NCBI RefSeq assembly: GCF_900110455.1
Contig: NZ_FOIS01000004.1
Coordinates: 558,001-622,000, forward strand
From: Natrinema salifodinae
Lineage (GTDB): Archaea > Halobacteriota > Halobacteria > Halobacteriales > Natrialbaceae
Direction of reading: 5' to 3'
DNA: 64,000 nt
Positions 1-64,000 of this stretch are shown here, piece by piece. The position numbers and the translations under genes are program-made. Position 1 is the stretch's first letter. Every line of letters begins with the position of its first letter. The notes below the pieces were generated by a model. It was given only the letters and a program-made list of their open reading frames with translations, made no database searches and was not told the DNA's origin.

Positions 1-48
1 GCGAGCAACGTCGTCGCGCGCAACGGCGTGCTCACGATCGAAGAGTAG
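1..48 (+). CDS. 3' end of an unidentified gene (partial)
   Basis: The window opens inside a reading frame that runs 15 codons to a TAG at 46-48. The visible tail ends NGVLTIEE. A C-terminal NGVLTI pattern is common in small Hsp20-type heat shock proteins, but this fragment is far too short to assign. The codon use looks haloarchaeal. Confidence 0.45.
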   Translation, partial: ASNVVARNGVLTIEE

Positions 49-245
49 CGGTCACCGCCGGTCGAGCGGAGCGGCCGCACCGCTTCGCAGGCGCGCACGG
101 TCTCCGGTCGGTTCGCCCGCCGTTTCACCTGCAACGGTCGTATCGGTCGTCCCTGCCGATTGGCGGTCTATTCCCGGCGGATACGACATCCTCGACGACC
201 GACCGGAAGCACAACGCCTTCCACGGTCCGCTGACTAACACGGAT

Positions 246-827
246 ATGAGCGATACCGACTCCATCGACGTCGATAGCTGGCGCGCGGAACTCGAGTCGA
301 AACGCGCCGAGAAAGACGAGTTCTTCGCCGATCACCCGCAGTCGCCGATCCCGCCGGAGGACCGCGACGACTTCGACGGCCTCGAGTACTTCGACCCCGA
401 TTCGGACTACCGAGTAACCGCGACCGCGACGGTCCACGACGACCCCGAAGTCGTGCTGGTAGACACCACCGCGGGCCGGGAGATGCGCTACCTCCGAACT
501 GCGACCCTCGAATTCGAACTCGACCGCGACGACGAGGACCTGGCGGACGGCACGTTCGAACTGGCGGCCTACCAGCAGGAGAGCCCGAACGAGCAGCCGC
601 TGTTCGTCCCCTTCCGGGACAAGACGACCGGCCAGCAGACCTACGATGGCGGTCGGTACATGGAACTCGCACCGGAGGACGAACTCGCGGACGGCGACGA
701 AATCGTCGTCGACTTCAACCTGGCGTACACCCCCTTCTGCGCCTACAGCGAAACCTTCGACTGTCCGCTCCCGCCGGAAGAGAACTGGCTCGAAGTCGCG
801 ATTCCGGCCGGCGAACGGCACGAGTGA
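246..827 (+). CDS. DUF1684 domain protein
   Basis: This 193-residue acidic soluble protein matches the DUF1684 pattern. It has a central beta-rich region containing FVPFRDKTTGQQTYDGGRY (about residues 119-137), followed by a DFNLAYTPFCAYS segment and the CPLPPEENWL motif near the C terminus. These conserved FxDxTxGxxTYxGGRY and NPxCAY...CPxPPxxNxL elements define the family, whose function is unknown. The ATG at 246 is the only sensible start. No signal peptide or membrane segment is visible. The gene stands alone, convergent with the methyltransferase gene, across a 274-bp spacer (828-1101) in which I see nothing else. Confidence 0.8.
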   Translation: MSDTDSIDVDSWRAELESKRAEKDEFFADHPQSPIPPEDRDDFDGLEYFDPDSDYRVTATATVHDDPEVVLVDTTAGREMRYLRTATLEFELDRDDEDLADGTFELAAYQQESPNEQPLFVPFRDKTTGQQTYDGGRYMELAPEDELADGDEIVVDFNLAYTPFCAYSETFDCPLPPEENWLEVAIPAGERHE

Positions 828-1101
828 TTTCGGCTTCCGACCGCCTGGTTTCGTGATCGATAGCGGTCATTTCACCTGAACGTGAGACCGTGGCTCACGG
901 CGTATCGCCGCGGCCGCTACCTCCTTCAGGTATCGACACACCGATCCGAGTAAATTTCAGGAATCGAAAAGGTGCGTTTCGAGTCGAGTCAATCGGCTCG
1001 CGAGGGGCTGTCCGGCCGGAACAGCGGGCTCGAGTAGAAATGAGGGGGTTGGGACGGCGCGGAGCGCGGAGAAACGGGAAAGCGGAAGAGGCGGAAGCCG
1101 A

Positions 1102-1782
1102 TTACGGCGCTACGCCGACGGTCACCAGCGTACCGAACTCGCGGTAGCGTTCGACCATCTCCTCGCGGGTGTCCCAGTCCTCCGTCGGGAACTCGGCCTC
1201 GCTCGGAATCGTGATCTCGCGGTCCGGGATATTGTCCTGCTCGGCGACGTGCAGTCCCGCGTCGCGGAACGCCTGGCGATACTGCTCGCGGTCCCAGCGG
1301 GTCATCTCGACGGAGATGAACTCCTGCCACTCGTGGGAGTGGACGTTTTCCTCGTAGTAGTTGACGGCGCAGTAGAAGGTACCGCCTGGCCGGAGCACGC
1401 GGGCGACCTCCGCGAGCGTGCGGTGGGGATCGGCGGCGTAATAGAAGGCTTCCATCGACCAGATGTGGTCGATCGAATCGTCGGCGAAGGGGAGGTCGTC
1501 GAAGTCGCCGACGACGTAGCCGACGTCGCCGTCGTCCGTGTAGTCCGCCGCGTTGCGGGCCATCTCGGGCGAGCCGTCGAGGCCGTACACCCGGCCTGCT
1601 CCCTTGGTATCGCAGAGCGCGCGGCCAGCGTAGCCGCTCCCGCAGCCCAGATCGAGGACGACGTCGCCGGGTTCGACGGGCATCCGCGCGAGCGCGTGTT
1701 TGGCGGTGTGCCAGTGGCGCTCTTCCATTCCCTTGTCGCGGCCGCTCGTTGCCCAGTCGTCGAACTCCTCTCGGACGCTCAT
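1102..1782 (-). CDS. class I SAM-dependent methyltransferase
   Basis: This 226-residue protein has a Rossmann methyltransferase fold. Motif I, VLDLGCGSGYAGRAL, lies at about residues 42-56 and binds S-adenosylmethionine. It is followed by an acidic loop (GLDGSPEMARNAADY), motif III (VGDFDDLPFADDSIDHIWS) and an ALRPGG-like motif (VLRPGGTFYCAVNYY). These are hallmarks of the Methyltransf_11/UbiE-like group. The substrate cannot be read from sequence, although the group is often involved in quinone or small-molecule methylation. The ATG at 1782 has a TTTAGT TATA-like element about 30 bp upstream (near 1808-1816), which fits a leaderless transcript. Confidence 0.85.
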   Translation of the reverse strand: MSVREEFDDWATSGRDKGMEERHWHTAKHALARMPVEPGDVVLDLGCGSGYAGRALCDTKGAGRVYGLDGSPEMARNAADYTDDGDVGYVVGDFDDLPFADDSIDHIWSMEAFYYAADPHRTLAEVARVLRPGGTFYCAVNYYEENVHSHEWQEFISVEMTRWDREQYRQAFRDAGLHVAEQDNIPDREITIPSEAEFPTEDWDTREEMVERYREFGTLVTVGVAP

Positions 1783-1844
1783 GTCCGAGCGATGCGGGCC
1801 GCAAGACTAAACGCGTTCGCATGTTTCCGTCCGGGTCCGCTCTC

Positions 1845-1903
1845 GGCTCCCGTCCCTCGGCTCCCGTCCGCTTGGCTTCCGCCCCTCTGGCTTGCGTTCG
1901 CCC
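1845..1903. repeat. degenerate tandem repeat of about 15 bp
   Basis: Four imperfect copies of a unit resembling GGCTCCCGTCCCTC follow one another upstream of the methyltransferase promoter. The copies diverge progressively towards the right. I see no coding sense in either strand here. The role, if any, is unknown. Confidence 0.5.
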
Positions 1904-1940
1904 GATCATTCTCACTGGGGCAGGAACCACCGACAGATAC

Positions 1941-1956
1941 TTTAGGCTGGCCTAAA
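1941..1956. promoter_or_regulatory. DtxR/IdeR-type iron-box palindrome
   Basis: TTTAGGCTGGCCTAAA is an inverted repeat with two 7-bp arms (TTTAGGC/GCCTAAA) around a 2-bp centre. It is close to the TTAGG...CCTAA operators bound by DtxR-family metal-dependent repressors, which in haloarchaea (Idr and SirR proteins) control iron and manganese genes. An AAATTATAC TATA-like run overlaps its right end. Neither flanking gene is an obvious metal-uptake gene, so its target is unclear. Confidence 0.55.
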
Positions 1957-2142
1957 TTATACGAAGTGAAGGGTCGTCGTGGACCGAACTCCGTGGGCAT
2001 CCGGATGCAGGTCCCCGCTCGGTGAGTCGTACTGTCCCACCTCTTACCAGTTTTCAGACCCTTCTTCCACGGTTCGATGACCGTTCCGACCGAGAGAGAC
2101 ATCCGCACGCTTAAGGGAGTGCCGAAAGTTGTTCTCGCCAGT

Positions 2143-2721
2143 ATGGACTACAGGCTCGAAATCGACGGGACCCCGGAGACGGTACCCGGCGGGACCGGCG
2201 TTCTCCTCCTCCATCCGAGCACCGGTGAGACGGACCGCATCGACACCGATTTCCTCAAAGCCGACACCGACAACTTCCTCGTCGTCTCCACGCGAACCAC
2301 CGCCCGCGAAGTCAGACAAAAACTCGAGCACTACGACGTCGATGAGGACCGCGCGGAAATTCTCGACACGCTGAGCATCGAACGGGGCTACTCCCGGCGC
2401 TCCTCCGACACCGTCCACTACGTCGCCGCTCCCGACGACGTCGACGGGATCGTCAACCACATCGATGGCTTCCTCGACGACCACGACGGCAAACTCCGCA
2501 TCAGTTTCGACTCCGTAACCGAACTCGCCTACTACGCCGGCGACGACCAGGCGCTCGAAACGGTCGAGCGCATTCTCGAACTGCTCGAGGAGTACGACGC
2601 AGTCGGCCTCTTCCACCTCTCGGAGGAACCCCACGACGCGGCCACCGTCGACGAATTCCGCGCGCTGTTCGACGGCATCATCGACCTCGACGAGGACGGC
2701 AGCGTCGACGCCGAGTTCTGA
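2143..2721 (+). CDS. conserved haloarchaeal protein, RecA/KaiC-like degenerate fold
   Basis: This 192-residue acidic cytosolic protein begins DYRLEIDGTPETVPGGTGVLLLHP. The layout recalls degenerate RecA/KaiC-type proteins of haloarchaea, often annotated only as DUFs: a strand ending in a small GTGVLL turn instead of a true P-loop, a LVVSTRTTAREVRQKL helix, and a long ...RISFDSVTELAYYAGDDQAL... segment. There is no Walker A lysine, so ATP hydrolysis is unlikely. I start at 2143 rather than an upstream in-frame ATG at 2077. A CTTAAGG TATA-like element at about 2109-2115 sits the right distance for a leaderless start, and the extra 22 residues look non-coding. Function unknown. Confidence 0.65.
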   Translation: MDYRLEIDGTPETVPGGTGVLLLHPSTGETDRIDTDFLKADTDNFLVVSTRTTAREVRQKLEHYDVDEDRAEILDTLSIERGYSRRSSDTVHYVAAPDDVDGIVNHIDGFLDDHDGKLRISFDSVTELAYYAGDDQALETVERILELLEEYDAVGLFHLSEEPHDAATVDEFRALFDGIIDLDEDGSVDAEF

Positions 2722-2832
2722 AAACGAATCGGCCGCCATCGACCGGCGGAAACGGGAGTTCGTGGACCGGACGGGCCGAGTTCCGAGACGAGAACTGCAG
2801 TCGAACCGAGGGAATCGAACGCGACGGAGCGG

Positions 2833-2839
2833 AAAAAGA
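2833..2839 (-). terminator. T-tract terminator after the 2843-3625 gene
   Basis: On the minus strand the TAA stop is followed at once by GGCTCTTTTTCC. A short T run just past the stop codon is the usual form of an intrinsic archaeal transcription end. Confidence 0.4.
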
Positions 2840-2842
2840 GCC

Positions 2843-3625
2843 TTACTCTTCGATCGATTCGAACGTCTTCTCAGCCCAGCGGATCGCATACTCGGGCCCG
2901 TGGTCGCGGTAGGCCTCCGTATCGAGTGCAGCGAAGGGAGCCGGGAGCTCGATCGCGTGTTTGATCGCGGCACAGGCCAATTCCGTCGCGTCCGCGAAGT
3001 CGGTGTCTCCGCGGGCGACCGCCCGCGGCAAGCCGGCGACGCGGTCTTCGAGCTGCGTCCCCGCGTCCTGCCAGGCGTCGGCGAGTTCGGGGTGGTCATC
3101 GTCCCAGTCGGCGAAGAGTTCGCGGGTCTGGAGTCCGACCCAACCGTCGTACAGCGCCGCCGCGACCTGATAGGTGGCGTTGGGATCGAGCGGGACCGCG
3201 TCGTCGAGATCGCGATAGGTCTCCTCGAAGAAGCCGATGAAGTGTTCCGGGACGTCGAGTCCGAGCTGGACGACCGCCTCGGCGAGCAGGAAGTCGACGA
3301 ACGACTCCGGGGAGCCCTGCACCCGCGGCTTCACCAGGACGACCGGCGGCTCGGTCTGGCGGGTCCAGACGACGCTCCCGTCGCCAGGCATCCCGATCGT
3401 GAGGTCCGAACTCGCGTAGTGAGCGAGCAGTTGGGGGGCGTCTTCGGGGAGCCAGGTCGCGGGATAGCTCGCGGGCTCGAGCGCGTCGACGACCAGGCCG
3501 AGGTCCTCGGCCTGTGCCGGCGGGAGCGTCTCGAAGTCGCGATCGCAGTCGAAGACCTGCGCGTCGGGCGCGTGGGTCTCGCGGACGGCCTCGACCTGGT
3601 CCGAGAGCGCACGGGCCTCGAACAT
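2843..3625 (-). CDS. conserved haloarchaeal protein of unknown function
   Basis: This 260-residue acidic protein begins MFEARALSDQVEAVRETHAP and ends WAEKTFESIEE, with no cysteine cluster, signal peptide or membrane segment. It is rich in helix-forming stretches and aromatic residues (HFIGFFEETYRDLDD, YDGWVGLQTRELFADWDDDH) and resembles a widespread haloarchaeal family known only as a domain of unknown function. I recognise no catalytic motif. Its start codon overlaps the stop codon of a small membrane protein gene (TGATG), so the two are probably co-translated. Confidence 0.75.
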   Translation of the reverse strand: MFEARALSDQVEAVRETHAPDAQVFDCDRDFETLPPAQAEDLGLVVDALEPASYPATWLPEDAPQLLAHYASSDLTIGMPGDGSVVWTRQTEPPVVLVKPRVQGSPESFVDFLLAEAVVQLGLDVPEHFIGFFEETYRDLDDAVPLDPNATYQVAAALYDGWVGLQTRELFADWDDDHPELADAWQDAGTQLEDRVAGLPRAVARGDTDFADATELACAAIKHAIELPAPFAALDTEAYRDHGPEYAIRWAEKTFESIEE

Positions 3626-3714
3626 CAGGCGAGTGCGGTCTGGAAGACGAGCAGGATCGACAGCAGCGCCGATGCGGCGACCGTGGCAAGAACGACCTTG
3701 GTTGCGGTGCTCAT
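3625..3714 (-). CDS. 29-residue single-pass membrane protein
   Basis: A short frame on the minus strand starts with ATG at 3714 and stops with TGA at 3625-3627, overlapping the next ATG by one base (TGATG). It encodes a 29-residue peptide: MSTATK, then an uninterrupted hydrophobic stretch (VVLATVAASALLSILLVF), then QTALA. That is enough for one transmembrane helix with a short cytoplasmic N terminus. It is easily missed because of its size. The tight overlap and shared promoter suggest it works with, or anchors, the 260-residue protein. Function unknown. Confidence 0.65.
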   Translation of the reverse strand: MSTATKVVLATVAASALLSILLVFQTALA

Positions 3715-3838
3715 GTGCGTGAGGTCGTATCCGCGTCGCTTAAATCCATCTGTCTCCGCCTCGGCGCTCGATTTTCGGGTCCTGGTTCTCGATGCCAGTT
3801 CTCCGCACCTCCTTCTCGGAGCTGTCGCTCCGAACCGA

Positions 3839-3856
3839 TCGGACCGATCGGTCCGA
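3839..3856. repeat. perfect 18-bp palindrome
   Basis: TCGGACCGATCGGTCCGA reads the same on both strands. It lies about 125 bp upstream of the 29-residue membrane protein gene. It could be a dimeric repressor operator or a cruciform/terminator element; nothing else identifies it. Confidence 0.5.
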
Positions 3857-3900
3857 ACTCGGAGACGTTCGTCGACGCGACCGGAGCGGGACGATATGTC

Positions 3901-3922
3901 AGCCCACTATTTCGAGTGGAGA
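3901..3922 (-). repeat. ORB-like element, weak right half
   Basis: Read on the minus strand this is TCTCCACTCGAAATAGTGGG. The left half matches the ORB next to orc1 over CCACTCGAAATA, but the G-run is interrupted. It lies beyond the 3' end of oapC, about 2.5 kb from the main origin cluster. Confidence 0.4.
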
Positions 3923-4146
3923 GAAAGGTCTAGAACTGATGGGTAAGACAGGAGATCGGAAGTGATCTGCAGTCGAAACGAACCGGTACAGAGTCGGCGA
4001 ACAGAACGCGCACTCGGCAGCGTCGGGCGTCGATATCTCCCACTTTCGCAGTTCGAATACGGGTGCGCCCGTCGCGAACGGTACCGCCTTCGTCTTCGTC
4101 TCACCGCGCAACCGTCTCGTCACACGGCAGTCGCTCCCGAACGGCG

Positions 4147-5139
4147 TTACTCGTCGTCGCCGTCGCGCCAGGAATCCGGAACGTCGATGACGTACCGGCC
4201 GTCCTCCTGCAGCGAGACGATGTACTCCTCGCGGTTGTAGAGTTCCATCAAGTTGAGTTCGTACTGCCCGGGCTGGACGATCCTGATGCTCTCGAACTGT
4301 TCGTTGAGTTCCTCCCGGAGCTCTTCGATCGACGGCTGCTCGCCGCTGGGTTCGCTGACGACGCGGCCCTCCCCCGGTGGCTGCGCGTCGCCAGGCGGGC
4401 CGTCGCCATCGGGATCGGCGGCGGGCGGGAGGTCGTCCCTGGTGACGACTTCGGTCCGCGCATCGGCCTGGGCCGCGTTCTCGTCGTCCGCGAGCGTCGC
4501 CCGAGTCTGTGACTGGTCGCGGTCGGCCGCCGGGCTGGCCGTCCGGTCCGGCGCGTCGTCGTTGTCCGGCTCGACGGGCGGCTCGCTCGTTACAGTCGCA
4601 TCAGTCGCATCGGACCGCTCTTCGGGCCGGCGCGCTGTCTCGGGCCACTCGGCGAACTCGCCGTCCGACTCCTCGTCGGACGCGGGGTCGGGACTGGGGC
4701 TGGCGGTCGCGGGCCAGGCCGTGGTCGACTGCGCGTTCGCGTTCGACTGCGTAGCTGTCGCCCCGTCGGTTTCGACTCGATCGGCACGCTCGGATGCGGA
4801 TCCGGGCTCGGAACGGCGCTCGGGTTCGAACGTCTCCTGGTCCGCCGGGTCGCTCGATGCGGTCGACGAGTCCGAAGAACCGGTCGAGACCCAGTCGCGG
4901 ACGGTCTCCGCGGCTCGCGAGGCGACACCGTCCGAGTTAGCGGTGTCGGTGTCGCTGCTGGAATCAACGGCGGTGCCAGTGTCGGTCGATCCCGAGCCAC
5001 CGGTCCCATCGAACGAGTCGCCGGTCGTCGCGGACGGCGCGAACTGGAACTTGTTCCCTCCGCAGTCGGGACAGCCCGACAGCATCTCCTTGGAGCCGTC
5101 AGCGAACGTCCGGCCGCAGTTCGTACACTGGTGTGGCAT
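4147..5139 (-). CDS. oapC: OapC/ArvC-type zinc-ribbon protein
   Basis: This 330-residue protein has an N-terminal zinc ribbon: CTNC at about residues 5-8 and CPDC at about 18-21, flanking GRTFADGSKEMLSG. A very long low-complexity acidic/Ser-Thr-rich region follows (about 35-240). A conserved C-terminal domain of about 80 residues (ELREELNEQFESIRIVQPGQYELNLMELYNREEYIVSLQEDGRYVIDVPDSW) completes it. This is the pattern of the origin-associated protein OapC. Its ATG overlaps the oapB stop (TAATG), so it is the last gene of an oapA-oapB-oapC operon next to the origin. It is thought to act with the OapA GTPase, but its biochemical role is unproven. Confidence 0.85.
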   Translation of the reverse strand: MPHQCTNCGRTFADGSKEMLSGCPDCGGNKFQFAPSATTGDSFDGTGGSGSTDTGTAVDSSSDTDTANSDGVASRAAETVRDWVSTGSSDSSTASSDPADQETFEPERRSEPGSASERADRVETDGATATQSNANAQSTTAWPATASPSPDPASDEESDGEFAEWPETARRPEERSDATDATVTSEPPVEPDNDDAPDRTASPAADRDQSQTRATLADDENAAQADARTEVVTRDDLPPAADPDGDGPPGDAQPPGEGRVVSEPSGEQPSIEELREELNEQFESIRIVQPGQYELNLMELYNREEYIVSLQEDGRYVIDVPDSWRDGDDE

Positions 5140-5549
5140 TAGTTGCGGGACACGAGCGCGCTGATGAGCGTTTCGTCCTTATGGAGCGTCTCGATCTGAT
5201 TAGCCGGCCCGATGACCGTCAGCTTCGCTTCTGACGTGTCGTTGCCCATAATGCGACCGAGCAGCGACGAGTCGCTCGTTTCGGACTTGGGATAGGTCTC
5301 GATCTCGATCCCGTTGAACTCGTTGGGGCTGATCTCGGACATCGTCACTTCGATGAGCCGGCTCTCCTCGTCGGGAGTTAACCCCTCTTCTAAGATGACG
5401 ATGTTACCATCGTGGACGCCGTCCAAAATCATCCTGATCTTCTCCATCGTCGCCATCCCATCCATTCGTTCGCCGCTGATCAGGTCGATCTGTACGCCGT
5501 CGGACGGGTCCGAATCGTCTGCGTTTGTTGCTTTCGGCATGGTAGTCAC
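5139..5549 (-). CDS. oapB: OapB/ArvB family protein (DUF2073)
   Basis: This roughly 136-residue cytosolic protein carries the DUF2073 signature: ISGERMDGMATMEKIRMILDGVHDGNIVILEEGLTPDEESRLIEVTMSEI, then GIEIETYPKS and LLGRIMGNDT, ending in an LTVIGPANQIETL strand. The family is found throughout haloarchaea and other Euryarchaeota beside an Era-like GTPase. The start is uncertain. GTG at 5549 overlaps the oapA stop as GTGA, typical of translational coupling, while ATG at 5540 would shorten it by three residues. It is the middle gene of the origin-linked operon. Confidence 0.85.
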   Translation of the reverse strand: MTTMPKATNADDSDPSDGVQIDLISGERMDGMATMEKIRMILDGVHDGNIVILEEGLTPDEESRLIEVTMSEISPNEFNGIEIETYPKSETSDSSLLGRIMGNDTSEAKLTVIGPANQIETLHKDETLISALVSRN

Positions 5550-6184
5550 CCGAAGTAGTCCGCGATCGAGTCGTACACTTCGTCCATGTTGTCGCCTTCC
5601 TTCGCCGACAGGGCGACGGTCTTGTGCTGCGGGAAGGCATCCTCGATCCGCTTCACGCTCGATTCATCGAGGTCGATCTTGTTCGCGAAGATGAGAACCG
5701 GGAGATTTCGAGACTCGATGATGCCGATCAGCATCGTGTTGACCTGCGTGATCGGATCCTCGGCGCTGTCCAAGACGTAGATGACGCCGTCGACGTCCTC
5801 GCGCAGCCAGTGCATTGCCTCGGCGACGCCTTCGGTCGCCTCGCGGGAGCGACGAATCGCGTCTTCTTCCTCCAAATCGTCAGTAAACTCCTCGTAGTCG
5901 ACCTTCGTCGTCACGCCAGGCGTGTCGACGATATCGATGGTCACCGACTTCCCGTCGCGTTCGATCTCGACGTTTTCTTTCCTGCGTGCGCGACGCGTTT
6001 CGTGTGGAATGTGACTCTCCGCGCCGACGGCGTCACCAGTCCAATCGCGTGCGATCCGATTCGCGAGCGTCGTCTTGCCGGCGTTCGGCGGACCGTAGAT
6101 ACCGATTCGTTTGGGTTCCTGTTCCGAAAACAGGCGATCCGTAACCCGAGAGATACTATCTTTGAGTTCTGTGAACAGTCCCAT
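5546..6184 (-). CDS. oapA: Era-like GTP-binding protein OapA
   Basis: This 212-residue small GTPase begins MGLFTELKDSISRVTDRLF. Motifs: G1 GPPNAGKTT (about residues 29-37), G3 DTPGV (within VDIVDTPGVTTKVDYEEF), G4 NKID (IFANKIDLDESSV) and a G5-like ALSAKEG near the end. This is the full set for guanine nucleotide binding, so it should be an active GTPase. Genetic work in haloarchaea links OapA to replication from the neighbouring origin. The ATG at 6184 gives the family N terminus; the further 19 codons upstream look non-coding. It is the first gene of the leftward operon, reading away from the origin. Confidence 0.88.
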   Translation of the reverse strand: MGLFTELKDSISRVTDRLFSEQEPKRIGIYGPPNAGKTTLANRIARDWTGDAVGAESHIPHETRRARRKENVEIERDGKSVTIDIVDTPGVTTKVDYEEFTDDLEEEDAIRRSREATEGVAEAMHWLREDVDGVIYVLDSAEDPITQVNTMLIGIIESRNLPVLIFANKIDLDESSVKRIEDAFPQHKTVALSAKEGDNMDEVYDSIADYFG

Positions 6185-6355
6185 CCTTTGGGGCCTCCAG
6201 CACCGCGGGGTGCATCTGCGCGTACTACTGAGCGAACTCACTTAAGCCTACGTCAGACGTGTTGACAATTCGATTCGTAGGAGTTGTTAGTATTCGGAGG
6301 TCTATCGATTGGTACTGGGAATTACCGGAGTGGGTAGAATGTGATTGTATCTCAC

Positions 6356-6373
6356 TCTAGAGTTTCTAGAGTT
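6356..6373. repeat. tandem 9-bp repeat TCTAGAGTT x2
   Basis: Two perfect head-to-tail copies of TCTAGAGTT occupy 6356-6364 and 6365-6373. CTAG is normally rare in these genomes, yet it recurs throughout this origin region. Confidence 0.7.
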
Positions 6374-6408
6374 CGGTCGAGAACGCGACCGAGAAACGGA
6401 TCGGAAGG

Positions 6409-6435
6409 CCCCCACCCCTTCGTTTCGACTGGAGA
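6409..6435 (-). repeat. Origin Recognition Box A
   Basis: On the minus strand it reads TCTCCAGTCGAAACGAAGGG followed by GTGGGGG. This matches the haloarchaeal ORB form TCCASTYGAAA-N4-GGGG bound by Orc1/Cdc6. The G-run points left, away from the AT-rich core. Confidence 0.85.
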
Positions 6436-6478
6436 TCTACGACGGGGTGGGTCGACGAACTCCCGATCGGTTGGAAAC

Positions 6479-6503
6479 TACCCCCTTCTTTCGACTCGAA
6501 CCG
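6479..6503 (-). repeat. Origin Recognition Box B
   Basis: On the minus strand it reads GGTTCGAGTCGAAAGAAGGG then GG. It is a slightly divergent ORB (TTCGAGTCGAAA in place of TTCCASTCGAAA) in the same orientation as box A, about 70 bp away. Confidence 0.7.
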
Positions 6504-6549
6504 ACGTTCTGGAACCGCTTTCGGGTGAATACGTGGAATCGAACGAGTC

Positions 6550-6720
6550 GAGGACGATTCTAGTAACAGAGAACAGCAGTCTAGGAGGTGAATCGAGCCT
6601 CAGCGAAATCTCTAGTAAGACCTAGTAACTCAAAAACAACTCTAGTAATATTCCTTAGTTTGCTAGTGCTGCGGATACTGTTTCTATTCTATACTAATAA
6701 AACTTCCCAGTATCAATCAC
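6550..6720. other. candidate duplex-unwinding element with CTAGTAA repeats
   Basis: This is an AT-rich stretch in an otherwise GC-rich genome. YCTAGTAA occurs at 6559, 6611, 6621 and 6641, with related words at 6662 (CTAGTG) and 6693 (CTAATAA). It sits between inward-facing edges of ORBs A/B and C, where unwinding is expected. Confidence 0.65.
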
Positions 6721-6749
6721 CGTCGTTCCCCCTCCCCCTCCGTCGACAC

Positions 6750-6777
6750 GCTCCACTTGAAACGAAGGGGTGGGGGG
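6750..6777 (+). repeat. Origin Recognition Box C
   Basis: GCTCCACTTGAAACGAAGGG followed by GTGGGGGG is a strong plus-strand ORB. It is nearly a mirror image of box A, including the GGGGTGGGGG tail. Its G-run points right, so A and C form an inverted pair around the AT-rich core. A second G/C-rich run on the opposite strand (CCCCCTCCCCCTC, 6728-6740) lies just to its left. Confidence 0.85.
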
Positions 6778-7104
6778 CGGGTCGTACCGACGATATCATA
6801 TTGTGTACTAGTGTCACTCTGGAAAGCGGTGGTCGGACTCCGAGTGCAGTCCCATCGCACCGAATCAGACACCCAATACGAGATCCGGTACTGGTGTGGA
6901 TCCACTATCAACATCCCTACACTTCTAAACCTCCAAACGTAGATAACCAAAATAGCGAGTATCGGAACTGATACCGGTTGACATCTACGCTCTCTCAGGT
7001 TCGATCAAGGCGACGAGTGCATCCCGATGCTACTGAGTGGTTTCGATAGCTGACGTTCCAACCGCTGACGCTGTATCTCTGGTTCGTTGTCTGCGTTATC
7101 TGTG

Positions 7105-7142
7105 CGTAGCGGACGGTACACCACGTAGCGGACGGTACACCA
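7105..7142 (+). repeat. perfect 19-bp tandem repeat in the origin
   Basis: CGTAGCGGACGGTACACCA occurs twice head to tail at 7105-7123 and 7124-7142 with no mismatch. It lies between ORB C and ORB D and is not coding. It resembles a two-copy iteron; the bound factor, if any, is unknown. Confidence 0.85.
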
Positions 7143-7456
7143 ACTTTCTGCGCAAACCGCGGCAATTACGGACTTTTCCGACTGAACTGTCTGAAGAATG
7201 TGTGGGACTATCCGTCAGTGAATCTTCAATCGCCGTCTTGAGCCTATCTGGCGGCAGTGACTTGGAACCGAGGAGGTGCGACACAGCCGATCGCCTATCC
7301 GAAGTTGTTCCGGCACGATTCGAAGGGAAAGGAAGACTTTATTATCGTGGTTTTCCTCTGTTTCGTTTGCATCAACTGGACCGGAATCGGGTATCTAGAC
7401 CGGCCGATTGGCAGTAGGAGGCCATCTCGCCGCGGTATACCTCATTCCTGGTTCGG

Positions 7457-7482
7457 TGTTCCACTCGAAATAAGGGGGTTCG
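7457..7482 (+). repeat. Origin Recognition Box D at the orc1 start
   Basis: TGTTCCACTCGAAATAAGGG followed by GGTTCG is a canonical plus-strand ORB ending 10 bp before the orc1 ATG. Its position makes it a likely site for Orc1 to control its own expression as well as to bind the origin. Confidence 0.85.
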
Positions 7483-7492
7483 TATACGACGA

Positions 7493-9292
7493 ATGTCAGA
7501 CGACGACTCAGAGATCGCGGGTTCGGACGAGGTGGAGATCGGCGGATCGAACGGATTCTCGACGAACTTCGAGAACGCGGGGCTCGGCGACGGCGACGAG
7601 GAGTCGAATCAAGGACTGTTCGACGACCTGCTCAGCGGCGAACCGATTTTCGAGAACAAGGAGGTTCTCCGCCCGTCGTACACGCCACACGAACTCCCCC
7701 ACCGAAGCGATCAGATCAACAAGATGGCGACGATCCTCGTCGCCGCGCTCCGCGGTGAGACCCCCTCGAACATCCTCATCTACGGGAAGACCGGGACCGG
7801 CAAGACGGCGAGCGCGAAGTTCGTCAGCAAGGAACTCGAGAGCACCTCCCAGAAGTACAGCGTCCCGTGCGACGTCGAATACATCAACTGCGAGGTCACC
7901 GATACCCAGTACCGCGTGCTCGCACAGCTCGCGAACAAGTTCATCGAGAAGAACGAAGCCCGAATCGACGAGCAGATCGACGAACTCGAGTCGCTGTTAG
8001 CCGCCCTCGACGAGTACGAACCGATCGACGCCGACACCCAGCGTGACTCCGTAAGCGACCAGGCGAATCGATCGCGATCGGACACCAACACGGCGTCGGA
8101 CCCCTTCGATTTCGTTGCCGCGGACGAACCGGAGTCCAAATCTCACGTTTCGACTGAAGACAGTACCAGGCCGCAGTCGGGCGATTCTCCACTCGAAACT
8201 GGGGGGTCGGACCCTGACGGGCCGGCTACCGCGGGCGAAATCGACTCGCCGGAGGCCGACGATACCGGCCGGACCGCCGACGCCACCGTCGTGGCCGACG
8301 ACTCGACCGCCCTGCCGTCGGACCATCCCCTCGAATCGACGCCGTTCGACGACCGGGCCGAGGTCGAAGACCGAATCGCGGACCTAGAGGATGACAAGGA
8401 GTCCTTCGAGGAGGTCCCGATGACCGGCTGGCCGACCGACCGGGTCTACAGCGTCTTCTTCGATGCCGTCGATTACGACGAGCGGGTCGTCGTCATTATG
8501 TTAGACGAAATCGACAAACTCGTCGAGAAAAGCGGCGACGACACGCTCTACAATCTCTCGCGGATGAACTCCGAACTCGAGAACTCGCGCGTGTCGATCA
8601 TCGGTATCTCGAACGACCTGAAGTTCACCGACTTTCTCGATCCCCGGGTCAAGTCCTCGCTGGGCGAGGAGGAGATCGTCTTCCCGCCCTACGACGCGAA
8701 CCAACTGCGAGACATCCTCGAACACCGTTCGGAGGTCGCGTTCAAAGGCAGCGCCCTCTCCGAAGACGTCATTCCGCTGTGTGCGGCCTTCGCCGCCCAG
8801 GAACACGGCGACGCGCGCCGCGCGCTGGACTTACTCCGGACCGCCGGTGAACTGGCCGAGCGGTCTCAGTCCGAGACGATCGTCGAGGAACACGTCCGCC
8901 AGGCGCAGGACAAGATCGAACTCGACCGGGTCGTCGAGGTCGTCCGCACGCTCCCCACGCAGAGCAAACTCGTGCTCTTCGCGATCATCCTACTCGAGAA
9001 AAACGGCGTCCACAGCATCAACACGGGCGAAGTGTTCAACATCTACAAGCGCCTCTGTGAAGAGATCGACGCCGACGTCCTGACCCAGCGGCGCGTGACG
9101 GACCTCATCAGCGAACTCGACATGCTCGGAATCGTCAACGCCGTCGTCGTCTCGAAGGGCCGGTACGGCCGGACCAAGGAAATCAGCCTCTCGGTGCCCC
9201 TCGAGGAGACGGAGGCGGTCCTCCTCTCGGACTCGCGACTCAGCGACATCGACGACATCCAGCCGTTCGTCCAGGCGCGGTTCGAGAACTGA
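7493..9292 (+). CDS. orc1: Orc1/Cdc6 replication initiator
   Basis: This 599-residue AAA+ initiator binds ORBs and loads the MCM helicase. Walker A GKTGTGKT is at residues 98-105; Walker B (VVVIMLDEIDKL) has its Asp-Glu at about 338-339; sensor 1 (IIGISNDLKF) and DPRVKSSL follow. A C-terminal winged-helix DNA-binding domain covers about 490-599. Family members are commonly about 400 residues. The extra length is an acidic, Ser/Thr/Asp-rich insertion of about 150 residues (about 155-305) between Walker A and Walker B. An ORB-like sequence is embedded in the codons of that insertion (8185-8210). The gene is adjacent to oriC and ORB D abuts its start, suggesting autoregulation. Confidence 0.95.
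   Translation: MSDDDSEIAGSDEVEIGGSNGFSTNFENAGLGDGDEESNQGLFDDLLSGEPIFENKEVLRPSYTPHELPHRSDQINKMATILVAALRGETPSNILIYGKTGTGKTASAKFVSKELESTSQKYSVPCDVEYINCEVTDTQYRVLAQLANKFIEKNEARIDEQIDELESLLAALDEYEPIDADTQRDSVSDQANRSRSDTNTASDPFDFVAADEPESKSHVSTEDSTRPQSGDSPLETGGSDPDGPATAGEIDSPEADDTGRTADATVVADDSTALPSDHPLESTPFDDRAEVEDRIADLEDDKESFEEVPMTGWPTDRVYSVFFDAVDYDERVVVIMLDEIDKLVEKSGDDTLYNLSRMNSELENSRVSIIGISNDLKFTDFLDPRVKSSLGEEEIVFPPYDANQLRDILEHRSEVAFKGSALSEDVIPLCAAFAAQEHGDARRALDLLRTAGELAERSQSETIVEEHVRQAQDKIELDRVVEVVRTLPTQSKLVLFAIILLEKNGVHSINTGEVFNIYKRLCEEIDADVLTQRRVTDLISELDMLGIVNAVVVSKGRYGRTKEISLSVPLEETEAVLLSDSRLSDIDDIQPFVQARFEN
8185..8210 (+). repeat. ORB-like element E inside orc1 coding sequence
   Basis: TTCTCCACTCGAAACTGGGG followed by GGTCGG matches the ORB pattern fully. 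It encodes part of SPLETGGSD at about residues 232-239, in the disordered insertion of Orc1. It is in the same orientation as ORB D. Confidence 0.75.
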
Positions 9293-9442
9293 CGAGAGCG
9301 CTTTGCGTCCGAGCGGGTTCGGTGCCGCCAGGCGTCGTCACTCAGTTGCTGCCCTCCGTTTCCATTCGAAGCACTGCATGCACGTGACGAACAGCCCGCG
9401 CTATCGCGACCGAGCGGATACGAAAAGCGAGCGCGCCGTCGA

Positions 9443-10456
9443 TCAGCGAGGGCCGGTTCGACGGCGACCGAGGGCGACGACGGCACCGCCACTGATACTG
9501 GCGCCGGTTGCGGCGATTCCGGCCGCACCGGCGAGTTCTCCGTCAGATCCGAGTTCGGCCCCGAGTCCGGCGGCGGCGGGACCGGTCGCTGCCGGTGCCG
9601 AGGTCGCTGCCGGATCGGACAACATCGGGTCGTAGAGCGCCGAACCCGCGGGCGAGGTCGGGGCGAGCATTCCGCCGAGGATCTGATCGAAGGTCAGTCG
9701 GACGTGGCCGAGCCACGGAATTCGGAACATCGCCTTGCCGGTGACCCACTCGGGTTTGACGACGGTGCTGACCGAGTTACCGTACTGATCGTACCCGGCG
9801 TTGTTGTCGCCTTTCGTGACGAATCCGTCGTGCGGGGCGGGGCAGGACTGGACCTCGGCACAGGTCGCATCGCCGATGACCTCTTCGTTGGCCTTGGTCT
9901 CGACCCATCTCTCGTCCTCCTCGACCCAGAAGTGGGCCCGGTGGATCACCGGCGTCGCGGCCGCGTTGCCGTTCGGCTGGAACACGATGACGTCACCCGG
10001 ATTATTGAACTTCTCGTGGCCGCTCTCCTGGCCGTTCTCGAGGGTGACGACGCCGGTTCCGTCGGCGGGATTATCGCCGACGAATCTGCCCTCGTCGGCG
10101 ACGAAGACGAGATCGCCCCTGTGCATGTGCGGCTCCATACTACCGCTCTCGACGGCGACCAGCGGCGGCCAGATCCCGCTGACCGCGAACAGGACGAGCC
10201 CGATGATCGCGACGATCGCGACGCTGCTCAGGACGTCCCGAACCAGCACGATGCTTTCGTCGTCCGTCTTGAGGAACCAGCGGACGATCCCGTCGTCTTC
10301 GATCGTCACGGCGTTCGATTCTGTCGAAGACGAAGATGCCGCCCCCGCTGGCCGCTCTCCCGGCGTTCGGGCCCCGTCGGTGCTTCGATCCTGCCGATTC
10401 CGGTCGTCCCCGGAATCGCCGTCGCCAGGCGGCTGCCCGGAGCTAGAACCGCTCAT
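9443..10456 (-). CDS. sec11: archaeal signal peptidase I (S26, Sec11 type), copy A
   Basis: This 337-residue membrane protease removes signal peptides on the outer face of the membrane. A disordered N terminus is followed by a membrane helix (SVAIVAIIGLVLFAVSGIW). Next come the catalytic Ser box ESGSMEPHMHRGDLVFV, the His box PVIHRAHF (His replaces the bacterial Lys) and the Asp box VTKGDNNAGYDQY, so all three archaeal catalytic residues are present. A second hydrophobic Ala/Gly-rich segment lies near the C terminus. ATG at 10456 is preferred to GTG at 10462. The ATCAACCTTC promoter word lies exactly 26 bp upstream, as in the neighbouring paralogue. A Sec11 gene beside orc1 and polB is a conserved haloarchaeal arrangement. 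Confidence 0.9.
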   Translation of the reverse strand: MSGSSSGQPPGDGDSGDDRNRQDRSTDGARTPGERPAGAASSSSTESNAVTIEDDGIVRWFLKTDDESIVLVRDVLSSVAIVAIIGLVLFAVSGIWPPLVAVESGSMEPHMHRGDLVFVADEGRFVGDNPADGTGVVTLENGQESGHEKFNNPGDVIVFQPNGNAAATPVIHRAHFWVEEDERWVETKANEEVIGDATCAEVQSCPAPHDGFVTKGDNNAGYDQYGNSVSTVVKPEWVTGKAMFRIPWLGHVRLTFDQILGGMLAPTSPAGSALYDPMLSDPAATSAPAATGPAAAGLGAELGSDGELAGAAGIAATGASISGGAVVALGRRRTGPR

Positions 10457-10482
10457 CGTCACCCGTTTTGCCGGGCCGGGAA

Positions 10483-10492
10483 ATCAACCTTC
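10483..10492 (-). promoter_or_regulatory. promoter element of sec11 copy A
   Basis: GAAGGTTGAT on the minus strand ends 26 bp before the ATG at 10456. The same decamer at the same distance precedes the paralogous gene (11481-11490), so it is probably the BRE/TATA region of a leaderless promoter carried along by duplication. Confidence 0.6.
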
Positions 10493-10569
10493 TGTTCGTG
10501 CGAGTACGTTCGGTGGGCGGTCGGGGCGGCGAATCTCGTTCCCGACCGCGATCGCAGTCGAACCGACGG

Positions 10570-11454
10570 CTACGGCTTCCGCGCTCCGGCGGCCGCGAAC
10601 AGGACGAGCGCGAACGCCCCCGACGCGACCAGGACGGCGGCCGATCCGACGCCGGACAGCGCGCGTATCGAATCGAACGCCAGGCGGAGTTCGCCGAGGT
10701 GTGGGACGCGGAGCATCGCCTTGCCGGTGACCCACTCGGGTTTGACGACGGTGGTCTCCGCGCCCGACCGCGGGAGTTGATCGTACGCGCGGTTGGCGTC
10801 GCCTTTCGTGACGAAGCCGTCGTGGGGGGCCGGACACGACGCGATGTCGGCACAGGTCGCGCCGTTCATGGCGGCGGGATCGGCCTTGGTCTCGACCCAG
10901 TTTTCGTCCGCCTCGACCCAGAAGTGGGCCCGATGGATCACCGACGTTGCCGTCGGATCGCCGTTCGGGACGAAGACGACGACGTCGCCGGCGAGCCCGA
11001 ACCGCTCGTGGTCGGTCTCCCGTCCGTCTGCGAGGGTGACGACGCCCGTTCCCGCGATCGCGTCCTCGTCGGCGAACCGCCCCTCGTCGACGATGAAGAC
11101 GAGATCGCTCTGCGAGATGTGCGGTTCCATGCTGCCGCTCTCGACGGCGACCAGCGGCGGCCACCCGCCGCTGATCGCGAACAGAAGGAGGCCGACGACC
11201 GCGACGATGGCGACGCTCGTCGCGACGTCGCGAACGGCGGCGATCGGTCCGCCGTCCGCCTCGCGGAGCCAGCGCACCGGGCCGTCCTCGATCGCGACTC
11301 GGCCGCGGTCGCGCGCGTCGGCGGCGGTTCGCGGACCGGCGTCGGGCGCCGAACCGGGATCGCCGTGCCGGTCCGACGGCGCCCAGTCGGAACCGCGGCG
11401 CCCATCCCGCGGAGCGGACCGATCGCGCGTTCGTTCACCGTCGGGACCGTCCAT
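10570..11454 (-). CDS. archaeal signal peptidase I (S26, Sec11 type), copy B
   Basis: This 294-residue paralogue of copy A lies immediately upstream on the same strand, 113 bp away. A membrane helix (SVAIVAVVGLLLFAISGGW) is followed by the Ser box ESGSMEPHISQSDLVFI, the His box SVIHRAHF and the Asp box VTKGDANRAYDQ. The catalytic set is intact. A C-terminal hydrophobic segment (GSAAVLVASGAFALVLFAAAG) could be a second membrane anchor. The stretches VESGSMEPH, CPAPHDGFVTKGD and TVVKPEWVTGKAM are shared with copy A, pointing to a fairly recent tandem duplication. The N-terminal tails differ completely. It probably has its own promoter (11481-11490). Confidence 0.9.
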   Translation of the reverse strand: MDGPDGERTRDRSAPRDGRRGSDWAPSDRHGDPGSAPDAGPRTAADARDRGRVAIEDGPVRWLREADGGPIAAVRDVATSVAIVAVVGLLLFAISGGWPPLVAVESGSMEPHISQSDLVFIVDEGRFADEDAIAGTGVVTLADGRETDHERFGLAGDVVVFVPNGDPTATSVIHRAHFWVEADENWVETKADPAAMNGATCADIASCPAPHDGFVTKGDANRAYDQLPRSGAETTVVKPEWVTGKAMLRVPHLGELRLAFDSIRALSGVGSAAVLVASGAFALVLFAAAGARKP

Positions 11455-11480
11455 CGAAGATCCGTTTCTTCGAGCGCGGT

Positions 11481-11490
11481 ATCAACCTTC
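11481..11490 (-). promoter_or_regulatory. promoter element of sec11 copy B
   Basis: GAAGGTTGAT on the minus strand ends 26 bp before the ATG at 11454, matching the element and spacing before copy A. Confidence 0.6.
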
Positions 11491-11567
11491 CGGGGACTCT
11501 CGTCACGCCGTAACAGCCGAGACGGTGATCCGCTACCCTTTTGCCCTCCCTCGCGAATGCGAGGCGT

Positions 11568-13124
11568 GTGCCACTCGAGGCCTCCGCTCGGATCGTCAGC
11601 GAACTCACGACCCGCGGGTACAACGCCGAGCGCGAGGCGGTGACGAAACTCGCGGCGGCCGAGGACCCGCACGCGGCGCTCGAGCGCGTTCTCGAGAACG
11701 TCCCCGACGATGTCCTGGTCGTCCGCGCCGATCACGTGGCGGCCGCGCTGCCGGCCGACGGTACCGGTACCGCCGCCCGATCCGACGCCCCTGCCGATTC
11801 CGAATCGACCCCCTCCACTTCGACTGGAACTGACGCGACCCCGGGGCGGGAATCGACAGAGTCGTCTCCAGTTGAAACGGAGGGGTCGTCGCACGTCGAC
11901 CGAGCCGCCGACCCCGACCTCCGATCGCTCGAGATCATCGGCGACATGACGGGCCAGAGCACGGGAACCGGCGAGTACGAGGACTTCGTTTCCGTCTTCC
12001 GCGACCGCCTCGACCGACTCGGCTCGAAGCTTCGGGGGCGGGTCAACCACCGGCCGGCCTCCGCCATCGAGGACATGCCTGGCGGCAGCGACGTCGCCAT
12101 GGTCGGCCTGGTCAACGACATCCGGTCGACCGCCAGCGGCCACTGGCTGATCGAACTCGAGGACGCGACCGGGACCTTCCCCTGGCTCGTGATGAAAGAT
12201 CGGGAGTACGTCGATCTCGTCGACGAACTCCTCTGTGACGAGGTGCTGGCGATGGAAGGGACCCTCGCGGACGACTCGGGGATCGCCTTCGTCGACTCGA
12301 TGTACTTCCCCGACGTGCCTCGGACGTACGAGCCCTCGACCGCGGACCGCCACGTCCAGGCCGCGCTGATCAGCGACGTCCACGTCGGCAGCGAGGAATT
12401 CATGGCCGACGCCTGGGACCGCTTCGCCGACTGGCTTCACACCGACCAGGCCCGCCACGTCGAGTACCTCCTGATCGGCGGCGACATGGTCGAGGGCGTC
12501 GGCGTCTACCCCGACCAGGACGAGGAACTCGACATCGTCGACATCTACGAGCAGTACGAGGCGTTCAACGAACACCTGAAGAAGGTCCCCGGCGACCTCG
12601 AGATCGTCATGATCCCGGGGAACCACGACGCCGTCCGACTCGCGGAACCCCAACCCGGCTTCGACGAGGAACTCCGGGAGATCATGTCCGCGCACGACCC
12701 GCGGATCGTGAGCAACCCCTCGACGGTGACGATCGAGGGCGTTTCGGTGCTGATGTACCACGGCGTCTCCCTGGACGAGGTGATCGCGGAACTGCCCGAG
12801 GAGAAGGCCAGCTACGACGACCCCCACAAGGCGATGTACCAGCTCTTAAAGAAGCGCCACGTCGCGCCGCAGTTCGGGGGCCACACGCGACTCGCGCCCG
12901 AAGAGGAGGACTATCTGGTGATGGAGGAGGTACCCGACATCTTCCACACCGGCCACGTCCACAAGCTCGGATTCGGGAAGTACCACAACGTGCTCGCGAT
13001 CAACTCCGGCTGTTGGCAGGCCCAGACCGACTTCCAGAAGAGCGTCAACATCGATCCTGACGCCGGCTACGCGCCCATCGTCGATCTGGATACGCTGGAC
13101 GTGACGGTCCAGAAGTTCTCCTAA
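11568..13124 (+). CDS. polB: DNA polymerase D (Pol II) small subunit DP1
   Basis: This roughly 518-residue subunit of the archaeal replicative polymerase PolD carries the proofreading 3'-5' exonuclease. An N-terminal helical domain (about 1-60) is followed by a disordered acidic linker (about 62-125). Next come an OB-fold (about 150-235, AMVGLVNDIRSTASGHWLIELEDATGTFPWLV) and a calcineurin-type phosphoesterase domain. The metal motifs are LISDVHVGS, GGDMVEGVG, IPGNHD, MYHG and HTGHVHKLG. I start at GTG 11568, not an upstream ATG. VPLEASARIVSEL is the family N terminus, and a CCTTTTG element lies about 30 bp upstream. Two ORB-like sites lie in the linker codons. Confidence 0.93.
   Translation: MPLEASARIVSELTTRGYNAEREAVTKLAAAEDPHAALERVLENVPDDVLVVRADHVAAALPADGTGTAARSDAPADSESTPSTSTGTDATPGRESTESSPVETEGSSHVDRAADPDLRSLEIIGDMTGQSTGTGEYEDFVSVFRDRLDRLGSKLRGRVNHRPASAIEDMPGGSDVAMVGLVNDIRSTASGHWLIELEDATGTFPWLVMKDREYVDLVDELLCDEVLAMEGTLADDSGIAFVDSMYFPDVPRTYEPSTADRHVQAALISDVHVGSEEFMADAWDRFADWLHTDQARHVEYLLIGGDMVEGVGVYPDQDEELDIVDIYEQYEAFNEHLKKVPGDLEIVMIPGNHDAVRLAEPQPGFDEELREIMSAHDPRIVSNPSTVTIEGVSVLMYHGVSLDEVIAELPEEKASYDDPHKAMYQLLKKRHVAPQFGGHTRLAPEEEDYLVMEEVPDIFHTGHVHKLGFGKYHNVLAINSGCWQAQTDFQKSVNIDPDAGYAPIVDLDTLDVTVQKFS
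11807..11832 (-). repeat. ORB-like element F inside polB
   Basis: On the minus strand it reads AGTTCCAGTCGAAGTGGAGG followed by GGGTCG. The match to the ORB pattern is good (GAAG for GAAA). It lies in codons of the disordered linker of DP1, with the G-run pointing left. Confidence 0.65.
11863..11888 (+). repeat. ORB-like element G inside polB
   Basis: CGTCTCCAGTTGAAACGGAG followed by GGGTCG is a full ORB match on the plus strand. It is about 30 bp from element F and in the opposite orientation. It encodes SPVETEGSS, resembling the ORB-encoded SPLETGGSD of Orc1. Confidence 0.75.
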
Positions 13125-13174
13125 CCAACGTTTTCCGCTGCGGGCGTGGCTACCCCGCGCCCTCGGCAAAATCT

Positions 13175-13270
13175 CGAGAGAGCGCTACGCGCTCTCTCGG
13201 ACAGCGAGGGACCTCCGGTCCCTCGAGCAGTCGGCGCTAAGCGCCGACGACCTCTCGGAGCTTCGCTCCG
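13175..13270. repeat. chain of four perfect hairpins with 3-nt loops
   Basis: Between convergent genes lie four consecutive perfect inverted repeats: 13175-13199 (11-bp stem, loop TAC), 13205-13225 (9-bp stem, loop TCC), 13230-13248 (8-bp stem, loop TAA) and 13256-13270 (6-bp stem, loop TTC). The stems are GC-rich and unrelated in sequence. It could act as a two-way transcription block, a protein-binding or DNA-structure element, or a dispersed palindromic repeat family. Confidence 0.8.
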
Positions 13271-13381
13271 CGTCGCTTTGATGAAAAGCACCCCCTTTCC
13301 CCTCCCTTCCGGGTCGGTCGTCGGCCCGCTCGCACGTTCCACTCGCTTGCGGTGTGACGCTCGGACTCGTTGCTATTCCTG

Positions 13382-13819
13382 CTACGGTTCCAGTCGAAAC
13401 CGAACCGTCGGCGCGCCGTCGAATCGCGGCCCGCGGCCGCGTCGCTCGAACCCGAGTTCCTGGGCGGCCTCCTCGATCGGATCGGCGTCGGGCGACGCTA
13501 ACACCTCGACGGCCATCGACTCCCGTTCCGCGAACCGGACCGGTTCGGCCAGGAGCCGCTTGCAGGCGTCGCCCGTGCCGTCGAGCTGGGTGACGTGAAC
13601 GGTGTCTTCGCGCGCGTCGAAGCTGATAAAGCCGAGCAAGTCTTCCGGATCGGAGCCGCCATACTGCGAGTCCGAGACGTCGGCGTTCGGATCGCGAGGC
13701 CCGTCCTCGGCGACGCGGACCGTCCGGTCGTGGACGAGGTTCCGCATCACGTCGGTCGGGGAATCAGCGATCGACGCGAGCGCGTCGGCGTCGGCCTCGA
13801 GTGCATCCCGTACGTTCAT
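13382..13819 (-). CDS. GNAT-like N-acetyltransferase
   Basis: This 145-residue protein has a GNAT layout. An N-terminal VRDALEADADALASIADSP helix is followed by a strand (DLLGFISFDAREDTVHVTQLDGTGDACKRLLAEPVRFAERESMAVEVLAS) and a C-terminal EEAAQELGFERRGRGPRF motif, the ...A..LGF... signature of the fold. The acetyl-CoA pyrophosphate loop (Q/RxxGxG/A) is reduced to QLDGTGDACKRLL, so activity is plausible but the substrate is unknown. I start at ATG 13819, with a GATTTATTG TATA element about 35 bp upstream, rather than the longer frame from 13954. It is convergent with polB across the hairpin chain. Confidence 0.7.
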   Translation of the reverse strand: MNVRDALEADADALASIADSPTDVMRNLVHDRTVRVAEDGPRDPNADVSDSQYGGSDPEDLLGFISFDAREDTVHVTQLDGTGDACKRLLAEPVRFAERESMAVEVLASPDADPIEEAAQELGFERRGRGPRFDGAPTVRFRLEP

Positions 13820-14011
13820 CGACGTGTGGTAATGCTGCGCACGACAATAAATCCCGGTCGCGGCTGCGGGTTGTTTGGGCCAACACATTAGACCATTGCC
13901 ATTTTCTGACGGGCCGCGTGTGGGTTCGAGTTGAACCGATCCGGCCGCCGCCACGGTAAAAATGCGGACGATGGGACACAGTTATCTGCCCGCTCTGGTA
14001 ACGGGACGAGT

Positions 14012-14068
14012 ATGAGTCACAGCATCGCAATGCGAGCCGTCTGTGAGGTGGCAGCATGCGCGTCGTAG
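14012..14068 (+). CDS. 18-residue leader peptide overlapping the aspartate kinase start
   Basis: ATG at 14012 opens an 18-codon frame (MSHSIAMRAVCEVAACAS) that stops at 14066-14068, 13 bases inside the aspartate kinase gene. An AGTTATC TATA-like element lies about 28 bp upstream of this ATG, which would make the mini-gene leaderless. The downstream ATG (14056) is preceded by a GAGGTG Shine-Dalgarno-like stretch. This suggests coupled translation of the kinase. The peptide is not enriched in Lys or Thr, so classical attenuation is not indicated. Confidence 0.4.
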   Translation: MSHSIAMRAVCEVAACAS

Positions 14069-15234
14069 CGAAGTTCGGCGGGACCAGTCTCGGCAGCGGC
14101 GACCGGATCAACCGCGCTGCGGACTCGATCGCCGCCGCCGTCGAGGACGGCCACGAGATCGCCGTCGTCGCCAGCGCGATGGGATCGACCACCGACGAAC
14201 TCCTCGACGAGATTACCTTCGAGACCGACGAAGCCGACCGCGCCCAGATCGTCAGCATGGGCGAGCGGACGTCGGTCCGAATGCTCAAGGCCGCGCTGTC
14301 GGCCCGCGGGATCGACGCGGTCTTCCTCGAGCCCGGAAGCGATCGGTGGCCAGTCGTCACCGACGAGTACGGCGAGGTCAACGTCGAGGAGACCCAACAG
14401 CGGGCCGCCGACGTCGCGGCGGACCTCGACGACACGGTTCCCGTCATCACCGGCTTCCTCGCTGAAGGGCCCGAGGGCTCGATCACGACGCTCGGCCGCG
14501 GCGGCAGCGACACCACGGCGGTCATGATGGGCAAGTACATGGACGCCGACGAGGTCGTCATCATTACCGACGTCGAAGGCGTCATGACCGGCGACCCCCA
14601 CGTCGTCGAAGGCGCCCGCAACGTCGGCGAGATTTCTGTCGACGAACTTCGGAACCTCTCGTTCCGCGGCGCCGAGGTCGTCGCCCCGTCCGCGCTATCG
14701 TACAAGGACGGCGGCCTGGACGTCCGCGTCGTCCACTACCAGCACGGCGACCTGCTCTCGGGCGGAACGAGCATCGAAGGCGAGTTCAAGAACCTGGTCG
14801 ACCTGCGCGAGCGGCCCCTGGCCTGCCTGACCGTCGCCGGCCGCGCGATCCGCAACGAGCCTGGCGTCTTCCATCAGCTCTCGGAGGCCCTCGACGAGAG
14901 CGACGTCAATATCGACGCCGTCGCCAGCGGTATGGACACCGTCACGTTCTACATCGACGAGGAGGAGGCCGAACGCGCCGAGAACATCCTCCACCGCGAG
15001 GTCATCAACAGCGACGAGCTATCGAGCGTCACCGTCGACTCGCCGGTAGCCGTCGTCCGCGTCACCGGCGGCGAACTCCCCAGTCAGCCGGGGATCATCA
15101 GCGAGATCGTCAACCCCCTCGCCGAGGCCCGGATCCACCTCAACGACATCATCACCAGCGCGACCAGCGTCGCGCTGTTCGTCGACTGGGACGACCGCGA
15201 GGAGACGCTCGAACTGACCCAGGATCTGTTCTGA
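14056..15234 (+). CDS. lysC: aspartate kinase
   Basis: This 392-residue enzyme phosphorylates aspartate, the first step towards threonine, methionine and lysine. The N-terminal kinase domain opens with MRVVAKFGGTSLGSG (KFGGTS motif at residues 6-11). It continues with GFLAEGPEGSITTLGRGGSDTTAV (substrate/ATP site) and EVVIITDVEGVMTGDPHVV. Two C-terminal ACT-type domains (about 265-392; ACLTVAGRAIRNEPGVFHQL and VAVVRVTGGELPSQPGIISEI) imply feedback control by an amino acid. The length is normal. A GAGGTG ribosome-binding-like sequence precedes ATG 14056, unusual among the leaderless genes here, and a short upstream frame overlaps the start. Confidence 0.93.
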   Translation: MRVVAKFGGTSLGSGDRINRAADSIAAAVEDGHEIAVVASAMGSTTDELLDEITFETDEADRAQIVSMGERTSVRMLKAALSARGIDAVFLEPGSDRWPVVTDEYGEVNVEETQQRAADVAADLDDTVPVITGFLAEGPEGSITTLGRGGSDTTAVMMGKYMDADEVVIITDVEGVMTGDPHVVEGARNVGEISVDELRNLSFRGAEVVAPSALSYKDGGLDVRVVHYQHGDLLSGGTSIEGEFKNLVDLRERPLACLTVAGRAIRNEPGVFHQLSEALDESDVNIDAVASGMDTVTFYIDEEEAERAENILHREVINSDELSSVTVDSPVAVVRVTGGELPSQPGIISEIVNPLAEARIHLNDIITSATSVALFVDWDDREETLELTQDLF

Positions 15235-15452
15235 CTGCTCGCGGCGCCCACTCACCAGTTCGGGATCGCCCGGGATCGCCGCTTTCCGTCCCGCCTGCGA
15301 CGCTCGCCAGGCCACTCTTCGTCGGTTGCCATTGCAACCCCGTGATCACGGATCAGTCCGTACTTGTGACGGTCATACTGACGAACGTATTCAGTCCGTA
15401 ATCCAGCGGTAATGTCAGCGTAACGAAGGGGGAACACGGTGGAGCGGGTGTC

Positions 15453-15899
15453 ATGAGCACCGATTCGACAGTGACGGAAGTCTTCGAGGACGTCGAGGTC
15501 GATCCGGACGCGATCCTCGACGCCTGCGAGGCGGACACCCCCGAAGCGATCCTCGAGGGTGGCGGCGAACACGACGCCGTTCCCGACGACGAGATCGACG
15601 CGGACGACGTGACGGCGGCGGATCTGTTCGCCAACCTCAAGGAAACCGCGCTCGAGCTGTCCGGGTCCGATGCGCCAGGCGCGCCAGGCGCGGACGCGAC
15701 GGATGCGGACGCAGACGCGGACGCGAGCGCTACCGGCTGGGAACTGGTCGGATCCGTGAGCGAAACCAGAATTTCCAACGACGCCTTCGGCGTCGGTGAG
15801 ATCGATTCTGTCCCCGCCCCAGCCTCCGTCTCCGCATCCGATTTCGAATCGGAAGCCGACGGCGGCGCGACGAGCGGATTCGACTGGTTCGAATCGTAA
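15453..15899 (+). CDS. acidic hypothetical protein
   Basis: This 148-residue, extremely acidic protein has an N-terminal helical part (TVTEVFEDVEVDPDAILDACEADTPEAILEGG) and a middle helix (VTAADLFANLKETALELSG). An alanine/aspartate repeat follows (DATDADADADASAT), and the Ser/Glu-rich tail ends FDWFES. No known catalytic motif, signal peptide or membrane segment is visible. The repeat-rich middle is encoded by GCGGAC-type repeats prone to slippage. It stands between aspartate kinase and tryptophanase on the same strand with 215 and 144 bp spacers. The codon use is typical, so it is probably real. Function unknown. Confidence 0.65.
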   Translation: MSTDSTVTEVFEDVEVDPDAILDACEADTPEAILEGGGEHDAVPDDEIDADDVTAADLFANLKETALELSGSDAPGAPGADATDADADADASATGWELVGSVSETRISNDAFGVGEIDSVPAPASVSASDFESEADGGATSGFDWFES

Positions 15900-16043
15900 G
15901 TGAAGGGACTGACGCGGCCCGAGGTCGACCGGTCGACGGAGCCGTCCATTGGCGGCCGGACGTGACCGTTGCTCCCCGAGTCGGTCCGTCGATACCCGGA
16001 CGCCCGCACTCGATTTGATCAGGCTGGCTGTGGTGATGGAGGT

Positions 16044-17390
16044 ATGGTCGCCTACAAATCCAAGATGGTCGAGCAGATCAGCCTCCCCTCGAGCGCGCAG
16101 CGGGAACGGAACCTCGAGGAGGCCGGCTACAACGTCTTCAACCTCGCCGCGGAGGACGTGTTCATCGATCTGCTGACCGACAGCGGCACGGGCACGATGA
16201 GCGACGACCAGTGGGCCGCGCTGATCCGCGGCGACGAGGCCTACGCGGGATCGCGGAGCTTCGACCGCCTCGAGTCGGCCGTCGCGGACGTGATGGGCTT
16301 CGAGCGCGTGGTGCCGACCCATCAGGGCCGCGGCGCGGAGAACGTCCTCTACGGAACGCTGCTCTCGGAGGGCGACGTGGCGCTTAACAACACCCACTTC
16401 GACACGACTCGGGCGCACGTCGCGAACCAGGGGGCAGACCCGGTCGACTGTCCGGTCTCGGAGGCCCACGACCCCGAGGCGGACGAGCCGTTCAAGGGCA
16501 ACTTCTCGCTCGATCGGGCCCGCTCGGTCGTCGACGAGGTCGGCGCGGAGCGGGTCCCGCTGGTGATCCTGACGATCACGAACAACTCGGCGGCGGGCCA
16601 ACCTGTTAGCGTCGCCAACACCCGCCGGGTCCGCGAGTTCGCCGACGAGATCGACGCGACGTTCGTGATCGACGCCTGCCGGTTCGCGGAGAACGCCGCC
16701 TTCGTGACCCGGCGCGAGGACGAGTTCGCCGACGCGGACGTCTCGTCGGTCGCTCGCGAACAACTCGGCTACGCCGACGCGGTCGTCATGAGCGGCAAGA
16801 AGGACGGCCTGGTGAACGTCGGTGGCTTCGTCGCGACCGACGACGAGGACCTCTTCGAGGAGTGCAAGCAGCGCGCGATCCTCTACGAGGGATTCCCGAC
16901 CTACGGGGGGATGGCGGGTCGCGACCTGGCCGCGATGGCCGTCGGCCTGCGCGAAGCCGTCGACGAGGCGTACGTAGCGGACCGGATCGAGGGCGTCCGC
17001 CGCCTCGGCTCGCGGCTCGCCGAGGCCGGCGTGCCGGTCTACGAGCCGACCGGCGGGCACGCGGTCTACCTCGACGCGAGCGCCGCGTTCCCGCACATTC
17101 CCGACGAGGCGTTCCCAGGCCAGGCGCTGGTCTGCGAGCTCTACCGCGAAGGCGGAGTGCGGGGCGTCGAACTCGGCAGCTTCGCGTTCCCCGAGACCGA
17201 TCGACCGGAACTCGTTCGACTCGCGGTGCCGCGTCGCACCTACCACCGGGAGCACTTCGATCACGTCGTGGAGACGGCGGCGGCCGCTCTCGAGGAGCGA
17301 GACGCGGTTTCGGGCTACGAGATCGCCTCCGAACCGTCGGTCCCGGAACTTCGGCACTTCACGGCGACGCTCGAACCGCGCTCGAGCTAA
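16044..17390 (+). CDS. tnaA: tryptophanase / beta-eliminating lyase
   Basis: This 448-residue PLP enzyme of the aminotransferase fold cleaves tryptophan to indole, pyruvate and ammonia; tyrosine phenol-lyase is a close alternative. Visible motifs are DSGTGTMSDDQWAA, the glycine-rich PTHQGRGAEN (cofactor phosphate), the FVIDACRFAENAAF region (Asp and Arg that hold the pyridine ring) and the Schiff-base lysine in VMSGKKDGLVNVGG. The C-terminal RLAVPRRTYHREHFDHV matches the family. The start at ATG 16044 is supported by a GGAGG sequence 1-2 bases upstream and by the homologous N terminus VAYKSKMVEQI. Tryptophan and tyrosine lyases cannot be separated confidently by eye. Confidence 0.88.
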   Translation: MVAYKSKMVEQISLPSSAQRERNLEEAGYNVFNLAAEDVFIDLLTDSGTGTMSDDQWAALIRGDEAYAGSRSFDRLESAVADVMGFERVVPTHQGRGAENVLYGTLLSEGDVALNNTHFDTTRAHVANQGADPVDCPVSEAHDPEADEPFKGNFSLDRARSVVDEVGAERVPLVILTITNNSAAGQPVSVANTRRVREFADEIDATFVIDACRFAENAAFVTRREDEFADADVSSVAREQLGYADAVVMSGKKDGLVNVGGFVATDDEDLFEECKQRAILYEGFPTYGGMAGRDLAAMAVGLREAVDEAYVADRIEGVRRLGSRLAEAGVPVYEPTGGHAVYLDASAAFPHIPDEAFPGQALVCELYREGGVRGVELGSFAFPETDRPELVRLAVPRRTYHREHFDHVVETAAAALEERDAVSGYEIASEPSVPELRHFTATLEPRSS

Positions 17391-17440
17391 CTCGCGAGAA
17401 CGAGGCGGGTAAGCGGGCCGCGACGGCGATTTACACTCCG

Positions 17441-17809
17441 CTACAGGCTCGCGAGGACGTTGCGAGCCCGATCTCGAAGGGACGGTTCCGGCTCGGGCTC
17501 CGATCGACGGCGGAGCTGCTGTTTCGCGACCGACTGGAGCCCTTTCGCGGCGGCTTCGGAGGTCACCGCGTCGGCCACCCAGTCGGGCAGCTGTGACTCC
17601 AGCTCTCGTCGCTTCTGCGCTTTCATCTTGCCGAACCGGCGCAGCACCAGGCCGACCCCGAGGAACAGGCCGGCGTCGAGCAGCTCGCGCCGGAACCGCT
17701 CCCGATCGTTGCGGACCGCGATCGCCTTCACGAGCGAGAGCGCACCGATCGCCAGATAGACCTTCGAACTCTTCGACGGATCGCCGCTGAGCATCCGTTG
17801 GAGCGCCAT
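17441..17809 (-). CDS. hypothetical membrane-associated protein
   Basis: This 122-residue basic-tailed protein begins MALQRMLSGDPSKSSKVYLAIG. One or two hydrophobic segments are visible (VYLAIGALSLVKAIAV; LLDAGLFLGVGLVLRRFG). An Arg/Lys-rich region (KMKAQKRRELESQLPDWV) and a C-terminal RDRARNVLASL helix follow. Net positive charge is unusual in this proteome and suggests nucleic-acid or membrane-surface contact. It is convergent with tryptophanase. Family and function are unknown. Confidence 0.6.
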   Translation of the reverse strand: MALQRMLSGDPSKSSKVYLAIGALSLVKAIAVRNDRERFRRELLDAGLFLGVGLVLRRFGKMKAQKRRELESQLPDWVADAVTSEAAAKGLQSVAKQQLRRRSEPEPEPSLRDRARNVLASL

Positions 17810-17964
17810 GCGCAGGCACGTACCACGTTCCGTCAGAAAAAACTGCGCTGGCAGGCGACGGGTGACAGACGACGGGTCCCGTCTCGAGAGACATCGCCGC
17901 GCCGCCGCGGCGGTTCCCGGGCCGATCTGTGACGAACCCGGACTCGCAGCGTCGGACGCCGCGA

Positions 17965-18396
17965 TCAGTCGGACCCGACTCCTCGATCGGCCTTGACGCC
18001 ACGGTGTCGCTGTCCGTCGATCGGTTCGATTGCGAACCCGAGGCGCTCGTAGAACGGGCGCACGCCGTCGTCGAACCGCGCCGTGAGCCGCCCCTCGCGT
18101 TCGATCGCCTGGTCGATCAACGCGCGACCGATGCCGCGCCCGCGGTGGCGCCGGCGGACGCCGATCGCCGCGACGTGGGCGCCGCGCTCGCCCTCGATGG
18201 GTTCGAGGACGATCGTTCCGAGGATCCGTTCGCCCTCGTCGCCGCGCTCACCCGTCGTTCCGCACCGCCGATCGCCCGCGACGAAGACGTCGTCGGCCTC
18301 GATCCGGGCCTCGACGTCGCCCGGTTCGAGCATCGCGGCGTCGAGGATCCGGCGGACGGTCATGGCGTCGTCGGCGGTGGCCGTGCGGACGAACAT
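17965..18396 (-). CDS. GNAT family N-acetyltransferase
   Basis: This 143-residue single-domain acetyltransferase begins MFVRTATADDAMTVRRILDAAM, the usual RxATxxD start. The acetyl-CoA binding motif A is clear: VAAIGVRRRHRGRGIGRALIDQAIEREG (Q/RxxGxG/A as RHRGRGIG). The C-terminal VRPFYERLGFAIEP gives motif B. The acceptor is unknown. It sits 3 bp downstream of a peroxiredoxin-like gene on the same strand and is probably co-transcribed with it. Confidence 0.85.
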   Translation of the reverse strand: MFVRTATADDAMTVRRILDAAMLEPGDVEARIEADDVFVAGDRRCGTTGERGDEGERILGTIVLEPIEGERGAHVAAIGVRRRHRGRGIGRALIDQAIEREGRLTARFDDGVRPFYERLGFAIEPIDGQRHRGVKADRGVGSD

Positions 18397-18399
18397 CCG

Positions 18400-18936
18400 T
18401 CAGGACTGTTGTTCGACGTCGGCCAACAGCGCGTCGATTTCGGGCCGGTCGAGGTTGCTCCGACCGCGGTAGGCGTCCGCGATCGCGAGTTCGTCGCCGT
18501 CGCGGACGTCGAACACGATCGCGGCGGGCATCCGACCCACGAGGTCGAACCGACGACCGAGCGAACCGAGACGGACGGGCTGGTCGAGGGACTCCCCGAC
18601 GGTCGCGTCCGGATCCGCACAGATCGGGAAGGGGAGTTCGTATCGCTCCTGCCATTCGCGGGCGCGCTCGCGGGGTTCGGGGACGATCGAGACGACCTGA
18701 CAACCCCGCTCGCGGAACTCGTCGTAGCGGTCGGCGATCGCTCGGACCTGGCGGCGACACTGCCCGGCGTGGTGATCGCGGTGGAGCAACAGGACGACTG
18801 TCTCGTAGGCGGGATCGGACGCCTCGGTCGTCGTCGGGTCCGCTGGGTCGATCTCGTCGGCCAGGTCCGCGAGCGCGAGCGGGTCGGGTCCCGGGCCGAC
18901 GTTCGGGAGGGAAATGTCGAGGACGGATTCGGCCAT
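18400..18936 (-). CDS. peroxiredoxin-like redoxin
   Basis: This 178-residue AhpC/TSA-fold protein has core strand ETVVLLLHRDHHAGQCRRQVRAIADRYDEF, with a single Cys at about residue 59 in the position of a peroxidatic cysteine. Then come VVSIVPEPRERAREW, PFPICADPDATVGESL (the second Cys) and AAIVFDVRDGDELAIADAYRGRSNLDRP. Such proteins reduce peroxides or act as thiol redox partners. The Thr and Arg that normally surround the peroxidatic Cys are not clearly aligned, so the exact activity is uncertain. It is operonic with the GNAT gene downstream. Confidence 0.75.
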   Translation of the reverse strand: MAESVLDISLPNVGPGPDPLALADLADEIDPADPTTTEASDPAYETVVLLLHRDHHAGQCRRQVRAIADRYDEFRERGCQVVSIVPEPRERAREWQERYELPFPICADPDATVGESLDQPVRLGSLGRRFDLVGRMPAAIVFDVRDGDELAIADAYRGRSNLDRPEIDALLADVEQQS

Positions 18937-19017
18937 AGGCCGAGTACCGCGTCGCCCGCGAAAACGGCTGGGCTTTCAACAGTCGCGCTCCGCGTTCGAG
19001 GGAACGATTAAGTAACA

Positions 19018-19140
19018 ATGCGTGGTAGTCTATCGCAAGATGTCCCCTCGTACGGCGGTATCGTCGACGGATTGGACGAGAAATCGCCGATCGCTGCGCG
19101 ATCGTCGACCCGACGGGTGGCGAACCGAACGCCGGTGTGA
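19018..19140 (+). CDS. 40-residue upstream frame abutting the HTH gene
   Basis: ATG 19018 opens a 40-codon frame that ends in TGA at 19138-19140, directly before the GTG of the HTH gene and in the same phase. The peptide (MRGSLSQDVPSYGGIVDGLD...) resembles nothing I know. It may be a leader frame giving coupled translation, or simply chance. Confidence 0.25.
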   Translation: MRGSLSQDVPSYGGIVDGLDEKSPIAARSSTRRVANRTPV

Positions 19141-19791
19141 GTGCCCGTGAGCCTGATCGCGATCCTCGACATCGCCCATCCGGACCTCGCGTTGACGCCG
19201 ACGATTCGCGATTGCCCGGACACCTCCATCGAGGTCGTTTCCCACTCGACGACGGACCCGGAGACCGGCCTGTTTTTCTTCCTCGTCGAGGGCGCCGACG
19301 AGTCGTTCGAGGACGTGCTCGATCGGGATCACACGGTCACGGACTGGATGCTCGTCGACGATCTCGGGTCGACGGCCGTCTATCGCCTCGAACACGCCGA
19401 CGGAACGGAACTCATCTCGCCGATGGCGACCGAACTCGGCGGGCTCCTGCTGCGGGCAGAGAGCAGCGATCGCGGCTGGACCGTCCGCCTCCACCTCCCC
19501 GATCGAGAGGCACTCGCCGCGCTCTGCGAGCAGTGCGAGGAATCCGACATCACGTTCGACCTGCACCGGATGTTTCGGCGGGACGAGTGGACCGACGGGG
19601 TGGCCCCGGAGGTCACCGACGAACAGCGGACCGCGCTGGTCAATGCCTACGAGGAGGGGTACTTCGAGGAGCCCCGCGAGACCTCGCTTGAGGATCTCGC
19701 CGACGTCCTCGACATCTCTCCGACGGCCGTGGGCGGACGCATCCGGCGGGGGACCGGCAAACTCGTGGAGACGACGCTGCTCGAGGAGTGA
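19141..19791 (+). CDS. Bat-type HTH transcription regulator
   Basis: This 216-residue regulator belongs to the haloarchaeal bacterio-opsin-activator family. The N-terminal ligand-sensing part has the usual beginning SLIAILDIAHPDLALTPTI and a GWTVRLHLPDREALAALCEQCEE segment. The C-terminal HTH_10 domain (about 160-216) reads LTDEQRTALVNAYEEGYFEEPRETSLEDLADVLDISPTAVGGRIRRG. I use GTG 19141 (GTG 19147 is also possible) because the family N terminus starts there. It is the left boundary of the putative glycine betaine gene cluster and may respond to betaine or an intermediate. A second Bat-type regulator lies at the other side (29367-30032). Confidence 0.85.
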   Translation: MPVSLIAILDIAHPDLALTPTIRDCPDTSIEVVSHSTTDPETGLFFFLVEGADESFEDVLDRDHTVTDWMLVDDLGSTAVYRLEHADGTELISPMATELGGLLLRAESSDRGWTVRLHLPDREALAALCEQCEESDITFDLHRMFRRDEWTDGVAPEVTDEQRTALVNAYEEGYFEEPRETSLEDLADVLDISPTAVGGRIRRGTGKLVETTLLEE

Positions 19792-19860
19792 CGAGCGCCG
19801 CCCCGACGGCACTCCGGCCGGGGAGGGCGGAGAGGACGGGACGGGCGGCGAGGGCGACGA

Positions 19861-20229
19861 TCAGACGACGGCCAGGTGATCGTCGCGCGGCTCGTAGAGC
19901 GCCCCGGTCATCCGCACGTCGTACAGTTCGTCGAGGGTCTCCCCGACGGAGAACCCCCGCTCGCTCATCGCCGCGGCGATGGCGCCGATCGGGACGGCGC
20001 CCTCGTAGTGGGTCTCCAGTTCGGCGACGACGGTCTCGATATCGGTCGTCTCCGGGACCTCGCACGCCAGGCCGGATTGCGTGACGGTGACGTCGTGGCC
20101 CGTCTGGCGTCGGTGGCGGCGATAGAATTCGACGATCTCGTTCGCCGATTCGAGTTCTCGCTCGACCTCGCACTCCCGACACGTGGCCGCGAACGCAGCG
20201 TGCCGTTGTCGTGAATCGCTCGCAGTCAT
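19861..20229 (-). CDS. small protein with Cys pair and winged-helix-like C terminus
   Basis: This 122-residue protein has an N-terminal CREC motif (about residues 17-20) with nearby His residues in HRRQTGHDVTV, which could form a small zinc site. The C-terminal half (AAMSERGFSVGETLDELYDVRMTGALYEPRDDHLAVV) has the helix-turn-helix-wing look of the domains that end archaeal MCM and RPA-associated proteins. It lies 15 bp downstream of the Rieske oxygenase gene on the same strand, so it is probably co-expressed. It may regulate the cluster or assist the oxygenase. Not otherwise recognised. Confidence 0.6.
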   Translation of the reverse strand: MTASDSRQRHAAFAATCRECEVERELESANEIVEFYRRHRRQTGHDVTVTQSGLACEVPETTDIETVVAELETHYEGAVPIGAIAAAMSERGFSVGETLDELYDVRMTGALYEPRDDHLAVV

Positions 20230-20244
20230 GGCTCGACGATCGCG

Positions 20245-21396
20245 TTACGCATTGTAGGCCTCCTGCGCCAGGCGGTGAAGTTTGTGGACGGTGTGTTCGT
20301 TCGGGCCGAGCTGGGCCTGCGCGATCGCCCCCGACTCGAGCCCGCGCTGCTGGCGTTCGACCAGCTCGAAGTCCTCCTCCTGGAGCTGCCGGCTCGTCCG
20401 GACGAACTCCGCTTCCTCCTCGGTCAGATCGGGATCCCTGAAGTAGTAGTCCGCGACGAGCTGGAACCGGCCCTCGTCGATAGGGTCGATGATGTAGGTG
20501 CCGTAGCCGTCGGCGGTCCCGTACATGTTGACCGTGAAGTTCGGCCAGAAGTAGTAGAACTTCGCCTCGTGCTCCTCGTGGATGCGCATCTCGTCGTCGA
20601 CGTCCTCCTTGTGCTGGTAGTGGAGGATCCAGTGGTAGTCGTTGACCTCGAGTTCGGAATCGAGGAGTTCGAGGTCCCGCACCCAGTCCTGATGGTTGGC
20701 CTGGCAGTGGTCGCACTCGGAGTAATTCCCCCCAAACACCTTCCAGTTGCACTCGACCTCCGAGACGATGCGCCTGGCGAGGTGGTAGTCCTCGAGCGGG
20801 AGCGACTCGAGTTCGGTCTTCATCGAGCCGGCCTGCTCGTCGAGGGGCATCGGATCGTCGGCGAAGTTGACGAAGACGAACGGACCGATGCGGTCGGTGT
20901 GAACCGACATGAGGGCGTTCTTCTCTGCGTCCGGTTCGGAGACGTCCTCGTCCTCGAGATCGGGGTTTAAGCGCGCGTCCTCGAAGCTCTTTGGCGTGCT
21001 CGCGAGCGACCCGTCGAGGTCGTACGTCCAGAGGTGGTACGGGCACTTGATTCGGCCCGCGTTGTCGGGATCGGTCATCGGCGTCGCCTCGACCATCGCC
21101 GACCCGCGGTGCGCGCAGACGTTGTAGAACGCGTCGACGTCGCCGTCGTGGGTCCGAACGACGATGATCTCCCGATCGCCGATGGTTCGGGTGAAGTAGT
21201 CCCCCGGGTCCGGGATGCAGTTCGTGTGGCCCGCGTACACCCAGTACTGACCGAACACCGTCTCCTTCTCCATCTCGTGGACGTCCGGGTCGGTGAAGTA
21301 CCGCGCCGGCAAGGCGTTGGTCTCGTCGGTGATGTCGGGGCTGACCGGTTCGACCTCGTCGCGACCGTTGTTCCACCGGGTCATGCTATGTGTCAT
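20245..21396 (-). CDS. Rieske oxygenase alpha subunit, probable glycine betaine monooxygenase
   Basis: This 383-residue ring-hydroxylating-type oxygenase has a Rieske [2Fe-2S] domain with CAHRG (about residues 92-96) and CPYHLWTYDLDG (about 115-126), that is CxH...CxxH. The mononuclear iron domain shows NYSECDHCQANH. Related oxygenases that demethylate quaternary amines (GbcA, stachydrine and carnitine types) oxidise an N-methyl group, releasing formaldehyde. Neighbouring dimethylglycine dehydrogenase, sarcosine oxidase and BCCT genes favour glycine betaine as substrate. The ferredoxin-reductase partner is not in the window. Start 21396 is used; an in-frame ATG at 21384 (TRWNNGRDE) is equally possible. 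A TATA-like element and a 13-bp shared motif lie just upstream. Confidence 0.8.
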   Translation of the reverse strand: MTHSMTRWNNGRDEVEPVSPDITDETNALPARYFTDPDVHEMEKETVFGQYWVYAGHTNCIPDPGDYFTRTIGDREIIVVRTHDGDVDAFYNVCAHRGSAMVEATPMTDPDNAGRIKCPYHLWTYDLDGSLASTPKSFEDARLNPDLEDEDVSEPDAEKNALMSVHTDRIGPFVFVNFADDPMPLDEQAGSMKTELESLPLEDYHLARRIVSEVECNWKVFGGNYSECDHCQANHQDWVRDLELLDSELEVNDYHWILHYQHKEDVDDEMRIHEEHEAKFYYFWPNFTVNMYGTADGYGTYIIDPIDEGRFQLVADYYFRDPDLTEEEAEFVRTSRQLQEEDFELVERQQRGLESGAIAQAQLGPNEHTVHKLHRLAQEAYNA

Positions 21397-21421
21397 GTCA
21401 TGGCGTATCGTTCAATAAGGG

Positions 21422-21434
21422 TTGATCGCAGGTA
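21422..21434 (-). promoter_or_regulatory. 13-bp operator-like motif in the Rieske promoter
   Basis: TACCTGCGATCAA on the minus strand lies about 8 bp downstream of a CTTATAGG TATA-like element and 25 bp before the start codon. The identical 13-mer occurs at the same place in the SHMT promoter (31439-31451). Here it is also part of an AGGTA-N5-TACCT inverted repeat (21431-21445). Confidence 0.6.
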
Positions 21435-21656
21435 GTTCGTACCTATAAGTGACGCCGCGGACCGCAGGGTCCCGATCCGGTTGCGCCGCCGAACGCCGAC
21501 GCTCGTGCTCGCGCGGGCGGTATCGGATGTCGACTGCTCGTCGGCGCCGGGGCGGCGAGCGAGGTCGAGACCGCTCGGTCTTCCGGGACGCATCAAAAAG
21601 GTACGATATGAGACGGATTAACAGTCAAGGGGATCGTCGTCGAATCGATCGGCACT

Positions 21657-22805
21657 ATGCACGCGACAGCGGACCGATACGACGTCGTCGTGATCGGCGT
21701 CGGTGGGATGGGCAGCGCGACGACCTACCACCTCGCCGAGCGGGGCCTCGACGTGGTGGGCCTCGAGCGGTACGACGTCCCCCACACGATGGGCTCGTCC
21801 CACGGCATCACGCGGATCATCCGCCGGGCCTACTACGAACACCCCTCCTACATTCCGCTCGTCGAACGGGCGTACGATCTCTGGGACCGCCTGGCGGACG
21901 AGACCGGGCGCGACGTGATCCACCGAACGGGATCGATCGACGCCGGCCCCGAGGACAACGTCGTCTTCGAGGGGTCGCTGCGCTCCTGCGAGGAACACGA
22001 CATCCCTCACGAGGTGCTCACGAGCGCCGAGGTCTCCGAGCGGTTCCCCGGGTACGACCTCCCGGAGGGCCACAAGGCGTTGTACCAGCCCGACGGCGGG
22101 TTCGTCGTCCCCGAACAGGCGATCGTCGGCCACGTCGAGGCGGCCCAGGCCGCGGGCGCGGAGGTGCGCGCCCGCGAACGCGTTCTCGACTGGGAGCCGA
22201 CGCCGGACGAGGGCGTCCGCGTCGAGACCGACCGCGACACCTACGAGGCCGACGCCATGGTGCTGGCCGCCGGCGCCTGGAACTACAAGTTCACCGACGC
22301 GCTCGAGGGGCTCGCGGTGCCGGAACGCCAGGTGCTGGGCTGGTTCCAGCCCGACCGGCCGGCGACGTTCGACCCCGATACCTTCCCGGTCTGGAACCTG
22401 AAGGTCCCCGAGGGACGGTTCTACGGACTTCCGGTCTACGACGTGCCGGGGTTCAAGATCGGCAAGTACCACCACCGCGACGAGAAGGTCGATCCGGACG
22501 AGTACGACCGGGAACCGAACCGCGAAGACGAGCGCCTCCTTCGCGAAGTCACGGCGAACTACTTCCCGGAAGCGGCCGGGCCGACGATGCGGCTCGCGAC
22601 CTGCATGTTCACGAACTCGCCCGACGAACACTTCATTCTGGACACCCTGCCCGACCACCCGCAGGTGGCCGTCGGCGCGGGATTCTCGGGCCACGGCTTC
22701 AAGTTCGCCAGCGTTATCGGCGAGATCCTCGCAGACCTCGCGGCCGACGGCGAGACCGATCACCCGATCGAGATGTTCGGCCTCGATCGGTTCGACGACG
22801 CGTAG
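21657..22805 (+). CDS. solA: monomeric sarcosine oxidase (MSOX/SolA family)
   Basis: This 382-residue FAD amine oxidase has a Rossmann motif, DVVVIGVGGMGSATTYHLAERG, at about residues 9-30. GSSHGITRIIR and the HPSYIPLVERAYDLW segment match monomeric sarcosine and N-methyltryptophan oxidases. TCMFTNSPDEHF near the C terminus holds the cysteine that carries covalent FAD. The final GAGFSGHGFKFASVIGEILADL is the family signature. It would oxidise sarcosine to glycine, formaldehyde and hydrogen peroxide. It is divergent from the Rieske oxygenase gene across a 260-bp promoter region. The substrate is inferred from context; N-methyl amino acids other than sarcosine remain possible. Confidence 0.87.
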   Translation: MHATADRYDVVVIGVGGMGSATTYHLAERGLDVVGLERYDVPHTMGSSHGITRIIRRAYYEHPSYIPLVERAYDLWDRLADETGRDVIHRTGSIDAGPEDNVVFEGSLRSCEEHDIPHEVLTSAEVSERFPGYDLPEGHKALYQPDGGFVVPEQAIVGHVEAAQAAGAEVRARERVLDWEPTPDEGVRVETDRDTYEADAMVLAAGAWNYKFTDALEGLAVPERQVLGWFQPDRPATFDPDTFPVWNLKVPEGRFYGLPVYDVPGFKIGKYHHRDEKVDPDEYDREPNREDERLLREVTANYFPEAAGPTMRLATCMFTNSPDEHFILDTLPDHPQVAVGAGFSGHGFKFASVIGEILADLAADGETDHPIEMFGLDRFDDA

Positions 22806-23005
22806 TCCGTCTCCCTTCGTCGCTTCTCGATCGTTGGCCGCTGCGTTTCGATCCGCCACCCACTCTTCCGCGACCGCTCTCGAGCGGGGACGAACCGGTC
22901 GCGCGATCCCCCGATCGTCGCGTGATCTCGCACCCGCGACTGTTATACGTCACAGGTTATCCACCCGGATAGCTATGCTCGGTCCGCTGGCACTATCTAT
23001 GTCAT

Positions 23006-25522
23006 ATGAGTGCAGGGAACACGCTCCCCGACAGCGCGGGAACCGTCGTCGTCGGCGCCGGCTGCGTCGGCTGTAGCGCCGCCTACCACCTCACCAGCCT
23101 GGGGCGCGAGGACGTCGTCGTCGTCGATCAGGGGCCGCTGTTCGAGACCGGCGGCTCCACCTCGCACGCGCCTGGCCTGGTCTTCCAGACCGGCGGGACC
23201 AAGCTGATGACCCGGATGGCGTCGTACACGCGCGAACTGTACGAGGATCTCGACGGCTTCCGGACCTGCGGCGGGATCGAGGTCGCGTACACAGCGGACC
23301 GCTGGGACTTTCTGAAGCGAAAACGCGAGCGAGGGCAGTCCTACGGGATCGAGGGCGGGGAACTGCTCTCGCCCGACGAGGTCGCCGACCGCGTCCCGCA
23401 GATCGACCCCGAGGCCATCCACGGCGGCTACTACGTCCCGACGGACGGCAAGGCCCACGCCGTCGACGCCTCCGCGGCAATGGCCGAGCGCGCCCGGTCG
23501 GCTGGCGCCGAGTTCTACGGCGAGACGACGGTCACGGACCTCGAAGTCGAGAACGGCGAGATCCGGGCTGTCGTCACCGATCGGGGGCGCATCGCGGCCG
23601 ACGAGGTGCTCGTCGCGACGAACATCTGGGGTCCGCTGTTCGGCGACATGGTCGGCGTCGACATCCCGTTGGTCCCCTGCGCTCACCAGTACCTGGTCTC
23701 GGACGAACTCCCGGAACTCGCCGGCGCGAGCCGCGAGATCGAGCAGCCGTTGCTCCGCCACCAGGACCGGTCGCTGTACTTCCGCCAGCACGGCGAGCGC
23801 TACGGCATCGGCTCGTACAATCACGAATCGCTGTTGGTCGATCCCGCGGACATCTACGGCCCCGAGAAACTCGACGATCTGGGGCTCGAGTACCCCTCGC
23901 TGCGGGAGTTCACGTCGGAACACTTCTACGAGAACACCCATCCGGACCACGACCAGGCGGCCTCCGACGCGGCCTGCGAACTCGTCCCCTCCCTGCGGGA
24001 CGCTGAGTTCGAGTCCGGGATCAACGGAATGTTCTGTTTCACCCCCGACGGAATGCCGATTCTGGGCCCGACCGAGGAGATCGACGGGCTCTGGTGGGCG
24101 CTCGCGATCTGGGTCACCCAGTCGGGCGGCGCCGGGAGTATCGTCGCCCACTGGATGGAAGACGGCGTCCCCCGCCTCGACGGCGAGCGCGTCGACGCGA
24201 CGGGCGCGCACATCTCACGGTTCCAGCCCCACGCGGGTTCGCGGGAATACACCTGGGGTCGGGGTGCACAGCAGTATCAGGAAGTCTACCAGCTGATTCA
24301 CCCGCGAGAGCAGCCGGAGGGCCAGCGCGGCCTCCGACGGAGCCCGTTCTATCACCGGCAGGACGAACTCGGCGCGGCGTTCTACGACTCCGGCGGCTGG
24401 GAGACCCCGCAGTGGTACGAGTCGAACGAGGCCCTACTCGAGGAGTACGACGTCCCCGACCGGCCCGATTGGCTCGACCGCGGCTGGTCAAAGGCCCACG
24501 GCGTCGAGCACCAGGCGGTCCGCGATCGCGTCGCGATGGTCGACATGACGACCTACACCGGGATCGAGGTGACCGGCGAGGGCGCGACCGGCCTCCTCCA
24601 GGGGCTCCTGACGAACGACGTCGACGTCTCGCCTGGCCGGATTCGTTACGCCGCGATGTGCAACGAGGACGGCGGCATTCTCGCCGACGTGACGGTCGCG
24701 CGGCTCGCGGACGATCAGTACACGGTGTACACGGGCGGCGGGAACTCCGCGACGCTGCACTCGCGGTGGATCCGCGAGCACGCGCCCGACGACGGCTCGG
24801 TGTCGGTGACGACTCGCGACTCGGACATGTGCGGGATCGGCGTCTTCGGTCCCGAGTCCCGCGAGGTTCTCTCCTCGCTCGTGGAAGCGGACCTCTCGAA
24901 CGACGCGTTCCCGTTCTACACCGCCCAGGAGACGTACCTCGAGAGCATCCCGGTCACGATGCTCCGGCTCTCTTACGCGGGCGAACTGGGCTGGGAGCTG
25001 TACGCGCCGATGGAGTACGGCGCGCGGCTGTGGGAGCTGATCGAGGACGCCGGCGAGGCACACGGCATCGTCCCGATGGGGTGGGCGGCACTGGACTCGA
25101 CGAGTATGGAGAAGGGGTTCCGGCTGTGGGGGACCGACGTGACCCCCGAGTACAACCCCTACGAAGCGGGGATCGGCTTCGCGGTCGATCTCGAGACGGA
25201 CTTCGTCGGGAAGGAGGCCCTCGTCGAGGCTCGCGACGCGGGCATCGATCGAAAGCTCGTCCCGATCACGCTCGACGAGCCAGGCGCGGTCGTCGATACC
25301 GGGCACCCGGTGCTCGATCCGGACGGCGACGACGCGCTCGGCTACGTCACGCGGGCGGACTACGGCTACACGATCGACGCCGGAATCGCGTACGCGTACC
25401 TGCCGGCGGCCGACGCCGAGCCCGGCCGCGACGTCGAGATCAGCTACGAGAACGACCGGTACGCCGGGACGGTCCGGGACGAACCGCTGTTCGATCCCGA
25501 CCGCGAGAAGATGCTCCGCTGA
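23006..25522 (+). CDS. dimethylglycine dehydrogenase-like, FAD oxidoreductase fused to GcvT
   Basis: This 838-residue two-domain enzyme has an N-terminal DAO-type FAD domain with TVVVGAGCVGCSAAYHLTSLG at residues 10-30 and GGSTSHAPGLVFQTGG. In the latter, His matches the residue carrying covalent FAD in dimethylglycine dehydrogenase. A FAO_M linker follows at about 380-440. A C-terminal GcvT folate domain covers about 440-838 (VDMTTYTGIEVTGEGATGLLQGLLTNDVD, LSYAGELGWELYAP, KGFRLWGTDVTPEYNPYEAG). It should demethylate dimethylglycine to sarcosine and capture the one-carbon unit as methylene-tetrahydrofolate. Sarcosine dehydrogenase is an alternative. Only 6 bp separate it from the dehydratase gene downstream, so they form an operon. 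Confidence 0.87.
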   Translation: MSAGNTLPDSAGTVVVGAGCVGCSAAYHLTSLGREDVVVVDQGPLFETGGSTSHAPGLVFQTGGTKLMTRMASYTRELYEDLDGFRTCGGIEVAYTADRWDFLKRKRERGQSYGIEGGELLSPDEVADRVPQIDPEAIHGGYYVPTDGKAHAVDASAAMAERARSAGAEFYGETTVTDLEVENGEIRAVVTDRGRIAADEVLVATNIWGPLFGDMVGVDIPLVPCAHQYLVSDELPELAGASREIEQPLLRHQDRSLYFRQHGERYGIGSYNHESLLVDPADIYGPEKLDDLGLEYPSLREFTSEHFYENTHPDHDQAASDAACELVPSLRDAEFESGINGMFCFTPDGMPILGPTEEIDGLWWALAIWVTQSGGAGSIVAHWMEDGVPRLDGERVDATGAHISRFQPHAGSREYTWGRGAQQYQEVYQLIHPREQPEGQRGLRRSPFYHRQDELGAAFYDSGGWETPQWYESNEALLEEYDVPDRPDWLDRGWSKAHGVEHQAVRDRVAMVDMTTYTGIEVTGEGATGLLQGLLTNDVDVSPGRIRYAAMCNEDGGILADVTVARLADDQYTVYTGGGNSATLHSRWIREHAPDDGSVSVTTRDSDMCGIGVFGPESREVLSSLVEADLSNDAFPFYTAQETYLESIPVTMLRLSYAGELGWELYAPMEYGARLWELIEDAGEAHGIVPMGWAALDSTSMEKGFRLWGTDVTPEYNPYEAGIGFAVDLETDFVGKEALVEARDAGIDRKLVPITLDEPGAVVDTGHPVLDPDGDDALGYVTRADYGYTIDAGIAYAYLPAADAEPGRDVEISYENDRYAGTVRDEPLFDPDREKMLR

Positions 25523-25528
25523 TCGACC

Positions 25529-26764
25529 ATGAACGAGGAGCGCAGAACCGTCGAGTTCGAGGACATCGAAGCGGCCCGCGACCGGCTCGACGACGAGTCG
25601 GTCGTCAAGCACACGCCGGTCGAACGGAGCACGTCCCTCGACGATCTGACCGGCGGCGAGGTCCACCTCAAGATGGAGCACCTCCAGTGGACGGGCTCGT
25701 TCAAAACTCGCGGCGCGTACAACAAGATCGCCCAGTGCGTCGCCGACGGCGACACGGAGCGGGTCGTCGCGGCCAGCGCCGGCAATCACGCCCAGGGCGT
25801 CGCGCTCGCGGCGACGAGACTCGGCGTCGACTCCACGATCGTCATGCCACGCGGCGCGCCCCAGGCGAAAGTCGACGCCACCCGGGGCTACGGCGCGGAC
25901 GTCGAACTCGTCGGCAGCGACTTCCGGGAGGCGATGACCCACGCGAAGGGGCTCGTCGACGACGACGCGACGGCGTTCGTTCACGCGTACGACGACCCCG
26001 CGATCGTCGCCGGCCAGGGAACCCTCGGCCTCGAGATGTACGACGATCTCCCGTCGGTGGACACCGTCGTCGTTCCGATCGGCGGCGGCGGGTTGATCTC
26101 GGGGATCGCGACGGCCTTCGCCGAGCGCTCGCCGGAGACGCGCATCGTCGGCGTCCAGGCGGCCGGCGCGTCGACCGTGTCCGAAAGCCTCCGGAAGGGG
26201 GCGGCCATCTCGCTCGACTCGGTGAACACGATCGCCGACGGCATCGCGACCGGCGGGATCTCGGAGCTGACGCTCTCGATGATCGAGGACCGCGTCGACG
26301 AGGTGGTCACCGTCACCGACGGCGAGATCGCCCGCGCGGTGCTCCTCCTGCTCGAGCGGGCCAAGCAGGTGGTCGAGGGGGCCGGCGCGGCGTCGGTCGC
26401 CGCGATCGTCAGCGACGAACTCGACGTGCGAGGCGAGACCGTGATGCCGCTCCTGAGCGGCGGCAACCTCGACATGACGATGTTACAGACCGTGCTCGTC
26501 CACGCGCTGACCGACCGCGAACAGCTGCTTCGGTTGCGCGTCCGCATCGACGACCGGCCGGGCAAGATGGAGGAGGTTTCGGGGCTCATCGCCGGCCACG
26601 GCGCCAACATCCAGAACGTCCGCCACGACCGCTCGGCGCCCGAACTGGACGTGGGGGAGGCGTACCTCGTCTTCCAGATCGAAACCAGCGGTTCGGGCCA
26701 ATCGCGGTCGATCGTCCGGTCGATTCGCGATCACGGCTACGAGGTCAGACACGTCAATGCGTGA
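25529..26764 (+). CDS. ilvA: threonine/serine ammonia-lyase with ACT domain
   Basis: This 411-residue PLP enzyme has the Schiff-base lysine in GSFKTRGAYNKI (about residue 57), ASAGNHAQGVALAA (cofactor phosphate loop) and the glycine-rich PIGGGGLISGIA. A C-terminal ACT domain (about 330-411, LRLRVRIDDRPGKMEEVSGLIAGHGANIQNV) indicates amino-acid control. Family members deaminate threonine to 2-oxobutyrate and serine to pyruvate. Co-transcription with the dimethylglycine dehydrogenase gene, together with SHMT and RidA nearby, suggests that serine made from betaine-derived glycine is the relevant substrate. Normal biosynthetic IlvA use cannot be excluded. Confidence 0.9.
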   Translation: MNEERRTVEFEDIEAARDRLDDESVVKHTPVERSTSLDDLTGGEVHLKMEHLQWTGSFKTRGAYNKIAQCVADGDTERVVAASAGNHAQGVALAATRLGVDSTIVMPRGAPQAKVDATRGYGADVELVGSDFREAMTHAKGLVDDDATAFVHAYDDPAIVAGQGTLGLEMYDDLPSVDTVVVPIGGGGLISGIATAFAERSPETRIVGVQAAGASTVSESLRKGAAISLDSVNTIADGIATGGISELTLSMIEDRVDEVVTVTDGEIARAVLLLLERAKQVVEGAGAASVAAIVSDELDVRGETVMPLLSGGNLDMTMLQTVLVHALTDREQLLRLRVRIDDRPGKMEEVSGLIAGHGANIQNVRHDRSAPELDVGEAYLVFQIETSGSGQSRSIVRSIRDHGYEVRHVNA

Positions 26765-26799
26765 CCGCTCCCGCTCGACCCTAATCGGTTCGGTCGGTG

Positions 26800-26882
26800 G
26801 TATAAAAGCGACGCCGGCTATTAAGATGAATCTTGATTGTAGTGGTTGCCATTCTTTACCTCGGTGCATGATACCATGGTAT
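26800..26882 (+). promoter_or_regulatory. BCCT transporter promoter with inverted repeats
   Basis: A GTATAAAAG TATA box lies at 26800-26808. Downstream are the inverted repeat AAGAT-GA-ATCTT (26823-26834), TTGATTGTAG (26833-26842, a two-transition variant of TTGATCGCAG in the Rieske and SHMT promoters) and the palindrome ATACCATGGTAT (26871-26882). The transcript would have a long leader of about 170 nt before the ATG at 27006. No gene is seen in 26765-27005. Confidence 0.6.
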
Positions 26883-27005
26883 GGAACGGCACGAGAGAGG
26901 TGCCGCCGCGGACGGCGGGCAAGTTTGGCGGTCCGTCCGTGGACGGGGACGGGACGGAGCGCCCGAGAGACCGAGTCACCGGACGCCGCCGGCGTGTGAT
27001 CGGCG

Positions 27006-28673
27006 ATGAGTGACCGCGATCGGGAGGGAGGCGTGGAGAGTGGCGGTGACGAGGACGGAACCAGGGACGAAGACGGCGCGATCCGAACCTTCTTCGACGA
27101 ACTCGATCCCGTCGTCTTCGGGATCGGCTTCGTCGTCGCCGTGCTCGTCGTCGCGGCGTTCCTCTTCCGGGAGAATCGAACGCTCGAGGTCATGGAGGGG
27201 ACCAACGAGTTCCTCTGGACGAGCTTCGGCTGGGCGTACCTGGTCTCGATGTTCGCCCTCGTGGCGTTCGTGTTGTACCTGATCTTCGGTCCGTGGGGCA
27301 ACATCAAGCTGGGCGAGGCGGACGAAGACCCCGAGTTCAGCTTCCTCGCGTACTTCGCGATGCTGTACTCCGCGGGGATCGCCGCCGGCATCGTCTTCTG
27401 GGGCCCGGCGGAGGCGATCTTCCACTACTCGACGCCTTCGCCCTTCTCGGGGGCCGAAGCGGAGTCGACGGCCGCCGCCGTCAGCGCGCTCCAGTACACG
27501 TTCTTCCACTGGGGGCTCTCCGCCTGGTCGGCGTACGTGATCGTGGCGATTCCGATCGCCTACTTCGCCTACCGGCGGGACGCGCCGATGCGCATCTCGA
27601 CGATCATCGCGCCCATCGTCGGGTTCGACAACCTCGAGAGTCCCTGGGCGAAGCTCGTGGACGTCCTCGCCGTCTTCGCCACCATCGGCGGCATCGCGAC
27701 GACCCTCGGCCTGGTCGGGAACCAGTTCCTCGTCGGCCTCGAGTACGCCGGCGGCATCACGTTCGGCGACGCCGGGACCGTGCTCGTGATCACGGGGCTG
27801 ACCGTGGCCTTTACCATCTCGGTCGCGCTCGGCGTCGAGCGCGGCATCCGCCGGGTATCGTACTTCAACATGGCGCTGTTCGCCCTCCTGACGGGCGCGG
27901 CGTTCGTGCTCGGCCCGACCGTGTACATCATGACCGTCGGCACCCAGGCGCTGGGCGGGTACGTCAACGAGTTCGTCTCGATGAGCCTCTACATGGGAGC
28001 GGCCGAAACCGGCGGACAGGGCGCCGACGCCGGCTTCGTCGGCGCCTGGACCATCTTCTACTGGGCCTGGTGGTTCTCCTGGGCGCCGTTCGTCGGCCTG
28101 TTCATCGCCCGCATCTCGCGGGGACGGACCGTCCGCCAGGTCGCCGCGACCGGCGTCGTCGCGTCCACGGCCGTCACCATCCCCTGGTTCGCGACGATGG
28201 GCGGCACGTCCATCTTCCTGCAGTCGACCGGCCAGGCGGACATCCTCGGCACGCTCGAGGCCTGGGGCTTCGAGGAGGCCGTCGCCGGCTACCCGTTGTT
28301 CGAAGCGCTGCCGGCCGGCGAGGTGCTCACGGTCCTCTTCCTGGTGCTGGTGACGACGTTCTTCGTCACGTCGGCCGACTCCTCGACGCTCGCGCTGGGG
28401 ATGCTCACCACCGGCGGCAAGCGACAGCCCTCGACGATCAACCGCGTCATCTGGGGCGGCCTCATGGGCGCGCTGGCCTCGCTGCTGATGGTCGCCGGCG
28501 GTACCGCGGCGCTGCAACAGGCCGCGATCATCGCCGGCGGCCCCTTCGCGATCATCACGCTGCTCGCCGTCGGCGTCATGATCTGGGTCTTCGGTAGCCG
28601 CCGCGCGGTCTTCCTCCGCGAGGAGGACCGGTCGTCCGCCCCGACCGGCCAGGCGACTCCCGAGGACGACTGA
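27006..28673 (+). CDS. BCCT family betaine/carnitine/choline-type transporter
   Basis: This 555-residue membrane protein has 12 predicted helices after a charged N terminus of about 35 residues. The BCCT signature is intact: GAWTIFYWAWWFSWAPFVGL (about residues 347-366) with its WxxWW core and the following FIARISRGRTVRQV. The glycine-rich GPWGNIKLG and FWGPAEAIFHYSTP segments are also characteristic. These are sodium- or proton-coupled importers of quaternary amines such as glycine betaine. The C terminus is short (no long osmosensory tail), which suits nutritional uptake as well as osmoprotection. It lies 241 bp downstream of the dehydratase gene, with its own promoter. Confidence 0.92.
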   Translation: MSDRDREGGVESGGDEDGTRDEDGAIRTFFDELDPVVFGIGFVVAVLVVAAFLFRENRTLEVMEGTNEFLWTSFGWAYLVSMFALVAFVLYLIFGPWGNIKLGEADEDPEFSFLAYFAMLYSAGIAAGIVFWGPAEAIFHYSTPSPFSGAEAESTAAAVSALQYTFFHWGLSAWSAYVIVAIPIAYFAYRRDAPMRISTIIAPIVGFDNLESPWAKLVDVLAVFATIGGIATTLGLVGNQFLVGLEYAGGITFGDAGTVLVITGLTVAFTISVALGVERGIRRVSYFNMALFALLTGAAFVLGPTVYIMTVGTQALGGYVNEFVSMSLYMGAAETGGQGADAGFVGAWTIFYWAWWFSWAPFVGLFIARISRGRTVRQVAATGVVASTAVTIPWFATMGGTSIFLQSTGQADILGTLEAWGFEEAVAGYPLFEALPAGEVLTVLFLVLVTTFFVTSADSSTLALGMLTTGGKRQPSTINRVIWGGLMGALASLLMVAGGTAALQQAAIIAGGPFAIITLLAVGVMIWVFGSRRAVFLREEDRSSAPTGQATPEDD

Positions 28674-28750
28674 GGCGGGACGACCGCCGTCCCGTTCTCC
28701 TTTGCGTCCCGCACCCGGCGAGCGACGGTCGTCGTCCGTCGTTCGAGCGG

Positions 28751-28939
28751 TTACTCCGTCTCGTCGTCGATGGCTGCCCAACTGAGACCGCGGAGGGGAA
28801 CGTCCTGACCGATAGTGAACTCGGACGTGTGGCCGCAGCCGTAACACTCCAGGACGACGTCCGCTTTGTGTGCGAGGGCACTTACCTCTCCGTCATCGTC
28901 GCATTCGGGACACTCCAACCAATCGTGAAACCGTGCCAT
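28751..28939 (-). CDS. small CPxCG-type zinc finger protein
   Basis: This 62-residue protein has two CxxC knuckles: CPEC at about residues 10-13 and CYGC at about 32-35 (followed by GH). It would bind one zinc ion. Small zinc finger proteins of this kind are abundant in haloarchaea and often regulatory. Its ATG overlaps the stop of the upstream winged-helix gene (TAATG), so the two are translationally coupled. Confidence 0.75.
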   Translation of the reverse strand: MARFHDWLECPECDDDGEVSALAHKADVVLECYGCGHTSEFTIGQDVPLRGLSWAAIDDETE

Positions 28940-29295
28940 TAGCCTCCTTCCTCAGTCCCGTCCCCCCGAGGGTCGGACGCGCGAGCCGCGTCGATCAATT
29001 CGTCGGCGACGCCGTCTCTCTCGGTAACCGAGCGTCGGTCCCTGTTCCAGTCGATGACATCGACCGCGTCCAACTTCGGCAAGTGAACGTGGTATTGCTC
29101 GATTCGAATTCGATCGTACTCCGCGTCGACGCGCTCTCGCCGGGCCGTTTCGGACGCGCGCTGCGCGGTCAGCGCGGCGAGCTCGGCTTCGGACATCGGT
29201 TCGGTCGCCGTTCGGAGGACGCGTAGTATCCGTCGGCGATGGGGTGATGCGAGCACTTCGAACACGGAATCAGTTGGTCGGGCAGCAGCGTTCAT
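28939..29295 (-). CDS. winged-helix DNA-binding protein (DUF7344-like)
   Basis: This 118-residue protein begins with a typical haloarchaeal wHTH: VFEVLASPHRRRILRVLRTATEPMSEAELAALTA at about residues 12-45. QYHVHLPKLDAVDVIDWNRDR, the wing-side motif common to this group, follows. It is likely a transcription regulator. It lies between the BCCT gene and a Bat-type regulator, and forms an overlapping pair with the zinc finger gene. The regulated genes are unknown; the betaine cluster is the obvious candidate. Confidence 0.75.
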   Translation of the reverse strand: MNAAARPTDSVFEVLASPHRRRILRVLRTATEPMSEAELAALTAQRASETARRERVDAEYDRIRIEQYHVHLPKLDAVDVIDWNRDRRSVTERDGVADELIDAARASDPRGDGTEEGG

Positions 29296-29366
29296 TGCGC
29301 GACCGTCGCTTGATTACAAATCGGAATAAGAAACCGGGTGGTTCGGACAACGAGTTTATATCGCGG

Positions 29367-30032
29367 TCACGATCGCGGACCCTGATTGCCCGATTCGAGG
29401 AGCACCTTCGTGAGGACTTGCTTCGTCCCGCCGCGTACTCGTTTCGACATCGCCTGTTGGGAAATCCCGATCACGTCTCCGAGTTCGGACAGCGACGCCT
29501 GGCTCGGCGTGTCGAAATAGCCGCGGTCGAGAGCGAGAACGAGCGCCTCGCGCTGTTCGGGCGTCAGTCCCAGTTGCCGCCCTTGCTCGATGTGTTCGGA
29601 CAGCGTGTAGACGCGTTCGAGGTGGAGCGAAATCGAGTGATCGGTGCAGAAATTGTAGAACCGGGCGAGCGCGCCGTGGTCGGCGAACCGAAGCCGAAAG
29701 AACCAGCGGTCGTCGCTGTAGGCTTCGAGGATCACCCCTTCCGTCTCGCCGATCCCGTAGATGAGATCGTGGACGTCCTCGTCCCACTTCGCTCGGTAGA
29801 GCGCGTAGTCGTCGATGGCATCGACCCGCGTTACGTCGCGGATCGCCGGATGGTCTCGAATCACTCGCTCGACGGTTTCGTGATCGCCGCTCTTGAGCCA
29901 GAAGTACGGCATCAGCGAGTCCGTCGTAGGGACGATTCGTTCGAGTTCGATCGAGGCCTCCGGGGCCTCCGTGAACACGTCCCCGAAGACGAACTCGGTC
30001 GACGGGATCGTGAATTCCGCGATAATACTCAT
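29367..30032 (-). CDS. Bat-type HTH transcription regulator
   Basis: This 221-residue protein begins MSIIAEFTIPSTEFVFGDVF, the standard start of haloarchaeal Bat-like regulators. A sensor-like segment (VILEAYSDDRWFFRLRFADHGALARFYNFCTDHSISLHLERVY) follows. The C-terminal HTH_10 domain (about 155-215) reads LTPEQREALVLALDRGYFDTPSQASLSELGDVIGISQQAMSKRVRGG. It is downstream of SHMT on the same strand with a 129-bp gap. Together with the regulator at 19141-19791 it brackets the catabolic genes, so one may control the betaine island. Confidence 0.87.
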   Translation of the reverse strand: MSIIAEFTIPSTEFVFGDVFTEAPEASIELERIVPTTDSLMPYFWLKSGDHETVERVIRDHPAIRDVTRVDAIDDYALYRAKWDEDVHDLIYGIGETEGVILEAYSDDRWFFRLRFADHGALARFYNFCTDHSISLHLERVYTLSEHIEQGRQLGLTPEQREALVLALDRGYFDTPSQASLSELGDVIGISQQAMSKRVRGGTKQVLTKVLLESGNQGPRS

Positions 30033-30161
30033 GGCCCGGCTACGGCGTCCAGCGACGGGTATTTTTCTCAGGATTCGCTTACAGTCCGGGGGACGAGCAC
30101 GTCGAAGACGACCGCGCCGCCGGCCGAATCCGGAGCGGACGCGACCGCAACCACGACGGCG

Positions 30162-31406
30162 CTACTCGTACACGGGGAACGCTTCGCAGAGGTCGTCGAC
30201 CGTCTCCGACGCGCGTTCGATTGTCGCGTCGTCGCCAGGCGCGTCGAGCACGTCGGCGATGAGGTGAGCGACCCGCTCGATCTCCGCGGGGCCGAACCCG
30301 CGGGTCGTCAGCGCGGGCGTCCCGATCCGGACGCCGCTGGTGACGAACGGCGACCTGGTCTCCCCGGGAACGGTGTTCTTGTTGACGACGACCCCGACCT
30401 CGGCGAGCGCTTCCTCGGCGTCCTTTCCGGTGAGATCGGGGTGCGAGTCCCGGAGATCGACGAGCACGAGGTGTTTGTCGGTGCCGCCCGAGACCAGCGA
30501 CAGGCCCCGATCTCGGAGCACCGACGCGAGCGCGGCCGCGTTCTCGACGGTTCGCTCGGCGTACTCCCGGAAGTCCGCCGTCGACGCCTCCCGGAACCCG
30601 ACGGCTTTCCCGGCGATATTGTGCATGAGCGGGCCGCCCTGGCTCCCGGGGAAGACCGCGCTGTCGACGTCGTCGGCGTACGCGTCGTCACACATGATGA
30701 TCCCGCCGCGGCCGGCCCGGATCGTCTTGTGCGTGCTGCCGGTGACGAAGTCGGCGTGCTCGACGGGACTCGAGTGGACGCCCGCGGCCACGAGCCCCGT
30801 GATGTGGGCGATATCAGCGAGGTGGTACGCGTCGACCGACTCGGCGATCTCGCCGACGCGCTCCCAGTCGAACTCGCGGGGGTAGGCCGAGGAGCCGCTG
30901 ACGATCATCGCCGGCTCGACCTCGCGGGCCTGGTCGGCCAGTTCGTCGTAGTCGATGTACCCCGTCTCGGGGTCGACCTCGTACTGGGCGACCTCGTAGA
31001 GTTGCCCCGAGAAGTTGACGTGGTGGCCGTGGCTGAGGTGGCCGCCGTGGGTGAGGTCCAGCGACAGGATCGTCTCGCCGGGCTCTAAAGCGGCGAAGTA
31101 GACGCCCATGTTCGCCTGGGTCCCCGAGTGGGGCTGGACGTTGACGTGGTCGGCACCCCACAGCGACGCCGCTCGCTCGATCGCCGCCCGCTCAACCTCG
31201 TCGACATGCTCGCAGCCGCCGTAGTAGCGCGCGCCGGGGTAGCCCTCGGCGTACTTGTTCGTCAGGACAGTCCCCTGTGCGGCCAGGACGGCCTCGGAAA
31301 CGTGATTCTCCGACGCGATCATTCCCAGCGTCGTCTCCTGGCGCTCGCGTTCGCGGTCGACGGCGTCGGCGACCGCCGGATCGACGTCTTCGAGGTGGGA
31401 TGACAT
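30162..31406 (-). CDS. glyA: serine hydroxymethyltransferase
   Basis: This 414-residue PLP enzyme interconverts glycine plus methylene-tetrahydrofolate with serine plus tetrahydrofolate. Motifs: GMIASENHVSEAVLAAQGTVLTNKYAEGYPG (substrate/cofactor), NVQPHSGTQANMGVYFA, LDLTHGGHLSHG, DIAHITGLVAAG, and the Schiff-base lysine in VTGSTHKTIRAGRGG. The length is normal. I start at ATG 31406 (MSSHLEDVDPAV); a longer frame to 31481 would run through the promoter. In this setting it would fuse betaine-derived glycine with the one-carbon unit from dimethylglycine. The promoter carries a 13-bp motif identical to one before the Rieske oxygenase gene. Confidence 0.93.
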   Translation of the reverse strand: MSSHLEDVDPAVADAVDRERERQETTLGMIASENHVSEAVLAAQGTVLTNKYAEGYPGARYYGGCEHVDEVERAAIERAASLWGADHVNVQPHSGTQANMGVYFAALEPGETILSLDLTHGGHLSHGHHVNFSGQLYEVAQYEVDPETGYIDYDELADQAREVEPAMIVSGSSAYPREFDWERVGEIAESVDAYHLADIAHITGLVAAGVHSSPVEHADFVTGSTHKTIRAGRGGIIMCDDAYADDVDSAVFPGSQGGPLMHNIAGKAVGFREASTADFREYAERTVENAAALASVLRDRGLSLVSGGTDKHLVLVDLRDSHPDLTGKDAEEALAEVGVVVNKNTVPGETRSPFVTSGVRIGTPALTTRGFGPAEIERVAHLIADVLDAPGDDATIERASETVDDLCEAFPVYE

Positions 31407-31438
31407 ACCACAGTGATCGAGAAGGTTCGTCAAGTATC

Positions 31439-31451
31439 TTGATCGCAGGTA
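31439..31451 (-). promoter_or_regulatory. 13-bp operator-like motif in the SHMT promoter
   Basis: TACCTGCGATCAA on the minus strand lies about 9 bp downstream of a CTTTTGAAC TATA-like element and 32 bp before the glyA start. It is identical to 21422-21434 in the Rieske promoter, with matching spacing. Confidence 0.6.
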
Positions 31452-31545
31452 ATCGACCCGTTCAAAAGCCCCGCCGTCCACCGTCTCGACCCGGTCGCGA
31501 CCCGCGCTCGCCGTCGACTTAAGCGCCCGAACTGTGACAGATCGA

Positions 31546-31553
31546 CTTTTAGG
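31546..31553 (+). promoter_or_regulatory. TATA element of ridA
   Basis: CTTTTAGG is centred about 28 bp before ATG 31578. This supports that ATG over the in-frame GTG at 31569 and suggests a leaderless transcript. Confidence 0.5.
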
Positions 31554-31577
31554 CCGCTTCGCATCGGGGTGCGTTCT

Positions 31578-31958
31578 ATGACGCGTCTCATCAGCACGGA
31601 CGACGCGCCCGCCGCCGTCGGCGCGTACAGCCAGGCGACCGTCGCCAGCGACCTCCTGTTCACCGCGGGGCAGCTCCCGCTGACCCCGGACGGCGAACTG
31701 CTCGCCGACGAACCGGTCGCCGAGCAGACCAGGCGGTGTCTCGAAAACGTCGAGGCGATCCTCGCAGCCGAGGACGCGACGCTCGCCGACGTCTGCAAGA
31801 TCACCGTCTTCCTCGACGACATCGACGACTTCGACGCAATGAACGAGGCCTACGCCGACTTCTTCGCGGACTCGCCGCCGGCGAGAAGCGCCGTCGAGGT
31901 CGCCGCCGTTCCGAAGGGCGCCGCCGTCGAGATCGAAGCCGTCGCGGCGATCGAGTAG
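31578..31958 (+). CDS. ridA: RidA family enamine/imine deaminase
   Basis: This 126-residue YjgF/YER057c/UK114 protein contains VGAYSQATVASDLLFTAGQLPL (conserved Y-S-Q, G-Q), DVCKITVFLDDIDDFDAMNEAYADFF and PPARSAVEVAAVPKGAAVEIEAVA. The Arg in PPARSAVEV binds the substrate carboxylate. RidA hydrolyses 2-aminoacrylate and related enamines released by serine/threonine dehydratases, preventing damage to PLP enzymes such as SHMT. Its divergent pairing with glyA and the nearby dehydratase gene fit that role well. Confidence 0.92.
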   Translation: MTRLISTDDAPAAVGAYSQATVASDLLFTAGQLPLTPDGELLADEPVAEQTRRCLENVEAILAAEDATLADVCKITVFLDDIDDFDAMNEAYADFFADSPPARSAVEVAAVPKGAAVEIEAVAAIE

Positions 31959-31959
31959 G

Positions 31960-32045
31960 CGGAGGCAGTCGGCGGTAAGCGGTCGGCGTAGGTCGTCGAT
32001 AGGCGGTCGGCAACAGGCAGTCGGCGGTCGGCGTCCGCGCGACGG
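31960..32045. repeat. degenerate GGCGGTCGGC short repeats
   Basis: About six imperfect copies of GGCGGTCGGC/GTCGGCG words fill the spacer between ridA and the ubiquitin-like gene. No frame or hairpin of note is seen. It is probably slippage-derived sequence. Confidence 0.45.
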
Positions 32046-32052
32046 CCCGTTG

Positions 32053-32325
32053 CTATCCGCCCTTAATGAGCCGCAACACCGTCACGCGCTCGCTCTCGAC
32101 GGGCTGGTCTTCCGGCACCGGGCGACCGTCGACGAGGACGCTCACCTCGTGAGGGCTGAGGTCGACCTCCCGAAGGAGGTCGGCGTAGGTCGGCGTTCCG
32201 CCGCCGCCCTCGCCGTCGCGGGATCCGTCCTCGGTCCCGCCGATGCCGCCTGGCGCGTCGGAAGCCACCGCCTCGAGTTCGAGTTCGTAGGTGTCCTCGC
32301 CCTTGACGTCGACGGTGACGTGCAT
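32053..32325 (-). CDS. samp2: ubiquitin-like small archaeal modifier protein SAMP2
   Basis: This 90-residue beta-grasp protein ends in the Gly-Gly needed for activation and conjugation. The C-terminal half is almost diagnostic of haloarchaeal SAMP2: TYADLLREVDLSPHEVSVLVDGRPVPEDQ and VTVLRLIKGG. SAMP2 is activated by the E1-like UbaA, attaches to lysines and also supplies sulfur for tRNA thiolation. I start at ATG 32325 (MHVTVDVKGEDTYELEL) rather than 17 codons upstream. Compared with the usual length of about 66 residues, this copy has a Gly/Asp/Glu-rich insertion of about 20 residues (GGIGGTEDGSRDGEGGGG) between the first hairpin and the helix. Confidence 0.85.
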   Translation of the reverse strand: MHVTVDVKGEDTYELELEAVASDAPGGIGGTEDGSRDGEGGGGTPTYADLLREVDLSPHEVSVLVDGRPVPEDQPVESERVTVLRLIKGG

Positions 32326-32421
32326 ACAGCCAGTTGCGAGGGGACGGCCTTGAGCGCGTCGCTCGTCGCCCGCCATCCGCCGCCCGTCGCGATCGTCACG
32401 GCGTGACTCGACTTCCGGCGC

Positions 32422-33525
32422 TCAGTCCACGGTCGGCTCGTCCGGACCGGTACCGACTCGTCGTTCTCGGTCCCGACCGCGGGCCGTCCGCCACCGGCTG
32501 TACAGCCCGCGGACGAGCGCGCCCAGGCCGAGCAACAGGACGATTAGGTTGATCACCTCGCCGACGATCGGGACCGGCACCCGCGAGAGCGCGGCGAAGG
32601 CGACCAGGCCGACGACGAGCGCGAGCCAGCGGTTCCCCAGTCCGATCAGCGAGAGCAACCAGGCGGCGATCGCGAAGCGGCCGTAGATGAGTCCGATCCA
32701 GACGAGCAGGGCGAACGCGAACCAGCCGGCGATCGACAGCGGGATACCGACGACGGTGATCGCGAGCGCGAGCAGGAGGGCGGGGATCCCGATCAGTGCG
32801 CCGACGCCGACCAGGCCCGACCGGAGGGTGCTGTGCGCGACGCGGTCGGCGACTCCGTCGGAGAACCGCGGGAACAGCGCAAGCAAGATGGCGCCGAGTA
32901 GCAGGTTCACTGCGAGGGCGTAGGCCACGAACAGCCACGACGCGAACGGCTGGATCGTCGGCGCGACGTCGACGCCGAGCGACGAGTCCTCCTCGATGTC
33001 GCCCGCGACCGCGTCGGTGTTCCCCTCCAGGTCGCCGTCGTATCGCAGGTCGCCGGCGATCGAGGCGCTCTCGCCCAGGCGGATCGTCTCGGCGCCGATC
33101 TCGGCGTCACCTTCGATCGTCCCGTCGATGGTCGCGCTGCCGACGCCGGCGGTGACGCCGCCGCCGACGGTACCCTCCTCCGTGATCGTCAGGCTCCCCG
33201 CGCCGACGTCGACGTCGCCGTCGACGGTCCCGGCGATGGTCACGCTCCCGCCGGCCCCCTCGAGGTCGCCGCCGACCTCGCCGGTGCGCGCGATCGTCAC
33301 GTCGCCGCCGACGGCCTCGACGTCGTTCGTGACGGTCCCGTGAACGACGACCGTCCCGCCGAACGCCTCCAGATCGTCGACCGTCTCGCCCTCCTCGACG
33401 ACGATCGTGCCTCCGGTCTGAGCGTCCGATTGCGCAGCGACCGTCGCCGGGACGGTCCCGCAGACGAGGATGGCTACCAGAAGCGCGATCGCGAGCCGCG
33501 GATATCGATCGGTTCCGAACCCCAT
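32422..33525 (-). CDS. bactofilin-like polymer-forming membrane protein
   Basis: This 367-residue protein has an N-terminal signal/anchor (AIALLVAILVCGTVPATVAAQS). A repeat domain (about 40-185) of short beta turns follows (GGTVVVHGTVTNDVEAVGGDVTIARTGEVGGDLEGAGGSVTIAGTVDGDV), the parallel beta-helix typical of bactofilin/polymer-forming proteins. Several membrane helices (about 190-330, WLFVAYALAVNLLLGAILLALF onward) and a charged cytoplasmic tail complete it. The beta-helix should face outward, unlike the cytosolic bacterial bactofilins. A role in envelope structure is plausible but unproven. Confidence 0.82.
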   Translation of the reverse strand: MGFGTDRYPRLAIALLVAILVCGTVPATVAAQSDAQTGGTIVVEEGETVDDLEAFGGTVVVHGTVTNDVEAVGGDVTIARTGEVGGDLEGAGGSVTIAGTVDGDVDVGAGSLTITEEGTVGGGVTAGVGSATIDGTIEGDAEIGAETIRLGESASIAGDLRYDGDLEGNTDAVAGDIEEDSSLGVDVAPTIQPFASWLFVAYALAVNLLLGAILLALFPRFSDGVADRVAHSTLRSGLVGVGALIGIPALLLALAITVVGIPLSIAGWFAFALLVWIGLIYGRFAIAAWLLSLIGLGNRWLALVVGLVAFAALSRVPVPIVGEVINLIVLLLGLGALVRGLYSRWRTARGRDRERRVGTGPDEPTVD

Positions 33526-33646
33526 GGCGCTCCCTTCTCCGACCGGGGAGTAAAACGTGTTACCTAGACGTCAAGAACCGTACCGGTCCGACGCCGTCGA
33601 GAACGTCCTTCGGGCGATTTATCTTGCGGCCGCTCCTTCCACCGGT

Positions 33647-34654
33647 ATGAGCGAGGCCGAGGCCGACATGGACACCGACGCCGAGGCGGCAGATCCCACG
33701 CCGGGGCGGACCGAAGTCTGGATCGAAAAGTATCGCCCGGAGCGGCTCGACGACATCAAGGGTCACGAGAACATCGTCCCGCGCCTGCAGCGGTACGTCG
33801 AGCAGGACGACCTGCCCCACCTCATGTTCGCGGGACCGGCAGGCACCGGGAAGACCACCGCCGCGCAGGCGATCGCCCGCGAAATCTACGACGACGACTG
33901 GCGGGAGAACTTCCTCGAACTCAACGCCTCCGACCAGCGCGGGATCGACGTCGTCCGTGACCGCATCAAGGACTTCGCGCGCTCCTCGTTCGGCGGCTAC
34001 GACCACCGCATCATCTTCCTGGACGAGGCCGACGCGCTGACCTCCGACGCCCAGTCCGCGCTGCGCCGGACGATGGAGCAGTTCTCGAACAACACGCGCT
34101 TTATCCTCTCGTGTAACTACTCGAGCCAGATCATCGACCCCATCCAGTCTCGCTGTGCCGTCTTCCGCTTTACCGAACTCACCGAGGACGCCATCGAGGC
34201 CCAGGTCCGCGAGATCGCGGCCAACGAGGGCATCGAGGTAACCGACGACGGCGTCGACGCCCTCGTCTACGCGGCCGACGGCGACATGCGAAAGGCGATC
34301 AACAGCCTCCAGGCCGCGGCCGTCATGGGTGAGACCGTCGACGAGGAAACCGTCTTCGCGATCACCGCCACGGCCCGCCCGGAGGAGGTCGAGGCGATGG
34401 TCGAACACGCCATCGACGGCGACTTCACCGCCGCCCGCGCCGCCCTCGAAGACCTGCTGACCGACCGCGGGCTCGCCGGCGGCGACGTCATCGATCAGCT
34501 CCACCGCTCGGCCTGGGAGTTCGACCTCCCCGAACAGGCCACCGTCCGACTGCTCGAGCGCCTCGGCGAAGTCGACTACCGGATCACCGAGGGCGCGAAC
34601 GAGCGCCTGCAACTCGAGGCGATGCTGGCGTCGCTGGCGCTCGAGAACGAGTGA
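33647..34654 (+). CDS. rfcA: replication factor C small subunit
   Basis: This 335-residue AAA+ clamp-loader subunit opens PCNA rings at primer ends. After an acidic haloarchaeal N-terminal extension come [20 protein letters not shown] (RFC box), Walker [32 protein letters not shown], Walker [11 protein letters not shown], and [21 protein letters not shown] containing the SRC arginine finger. C-terminal collar helices follow. ATG 33647 is chosen over the upstream 33557 because a GATTTATC TATA element lies about 30 bp before it. Confidence 0.95.
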
Positions 34655-34683
34655 CCCGTTACTGAGCCGCCGCTGCGTCTCCG

Positions 34684-36813
34684 TTACTCGCCGTCGACCG
34701 AGTCCACGCCGCGAAACGCAAACGCGATGCGGCCGTCGTCCTCGGCGACGCCGACGCTCCACCCGTGAGCGGCGGCGATACGTTCGACGGTGTCGAGCCC
34801 GGACCCGGTGCCGTTGGTCGCGGCCAGGCGACCGGGAACGGGATTCGCCTCGGATCCCGGACCGGTTTCCGTCTCGATCGCCGAGACGTTCGGGTCGCGC
34901 CTGACGACGTAGAAGCCGTCGTCGGTCGCGCCGACGGTGACCGCGGGCGAGTCGTTGCCCTCGCTGCCGTCCTCGCCCTCGCTCCCGCTCCCGCCCCCGT
35001 CTTCGCCCTCGATGACGGCCTGTATGAGGTGCTCAAACAGCTCCCGCAGCTGCGTCTTGTCCGCGTCGACGACCCGGTTCTCCGCCGCCCGAGTGACGAG
35101 TCGCGCGTCGCCGGTCTCGACGGCGAGCCAGGCCTGGCGCGCGACGTCGTGAACCGCGACGGGTTCGGTCTCGACGAGGACGTCCTCTTCGCCCGCGATC
35201 GCCAGCAGTCGTTCGACGCGCTCGCGCACCGTCTCCTGGGCGTCCTCGACCGCAGCGAAGTGCTCCCGGTCGCCCGTCTCCTCGGCGAGTTCGAGGTACT
35301 CGCGGGCGACGTTCAAGGGAGTGCGGACGTCCGCCTCGATCCGGTCCGCGATGGTCGCCAGGCGCTCCGTCGCGGCGGCCAGTTCCCGTTCGCGGCGGTT
35401 CGCTTCGGTGACGTCGCTGTAGACGATCAGTCCCGCCGGAGCGAGGTCGCCACCAGCCCTGTCGCCGTCGCTGGCGTCGGCCCCGTCTCTGTCCCGGTCC
35501 GCGGTCGCTTCGAGCGGCACCAGCGTGAGCAGGAACTCGCGGACGCCGTCGACAGTCTCGCGGCGGCTGACGACCTGGCGGCGTTCGCCCGCACGAATCG
35601 AGTCGATTAGCGTCGCCCGCCGGTGCTCGAAGCCAGGCGGGACGGGAGACTCGTCGACGGGATCGCCGACGATCGCCTCGGGATCGGTATCGAAAACCTC
35701 GGTGAAGGCGTCGTTGACGTCCCGGATGACGGGGCGGTCGTCGTCGATCTCGTAGCGGACCGCCGGCTCCGGCCCGTTCGCGAACAGCCGTCGGAACCGG
35801 TCGCGTTCGTCGGCGACGCGATCTCGCTCCGCTCGGAGTCGATCCAGTTCCCGGCGGAGCCGCTCTCGCTCCGCGCTCTCGCCGGCCGCGTCGTCGAGCC
35901 GTTCGAGGACGGCGGCGGCGGCGCGACCCCACTCGGCGAGCAGTTCGCAGTCGCGCTCGTCGAACGCGTCCGGTACCTCGGTGGCGACCTGCAACACCCC
36001 GACGTCGCCGACGGGGACGCAACACAGCGACGCGGCCGCATCGATCGACACCGAAAGCCGATCGTCATCGGCGAGGTCGTCGATTCGAAGCGGGTCGCCG
36101 CTCCGGAGCACCTCGTCGAGCGGGTCCTCGCGGGACGCCGGGTCGATATCGTCCGGGGTCGCCGGCCCGGTCGCCCGCAGCGCGAACTCCCCGAAGTGGA
36201 CCGTCGACAGCCAGCAGTACTCGCAGTCGAGGGCGTCGGCCGCGCTCGCGACGACCAGATCGAACAACTCCTCTCGATCGCGACAGGCCGCCAGGTCGGG
36301 GGTCGACCCGAGCAGGCGGCCGGCGGGATCAGGGGGCGCTGCCGTCTCGCCGGTCGCCGCGACCGGTTCGTCGTCACCGATGCCGTCGGTCGCGGCTTCG
36401 CTCTCGGGCCCGTCTTCGACGCCGCGGTCGTGGCACACCCACTCGATCTCGTCGGCGAGGTGGGACACGGCGTCGTCGGTGTCCCGGCGGACGTAGCCGT
36501 CGATGCCGTCGGTCGAGCGGGCCGCCGTCGGCGCGTACGACGCGTCGGTAAAGAGCACCAGCGGCGTCTCTCCGCAGGCCGCGATCACGTCGAGCAGGGT
36601 CGCCCCCGCGGCGGTCGTCGGGGTCTCGGCGAAGACGACGCAGTCGGTCTCCGGGGCCCAGTTGCGGACCCGTTCGACCGAACTGATCGGCTGCACCGCC
36701 CGCTCGGACCCCGATTCCGCGCGTTCGAGCGCGGCGGCGCCGTCGCTGGCGGCCGCCTCCGTGGCGGCCACGTAGAGCACCGTCCGCGGTCGCGAGGTCG
36801 TCGGGTTCGTCAT
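34684..36813 (-). CDS. degenerate GAF-PAS sensor histidine kinase
   Basis: This 709-residue soluble multi-domain protein begins with a receiver-like domain (about 8-130) where the phospho-acceptor Asp region reads DCVVFAETP. GAF (about 175-310), a coiled coil (about 312-345), PAS (about 345-460) and a HisKA/HATPase-like end follow. The H-box aligns as IEADVRTPLNVA, where kinases have SHDLRNPLNVA, so the phosphorylated His is absent. The N-box (FEHLIQAVIEG) lacks the ATP/Mg-binding Asn, and the G1 box is broken (YVVRRDPN). Only the G2 region (GTGSGLDTVERIAAAHGW) remains recognisable. It is probably a non-catalytic sensor or scaffold. It is convergent with rfcA with a 29-bp gap. Confidence 0.82.
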   Translation of the reverse strand: MTNPTTSRPRTVLYVAATEAAASDGAAALERAESGSERAVQPISSVERVRNWAPETDCVVFAETPTTAAGATLLDVIAACGETPLVLFTDASYAPTAARSTDGIDGYVRRDTDDAVSHLADEIEWVCHDRGVEDGPESEAATDGIGDDEPVAATGETAAPPDPAGRLLGSTPDLAACRDREELFDLVVASAADALDCEYCWLSTVHFGEFALRATGPATPDDIDPASREDPLDEVLRSGDPLRIDDLADDDRLSVSIDAAASLCCVPVGDVGVLQVATEVPDAFDERDCELLAEWGRAAAAVLERLDDAAGESAERERLRRELDRLRAERDRVADERDRFRRLFANGPEPAVRYEIDDDRPVIRDVNDAFTEVFDTDPEAIVGDPVDESPVPPGFEHRRATLIDSIRAGERRQVVSRRETVDGVREFLLTLVPLEATADRDRDGADASDGDRAGGDLAPAGLIVYSDVTEANRRERELAAATERLATIADRIEADVRTPLNVAREYLELAEETGDREHFAAVEDAQETVRERVERLLAIAGEEDVLVETEPVAVHDVARQAWLAVETGDARLVTRAAENRVVDADKTQLRELFEHLIQAVIEGEDGGGSGSEGEDGSEGNDSPAVTVGATDDGFYVVRRDPNVSAIETETGPGSEANPVPGRLAATNGTGSGLDTVERIAAAHGWSVGVAEDDGRIAFAFRGVDSVDGE

Positions 36814-36950
36814 TCCGGTTTGTCCGTCTGACGAGACTGTGCTCCCGCGATAAAACTCTGCTGTACGGCTCGACGGGTGAGCGCCGGCCAGTTAGACATC
36901 TTACAGGACGTTCGAGCGCGCCCCATCGCCGTCCGCGTTCGACGGCCGAG

Positions 36951-37685
36951 TTACGATGTCGATTCCGTTTCCGCGGTGGACTGATCGACGCGGGTCCGCC
37001 AGACCGTCCCGATCCAGGCTAGCCAGTAGCCGCCGACGACGGCGCCGGTCAGGAGCCAGCAAGCCCCGGCGGGCGCGTACCACTCGCGGATGTAGGCGGG
37101 CGCGGCGGCGAGGAAGCGGCCGACGCCGACGCCGGCGACGATCGCGCTCGCGGTGACGAACAGCAACCGATCCTCGTCGATGCCGACCCGCCAGTCCCGG
37201 AGCGAGCGGGCCCGCCTGGCGTCGTCGGCCGCGAGGGCGATCGCGGCCGCGCCGGCGCCGACGGTCAGGGCGATCGCGACGTCCAGATCGAGGACGTACG
37301 CCCCGCTGAGGACGTCGCCCATGGCGACCGGGACCAGCGGGAGGGCGAACGACAGCGCCGGGCCGCCGTTCCAGAGCGCGTAGCAGGGCGCGACGACCAG
37401 CAGCGTCAGCGAGACGAACGCGATGAAGACCATGCTGAGCGCGTCGAAGCCGCTCGTCGACGCCGCGTCGAGCACGACGCCGTCGATCGTCAGCCGCGCC
37501 CCGAGGTAGCTGGCGCAGAACATCGCGACCAGGCCGACCAGGTACGCGACCGCGAGCACGGTCCGCCGAGGCTCGCGTCCGAGCAGGGGATGGTCGAGCC
37601 TCCCGAGGGTACTCGCGGCGGGGTCGCGTGCGTCGATCGGGAGGCGGCCGTCGGCGGCGGTGTCGGCGTCCGTATCGGTGCGCAT
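36951..37685 (-). CDS. hypothetical integral membrane protein
   Basis: This 244-residue protein has about six transmembrane helices (TVLAVAYLVGLVAMFCASYLG, MVFIAFVSLTLLVVAPCYALW, ALPLVPVAMGDVLSGAYVL, ALTVGAGAAAIALAA, LFVTASAIVAGVGVG, ACWLLTGAVVGGYWLAWIG) after an acidic N terminus. No transporter or enzyme motif is recognised. It starts 3 bp after the stop of the Tat-exported protein gene, so they form a two-gene operon. Confidence 0.7.
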   Translation of the reverse strand: MRTDTDADTAADGRLPIDARDPAASTLGRLDHPLLGREPRRTVLAVAYLVGLVAMFCASYLGARLTIDGVVLDAASTSGFDALSMVFIAFVSLTLLVVAPCYALWNGGPALSFALPLVPVAMGDVLSGAYVLDLDVAIALTVGAGAAAIALAADDARRARSLRDWRVGIDEDRLLFVTASAIVAGVGVGRFLAAAPAYIREWYAPAGACWLLTGAVVGGYWLAWIGTVWRTRVDQSTAETESTS

Positions 37686-37688
37686 GGC

Positions 37689-38345
37689 TCAGGGGCCCTC
37701 CGTGATGACGGTCGCGAACCCGTCGTGGTCGGGCCCCTTCTCGTTCGCCAGGTTGATCGCGCCTGGCGAGACTCGCCAGCCGGCGGCCTCGAAGATCGCT
37801 TCGACGGTCTCGCGGCCGCGCCGGTAGGAGGCGATCCCGTGTTTCGGGCGCGCGCCGGTGTCCTCGTGGGCCTGCATCGAGACGACGCTCTCGAAGGACC
37901 AACACCGGACGTGACGGCGGCCGCTGGTTCCGTAGTAGGTCTGGGCGGCCGTGGCCTGCTGGCGGACGTACGCTTCGGTCTCTCGATCCCAGGCGAACCT
38001 GGTGTACTCCTCGGGGCTTCGCACCCAGCCCTCGTCGTCGAGGACGGACATGACCCGTTCGAGGCCGCGCTCGCCGTCGGCCTCGGGGAGGAGCACGACG
38101 TTGAACGGCGCGGTCGGGCGGAAGCCGTCGCTCGTCGGTTCGTAGTGATAGCGGCCGATCGGCGCGTCGTCCTCGTCGGTGATCGGTTCGCCGAGCCAAT
38201 CGGCGATCTCCGCGGGCGGTTCGGTGGCCTCGACCGTGCCGCTGGGATCGGTCGCGTCGGGCGGCGACGGGAGGAGGGCGACGCCGGCGGCCGTTCCGAC
38301 GCCGGTCACCCCGACCTTCCGGAGGAGGGAGCGTCGCGTCGGCAT
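37689..38345 (-). CDS. Tat-exported hypothetical protein
   Basis: This 218-residue protein begins with a twin-arginine signal (PTRRSLLRKVGVTGVGTAAG, then VALLP); ATG 38345 places the signal correctly. The mature part is rich in aromatic and charged residues (EIADWLGEPITDEDDAPIGRYHYEP, FNVVLLPEADGERGLERVMSVLDDEGWV, FESVVSMQAHEDTGARPKHGIASYRRGRETVEAIF). The ending, INLANEKGPDHDGFATVITEGP, is compact. It is exported folded to the cell surface. It is the first gene of an operon with a membrane protein and probably works with it. Function unknown. Confidence 0.72.
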   Translation of the reverse strand: MPTRRSLLRKVGVTGVGTAAGVALLPSPPDATDPSGTVEATEPPAEIADWLGEPITDEDDAPIGRYHYEPTSDGFRPTAPFNVVLLPEADGERGLERVMSVLDDEGWVRSPEEYTRFAWDRETEAYVRQQATAAQTYYGTSGRRHVRCWSFESVVSMQAHEDTGARPKHGIASYRRGRETVEAIFEAAGWRVSPGAINLANEKGPDHDGFATVITEGP

Positions 38346-38677
38346 TTCAGCGCCGGCGCCTCCGTCCCCTCCTCGGTCGCTCGGTTCCGGCCCTGTTCCC
38401 GTCCGCGGTCGCGGTCGCCGTCGGCACCGTTCGGCCGTTTCCACCGGACCGCGGCACTCGCGTGCCCGCGGCGCTCCGTTCGGTCCCCACCATTCGTTAC
38501 CTCTCTAAACCCGAGAAACTTAGCCGCAGGTTATCAATGTTACGACCGATCGATCGACGCCCGATCGGCGTGGCCGCTCGGAAGTGACACTCGGACCGAT
38601 CGCGTTCGCGGCGATCGATGGGGTCGCGGCGACGGTTGCGGAACTGTTTTACGCGCTGCACGGCCAATACACGCGTA

Positions 38678-41452
38678 ATGAGCGAACTGGCGGACGAGTA
38701 CCGCCTCGAGTACTTCGAGGAGGAAGGGTTCGAGCGCAAGGAGTGCCCGGAGTGTGGCGCTCACTTCTGGACGCGCGATCACGACCGGGTGACCTGTGGT
38801 GAGCCGCCCTGCGAGGAGTACGGCTTCATCGACAACTCGGGCTTCGAGGGATCGTACAGCCTCGAAGAGATGCGCGAGACCTTTCTCTCCTACTTCGAGG
38901 ACCACGACCACGAACGCATCGATCCCTACCCCGTCGCCGCGAACCGCTGGCGCGACGACGTCCTGCTGACCCAGGCGTCGATCTACGACTTTCAGCCGCT
39001 AGTGACGAGCGGGAAGACGCCGCCGCCGGCCAACCCGCTGACGGTCTCCCAGCCCTGCATCCGGATGCAGGACATCGACAACGTCGGCAAGACCGGTCGG
39101 CACACGATGGCCTTCGAGATGATGGCCCACCACGCGTTCAACACGCGAGAAGACGCCGAGGAGGACTACGCCTACGAGGGCGAGGTCTACTGGAAGGACC
39201 ACACCGTCGAGCTCTGCGACGGCTTCTTCGAGTCGATGGGCGTCGATCTCGACGAGGTCATCTACATCGAGGACCCGTGGGTCGGCGGCGGCAACGCCGG
39301 CCCCGCCATCGAGGTCATCTACCGCGGCGTCGAACTCGCCACGCTGGTCTTCATGTGCATGGAGCAGGATCCCGACGGCGAGTTCGAGATGAAAGACGGG
39401 AACCGCTACTCCTACATGGACACCTACATCGTCGACACCGGCTACGGCCTCGAACGGTGGACGTGGGTGTCCCAGGGGACCCCGACCGTCTACGAGGCGG
39501 TCTACCCCGACATGATCGAGTTCCTGAAGGACAACGCGGGGCTCGAACACACCGAGGAAGAGGAGGCTCTGGTCCACCGCGCCGCGAAGCTCGCGGGCCA
39601 CATGGACATCGACGAGGCCGAGGACATGGAGACCGCCCGCGGCGAGATCGCCGACGAACTCGGCGTCGACGTCGACGAACTCGAGACCCTCATGGAGCCC
39701 CTCGAAGACATCTACGCGATCGCCGACCACTGTCGCACCCTCGCGTACATGCTCGGGGACGGCATCGTCCCCTCGAACGTCGGGACGGGCTACCTCGCGC
39801 GGATGGTCCTCCGGCGCACCAAACGCCTCTGTGACACCGTCGGCGTCGACGCCCCGCTGGACGAACTCGTCGACATGCAGGCCGAGCGTCTGGACTACGA
39901 GAACCGCGACACGATTCGCGACATCGTCCGCACCGAGGTCGAGAAGTACCGCGAGACCCTCGAACGCGGCGGCCGCCGGGTCGAGTCGCTCGCCGAGGAG
40001 TACGCGAAAAAGGACGAGCCGATCCCGACCGACGAGCTGATCGAGCTCTACGACTCCCACGGTATCCAGCCCGACATGGTCGCGGAGATCGCCGAAGAGG
40101 CCGGCGCCGACGTCGACGTCCCCGACGACTTCTACAGCCTGGTCGCCCAGCGCCACGACACCCCCGAGGGCGTCGAGGAGGTCGAGGAGGACGAGGACGA
40201 GCGCTTCTCGGACCTCCCCGAGACGGAGAAGCTCTACTACGACGATCAGGAGCGCACCCAGTTCGAGGCGGTCGTCCTGGACGTCTTCGAGCGCGAAGAG
40301 GGGTACGACGTCGTCCTCGACCAGACGATGTTCTACCCCGAGGGCGGCGGTCAGCCCTCGGACACGGGGACGCTCTCGACCGACGACACAACCGTCGAAG
40401 TCGAGGACGTCCAGATCGAAGACGGCGTCATCCTCCACCGGACCGACGAGGACCCCGGTAAGGGCGAACTCGTCAACGGTCAGATCGACGGCAGCCGCCG
40501 GCGCCAGCTCATGCGCCACCACACGGCGACCCACATCGTCATCCACGCCGCCCGCCAGGTGCTCGGCGAGCACGTTCGCCAGGCCGGCGCCCAGAAGGGC
40601 GTCGAGAGTTCGCGGATCGACGTCCGCCACTACGACCGGATCGACCGCGCGGCCGTCAAGGAGATCGAGGCGGTCGCCAACGAGATCGTGATGGACAACA
40701 CCCAGGTCACCCAGGAGTGGCCCGACCGCCACGACGCCGAGGCCGAGCACGGCTTCGACCTCTACCAGGGCGGGATCCCGCCAGGCGAGCAAATCCGGCT
40801 GATCCACGTCGACGAGGACGTCCAGGCCTGCGGCGGCACCCACGTTGCCCGCACCGGCGACATCGGCTCGATCAAGGTCCTGAACACCGAGCGCGTTCAG
40901 GACGGCGTCGAGCGCATCACGTTCGCGGCCGGCGAGGCCGCGATCGAGTCGACGCAGGTCAAAGAGGACGCCCTCTACGAGGCCGCCGAAATCCTCGACG
41001 TCTCGCCGGAGGAGGTCCCCGAGACCGCCGAACGCTTCTTCGAGGAGTGGAAGGCTCGAGGCAAGGAGATCGAAGACCTCACGGAACAGCTCGCCGCGGC
41101 CCGCGCCGGCGGCGGTGGCGGCGGCGAGGAGGTCGACGTCGGCGACACGACCGCGGTCGTCGACCGGATTGACGCCGACATGGACGAACTGCGCGCGACC
41201 GCGAACGCCCTCGTCGAGGACGGCAAGATCGCGGTGCTGGGCAGCGGCGAGAGCGGCGCCCAGTTCGTCGTCGCCGTCCCCGACGACGTGGGCGTCAACG
41301 CCGGCGAGGTCGTCGGCGAACTCGCCAGCCGCGTCGGCGGCGGCGGTGGCGGCCCGCCGGACTTCGCCCAGGGCGGCGGCCCCAACGTCGAGGACTTAGA
41401 CGCGGCGCTCGAGGACGCGCCCGACGTGTTGCGGCAGGTTCAGGACGCGTAA
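38678..41452 (+). CDS. alaS: alanyl-tRNA synthetase (archaeal type)
   Basis: This 924-residue class II synthetase charges tRNA-Ala. The N terminus has the archaeal Cys-rich insert ([23 protein letters not shown]). The catalytic domain covers about 60-350 ([30 protein letters not shown], motif 2 region). The editing domain carries [14 protein letters not shown] and [13 protein letters not shown], which remove mischarged serine. A C-terminal Gly-rich oligomerisation/tRNA domain completes it. I start at ATG 38678 because a GTTTTACGC element lies about 30 bp upstream and [13 protein letters not shown] is the family start; the earlier ATG at 38618 is not supported. Confidence 0.95.
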
Positions 41453-41504
41453 CGAGCGCTGCCCGGTCCGCCAGATTTCCGTTCTTCGTCCGGACGCTGT
41501 TGAC

Positions 41505-41718
41505 TCACTCCGTCTCGGTCAGCCGGTCGTATCCCGGAAGTGTTCGGACTAGTTCCCTCTCGAGTTCGTACGTTCGACCGAGCAGTCGCTCCGTCTCGAG
41601 CGCGCCGTCGACGTCGAGGGCGGCGACTCTCGTGACGGTAGTTTCGCCGTCCGGTTCCTCGAGTGAAACGAACGCTGATGGGAGAGTCGATCTCGAGTGT
41701 GTCGGGATTCGGACTCAA
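41505..41718 (-). pseudogene. possible frameshifted remnant downstream of the immunity genes
   Basis: On the minus strand just past the 41715-42395 gene, haloarchaeal-looking codons read SPNPDTLEIDSPISVRFT in one frame. They continue in another frame as LEEPDGETTVTRVAALDVDG and LETERLLGRTYELERELVRTLPGYDRLTETE, ending in TGA at 41505-41507. Switching frame near 41660 would give a continuous acidic peptide of about 70 residues. No ATG or GTG start is present; TTG at 41718 overlaps the preceding stop. It could be a decayed small gene or the 3' end of a once longer neighbour. Confidence 0.35.
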
Positions 41719-42395
41719 ATACCGAGGTGATCTTTGAAGTGGTTTTTCTCCTCCTCGGAGTACTGATACGGGTCTGCCGTAACTACGATTCCGATTCCGC
41801 CGTCAGGAAGGGATTCAGTTTTCCAGATAGGCGACGTCTGTAATCGGTCTCGTCCGAATCGTTCGCAAACGGGTTCGGAGAGGAACATTACCCAGAATAT
41901 GTCTGGAAGCCGACCGTCCTCGAGGTCCGATCGGGTGATAGTCGTTTCGCGTTCGACCCGATACGGGAGATAGGAGAACGCGAACGGTGGTGCGAGTTCG
42001 TCGTACGCGAGCGCAGCGATATCGAACGCTTCCTGCGTCGTCTCCGCCACGTTCTCGCGGAAATGAACTCGCTCCCAGATCAGGGACACGCCGCCGAGTT
42101 CGGGGAGTCCGTACCGTTCCCACGACGGTGCGACATTGAGAACGAAATCGGAATTGGATCCAAAGATCGATATCGATCCGCGTTTCCGCGTTGCGAGTTC
42201 GTCGATGGCCTCCTCAGTCGGCCTCCAATCGAGAACCAGATCCCTCGATATATCACTGTACATCGATCGGTCGATACCACCATCCCGAGTCGTGGTCCAT
42301 CCTGCTTCGAATCCTCGCTCGAGAGTTTGCCGTATTTCCTCGGATGACGGAGTTTCTAGCCGTGGGAAGTAAATCCCGTAGAAGTCTATATCCAT
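41715..42395 (-). CDS. immunity-like protein (DUF3396/Imm52-like), copy B
   Basis: This 226-residue cytosolic protein begins MDIDFYGIYFPRL. Its C-terminal pattern, DIFWVMFLSEPVCERFGRDRLQTSPIWKTESLPDGGIGIVVTADP, matches the W...YFG...V...G..RL...P......L.dGGv.i.....P pattern of DUF3396/Imm52-type immunity proteins. Codon use and GC are lower than in the core genes around. It lies downstream of the related copy A and the toxin gene on the same strand, 90 bp from copy A. It may be a second immunity gene, protective against the same or a related toxin. The family call is by eye and needs a profile search. Confidence 0.55.
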   Translation of the reverse strand: MDIDFYGIYFPRLETPSSEEIRQTLERGFEAGWTTTRDGGIDRSMYSDISRDLVLDWRPTEEAIDELATRKRGSISIFGSNSDFVLNVAPSWERYGLPELGGVSLIWERVHFRENVAETTQEAFDIAALAYDELAPPFAFSYLPYRVERETTITRSDLEDGRLPDIFWVMFLSEPVCERFGRDRLQTSPIWKTESLPDGGIGIVVTADPYQYSEEEKNHFKDHLGI

Positions 42396-42485
42396 ACTTC
42401 TATTTCTTTTCCAATACTTGGTATTCAATCTCCGTCATCGGTGCAATATCGTTATTTCTTCTCCGATATCGGTTCCATTAGCGTA

Positions 42486-43169
42486 TCATTCAGACAACTG
42501 ATCTCGAGCTGTCTCGAGCGCGTTGTCTGCGCCGGTCGGTTCGGGAGTAACGATCACGAATACGCCCCCGTCGTCCAGTTCGGTTACCTCGTACGCCGGG
42601 ACTGAGCGCAGCCGTTTGCTGCCGATCTCGTCGATCAGGTCGGGACCGAAATACGTGATCCGCTGGAGATCCGTGTCGACGATAGTATCCCAATCACGGG
42701 GCGTTGGACCCATGTGTTCGCTTCGGTAGGCTGCGTATGTCACATCAAGCCGACGACAGATTTCCGCGACGTGTTCAGAGAGGGTGAGGAAGTGGGATTC
42801 CGATTCGATATCGACCGTATCGGCTTTGAACGAGATCATAGTCCGGTCGTCGCCGACTGGAACGAACGCCACGGAGAAACTCATCGGCTTGTCGCCGGCT
42901 TCACCCAACCCGACGGTTAGCGTGGTCGAACCGGGATCGCCGGAGGCGTATTCGTCGACGATCTCCGGCAGCCGTTCCGTCAGTTCGCCCCGCTCTTCGT
43001 CTTCGGTATGACTCGTCGTTCCGTCCGGTTGCGGCCGAGTGATTACGTAGTGTCCTGGATACGTCCCGACGTTGTATTTACACCCTCGCGATACCAGCAG
43101 ATACAGGACCTGGTGGGCGAGCGTCGGGCCGGGTGGACCATCACAAATACAGTCGATATCGAATTCCAT
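42486..43169 (-). CDS. immunity-like protein (DUF3396/Imm52-like), copy A
   Basis: This 227-residue protein begins MEFDIDCICDGPPGPTLAHQ. Its C-terminal half (LQRITYFGPDLIDEIGSKRLRSVPAYEVTELDDGGVFVIVTPEP) shows the YFG...IG...L...P......L.dGGvfv.vt..P pattern of the same immunity superfamily as copy B. The ATG lies 8 bp after the toxin stop, the usual toxin-then-immunity order. It would bind and block the nuclease domain inside the producing cell. The lower GC fits mobile accessory DNA. Confidence 0.6.
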   Translation of the reverse strand: MEFDIDCICDGPPGPTLAHQVLYLLVSRGCKYNVGTYPGHYVITRPQPDGTTSHTEDEERGELTERLPEIVDEYASGDPGSTTLTVGLGEAGDKPMSFSVAFVPVGDDRTMISFKADTVDIESESHFLTLSEHVAEICRRLDVTYAAYRSEHMGPTPRDWDTIVDTDLQRITYFGPDLIDEIGSKRLRSVPAYEVTELDDGGVFVIVTPEPTGADNALETARDQLSE

Positions 43170-43177
43170 GAGTAATC

Positions 43178-44368
43178 TTAGTCCTGGACATACTCGTAGT
43201 TGATTCCTTCGGCGTCCATGTACTCTCGATACTGTGAGGGTGGTCTCTCGTTGAATACGATTTTGTACGCTTGGATATCGATGGTGTCGCTCTCGATGAT
43301 ACGCTGGTAGCCGGCGTCAACGTCGCCAACGTAGCCTTTGAACTCATCAAAGTCCCAACTATCGAAATTACGATTCTTCACCTCGTTTCCGACCCGAGTT
43401 CCTTGTTCGGACGTGACAACGTCGATATCACCTGGCCGACTGGAAACTCTATTCGACTGTTGGACGGCGACTACGTCCTGTTTCCGGATCGTCGCGTATC
43501 GCGCTTCAAACGCTGCTCCCTTGAAGTTAGATATGTCCGGTGCGATTAAATCGTTCGCGAGTTTGTCGATATTATCGACGTCGGCTCGTTTAAGCCCTTC
43601 CAGATCATCGACGACCTGCTCGATACCAGCGAAACCAACTTCGTCCGTATGTCTCCCCAGACTCGAGGCCAGTGCTTCCTTGTCGACATCGATATCCAGT
43701 TGGTGGGCCCGGGCGAACGGCCCTGGTCCGCCACTCGCCATAGCGCGAGCAGTGTCATCACCGCCGCGGGCGACTGTCCTGCCAACTGCTGACTGTTCAT
43801 CTGCATCGAGTCGGTTGATATCAGTACCGTCGACGTCGTGACGATCGAGAAGTTTCGCCACCCGATACTGCTGGCCGACCGTTGATACGCTGCTGAGTAC
43901 GTTTTCACCGGCTTCTTGGGTAAGGCCGATTCCGGTGGAGAGACCGCGCGAGAACTGAAGCCGGCTAAACCGGACCGGGGCTTTTGCAGTGTGACTCGCT
44001 CGACCAGCCAGCTGGGCTGCGCGTCGGACCCGTGATGTGCTGAGTTTATCGACGGTCTTTTGGACGCGCTTGGAACTCTTGAGGGCCTTGCCGGCTTCAC
44101 CAGAAGGAACCGCACTTTCGATGACGAACCAGGCGATGTAGCCCTCGTACCAGCCCTGGCGGTAGGACTCGTACAGCTGCGGATCGGTGTCGGGATCGTG
44201 CGGGTTGTTACGGCGTTGTTGGGTTTCGATCGACTCGGGCATCGCCGCGATGATCGCGTCGAGGTTCGCGATGGCACCGGGAATCTCCCGCACTGCGGCG
44301 ACGGTCCCGACCGGATCGGTGTACAGCGCTCGCAGGGAATCGATCGACTCGCCGGCACCGGTCGTCAT
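43178..44368 (-). CDS. polymorphic toxin with C-terminal PD-(D/E)XK-like nuclease, 5'-truncated
   Basis: From ATG 44368 this encodes 396 residues. A helical pre-toxin region (about 1-280, including QQRRNNPHDPDTDPQLYESYRQGW and helical Ala/Arg-rich stretches) leads to a C-terminal domain (about 283-396). That domain has Glu288, GDIDVV (Asp314/316) and NEVKNR (Glu329, Lys331), the D-x(n)-ExK arrangement of restriction-endonuclease-fold nucleases. Two immunity-like genes follow. The reading frame stays open and codon-typical upstream (VGGVWAAASDEIRSQGVSDP) to about 44612, but has no start codon there and runs into a divergent gene. The original N terminus therefore appears lost, and this may be an orphan toxin cassette. 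Confidence 0.65.
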   Translation of the reverse strand: MTTGAGESIDSLRALYTDPVGTVAAVREIPGAIANLDAIIAAMPESIETQQRRNNPHDPDTDPQLYESYRQGWYEGYIAWFVIESAVPSGEAGKALKSSKRVQKTVDKLSTSRVRRAAQLAGRASHTAKAPVRFSRLQFSRGLSTGIGLTQEAGENVLSSVSTVGQQYRVAKLLDRHDVDGTDINRLDADEQSAVGRTVARGGDDTARAMASGGPGPFARAHQLDIDVDKEALASSLGRHTDEVGFAGIEQVVDDLEGLKRADVDNIDKLANDLIAPDISNFKGAAFEARYATIRKQDVVAVQQSNRVSSRPGDIDVVTSEQGTRVGNEVKNRNFDSWDFDEFKGYVGDVDAGYQRIIESDTIDIQAYKIVFNERPPSQYREYMDAEGINYEYVQD

Positions 44369-44612
44369 TCCCTGCAGGGTTCCGAGGTCGCGCTCGATTC
44401 GCGGGTCGGAGACCCCTTGCGAACGGATCTCGTCCGACGCCGCGGCCCAGACGCCGCCGACTTCGACGGCAGCCGATTCGTTCGTGCCGACTCCGTCGAC
44501 GATTCGAGGGCCGCCCGCGCGGCGAGCGGTCGCCTTCGCCGGACCGCACCGCTGACGGCCGTCGCGCTCGGGAACCGAAACTATCGCCTTGCTCCGGTCA
44601 GTTGATGCGCGT

Positions 44613-45398
44613 ATGCCCGTTGCGTCGAACGGATCCGTCTCGCTGTACTACGACCGCACCGGCGAGGGCGACTCAGTGGTCTTCGTCCCCGAAGCCGGCC
44701 TCGGCGGCTGGCTGTGGGGCTGGCAACACGCTGCCGTCGCCGGTCCCCACGAGGCCGTCGTCTGGGATCTCCGGGGGACCGGCCGCTCCGACGCGCCCGA
44801 CGGTCCCTACGCCCTCGAGACGCTCGTCGCCGACCTCGAGGCGGTCCTCTCCGAGTGTGAGATCACCGACGCTCACCTCGTCGGCTGCGGGCTCGGCGGC
44901 GCGATCGCGCTCGCGGCGGCCCGGACGTCGAGCCGCCTGGCGTCGCTGACGCTGTTCGGCACCGCGGCCGAGGGCGCCGCGTTCGACCTCGACCCCCTCT
45001 TCGCGTCCCCGAACGATCCGGACGCGCTCCGAGAATCGCTCGAAGCCGGGTTCTCCGACGACTTCATCGACGCCCAGCCCGACGTCGTCGACGGCATCGT
45101 CGACTGGCGCGCCGACGGCGACGCCGACCGAGCGGGCTGGGAGGCACAGACAGCCGCGCTCGAGGGCTTCGACGCGACCGACTGGCTGGTCGAGGTCACC
45201 CAACCGACGCGGGTGTTCCACGGCGGCGCGGACGGCCTGGTCGCCCCGTCGGCCGGTCGGGACCTGGCACGGGGACTTCCCCGCGGGGAGTTCGTCGAGA
45301 TCGAGGACACCGGCCATCTCTGCTTCATCGAGCGTTCCAGAACGATCAACGATCGGTTGCTCGGATTCCTCGAGGACCGTACCGAGGACGACGAGTGA
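44613..45398 (+). CDS. alpha/beta hydrolase-fold protein without canonical nucleophile
   Basis: This 261-residue protein has the hydrolase frame. The oxyanion region is VFVPEAGLGGWLWGW, and DLRGTGRSDAPDG follows. The acid is in HGGADGLVAP and the catalytic His in DTGHLCFIE. The nucleophile elbow reads HLVGCGLGGAIAL, where active enzymes have G-x-S-x-G, so the Ser is replaced by Gly with a Cys just before it. It may be a non-hydrolytic family member or use another residue. ATG 44613 is used; an upstream in-frame ATG at 44589 is less likely. It is divergent from the truncated toxin gene. Confidence 0.8.
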   Translation: MPVASNGSVSLYYDRTGEGDSVVFVPEAGLGGWLWGWQHAAVAGPHEAVVWDLRGTGRSDAPDGPYALETLVADLEAVLSECEITDAHLVGCGLGGAIALAAARTSSRLASLTLFGTAAEGAAFDLDPLFASPNDPDALRESLEAGFSDDFIDAQPDVVDGIVDWRADGDADRAGWEAQTAALEGFDATDWLVEVTQPTRVFHGGADGLVAPSAGRDLARGLPRGEFVEIEDTGHLCFIERSRTINDRLLGFLEDRTEDDE

Positions 45399-45583
45399 CC
45401 GGTATACGAGATGTGCTAACTCTATCGTCGGACATGCAGTAGGCTACTCCCGACGACAATAGTGGTTCCTCGTGACTCGTGAATACCACCTCGAAGCACC
45501 GTACATTCGCCGAATACCGATTCTTAAATCGAGGGAAACTATGTGAGTGATGAAAAAGCATTTATCTATCACTCAGAGTATGA

Positions 45584-46765
45584 ATGGATATGCCCTCCTC
45601 GCGGCGTACCTATCTCGCAGGTGTTGGAGTTGGACTCTCCACGATTATTGCGGGGTGTTCTGACGAATCGCGTCCGACGAGCACACCTATCGCTTCCAAC
45701 TGGGAACAGATCGGTCACGACTCACGACACACTAGTGCAAATACGTCCATTTCTAACATCTCTCAGGGAGATACTCACTGGCGAACGGAATTGGAGGCAA
45801 ACGCTGAGATCTCCGGCGTTGCTGTTATCGATAATCGAATTATCGCTGGCGGACGTCGAGAAATGGAACGCGGTTTTCTGTCTCAGATATCACTCGGTGA
45901 CGGTGAAATACTGAGTAGCGTTGAACTCTCGACGCCTGTGATTGCTCCGCCAGTACTAAGCGAGAACTCCGTTATTACGACATGCCGTATAGACGGTCAG
46001 ACTGGGAACCTTCGCTCCTTTGATTACGAGGAAACCGAACGATGGTCTCATCGAGTAGCTGGCACACTCCCCGCTCCACCGGCAATTCATCAATCAGTTG
46101 TCTATGGTGGTAGTCGGAAGGGAGAAATATTCGCTCTCGAGGAGTCAGATGGGGACGTTCGATGGGAGAGGACGCTGGGTGACGAACAGACAGAGGGCGC
46201 TGTTTCCGCACCACCAACAGTAGATGAAACCGGCGTGTACATCCCTCTCTCTTCATCCGCAGCACAGGGAATTTATTCTCTATCCCCTACAGACGGGACC
46301 ACGAAGTGGAAAATCGAAGGGCCGCGTATTCTATCGATACTAGCGAGAACGGACGATGTATTGCTCGTAAGTTATCCGTCATATGATGTTGCAGCGTTCG
46401 ATATCAGGACCGGAGAACGACGCTGGTCAACGAGCCTCGCCGAAAAAGAAGTGTCACCACCAGCAGTCAGTGATGGCATCATTGTCGTTGCGGACGAAAC
46501 GACATTATATGGTCTCGAGGCAGAAACTGGCGAAGAACGCTGGTCGATAACGTGCGATCCGGATACGGCTTATCAACCAGTTATTGCAGGTCCTACCGTC
46601 CTCATTCAATCCGAGAACAGCCTCATTTGCTGTTCAGTAGAGGACGGGGAACAGTTATGGACTAGTGATCATTCGTCTGGAATCCCTATCGTCCCCTTCG
46701 AGAACGGACTGCTCTTCAGTCCCGCGCCTAACACTCTCGCCGCATACTCGAGTTACCAAGAGTGA
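45584..46765 (+). CDS. Tat lipoprotein with PQQ-type beta-propeller repeats
   Basis: This 393-residue protein begins SSRRTYLAGVGVGLSTIIAGC, a twin-arginine signal ending in a lipobox Cys (about residue 24), so it is anchored on the outside of the membrane. The body is a seven- to eight-blade propeller with W-rich repeat units (THWRTELEANAEIS, RWSHRVAGTLPAPPAIHQSVVYGGS, VRWERTLGDEQTEG, ERRWSTSLAEKEVSPPAVSDGIIVVA, ERWSITCDPDTAYQP). These match the PQQ-like repeat fold used as a binding scaffold as often as for enzymes. No PQQ or metal ligands are evident. GC is low compared with core genes. A TTCTTAAATCG TATA-like element lies about 55 bp upstream. Confidence 0.82.
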   Translation: MDMPSSRRTYLAGVGVGLSTIIAGCSDESRPTSTPIASNWEQIGHDSRHTSANTSISNISQGDTHWRTELEANAEISGVAVIDNRIIAGGRREMERGFLSQISLGDGEILSSVELSTPVIAPPVLSENSVITTCRIDGQTGNLRSFDYEETERWSHRVAGTLPAPPAIHQSVVYGGSRKGEIFALEESDGDVRWERTLGDEQTEGAVSAPPTVDETGVYIPLSSSAAQGIYSLSPTDGTTKWKIEGPRILSILARTDDVLLVSYPSYDVAAFDIRTGERRWSTSLAEKEVSPPAVSDGIIVVADETTLYGLEAETGEERWSITCDPDTAYQPVIAGPTVLIQSENSLICCSVEDGEQLWTSDHSSGIPIVPFENGLLFSPAPNTLAAYSSYQE

Positions 46766-46844
46766 GTACCGAGATCAGGCGTTCCCACGAATTCCGTCGG
46801 AGAAAAATTCGGTTGCTGCCATCGCTACAGCAACTACGGACCGG

Positions 46845-48032
46845 CTATGCGAGTATCTCGTCGAGTGAGTTTGAGATCGCTTCTGCGGTTTGATAGCTGG
46901 CTAGTGAGACGACCAGCGATTCCGTCTCTTCCGGATCGAGCTGGGCTTCGGATCGCTCAAGCATAGAATCCGCATATAGCTGCTGATCATACGCTGTATT
47001 CTGCAAGACTAGCGAAAGAGGATCATCGGTTCGTTCTTCAGTTGCTTCTTCGACGCTCGCTCGCGCTCGCTCCGCACTCTCGGTTGTTGCTGAAATTGTT
47101 ACCCCCTGATCGGTAGTCCACGGGTTCGGTACAGACGTGAGTTCATCTGCAGCGACCATCATGGCATCGCCCTTCAGGCTACTGATGACAGCTGCTTCGT
47201 CGTAGCCTCGCTCTGCCAAGGTTTTTGCTCGGTTTCGATAGCCGTCTGCAGACTCCGCTGCGATTGATGCATACCTGTCCGAGTCATAGGATTTAGCAAT
47301 TTCACTACGCTCTGTAGGAATCACAGCATCGTATTCCACCGACGGGCCAGTAGAGCCAGTAGAGGTGGACTCACCAAACACTTCTGCGTTAGAACTGTTG
47401 ATTAGTTCCGCGTCAGTCACACTCATTGAGGCTGCCTTGACGGAACTGTACGCTTGTGCCAAACTGGTTTCCGTTGATCGCTTTCCTGATTCAAAGAGCG
47501 TCGGCACCTGGTCAAGGTGGTCTGTCCCGGCGTTTAGGCTATGCTGTACTTCACCCAAGACAACGAGTGACTTGTCACTTTTCGGTTGCCGTTTCAGAGC
47601 TCTTTTTGCCCGGCCAATAGCCGACCGCACATCGGCTACTTCGTTCTTAATACTATTTTCTGTGATAGTTCCGGATGCGGCCTTCTGATATCCTTCAACG
47701 GTATACCCGCTGACAGTTGATTGCCTTGCTGCAACAAGCGCATCCCAGTCATCGGAAGCAGCAATACTCTTCTCTAACAACGCTTGCTGCCGGTTTGCTT
47801 GTTTAACAGCATCTGGATTCGTCAGTTCATCGTGATCGATATTGGTAGCGGGCTGAACTTGCGCATGAGTCTGGATACGCTGTATCGCCTCACTGGAGAG
47901 TGTAACGGGTCGAGGGATTTCACGATCTGTTCCGCTAGAAGTGGAAGTAGCAGCGACACCGCGTGCCGCCCCGATTCCGGCTGTTCCCACCACTGCACCC
48001 GCGATCGCGCCAAGGGTCGTTCTCCGTTTCAT
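46845..48032 (-). CDS. Tat/Sec-exported hypothetical protein
   Basis: This 395-residue protein begins KRRTTLGAIAGAVVGTAG, a twin-arginine-like signal followed by Ala-rich cleavage sequence. The mature part is mostly helical, Ala/Ser/Asp/Glu-rich, with coiled-coil-like stretches (KQANRQQALLEKSIAASDDW, DVRSAIGRAKRALKRQPKSD, YRNRAKTLAERGYDEAAV) and no Cys. It starts 2 bp after the stop of another exported protein gene, so the two form an operon on low-GC DNA. A structural, antagonistic or adhesion role is possible, but I recognise no family. Confidence 0.65.
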   Translation of the reverse strand: MKRRTTLGAIAGAVVGTAGIGAARGVAATSTSSGTDREIPRPVTLSSEAIQRIQTHAQVQPATNIDHDELTNPDAVKQANRQQALLEKSIAASDDWDALVAARQSTVSGYTVEGYQKAASGTITENSIKNEVADVRSAIGRAKRALKRQPKSDKSLVVLGEVQHSLNAGTDHLDQVPTLFESGKRSTETSLAQAYSSVKAASMSVTDAELINSSNAEVFGESTSTGSTGPSVEYDAVIPTERSEIAKSYDSDRYASIAAESADGYRNRAKTLAERGYDEAAVISSLKGDAMMVAADELTSVPNPWTTDQGVTISATTESAERARASVEEATEERTDDPLSLVLQNTAYDQQLYADSMLERSEAQLDPEETESLVVSLASYQTAEAISNSLDEILA

Positions 48033-48034
48033 GG

Positions 48035-48772
48035 TTATCGGTAAATATTGAAGTCTGCTGCGTGGAAGTTCCTGTTCGAATCATCGGTGGTAATCGGAGA
48101 CGAGTCGATTCGGAATCCTGCGTCCACCGACGTGTTAACGTCCATTCGATACCAGCCAGTTTTCGTTGGTGTATTAACGTGAGTTAACCAGTTAATACCC
48201 TGAACGCTAGGATTGTCGTTGAATTGTCGTACCTTGTGCTGTGTGGTGTTCGCCCCATTAGTAACCGATTCTTCGTCTTCGATCAGGCTAAACGGATCAG
48301 GCAGGGGGAGATTCGATGCTGAAGAGGCGAGGTCGATCAGGTACGACAGTGCTGCCTCGGCAACAGGATCAACACTGGGACTACCGGTTCCCTGTTGGCT
48401 TGTCTGTAAGTCGGTGATCCGGATGCTTGTATCAGTGGGACTGCTGAAATATTCTACCTCTAATTCGTGGTTTTCCGTCGCGGGATACCAGAATTGAGGG
48501 GAATACCACGTTCCCTTGTTTTTGGCGTCATCATAACTGAGACTCATCGTTGCAGCTTGCGTAGCATCTACTGGAGTATCTGTACTTTGAGTAGTGAGTT
48601 CATCATCTCCTGCTGCACTGGAACAGTGGTCGACGTAGTTCCAGTCATCATCATAGTAGAACTGATGGTCATCGCTATCGTACTCTACTTGATCTGCCGA
48701 TGCGGTACCGGATGCAAGAGCCGCTATACCTGCCGTAATGGCAGGTATCGCCTTTTTAGTATTTTTCAACAT
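48035..48772 (-). CDS. secreted hypothetical protein
   Basis: This 245-residue protein has a Sec signal (LKNTKKAIPAITAGIAALAS, cleavage near GTASA-DQ). The mature part starts with an aromatic/acidic stretch (YDSDDHQFYYDDDWNYVDHC). It continues with a Ser/Thr-rich beta-type domain (AATMSLSYDDAKNKGTWYSPQFWYP) and ends GWYRMDVNTSVDAGFRIDSS and NIYR. Only one cysteine is present. The Ser/Thr and low-GC codon composition differs from core genes. It is the first gene of a two-gene operon preceded by very AT-rich DNA containing its promoter. Unknown function; a secreted antimicrobial (halocin-like) or surface protein is a guess. Confidence 0.6.
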   Translation of the reverse strand: MLKNTKKAIPAITAGIAALASGTASADQVEYDSDDHQFYYDDDWNYVDHCSSAAGDDELTTQSTDTPVDATQAATMSLSYDDAKNKGTWYSPQFWYPATENHELEVEYFSSPTDTSIRITDLQTSQQGTGSPSVDPVAEAALSYLIDLASSASNLPLPDPFSLIEDEESVTNGANTTQHKVRQFNDNPSVQGINWLTHVNTPTKTGWYRMDVNTSVDAGFRIDSSPITTDDSNRNFHAADFNIYR

Positions 48773-49439
48773 CCAATAGAATATATAATAAGAAATTAAT
48801 TAAGTATTCTTGAAGATACTAGACATAATTAGGTTGTACAATAATCATAGGAAATAAATATAGTGATGGAATCCTACCTATAAGTGAATATTGTGGTCTA
48901 TATCCAATTATAGATAGAAGATATCTTTGTATGTGGTTCAGAAAATCAGGATATAAACAGCAGGATTCGATCACCAAAATCGGTAACTAGTGCGTAGTAG
49001 TGAAGAGCAGCGAATCAGAGCAGGCCTGCAGTCGTCGGTCGAATGTTCTGGACTGTACGCATCTACGCTCGAGGAACGGATGATCGACTGGCAAACGCGT
49101 GGCGCGGTTCCGACCGTCAGTCGACTTCGTGCACGTCGATATGGCTCACTTGGCCTGTACGCACCGTGTTGATCGGGAAACCGAGTACGATACCTGCAAG
49201 ATCAACACGTCGGAGAACGTCGCGGAAGTCAGGGCGAGCGAGCACCGCGAGACGGGAGCTAACGGTCTCTCACGAGGCGAGTGCGATGAACAGGAGCGGA
49301 GCGTAGGAAGGGCAGCGGCTTATTCTGACCTCAGTCTCAAGCACGACGGATTGCCGTCTCGCGAACGAGTCGGAACGGTCGCCGTTCCGACGGCAGGAGA
49401 GACCCAGTTTTCCCGTTCTCTTTCAGCGCTTGTTCCCGT
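48773..49439. other. gene-free interval, extremely AT-rich on its left side
   Basis: Positions 48773-48990 are the most AT-rich part of the window, with many TATA/TAAT runs. They must contain the promoter of the secreted-protein operon (for example TATATAATAAG just upstream of 48772). From about 48990 to 49439 the base composition returns to GC-rich. Short frames there (such as 49099-49461) have no recognisable protein pattern. I see no tRNA, terminator hairpin or transposase remnant that I could defend. The composition step marks the right edge of the accessory island. Confidence 0.55.
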
Positions 49440-50147
49440 TCACGACTTCCACTCGCCGTAGTTCGTCTCGTCGACCTCGCCTTTGGCCTGGCGCTCGCGC
49501 GGCCAGGCCGCGACGCCGACGGCGAGTCCGTAGCCGACGATCAAAGACCCCATCACGGCCAGTCCCGGGATCCCGGGCAGCGACGCGGCTTCCAGCCACG
49601 TCTGGTCGGGATAGTAGGCCGCGATCCGAAAGAACCAGCTGCCCAGCATGACGGTCAGCAGCGGGAGGTAGACCCGACGGAGCCGCCGGCCGACCGCTTC
49701 GCGATACGGCAACTTGATCGCCGGATTGCGGTAGTCCTCGCTCAGCTCCGCGCGCCAGCGCGGCCGTTCGACGCCGGCGGACGGGTCGAGCGCGTTCGCG
49801 AACAGGTTCTCCTGCAGGAGTCGCGCACGCGAGCGCCACACGTCGTAACTCTGGTACCGGCGCGCCTCGATCCCGAGGAACACGGCTATGACGAGCATTC
49901 CGACCAGCAAGATGGCGTGGGAGGTCCCGTCGCTCGAGAACGCGTAGACGAGGATCGCGGCCATGACGGTGACCGCCCAGTCGGTCGTCCGGTCGAGCCG
50001 GTCGCGCCAGGTCGTGACCCGCTCGATCTCGCCGCGATAGAGGTGCGCCGCCACCGATCCGAGCCCGGTGCTCTGATCGACCATCTCCCGGCCGATCTCC
50101 CGCTGTTCGGGGGCTTCCGGGTCGAAATCGGTCTCTCCCCGAGTCAT
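49440..50147 (-). CDS. DUF2270 membrane protein
   Basis: This 235-residue protein begins MTRGETDFDPEAPEQREIGREM. A conserved soluble part is followed by four membrane helices: two together (WAVTVMAAILVYAFSS, AILLVGMLVIAVFLGIEA) and two near the end (VYLPLLTVMLGSWFFRIAAYY, GLAVMGSLIVGYGLAVGVAAW). Between them RRYQSYDVWRSRARLLQENLFANAL is the DUF2270 hallmark. The C terminus ends DETNYGEWKS. I start at ATG 50147; a much longer frame upstream is antisense to the next gene. Function of the family is unknown. Confidence 0.85.
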   Translation of the reverse strand: MTRGETDFDPEAPEQREIGREMVDQSTGLGSVAAHLYRGEIERVTTWRDRLDRTTDWAVTVMAAILVYAFSSDGTSHAILLVGMLVIAVFLGIEARRYQSYDVWRSRARLLQENLFANALDPSAGVERPRWRAELSEDYRNPAIKLPYREAVGRRLRRVYLPLLTVMLGSWFFRIAAYYPDQTWLEAASLPGIPGLAVMGSLIVGYGLAVGVAAWPRERQAKGEVDETNYGEWKS

Positions 50148-50282
50148 TACGAACGATACCGTCGGGAGCGGGATAACGAGTGCTCCAACGCTAGCAGGTA
50201 CGCAGTCCGATTCCGCGACCGCGCCTCCGTGCTTGCGACTGACTCCCCGGCTACTACGTGTTCGAACGTGGGAGGGCCCGCT

Positions 50283-51542
50283 ATGACCCTCTCGCTGGCT
50301 CGCCGGGCCGACCGTTTCCCGGATCGGACCGCGGTCGTCGATATCTCCGAGGAGCGGCTGTACGCGCCCGCGGAGACGATTCACGACGACCGCGTCACGT
50401 ACGGGGAGCTGTCGACGATCGCGACGCGGACGGCCGAACGGCTCGCGACGCTCGATATCGGCCCCGGCGACACGGTCTGTCTCGTCTCGCGAAACCGGGT
50501 CGCTTCGCTGGCGCTGTTTTTCGCGTGTCGGCGACTGGGCGCAACGTTCGCGCCGATCTCGCACCTGTTGACGCCGGCCTCCGTCGAGCGTCCGTTCGAC
50601 GTCCTCGAGCCCGACCTGGTCGTTTCCGAGGCGGCCCAGCGCGATCTCGTGCGGTCGATCCCCTTCGATCGGTCGGTGACGCTCGACGAATTGACCGAGG
50701 CCGACCGCGAATCGGTGGACTTCGACGACCGACGGAGCGAGGGCGGAGCGGGGGAGAATCCGCTGCTGGTCCTCCACGGTGAGACGGGTCGGCCGCTCGC
50801 GGGCTATTCCGCGGCCGCCGTCGAGCGAAACTGCGTCACGGGCGTCGTCGCCTGGGGCGTCGCGGCCAACGACGTGGCGCCGCTGACCGGGCCGCTGTCG
50901 ACGCCCGCCGCCCTCGTTCGCGTCGCGCTGTCGGTGCTGTACGCCGGGGGAACGCTCCTGCTCGATCGGGCCTTCGATCCCGGCGACGCCGTGACCGCTA
51001 TCGTCGAGGAGGACGCGACGCTGCTTGCCGGCCGCGAAACGGCGCTCCGCGACATCGCCGCCGAATCCGGCTTCGCGGACGCCACGAACTCGCTCCAGCG
51101 GGTCGTCTGCGAGGGCCCGATCCCCGAGGACGTGACCGCGGCCTACCGCGACCGGGAGCTGCCGGTCGCCCAGGTCTACGGCCGCCTCGAGTGTCCGACC
51201 GCGCTGAGCCAGGGATTCGAGGGGCGGTCGTCCGCATCCACGTCCGAGACCGATGGCACCGCTGTCGGTCGGCCGGTCCCCGATTGCCAGGCCCGCCTGG
51301 TCGACGACGAGGGGACGGTGCTGGATGGCCAGGCGACCGGCCGGCTCCAGCTCTCGGGGCCGATGGTCGCCGACGGGTACGTGACCGCCGCGGGGACCGA
51401 CGACGAGAACTGGTACGCGTCCGCGGAGCTGCAAAGCGAGGACTACGACGAGGCCGACGATCGCGGCGAGTTCGCGGATGGCTGGTTCGATACCGGCGAC
51501 CGAGCCCGCCGCGACGCGGACGGCCGGTACTATCTCGAGTGA
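50283..51542 (+). CDS. shortened, degenerate AMP-binding (acyl-CoA synthetase-like) protein
   Basis: This 419-residue protein has the N-terminal domain of the ANL superfamily (LSLARRADRFPDRTAVVD, YGELSTIATRTAERL, CRRLGATFAPIS). The ATP-phosphate loop, normally TSGTTGRPKG, reads HGETGRPLAG, and the YGxTE motif reads YGRLECP. The A7-like GWFDTGDRARRDADGRYYLE is present, but the protein ends right there. The C-terminal domain of about 110 residues, with its catalytic lysine, is missing. It is probably not an active ligase. It may be a decayed or repurposed homologue. ATG 50283 is the natural start, divergent from the DUF2270 gene. Confidence 0.8.
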   Translation: MTLSLARRADRFPDRTAVVDISEERLYAPAETIHDDRVTYGELSTIATRTAERLATLDIGPGDTVCLVSRNRVASLALFFACRRLGATFAPISHLLTPASVERPFDVLEPDLVVSEAAQRDLVRSIPFDRSVTLDELTEADRESVDFDDRRSEGGAGENPLLVLHGETGRPLAGYSAAAVERNCVTGVVAWGVAANDVAPLTGPLSTPAALVRVALSVLYAGGTLLLDRAFDPGDAVTAIVEEDATLLAGRETALRDIAAESGFADATNSLQRVVCEGPIPEDVTAAYRDRELPVAQVYGRLECPTALSQGFEGRSSASTSETDGTAVGRPVPDCQARLVDDEGTVLDGQATGRLQLSGPMVADGYVTAAGTDDENWYASAELQSEDYDEADDRGEFADGWFDTGDRARRDADGRYYLE

Positions 51543-51720
51543 GCCGTCGCGGAGTGGCCGTGACCGTGCCGTCCCTGTGCCCGTTCCTATTCCCGTTTTG
51601 GCCCGTGATCGAATTCCGTTCGCTCGACGGCCACGGAAATCCCGACCTGGTCGTCAACGGTTGCGGCAACGCCGGCGCGGGACGGAAAGTCTATGCGTCT
51701 CGAGTGGCCACTAGCGTTCC

Positions 51721-52458
51721 GTGAGTCAGCTCCGAATCGCCGTCCTGAACGCGGCCCATCGGGACGAGAACACGACGCGAAACTTCCGGCGCGAACTCGA
51801 CGCCTCGCTGGCGGAGTTCGACGCGGCCGACGGGGAGGTCCCCGACGACTTCGACTACGACGGGGCCGTCGTCACCGGCTCCCGGGCGTCGGTCTATTGG
51901 GACGAAGAGTGGATGCAGCCGGTCAAGAAGTGGGTTGGTCAGGCGATCGATCACGGAATCCCTTGCCTCGGCGTCTGTTGGGGCCACCAGCTGCTGGCCG
52001 ACGTCCTCGACGGCACCGTCGCGGATATGGGCGTCTACGAGGTCGGCTACAGCGAGATCGAGCACACCGGCGAGTCGCGGCTATTCGACGGGGTCAATGA
52101 GACGTTCACCGCCTTCACCAGCCACTCCGACGAGGTCGCCGAACTCCCGCCTGGTGCCGAGCCCATCGCCGAGAACGAGTACTCGAACCACGGCTTCCGG
52201 AAGGATCGGGTCTTCGGCGTCCAGTTCCACCCCGAGTACGACATGCAGACCGCTCGCGAGCTCGTCCACCGCAAGGAACTCTCCGACGAGCGCCTCGAAT
52301 CGGTCCTCGCCGAGATCACCGCGGAAAACTACCAGCGGGCCTGCCAGGCCAAACTCGTCTTCGACAACTTCGTCGAGTTCGTCCGCGAGGTAACGGCGAG
52401 TGAGGTCGCCACCGACACGGAAGGAAACGCGACGGCTCGAGTCGGGCAGTCCGACTGA
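51721..52458 (+). CDS. class I glutamine amidotransferase-like protein
   Basis: This 245-residue protein has the GATase1 fold. The nucleophile elbow is CLGVCWGHQLLAD (Cys at about residue 84) and the His-Glu pair is in GVQFHPEYD. Preceding DYDGAVVTGSRASVYWDEEW and TSHSDEVAELP match the stand-alone GMP-synthase-like family. It would hydrolyse glutamine and pass ammonia to a partner, or act on gamma-glutamyl substrates; the partner is not apparent here. GTG at 51721 is the start (VSQLRIAVLNAAH). A T5 tract follows the stop near 52475, likely a terminator before the convergent HdrED-like gene. Confidence 0.88.
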   Translation: MSQLRIAVLNAAHRDENTTRNFRRELDASLAEFDAADGEVPDDFDYDGAVVTGSRASVYWDEEWMQPVKKWVGQAIDHGIPCLGVCWGHQLLADVLDGTVADMGVYEVGYSEIEHTGESRLFDGVNETFTAFTSHSDEVAELPPGAEPIAENEYSNHGFRKDRVFGVQFHPEYDMQTARELVHRKELSDERLESVLAEITAENYQRACQAKLVFDNFVEFVREVTASEVATDTEGNATARVGQSD

Positions 52459-52472
52459 CCGCGGCGCGACGG

Positions 52473-52480
52473 TCGTTTTT
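52473..52480 (+). terminator. T-tract terminator after the amidotransferase gene
   Basis: A GTCGTTTTTCGG run about 15 bp past the stop codon on the plus strand is a plausible intrinsic archaeal terminator between convergent genes. Confidence 0.4.
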
Positions 52481-52598
52481 CGGATGGTTCGCGCGACAAT
52501 TTGCGGGATCGGAAGTAGTATTGCGAGCCGTCGGCTCTCGAAACGAGAACCGAACACGAAAACGGCGACAGCGGGTCCGAAACGGAGCGGGCCGGGCG

Positions 52599-54785
52599 TC
52601 AGTCGGCGGCGACTTCGACCTTCGCCTCGTCTTCCTTGTCGATCGCTTCGACGATGAGTTCGGCGACGTCGACGATCTCGATCTCGTCCTCGTAGCCGCC
52701 GGTCTTGCGGCCGTCCTCGTACATCGTCATGCACATCGGACAGGCGACGACGAACTTCTCGACGTCGGGGCCGGCGTCGGTGTCCTCTAAGGCCTCGCGG
52801 AGGCGCTCCTCGCTCGGTTTGGGCTCTTCTTCGAAGTCCATCCAGAGGCCGCCACCGCCGCCGCCGCAACAGAAGGAGTTGTCGCGGTTGCGCGGCATCT
52901 CGTCGAGTTCGCAGCCCGTTGCTCTGATGAGTTCGCGCGGGGCCTCGTACTCGTCGTTGTACCGGCCCAGATGGCAGGGGTCGTGGTAGGTGACCGTGTA
53001 GTCGAGTTCGGTGCCGGTCAGGTCGAGTTTGCCCTCCGTGACGAGTTCCTCGACGGCCTGAGTCCAGTGATAGACCTCGATCTCGCCGTCGTCGTTCCAC
53101 TGTTCGTCGTACTCGAAGGGCATCATCGGATCGTCGGCGAACTCGTCGAAGTTGAGCTCCGGATACTCGTTCTTGAAGGTGTTGTAAGAGTGGGGGTCGG
53201 TGCAGACGATTTTGTCGAACTCGCAGTCCTCCCAGGTCTCGACGTGGTGGCCGGCGAGTTCGACGTAGAGCAGTTCCTCGCCGACGCGGCGGATATCGTT
53301 GCCGTCGAACTTCTCGTCGTCGAAGAGGATGCCGAAGCTGACGTCGGCTTCGTTGAGGATGGTCGCCAGCGAGCGGGCGACCTGCTTGTTGCGCTCGTCG
53401 TAGCTCGGGAAGTCGCCGACGTACCAGAGGTAGTCGACCTCCTCCTCGCGGGCGTCGGTGACGTCGAACTCGAGGTCTTCGGTCCAGTCGCCGCGGTCGC
53501 GCGGCGAGTTCCCGAAGGTGTTGCCGTTCTGCATGACGTTCTGGAAGACGTCCTGCATACTGGGTGCGACGTCGCCCTGATCGGTCATCTGGCGGTTGAG
53601 CCGGGTGAAGCTGTTCAGGTGCTCGATCTCGACGGGACAGGCGTCCATGCAGGCCATACAGGCCATGCACGACTCCATCGTCTCCGCGTTGATCACGCTC
53701 GTGCCGCCGTCGGCGATGATCGGCTGTTCCTCGCCGCCGGCGTCGAGATCCTCGCGGTAGGCCTTCAGGTCGAGGATGACGTTACGCGGGTCCAGCGGGC
53801 GGTCGGAGGCCTTCGCGGGACAGACCGAGGAACACCGGCCGCACTTGGTACAGGCGTCCTGGTCGAGGATCTCCTTCCAGGTGAAGTCGTCGATGGACTC
53901 GGCGTTGGTCGCGTCCAGATCCGAGGGGACGTTCGGCAGCCGCCGGCCGGCCTTCTCGTCGCGGGTGACGACGTTCGCGAACGAGGAGAGCATGTGGAAC
54001 GGCTTCGCGTAGGGGATCCACGCGATGAAGAAGAACGCCAAAAGCGAGTGGCTCCACCAGGCGAGCCAGTGGAGGTTCTCGGCGTTGAGGCCGGCGGCGT
54101 TCAGGCCCGCCTGGTCGACTCCCAGCGTCGGGAGGCCGACGGCCTCGAAGGCCAGCGCCATGCCGTAGGCGACGAAGCTGACGGCCTCGTGGTCTGGAAT
54201 CCCGGCGCTGTAGACGCGCAGTCCCTCGAGGAGGAAGCCGCCGACGCCGAGGCCGAACAGCGTCCAGATGAAGACGTCGTCCTCGGTGGAGGTGTGGCGG
54301 TCCCAGAGGCGGTGATTGCGGACCCAGTAGCGGCGGTACATCGCCATCCCGATGCCGACGACGAACAGCAGGCCCATCGCGTCGACCATGAACTGGTAGG
54401 CGAGGTAGAAGTCACCCTCCCAGAAGTGGCCCTGGAAGATCGGCTCGTAGACGTAGCCGTCGACGGCCAGAATCGAGGTTGCGATGAACAGCGTCAGGAA
54501 TCCCCAGAGGATAAACGAGTGCATCAACCCGCCGTAGAGGTCCCTATTGAACTGCTTCTCGTTCGAGAGTACGATCTTCGACGCGTTCACCACGCGATTC
54601 GGGAACTCGTCGAGACGCGGGAAGGTGTCGTCGTCGCCCTCGGCGTAGCGGGAAAACCGCCGGTAGACGCCGGCGACGAAGACGGCAATGGCGGTAAACG
54701 CCAGAAGGTAGAACACCGCGTACTCGACGCTGGTGATCCCCCAGTACGTCTCCCGCGCGACGTTCGATTGTGCTATGGTGTTCAT
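52599..54785 (-). CDS. fused HdrE/HdrD-like membrane iron-sulfur oxidoreductase
   Basis: This 728-residue protein has an N-terminal membrane part with about six helices and conserved His residues, like NarI/HdrE cytochrome b. Two [4Fe-4S] ferredoxin motifs follow, CTKCGRCSSVCP and CMACMACMDACP (about residues 325-405), and then two CCG-type domains. The second CCG domain is complete (DPCHLGRY, FCCGGGGGG, CPMC). The first has lost its cysteines (VGDFPSYDERN, DEKFDGNDIRR). Such proteins pass electrons between cytosolic donors (often electron-transfer flavoprotein) and membrane quinone. ATG 54785 is used, with an AATTAAG element about 25 bp upstream. The enzyme could serve dehydrogenases elsewhere in the genome. 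Confidence 0.88.
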   Translation of the reverse strand: MNTIAQSNVARETYWGITSVEYAVFYLLAFTAIAVFVAGVYRRFSRYAEGDDDTFPRLDEFPNRVVNASKIVLSNEKQFNRDLYGGLMHSFILWGFLTLFIATSILAVDGYVYEPIFQGHFWEGDFYLAYQFMVDAMGLLFVVGIGMAMYRRYWVRNHRLWDRHTSTEDDVFIWTLFGLGVGGFLLEGLRVYSAGIPDHEAVSFVAYGMALAFEAVGLPTLGVDQAGLNAAGLNAENLHWLAWWSHSLLAFFFIAWIPYAKPFHMLSSFANVVTRDEKAGRRLPNVPSDLDATNAESIDDFTWKEILDQDACTKCGRCSSVCPAKASDRPLDPRNVILDLKAYREDLDAGGEEQPIIADGGTSVINAETMESCMACMACMDACPVEIEHLNSFTRLNRQMTDQGDVAPSMQDVFQNVMQNGNTFGNSPRDRGDWTEDLEFDVTDAREEEVDYLWYVGDFPSYDERNKQVARSLATILNEADVSFGILFDDEKFDGNDIRRVGEELLYVELAGHHVETWEDCEFDKIVCTDPHSYNTFKNEYPELNFDEFADDPMMPFEYDEQWNDDGEIEVYHWTQAVEELVTEGKLDLTGTELDYTVTYHDPCHLGRYNDEYEAPRELIRATGCELDEMPRNRDNSFCCGGGGGGLWMDFEEEPKPSEERLREALEDTDAGPDVEKFVVACPMCMTMYEDGRKTGGYEDEIEIVDVAELIVEAIDKEDEAKVEVAAD

Positions 54786-54943
54786 GTTCAATGACGTGCA
54801 GGGCGGTGACTTAATTCTTGTCACGCCCCGTTTCCGATTACCCCGACGCCGTCATGCGAAAATTTTCAGCCGATTGAGCGTTTATAATGGTCGTACGTGT
54901 CAGTATTCCGTACCCAATGTGATCTGGCAACAGGCTTAAATAG

Positions 54944-54958
54944 ACTCCCGTCGGGAGT
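54944..54958. promoter_or_regulatory. inverted repeat operator in the Cmi4-like gene promoter
   Basis: ACTCCCG-T-CGGGAGT is a perfect 7-bp-arm inverted repeat. It lies directly after a CTTAAATAG TATA box (about 54934-54942) and ends 8 bp before the ATG. A dimeric repressor bound here would block the transcription start. Confidence 0.6.
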
Positions 54959-54966
54959 GTCCACCC

Positions 54967-55557
54967 ATGAACGAGAAAACTGAAGAGCTCCGAGACATCT
55001 TTACCGACGTCACCGACGGGGAGGAGACGGTCACCGAACCGCAGGAGAACACCCGCGGCTCCCTCGAACGCGACGAACGAACCGACGAGGAACGCCTCGA
55101 GAGCGTCGTCCAGCAGATGCGCGAGCGATACGACTTCGACACGCCCCTCTCGAACGATGAGTTGATCGCAGTCGCCCACTCGTTCTACGACGACCACAGC
55201 GACGAGGAGATCGCCGACGAACTGGGAATCGACCCCGACGAGGTCTTCGAGGCTCGCATGTCGCTGCACCTCGTGAGCGATGACGACGCCGACGAGGTCG
55301 ACCTGGCGGCGATCCGCGATCGCGACGAGGACGACGCTACCCTGGCCGCGGAGTACGACGTCAGCGAGGACCAGATCCGGTGCTACCGCCGAGTCGCCCG
55401 GGCGGAAGACCAATCCCGGACGGCCAACGACCGCTACCGCGACGAGTTCGACAGCATCCTCGCCGACGCCGAACTCTCCGAACGTATGACGACCGACGTC
55501 CGCGAGGACGGCCTCGAGGACGCCACCGAGGGGATGGAGACGGACGTCGATTTCTAA
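54967..55557 (+). CDS. conditioned medium-induced protein 4-like (Cmi4)
   Basis: This 196-residue, strongly acidic cytosolic protein begins NEKTEELRDIFTDVTDGEETV. It has two predicted HTH-like units (DHSDEEIADELGIDPDEVFEARMSLH and DDATLAAEYDVSEDQIRCYRRVARAE), typical of a haloarchaeal family annotated as conditioned medium-induced protein 4. The HTH pair suggests nucleic-acid binding. The promoter contains an inverted repeat between the TATA box and the ATG. The name is from memory of the family's appearance; the function is not established. Confidence 0.7.
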   Translation: MNEKTEELRDIFTDVTDGEETVTEPQENTRGSLERDERTDEERLESVVQQMRERYDFDTPLSNDELIAVAHSFYDDHSDEEIADELGIDPDEVFEARMSLHLVSDDDADEVDLAAIRDRDEDDATLAAEYDVSEDQIRCYRRVARAEDQSRTANDRYRDEFDSILADAELSERMTTDVREDGLEDATEGMETDVDF

Positions 55558-55779
55558 GCACCAGTCGTTTGCGCTGCGGTCTCCCGAACGGACGGCGCCA
55601 CCGCTGTCGCACAGCGCGGCGTCCTTCGGCCACCGGTCGGTCAAGAGCACGTCGTCGCCCCCGCAGACGCGGCCGCCGCTTCGAGGGTCCCTTGGCCGCC
55701 CGCTCTCGTCGTTCGTCCGCGGCTGCTCCACCTGCTTCGGCGAGACTTCTTATAGGAAAGGGCGGCCAGGCGACCCGTG

Positions 55780-56475
55780 ATGCGCGACCGGATTCCGTTC
55801 AGCGACCTGCGGACCGCCGCCTACTGTCCGCGGAAGTGTTACTATCAGCGCACGCGACCCGCGGAGGAACGCGAGCCGCCGCCCGAGGTCGAGTCGATCC
55901 GCGCGCTCGCGATCAGGTACGACGAGTTGCTCGCGGCGTCCCCGGACGACCTCGAGCGGGAACCGATCGCCGTCTCGCCGGGCCGCTATCGCGACCGCCT
56001 GGCGTCGACGCGGGATCGACTCGCGGACGCGGACGCAGAGACTGACCAGTGGGACCGCCTCCGGAACCCTCGCGAGCGAGACCGCCTGGCGACCGGACGC
56101 CACTGTCGCGGAATCGTCCACAAGGTGCTCGCCGACCCGCTCGAACCGGTCCTGATATCCTCCGGCGAACCCCCCGACAACGGCGTCTGGAAACCGCAGT
56201 CGGTCCACGCCGTCGCGGCCGCCAAGGCGCTGTCCTGGGAGCACGAGGAATCGATCGAGCGGGCCTGGCTCGAGTATCCGGCCTACGGCGTGATCCGGTC
56301 GATCGAGCTGACGACCGAGCGGAAGGCCCGATACCGGAGCGCGCTCCGAGCGGTTCGAGAACTGGATGGGCCGCCCGCGCGGACGACCAACCGCTCGAAG
56401 TGCGAGGCCTGCGAGTTCGCCGCCGAATGCGGCGTCAAAACGCGGACCCTACGATCGCTGCTCGACCTCGGGTAA
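55780..56475 (+). CDS. solo Cas4/Dna2-like Fe-S protein with degenerate nuclease site
   Basis: This 231-residue protein keeps the Fe-S cysteines of the Cas4/DUF83 family: AAYCPRKCYYQ (two Cys near the N terminus) and KCEACEFAAECG (three Cys near the C terminus). The RecB-type nuclease residues are changed: VHKV for VDxV, and PVLISSG where Cas4 has the E-x-K of PVExKSG. Cleavage is therefore unlikely. There is no CRISPR array or other cas gene in the window. ATG 55780 is used, with a CTTATAGG TATA element about 28 bp upstream. It may be an Fe-S DNA-binding protein. Confidence 0.75.
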   Translation: MRDRIPFSDLRTAAYCPRKCYYQRTRPAEEREPPPEVESIRALAIRYDELLAASPDDLEREPIAVSPGRYRDRLASTRDRLADADAETDQWDRLRNPRERDRLATGRHCRGIVHKVLADPLEPVLISSGEPPDNGVWKPQSVHAVAAAKALSWEHEESIERAWLEYPAYGVIRSIELTTERKARYRSALRAVRELDGPPARTTNRSKCEACEFAAECGVKTRTLRSLLDLG

Positions 56476-56477
56476 TG

Positions 56478-57071
56478 CTACTGCCGTTCGAGCCAGGCCT
56501 CGATCTCGTCGGCCAGGGCGCCCCGCCGGTGGATCGTCCCGGTCGAGAGGTCGACGACGGTGCTCTCGGTGCCGGGCGTTTCGCCGCCGTCGAGGACGAC
56601 TGCCTGGTCGAGCACTCGGTCGCCGATTTCGTCGACGCGGCGGGCGCTCGGCTCGCCGCTGACGTTGGCGCTGGTCGAGGTAATCGGCCGCTCGGCGCGC
56701 TCGATAAGTTCGAGCGCGGGGTCACAGTCGGGCACGCGGATGCCGACCCTATCTCGACCGGCAGTGAGGACGTCGGGGACGATATCGCGACGCTCACAGA
56801 GCACGGTGACGGGGCCCGGGAGGAACTCGTCGGCGAAGGCTCGTTCGCGCTCGCCCGCGCGGATGTAGTCGTTTTCGATGGCCGCCTCGAATCGCGGGAC
56901 CGCGAGCGAGACGGGCTTCGAGCGGTCCCGGCCTTTCGCGTCGAAGACGCGCTCGACGGCGTCGGGGTCGAGGGCGTCGGCCGCGAGCCCGTAAACCGTC
57001 TCGGTCGGGTAGACGACCAGATCGCCGTCCCGAATCGCCGCCGCTGCACGCTCGAGATCGTCGTCGTTCAT
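56478..57071 (-). CDS. sua5: L-threonylcarbamoyladenylate synthase (Sua5/YrdC)
   Basis: This 197-residue YrdC-domain enzyme makes threonylcarbamoyl-AMP from threonine, bicarbonate and ATP for the t6A37 modification of ANN-decoding tRNAs. Visible are GDLVVYPTETVYGLAADAL (KxR...PTxTxYGL region), KGRDRSKPVSLAV (nucleotide-binding KxR/S-x-P), LPGPVTVL, VGIRVPD, PITSTSANVSGEPS and ESTVVDLSTGTIHRRGA. It is YrdC-like without the C-terminal Sua5 domain. ATG 57071 is preferred to 57098 because NDDDLERAAAAIRDGD is the usual start. It is convergent with the Cas4-like gene (2 bp apart). Confidence 0.92.
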   Translation of the reverse strand: MNDDDLERAAAAIRDGDLVVYPTETVYGLAADALDPDAVERVFDAKGRDRSKPVSLAVPRFEAAIENDYIRAGERERAFADEFLPGPVTVLCERRDIVPDVLTAGRDRVGIRVPDCDPALELIERAERPITSTSANVSGEPSARRVDEIGDRVLDQAVVLDGGETPGTESTVVDLSTGTIHRRGALADEIEAWLERQ

Positions 57072-57174
57072 GGTTGGGACTCGATCCGTGATCGGCAAAA
57101 ACGCACCGTCCGCAGTCGGTCGCGAGCGATGGCCGCACGACGACCGGCGGCTCGCTCGCGGCCGGACTCGGGAC

Positions 57175-57687
57175 CTACTCGAGTCCGAGCGCCGACTCGA
57201 GGTCGTCGTAGTCGGGGAACTCCGGCCAGTCGGTGGCGACCCAGGCGCCCTCGACGGTCCGGTCGGCGTCGAGCGCGAAGAAGGCGACGCGAGGTTCGCT
57301 GAGCCCGGTCATCCCGTCGAGCTCGTGGGCGATGTCGTACGACTCCGCGACCCGGTTGCTCGGGTCGGTGAAGAACGCGAAGGGGTAGTCGTTGTCCTCG
57401 ATGAACCGCTTGATTCCGTAGGGAGTCGAGGCCGTGACGCCGACGACGCGGGCCGCGTCGTCCCAGTCGCGCTCGGCGAGTTCGTCCCAGACGTACTTCG
57501 CGACGAACGAGCCGGTCATCGGGGTGAAGACGAGGATCGTCCGACCGTCGGTCTCGTCGACGAGTTCCGACAGCGTTCGGTCCTCCCAGAACTCGTCGGT
57601 GACCAGCGGACGGGTGAACTCTGGGGCCTCCTCGCCCGGCTCGGGGTGGTCCGTCGGGCCGAGTTCGACGACGTCGAACTCCGGCAT
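57175..57687 (-). CDS. redoxin-fold protein lacking the peroxidatic cysteine
   Basis: This 170-residue AhpC/TSA-like protein (GEEAPEFTRPLVTDEFWEDRTLSEL, RTILVFTPMTGSFVAKYVWDELAE, VVGVTASTPYGIKRFIEDNDYPFAFFTDPSNRVAESY, RVAFFALDADRTVEGAWVA) contains no cysteine at all. Where peroxiredoxins have TxxC, it has MTGSFVA. It cannot act as a standard peroxidase and may be a binding or regulatory version. Its start overlaps the stop of a glutaredoxin gene by one base (TGATG), so the two are made together. Confidence 0.8.
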   Translation of the reverse strand: MPEFDVVELGPTDHPEPGEEAPEFTRPLVTDEFWEDRTLSELVDETDGRTILVFTPMTGSFVAKYVWDELAERDWDDAARVVGVTASTPYGIKRFIEDNDYPFAFFTDPSNRVAESYDIAHELDGMTGLSEPRVAFFALDADRTVEGAWVATDWPEFPDYDDLESALGLE

Positions 57688-57992
57688 CAGACGTCACCTC
57701 CCGCGTCCGCCGCTGCCGCGTCGGGGCGGTCGCCCTCGCCGTAGGTCGCGTCGAGGTAGTCGACGATGTTGGCGCTTTCCGCCATCGTGACGCCGGTGTT
57801 CTCGTCGACGATGACGGGCACGGTCCGGACGCCCGCGACGCGCTTGACGACGTCGCGCTCGGAGTGCAGCGGCTCGATGAACCGCGAGTGGTAGCCCAGA
57901 TCGTACTCGTTCAGCCGTCGCGCGACCCGCTCGCAGTACGGACAGCCCTGGAGTCGGTAGAACGTGATCGGTCGGTCGATGCGCTCGCTCAT
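57687..57992 (-). CDS. glutaredoxin / GST N-terminal-domain protein
   Basis: This 101-residue thioredoxin-fold protein has the active site GCPYCERV (about residues 16-23). The cis-Pro region is VRTVPVIVDENTG and the NIVDYLDATYG helix is typical of the glutathione S-transferase N domain and glutaredoxins. Haloarchaea use gamma-glutamylcysteine rather than glutathione, so the thiol partner is probably that or a protein. It overlaps the redoxin gene downstream and forms its operon. Confidence 0.88.
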   Translation of the reverse strand: MSERIDRPITFYRLQGCPYCERVARRLNEYDLGYHSRFIEPLHSERDVVKRVAGVRTVPVIVDENTGVTMAESANIVDYLDATYGEGDRPDAAAADAGGDV

Positions 57993-58104
57993 ACCGACTC
58001 GTAGGGGAAACGGTCGGGTAAACGTGTCGTCGCCGGCGGCCCTGACCGCGACCGATCTTAAAATGGGAAACGGTTAACCGATTCGGCTATTAGGCTGTAT
58101 ATCA

Positions 58105-59505
58105 ATGGCGTTGTCTCCGCTGTTCGAGGTACCGTTGGCCGCCTACGAGCTTCCAGTCGTAGGTGTCGAATTCGACCAGTCGACCGTGACGATCCTCGGC
58201 TCGCTCGCGGTCGCCCTTCTCATCGGCCTCTCAGCGTTCTTCTCCTCGTCGGAGATCGCGATGTTCAACCTCCCGAAACACCGCATCGAGGGGATGATCG
58301 AGGACGACGTCAAGGGTGCGGACCTGGTCAAAGCGCTCAAGGACGATCCGCACCGGCTGCTCGTGACGATCCTGGTCGGGAACAACATCGTCAACATCGC
58401 GATGTCGTCGATCGCGACGGCGATCCTCTCGCTGCACTTCGGCGGCCTGGTCGGCGTCCTGCTGGCGACGTTCGGGATCACCGCGCTCGTCCTCCTGTTC
58501 GGCGAGAGCGTGCCCAAGTCCTACGCCGTCGAGAACACCGAGACCTGGTCGATGCGTATCGCGAAGCCGTTGAAAGCCACGGAGTACCTCCTGTATCCGC
58601 TGATCGTCCTCTTCGACTACCTCACGCGGCAGGTCAACCGGCTCATCGGCTCGACGGGGGCGATCGAGTCACCCTACGTCACCCGCGACGAGATCCAGGA
58701 GATGATCGAGTCCGGCGAGCGCGAGGGCGTCTTAGAGGAGGAGGAACACGAGATGCTCACGCGCATCTTCCGCTTTAACAACACCATCGTCAAGGAGGTG
58801 ATGACCCCGCGACTCGATATGACGGCGGTCCCGAAAGACGCCGACATCGACGAGGCCATCGAGACCTGTATCCAGAGCGGCCACGCCCGGATCCCGGTCT
58901 ACGAGGGCAGCCTCGACAACGTGCTGGGCGTCGTCCACATCCGCGATCTGGTGCGCGATCTCAACTACGGCGAGACCAAGAGCGACGACCTCGAACTGGC
59001 GGACCTCATCCAGCCGACCCTGCACGTCCCCGAATCGAAGAACGTCGACGAACTCCTGACCGAGATGCGGGAAAACCGGATGCACATGGCCATCGTCATC
59101 GACGAGTTCGGCACCACCGAGGGCCTGGTGACGATGGAGGACATGATCGAGGAGATCATCGGCGAGATCTTGGAGGGCGGCGAGGATATGCCGATCGAGG
59201 AAATCGACGCGGACACCGTCCTCGTCCGGGGCGAGGTCAACATCGAAGACGTCAATGAGGCCCTCGAGATCGATCTGCCCGAAGGCGAGGAGTTCGAGAC
59301 GATCGCCGGCTTCATCTTCAACCGCGCCGGCCGCCTGGTCGAGGAGGGCGAGGAGATCGAGTACGACGGCGTCCGGATCACCGTCGAGGACGTCGAGAAC
59401 ACTCGGATCATGAAGGCCCGACTCAAGAAACTCGAGGAGTACGAGCGACGGGTCGAGGAGGAAGAAAGCGCCGCGGCCGTCGAGATCGACGAAAACGACG
59501 AGTAA
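58105..59505 (+). CDS. CNNM/CorC-type ion transporter (hemolysin family)
   Basis: This 466-residue membrane protein has an N-terminal DUF21/CNNM domain with about four helices (about 20-180; SLAVALLIGLSAFFSSSEIAMFNL and NNIVNIAMSSIATAILSL). A CBS pair covers about 215-345 (VMTPRLDMTAVPKDADIDEAIE; VVHIRDLVRDL; GLVTMEDMIEEIIGEI). A C-terminal CorC_HlyC domain covers about 370-450. These proteins export magnesium or cobalt and bind adenine nucleotides through the CBS domains. A TATA-like GGCTATTAGG lies about 25 bp before ATG 58105. Confidence 0.92.
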   Translation: MALSPLFEVPLAAYELPVVGVEFDQSTVTILGSLAVALLIGLSAFFSSSEIAMFNLPKHRIEGMIEDDVKGADLVKALKDDPHRLLVTILVGNNIVNIAMSSIATAILSLHFGGLVGVLLATFGITALVLLFGESVPKSYAVENTETWSMRIAKPLKATEYLLYPLIVLFDYLTRQVNRLIGSTGAIESPYVTRDEIQEMIESGEREGVLEEEEHEMLTRIFRFNNTIVKEVMTPRLDMTAVPKDADIDEAIETCIQSGHARIPVYEGSLDNVLGVVHIRDLVRDLNYGETKSDDLELADLIQPTLHVPESKNVDELLTEMRENRMHMAIVIDEFGTTEGLVTMEDMIEEIIGEILEGGEDMPIEEIDADTVLVRGEVNIEDVNEALEIDLPEGEEFETIAGFIFNRAGRLVEEGEEIEYDGVRITVEDVENTRIMKARLKKLEEYERRVEEEESAAAVEIDENDE

Positions 59506-59565
59506 CGGCCTCCGGTCGTGGTGTCTGTACTGTTTGTACTGTCTGTAACGGTCGCGACGTGGAGA

Positions 59566-60330
59566 TCAGTTTCGTGACCCGACGAGCGCCGCGATATCGC
59601 GGGCGACCGCCGGCGGGACGACGATCCGGCGTGGTCCCTGCACGTACTTTCCGTCCGGTTGCGCGTAGCTGAGCGTGACGACGACGGCATCGCCCAGCGG
59701 CCGGGTCGAGACGCCCTCGATCACGTCGAGATCGATCCGCTGGTCGGGTTCGTAGAGGTAGATCGCTTCCTCCTCGCGGTCGAGCGCGCCGACCGACTGG
59801 AGGAACGAGGCGAGGACCAGTGCGACCAGCGCGAGCGGGATCAACAGCGCGGCCAGGCCGGTGAAGGGACCGGCGCCGACGGCGAGCAACTCGTTCTGGG
59901 AGACGTACCGTCCGATGCCCATCAGCGCGCCGATGACCCCGCCCATGAGGACCGTCCCGACGGCGGCGTCGACCGCCCGGTCGAGGCGCCGTCCCGAGGG
60001 AACCTCGACGGAACGCGAGGCGGTGAGCCGCTCGAGGTAGCGGCCGGTATCCGCGGCGGCGAGCGCGAGGACCGTCGCGGAAAGCGCCGCGATGAACGCG
60101 AGGACGACGATTCGACCGGTCCGGCCGGCGGTCTCGCCGCCCATCCGGTAGAGTCGCCAGCTGACGACGATTCCGATCGCGGCGAAGAAAGTACCGACGC
60201 CGAACAGCCACAGGAGTCGCACGGTGCGGGAGGTACTGGCGTCCCGTCGCCACTGGAGCATGTCGTCCCCGTCGGCCGCGGGTCCGGCCTCACTTCCATC
60301 TCCGGTGGCGTCGACGGCGTCCTCGTCCAT
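59566..60330 (-). CDS. conserved haloarchaeal membrane protein
   Basis: This 254-residue protein has four hydrophobic helices: LLWLFGVGTFFAAIGIVVSW, IVVLAFIAALSATVLALAA, TVLMGGVIGALMGIGRYV and LIPLALVALVLASFLQSV. A C-terminal soluble domain is beta-rich, with EEAIYLYEPDQRIDLDVIEGVSTRPLGDAVVVTLSYAQPDGKYVQGPRRIVVPP, a pleckstrin-like pattern. I start at ATG 60330; a much longer frame is antisense to the phosphate transporter gene. Function unknown. It lies 71 bp downstream of the PiT gene on the same strand. Confidence 0.75.
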   Translation of the reverse strand: MDEDAVDATGDGSEAGPAADGDDMLQWRRDASTSRTVRLLWLFGVGTFFAAIGIVVSWRLYRMGGETAGRTGRIVVLAFIAALSATVLALAAADTGRYLERLTASRSVEVPSGRRLDRAVDAAVGTVLMGGVIGALMGIGRYVSQNELLAVGAGPFTGLAALLIPLALVALVLASFLQSVGALDREEEAIYLYEPDQRIDLDVIEGVSTRPLGDAVVVTLSYAQPDGKYVQGPRRIVVPPAVARDIAALVGSRN

Positions 60331-60401
60331 ACTCGAACTCACGACCCGTTGTGTAAAGACCGTTCGATGTCGCCCGTTCTCCTCGCCTCGGGAGCGAGCG
60401 C

Positions 60402-61595
60402 TCAGAGCAGGATCGCGCTGACGGCGACGTAGCCGGCGTAGGAGACGACGATCGCTCCGGCGAGCGAGCCGGCCCACGCGAGTACGGTAAAGCCCATCTT
60501 GCGGGCGCTGACGCCGCCGCCGGCGCCGGCCGCGGCGTAGCCGCTCCCGATGATCGCGCTGACGATGATCTCGTTGAACGAGACTGGAATCCCGTAGAAC
60601 ACGGCGACCTGGGCGATGATAAACGAGGGGATGAGTGCGGCAATCGACCGCCGCGGTCCCAGCGAGGAGTAGTCCTGAGCGATCGCCTTGATCATCCGCG
60701 GCGCGCCGGTCCACGAGCCCAGCAGCAGGCCGAACCCGCCGCCGACGAGCAACGCGACGATCGGCAGGTCGAGCGCGCCCGACAGCGGGATCAGCGGCCC
60801 GATCGCCAGGCCGACCTGGCTGCCGCCGGCGGAGAAGGCGACGAGGCCGCCGAGGACGAGCAGGAAGTGGCGCTCGCCGCGCTCGGTCCCGTTGTTGAGG
60901 TCGATCGCGATCGCTCCCGCCCAGAACGCGGCGATCGCGAGCGTCGCGGCGACGACGCCGGCGAGTTCGGGCCCGGGGATCCAGTCGCCCGAGGCCTGGG
61001 CGATCGACCGCCCGCCGGCACCCGCCGAGCCGAGGATCGCGAACTCGATGTTGGCGACGATCGCGCCGACGAGCGCCGCCAACACGATGATGAGGGACTC
61101 CTCGGCGATCACCTCGGCGCGGAGGACACGGGCGACCGCGTAGGCGATTCCGCCCCCGACGAACGGCGTCAGCACCCACAGCGTGGCGATCTCGGTGTAC
61201 TTCGCCCAGGCGGGATCGCCGCCCATCGCGAGGCCGGTCCCGATGACCGCCCCGGTGACGGTAAACGCCGTCGCGATCGGGTAGCCGGTGAAGATGCCGA
61301 TCGCCACCAGGCCGGCCGCGATCAGCAGGGCGATCGTGGCGCCGGCCGACGACAGCGTCACGCCGCCGATCAGCTCGTTGCCGACGGCTTCAGAGACGTT
61401 CGCGCCCTGGAGGACCGCCCCGGCGAAGCCGAGCAGGCCGACGAGGAAGCCGGCCCGCATCACCGAGATCGCGTTCGCACCGACCGCCGGCGCGAACGGC
61501 GTGGAGCCACTCGAACCGGCGCCGATCGCCCAGGCCATAAAGAGGCTCGCGATCGAAGCCACCAGAAACGTCGCGACCGTCGCGATCTCGACCAT
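60402..61595 (-). CDS. pitA: inorganic phosphate transporter, PiT family
   Basis: This 397-residue membrane protein has 10-12 helices and the duplicated PiT signature. The first half contains FAPAVGANAISVMRAGFLVGLLGFAGAVLQG (G-A-N-x) and the second FSAGGSQVGLAIGPLIPL. It imports phosphate with a cation. The length is at the short, archaeal end of the family. No regulator or PhoU gene is adjacent. Confidence 0.9.
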   Translation of the reverse strand: MVEIATVATFLVASIASLFMAWAIGAGSSGSTPFAPAVGANAISVMRAGFLVGLLGFAGAVLQGANVSEAVGNELIGGVTLSSAGATIALLIAAGLVAIGIFTGYPIATAFTVTGAVIGTGLAMGGDPAWAKYTEIATLWVLTPFVGGGIAYAVARVLRAEVIAEESLIIVLAALVGAIVANIEFAILGSAGAGGRSIAQASGDWIPGPELAGVVAATLAIAAFWAGAIAIDLNNGTERGERHFLLVLGGLVAFSAGGSQVGLAIGPLIPLSGALDLPIVALLVGGGFGLLLGSWTGAPRMIKAIAQDYSSLGPRRSIAALIPSFIIAQVAVFYGIPVSFNEIIVSAIIGSGYAAAGAGGGVSARKMGFTVLAWAGSLAGAIVVSYAGYVAVSAILL

Positions 61596-61774
61596 CTATC
61601 AGGCGTTTACCAGCTACCGCTACAAGTGTGTGCCGACCTTCAATCGCCGGGGCAGCGGGCCGTTCCGCGCTTCGGCGTCGTTCTCGATCGGTCCGAACGC
61701 GAACCGATCGCTCGCGATCGACGGTTCGGTTCTCGAGAAACCAGTATCTTAACACCTAAATCATTGCTATTCTA

Positions 61775-62611
61775 GTGCCAGGTATGGAGAATACCGAACG
61801 GACGAACGGAACGGGCGCGATCGATCGCCGGCAGTATCTGAAACTGTCCGGCGCTGCGGGAATTGCCGTCACGGGACTCGCCGGCTGTCTCGAGGGCAGC
61901 GGCAGCGACTCCCCGGACCCGGACGACGAAGACGTCATCGTCCCGGGGACGGCTCCCGGCTTCCCGCCGTTTGAAATAAAGGAGGGCGGCGATCTCGTCG
62001 GATTCGACGTCGACCTACTCGAGGCCGTCGTCGGCGAGACCGAGTACGAACTGGCCGAGTGGGAAGAACAGGAGTTCGACGGGCTCTCGCCCGCCCTCGA
62101 GGACGGCAAGATCGACGTCATTGCCGCGGCGATGACCATCACCGAGGAGCGACAGGAGACCTTCGAGTTCACCGACCCGTACCACAGCGCCGACCAGGCG
62201 ATCCTCGTCCAGACGGGCAGCGACCTCCAGCCCGAATCGCTCGAGGACCTGGAGGGGACGACCGTCGGTGCCCAGAGCGGCACGACCGGTGCGGGGCTCG
62301 TCGAGGACGACCTGATCGATCCGGGCCTGGTCGCCGAGGGAGACTACAACTCCTACGACAACTACGTGTTAGCGACGGAGGAACTCGAATCCGGGACGAT
62401 CGACGCCGTCGTGCTCGACGATCCGGTCGCGGAGACGTTCGCGTCCGACCGCAACGTGGAGGTCGCCTTCATCGAGGAGACCGGTGAGGAGTTCGGCTTC
62501 GCCATCCGACCGGACGACGGCGACCTCCTCGAGGCGCTCAACGAGGGCCTGGCCGCGGTCCGCGAGAGCGGCGAGTACGACGAGATCTCCGACGAGTGGT
62601 TCAGCGGCTAA
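61775..62611 (+). CDS. amino-acid ABC transporter substrate-binding lipoprotein
   Basis: This 278-residue Tat lipoprotein has DRRQYLKLSGAAGIAVTGLAGC, a twin-arginine-type signal ending in a lipobox Cys at about residue 34. The SBP_bac_3 domain is clear: PGTAPGFPPFEIKEGGDLVGFDVDLLEAV (ligand site), DGLSPALEDGKIDVIAAAMTITEERQETFEFTDPY and GAQSGTTGAGLVED. Binding proteins of this type take polar or basic amino acids. It is first in an operon with the permease 17 bp downstream and the ATPase. Confidence 0.92.
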   Translation: MPGMENTERTNGTGAIDRRQYLKLSGAAGIAVTGLAGCLEGSGSDSPDPDDEDVIVPGTAPGFPPFEIKEGGDLVGFDVDLLEAVVGETEYELAEWEEQEFDGLSPALEDGKIDVIAAAMTITEERQETFEFTDPYHSADQAILVQTGSDLQPESLEDLEGTTVGAQSGTTGAGLVEDDLIDPGLVAEGDYNSYDNYVLATEELESGTIDAVVLDDPVAETFASDRNVEVAFIEETGEEFGFAIRPDDGDLLEALNEGLAAVRESGEYDEISDEWFSG

Positions 62612-62628
62612 CCGAGAGACGGTAACAG

Positions 62629-63495
62629 ATGGATCTCACGCTCTGGCTGGGACAGGTTTTGGCGGCGCTCGCGAGACGGCCGGACGGCGCCCTCGCCGTC
62701 GCGGAGACGGTCCCGGCACTGGTCGATTCGGTTGCGGCGAGACCGCCGCTTCAGCCCGACGACTGGACGTTCGTCGCCGAGAACGCCGACTACCTGCTCG
62801 GGGGAACGGTACTCACAGTCCTCCTTACGGTGACCAGCCTCGTGCTCGGCTTCCTGCTTGGCTTTCCCGCGGGGGCGATCGAGGTGTACGGCGACGGCGC
62901 CCTGCGGACGCTCGTTCGTAAGTTCGGCGTGGTGCTTCGCGGGACGCCGATCATCGTCATCATGATCTTCACTTTCTACGTGTTACCCATCGAGATCGTG
63001 ATCGATGCGGCGGTGCGGGTCTTGACGGCCGTCGACACCGTCCTCGGGCCGACGCCGTTTACCGTCCCGACGAGCGTGCCGGACGCCTTCATGGCGGCGA
63101 CGATCGCGCTCGGCTTCCGGAGCGCGGCCTACCAGTCCCAGATCTTCCGCGGCGCCGTCGAGAGCATCGACGAGGGCCAGATGGCCGCCGCCAGGTCGAT
63201 CGGAATGAGTCGCCTCGAGGGAATCCGACACGTGATCGTTCCCCAGGCGCTGCGCCGGAGCGTCCCCGGGTTCCAAAACGAGTTCACGATCGTGCTCAAG
63301 GACACCTCGATCGCGTTCGCGATCGGCCTGGCCGAACTGCTCAAGCGCAGCAACGATCTGTTTATCCAACAGACCACCGCGATCCTCGAAATCGTCCTCT
63401 TTATGAGCCTGATCTACTTCGTACTGACGTTCGTCGTCAATCGGGCACTCGACTACGGACGCAACTACTTCGCAATTCCAGGTGAATCGTCGTGA
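62629..63495 (+). CDS. amino-acid ABC transporter permease
   Basis: This 288-residue inner-membrane subunit is of HisM/GlnP type. TVLTVLLTVTSLVLGFLLGFPAG opens the transport domain. The EAA loop, MAAARSIGMSRLEGIRHVIVPQALRRSVPGFQNEF, contacts the ATPase. The first 60 residues form an unusual N-terminal extension before the first core helix. Its stop codon overlaps the start of the ATPase gene (GTGA). Confidence 0.92.
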   Translation: MDLTLWLGQVLAALARRPDGALAVAETVPALVDSVAARPPLQPDDWTFVAENADYLLGGTVLTVLLTVTSLVLGFLLGFPAGAIEVYGDGALRTLVRKFGVVLRGTPIIVIMIFTFYVLPIEIVIDAAVRVLTAVDTVLGPTPFTVPTSVPDAFMAATIALGFRSAAYQSQIFRGAVESIDEGQMAAARSIGMSRLEGIRHVIVPQALRRSVPGFQNEFTIVLKDTSIAFAIGLAELLKRSNDLFIQQTTAILEIVLFMSLIYFVLTFVVNRALDYGRNYFAIPGESS

Positions 63496-64000
63496 CAGAC
63501 CCTCGGACGGACGACGCTAACGGACGTACAGTAGACGAACGACGCGGCGACGGTGACGGTGATCGGACCGCCCCGTCTGCGAGCGCGACGTCGGCGGAGC
63601 CGTTGTTGCGAATCGAGGACCTCCACAAGTCCTACGGGGCCGAGGAGGTCCTGCAGGGCGTTTCCCTCGAGATCGACCGCGGCGACGTCGAGGTGCTCGT
63701 CGGACCGAGCGGGAGCGGCAAGTCGACGCTGCTGCGGTGTCTCAACCGCTTGACCGAGATCGACAGCGGGCGTCTCTACCTCGGCGTCACCGAGGTGACG
63801 GCCCCGGACGCCGATCCGAACGAGATCCGCCAGCAGATCGGGATGGTCTTCCAGGACATCAACCTCTTTACCCACCTCACGGCCCGCGAGAACGTCACGC
63901 TCGGGCTCCGGAAAGTCCGGGGAATGGACGAAGCGAAAGCCCGCGAGCGGGCCGACGCCGAACTGGACCGCGTCGGCCTGGCCGACCAGGCGGACTCGTA
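63492..64000 (+). CDS. amino-acid ABC transporter ATP-binding protein (partial)
   Basis: The gene starts at GTG 63492, overlapping the permease stop by four bases, and runs off the window end. The visible 169 residues contain a charged N-terminal tail, LLRIEDLHKSYGAEEVLQGVSLEI, Walker A GPSGSGKST and the Q-loop region GMVFQDINLF. It would energise the transporter. The signature and Walker B motifs lie beyond the window. Confidence 0.93.
   Translation, partial: MTDPRTDDANGRTVDERRGDGDGDRTAPSASATSAEPLLRIEDLHKSYGAEEVLQGVSLEIDRGDVEVLVGPSGSGKSTLLRCLNRLTEIDSGRLYLGVTEVTAPDADPNEIRQQIGMVFQDINLFTHLTARENVTLGLRKVRGMDEAKARERADAELDRVGLADQADS

Follow-up and report, generated by a model that had tools for sequence, protein, structure and literature searches.

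An inverted pair of origin recognition boxes at a near-fixed spacing within the polymerase D small-subunit gene of haloarchaea

How archaea keep initiation in check at oriC1 is largely open. Origin recognition boxes (ORBs) normally mark the replication origin, and the question raised by this locus is why two of them lie inside the gene for the small subunit of DNA polymerase D (DP1) in Natrinema salifodinae. The window analyzed is a 64,000-nucleotide stretch of the genome that contains oriC1, orc1, and DP1. An earlier note on the window had described an inverted, outward-facing ORB pair within codons for the disordered DP1 linker, and had inferred selection on the DNA. The pair it described is real. 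The features are listed in Table 1.

Table 1. Positions of the ORBs and associated genes. Positions are those of the window unless a genome handle is given (G, genome; C, contig; L, locus; G000 is the genome under study).
Feature	Position	Strand	Description
ORB F	11810..11827	-	In the DP1 linker; CCAGTCGAAGTGGAGGGG, 2 mismatches to the oriC1 ORB pattern; G-string points left (outward); perfect in most relatives; wobble bases of the aligned codons fixed
Spacer	11828..11867	.	40 bp between the two ORB cores; length conserved, sequence largely not; GC-rich; low column information apart from the flanking bases of the boxes
ORB G	11868..11885	+	In the DP1 linker; CCAGTTGAAACGGAGGGG, exact match; G-string points right (outward)
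DP1 (polD1/polB)	11568..13124	+	Small subunit of DNA polymerase D; open frame from 11541, start probably GTG at 11568; NCBIfam NF003116, 990 bits over a cut-off of 425; PF04042 and Metallophos; conserved columns begin at V10/P11
DP1 linker codons	11760..11975	+	Low-complexity linker between the N-terminal helical domain and the OB domain, holding the ORB pair; length variable in relatives
oriC1 left ORB	6415..6432	-	Exact match
oriC1 right ORB	6753..6770	+	Exact match; 338 bp start to start from the left ORB; flanks AT-rich DNA
orc1	7493..9292	+	oriC1-adjacent initiator gene, presumed binder of all these boxes; NCBIfam NF001625, 651 bits; Cdc6_C and Cdc6_lid
orc1 leader box	7461..7478	+	ORB-like, 2 mismatches; starts 32 bp before the orc1 start codon
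orc1 linker ORB	8189..8206	+	Inside the orc1 linker; 1 mismatch
Signal peptidase genes	9443-10462 and 10570-11454		Two tandem genes, about 75-79% identical in DNA, between orc1 and DP1
tRNA-Gln spacer ORB	G000:C4:536698-536715 (L151:8698-8715)	-	Single exact ORB between a tRNA-Gln gene and a rhodanese-like lipoprotein gene, 27.7 kb from oriC1

The oriC1 ORB pattern, CCASTNGAAACNNAGGGG, has the core CCASTNGAAAC followed by the halophile G-string. The two DP1 boxes are 58 bp apart start to start, and the distance between their 18-mer cores is longer than the roughly 30 bp given in the earlier note. The encoded peptides, SPVETEGSS in DP1 and SPLETGGSD in Orc1, are as the note gave them. Allowing up to 3 mismatches, the window has 15 matches against 2.4 expected, and 0 of 100 shuffles reach 15. 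F is the weaker arm in this particular genome, while both arms are perfect or nearly so in most relatives. The linker assignment draws only weakly on an AlphaFold model of poor quality (mean pLDDT 50), in which residues 74-152 are modeled as coil with pLDDT below 50.

A comparable ORB density in random genes had been named in advance as grounds for discarding the interpretation, and pattern searches of whole genomes do not show one. The 4.27-Mb genome has four exact matches, which are the two oriC1 boxes, G, and the tRNA-Gln spacer box. Across 29 genomes of the genus, almost all exact hits fall at oriC1, orc1, DP1, or that spacer, and the backward-read control gives 0 in every genome. The same tRNA-Gln context was seen in 14 of 17 genomes of the genus examined (relatives L285-L302). 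In three of the genomes (G053, G055, and G056; L287-L289), an exact ORB lies 46-61 kb from DP1 in a different context from the tRNA-Gln site.

The note had also named loss of the motif in close relatives as refuting, but the motif is kept. DP1 regions were taken from about 100 family members and 80 named haloarchaeal records, giving 142 unique DP1 genes. Of these, 138 have a pair within 4+4 mismatches in the linker, with 126 at exactly 58 bp, 8 at 55, 2 at 76, 1 at 79, and 1 at 70. An equal stretch of the gene core gives none in 142. Within-gene synonymous shuffles give no pair with a total mismatch of 2 or less in 1420 trials, against 104 of 142 observed. Sequence relatedness means that these counts are not independent events, and thinning to 57 representatives below 85% identity was the only correction applied, in the codon comparison described below. 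A strict two-box pattern hits 133 of 392 genomes of the order, once per genome except for one genome with two DP1 copies, with zero control hits. Although spacings of 55-61 bp were allowed, all listed pairs are at 58 or 55 bp, and the listed members of one family (f8) are all at 55. Where matches of the related pattern in haloarchaea were mapped, all but one of 21 lay in DP1.

The pair is weak or missing in some lineages (parts of families f2, f4, f5, f7, and f41, and genus g11) and is therefore not indispensable. Haloferax pairs are degenerate, with about 3+3 mismatches, though still at 58 bp. Of 30 genomes picked because they lacked the strict pattern, 19 still show a degenerate pair with a total mismatch of 4 or less to the relaxed box CCANNNGAAACNNNGGGG, 18 of them at 58 bp and one at 55. 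In genus g11 (L103-L105), an inverted ORB pair of oriC-like spacing sits 2-3 kb downstream of DP1, and the DP1 pair is degenerate. Presence of the pair as an ancestral trait of the phylum was considered and rejected, as the DP1 genes of 30 non-haloarchaeal members show no pair. The one strict non-haloarchaeal pair found (L253) lies in the region upstream of orc1.

The core inference of the earlier note, that selection acts on DNA rather than protein, is strongly supported, and by better evidence than the peptide resemblance on which the note relied. In the codon alignment, the wobble base demanded by the ORB is nearly fixed where codon usage of the gene itself predicts otherwise. The GAA codon in G is present in 142 of 142 genes (expected 43.5), A after CC (the CCA-type third base in G) in 140 (16.3), T at the codon before it in 140 across eight amino acids (17.3), GTT-type T in 140 (14.5), ACT-type T in 139 (13.2), and GGA-type A in 136 (18.2). 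The pattern is the same in the 57 representatives. The linker length before F takes 39 distinct values and that after G takes 19, while the distance between F and G takes 3.

These results bear on the possibility that SPVETEGS and PSVSTG are short linear motifs of DP1 and that the DNA match is a by-product. The encoded peptides are conserved in frame. However, rare codons are fixed, the wobble base is kept through up to 8-9 amino acids at a site, the same motif encodes different peptides on the two strands, and the box also occurs in the non-coding oriC1 and tRNA spacers. A protein-level constraint is refuted as the main cause by the codon evidence and is considered highly improbable. An RNA hairpin or DNA cruciform formed by the inverted arms is considered equally improbable. 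The single strand folds better than shuffles (z -2.8), but the arms do not co-vary, with 17.33 identical positions against 17.36 when shuffled, and single unpaired boxes of the same sequence are conserved elsewhere.

Concerning INDEPENDENCE from oriC1, a by-product of closeness to the origin is ruled out by genomes in which the two are separated. In G060 and G061, the oriC1 boxes lie about 156-157 kb from DP1, with a perfect DP1 pair. In these two genomes (G060:C1:3308348 and G061:C1:1885604), the oriC1 boxes lie about 156-161 kb from orc1, which stays next to DP1, so the origin is apparently separated from its initiator gene. In G040, G102, G105, G111, G114, and G117, orc1 lies about 19-193 kb from DP1, and the pair is kept within 0-2 mismatches in total.

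Of the three functions offered in the earlier note, a secondary origin is disfavored, and with it the related possibility of an MCM-loading site, a miniature origin. The DP1 boxes share the inverted, outward polarity of the oriC1 pair. However, the spacer has a mean GC of 0.63, against 0.67 in the flanks, with no AT-rich unwinding element. The pair is inside a gene and can be far from orc1, rather than intergenic and directly next to orc/cdc6 as at haloarchaeal oriC1 (PMC3528665, PMC4010727). The oriC1 pairs of relatives (L052-L231) are mostly about 300-340 bp apart, and their spacings cluster at about 272, 305, 317, 327, and 338 bp, or roughly one helical turn apart (best period 10.9 bp). In Haloarcula, an ORB-rich region alone had no replication activity (PMC3936714). 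Autonomous replication and marker frequency were not measured for the DP1 pair, and the miniature-origin reading was set aside as very unlikely.

Titration of the initiator and coupling of polymerase expression to it remain possible. The DP1 boxes lie outside the replicator, as do those of Haloarcula hispanica oriC2D, a region downstream of cdc6E that is proposed to restrain initiation by binding the initiator (PMC3936714). That region has 11 ORBs in 722 bp of intergenic DNA and is specific to oriC2/Cdc6E. The DP1 element has two intragenic, oriC1-type boxes of fixed geometry, conserved across the class. A pure sink, in which boxes only lower free Orc1 and geometry is irrelevant, follows the known logic of oriC2D but is considered unlikely, since two boxes are few, only a handful of strong boxes exist per genome, and simple titration does not explain a spacing that is conserved while flanking linker lengths drift.

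In the expression-coupling reading, Orc1 bound about 200-420 nt inside the gene would act as a transcription roadblock or intragenic operator, so that PolD small-subunit output follows Orc1 occupancy, and the orc1 leader box would autoregulate orc1 in the same way. The pair always stays in DP1, even when DP1 is far from oriC1. A box within 2 mismatches is present before the orc1 start in 87 of 130 unique orc1 loci, mostly at the same offset, and is a candidate autoregulatory site. Against this reading, the distance from the start codon varies widely (39 distinct values, 212-419 nt), and a single box would serve as a roadblock, leaving the near-fixed pair unexplained. A sigma-70 promoter scan is uninformative for archaea. 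Expression coupling is regarded as the strongest of the alternatives, though unlikely.

The boxes could instead be read by another Orc/Cdc6 paralogue, of which haloarchaea carry many (PMC3528665), or by another DNA-binding protein that shares the motif. This is considered very unlikely, since the sequence equals oriC1 boxes, and ORB sequences are reported to be specific to the adjacent initiator family (PMC3528665).

The preferred explanation is an intragenic, non-origin Orc1-binding module. The analysis itself shows that the boxes match oriC1 boxes and that they are conserved as DNA and as a pair across the haloarchaea, independently of distance to oriC1. That the pair is real and selected as DNA is held with very high confidence. 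Binding by Orc1 is inferred from the sequence identity with oriC1 boxes, and is held with high confidence, although no binding, expression, or replication data were found for this element in the literature read, and none were generated here. An Orc monomer binds one ORB with polarity, with the AAA+ domain on the G-string and the winged helix on the rest (PMC7776575). In this view, the module would seat two Orc1 molecules with winged helices inward, in one preferred relative position, without opening DNA. The rarer spacings of 76 and 79 bp equal 55 and 58 plus 21 bp, or two helical turns, though this rests on very few lineages. Near-fixed geometry without an unwinding element fits a regulatory nucleoprotein complex better than a sink or a roadblock.

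The least certain part, and with it the explanation as a whole, is tentative. It holds that this complex controls the initiator rather than starting replication, by holding it or changing its ATP/ADP state as the DP1 gene is duplicated, as one element of an oriC1-wide set of Orc1 sites (oriC1 pair, orc1 leader, orc1 linker, DP1 pair, and tRNA-Gln spacer). The model for this is Escherichia coli datA and DARS, DnaA-box loci away from oriC where initiator assembly changes the nucleotide state of the initiator (PMC4245941). The comparison is an analogy only, as the initiators are unrelated, no IHF or Fis involvement was examined, and effects of deletion on initiation or initiator nucleotide state were not assayed. 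A further reading, not excluded but doubtful, is that haloarchaea possess a dedicated chromosomal element, hidden in the coding sequence of a replicative polymerase subunit, where two Orc1 initiators are assembled in a fixed geometry distinct from the origin to reset or inactivate them, as an archaeal counterpart of datA/DARS that is possibly ancient. Such a counterpart would be of high interest if it exists.

The suggestion of antiquity comes from the Thermococcales. An ORB and mini-ORBs within DP1, near orc1/cdc6 and oriC, were mentioned in one sentence for four Thermococcales, with no function given (2008, PMC2643942, citing Matsunaga et al. 2007). Thermococcales DP1 sequences were not part of the comparison, and pairing, fixed spacing, DNA-level selection, common ancestry, and position in the gene were not examined for them. 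The haloarchaeal element is a rigid inverted pair in the linker. No report of this pair, its fixed spacing, or DNA-level selection on it was found in full-text literature searches, which did not cover most subscription papers, so its novelty is provisional. The element is a non-origin Orc1-site pair conserved across most haloarchaeal families, under demonstrable DNA-level selection inside a replicative polymerase gene. It also shows dual coding of protein and initiator site, and gives a possible reason for the long-noted linkage of the orc1 and DP1 genes.

A search of plasmids with the DP1 linker found nothing. The ORB inside the orc1 linker is present within 2 mismatches in 80 of 130 unique orc1 genes, in the same codon phase in 79 of 80, with GAA in 79 of 79. 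This is a second intragenic ORB that looks under DNA selection. In four genomes of one non-haloarchaeal family (f11; L255:3372, L256:3350, L262:3185, and L264:3022), an ORB-like box lies about 300-420 bp downstream of DP1.
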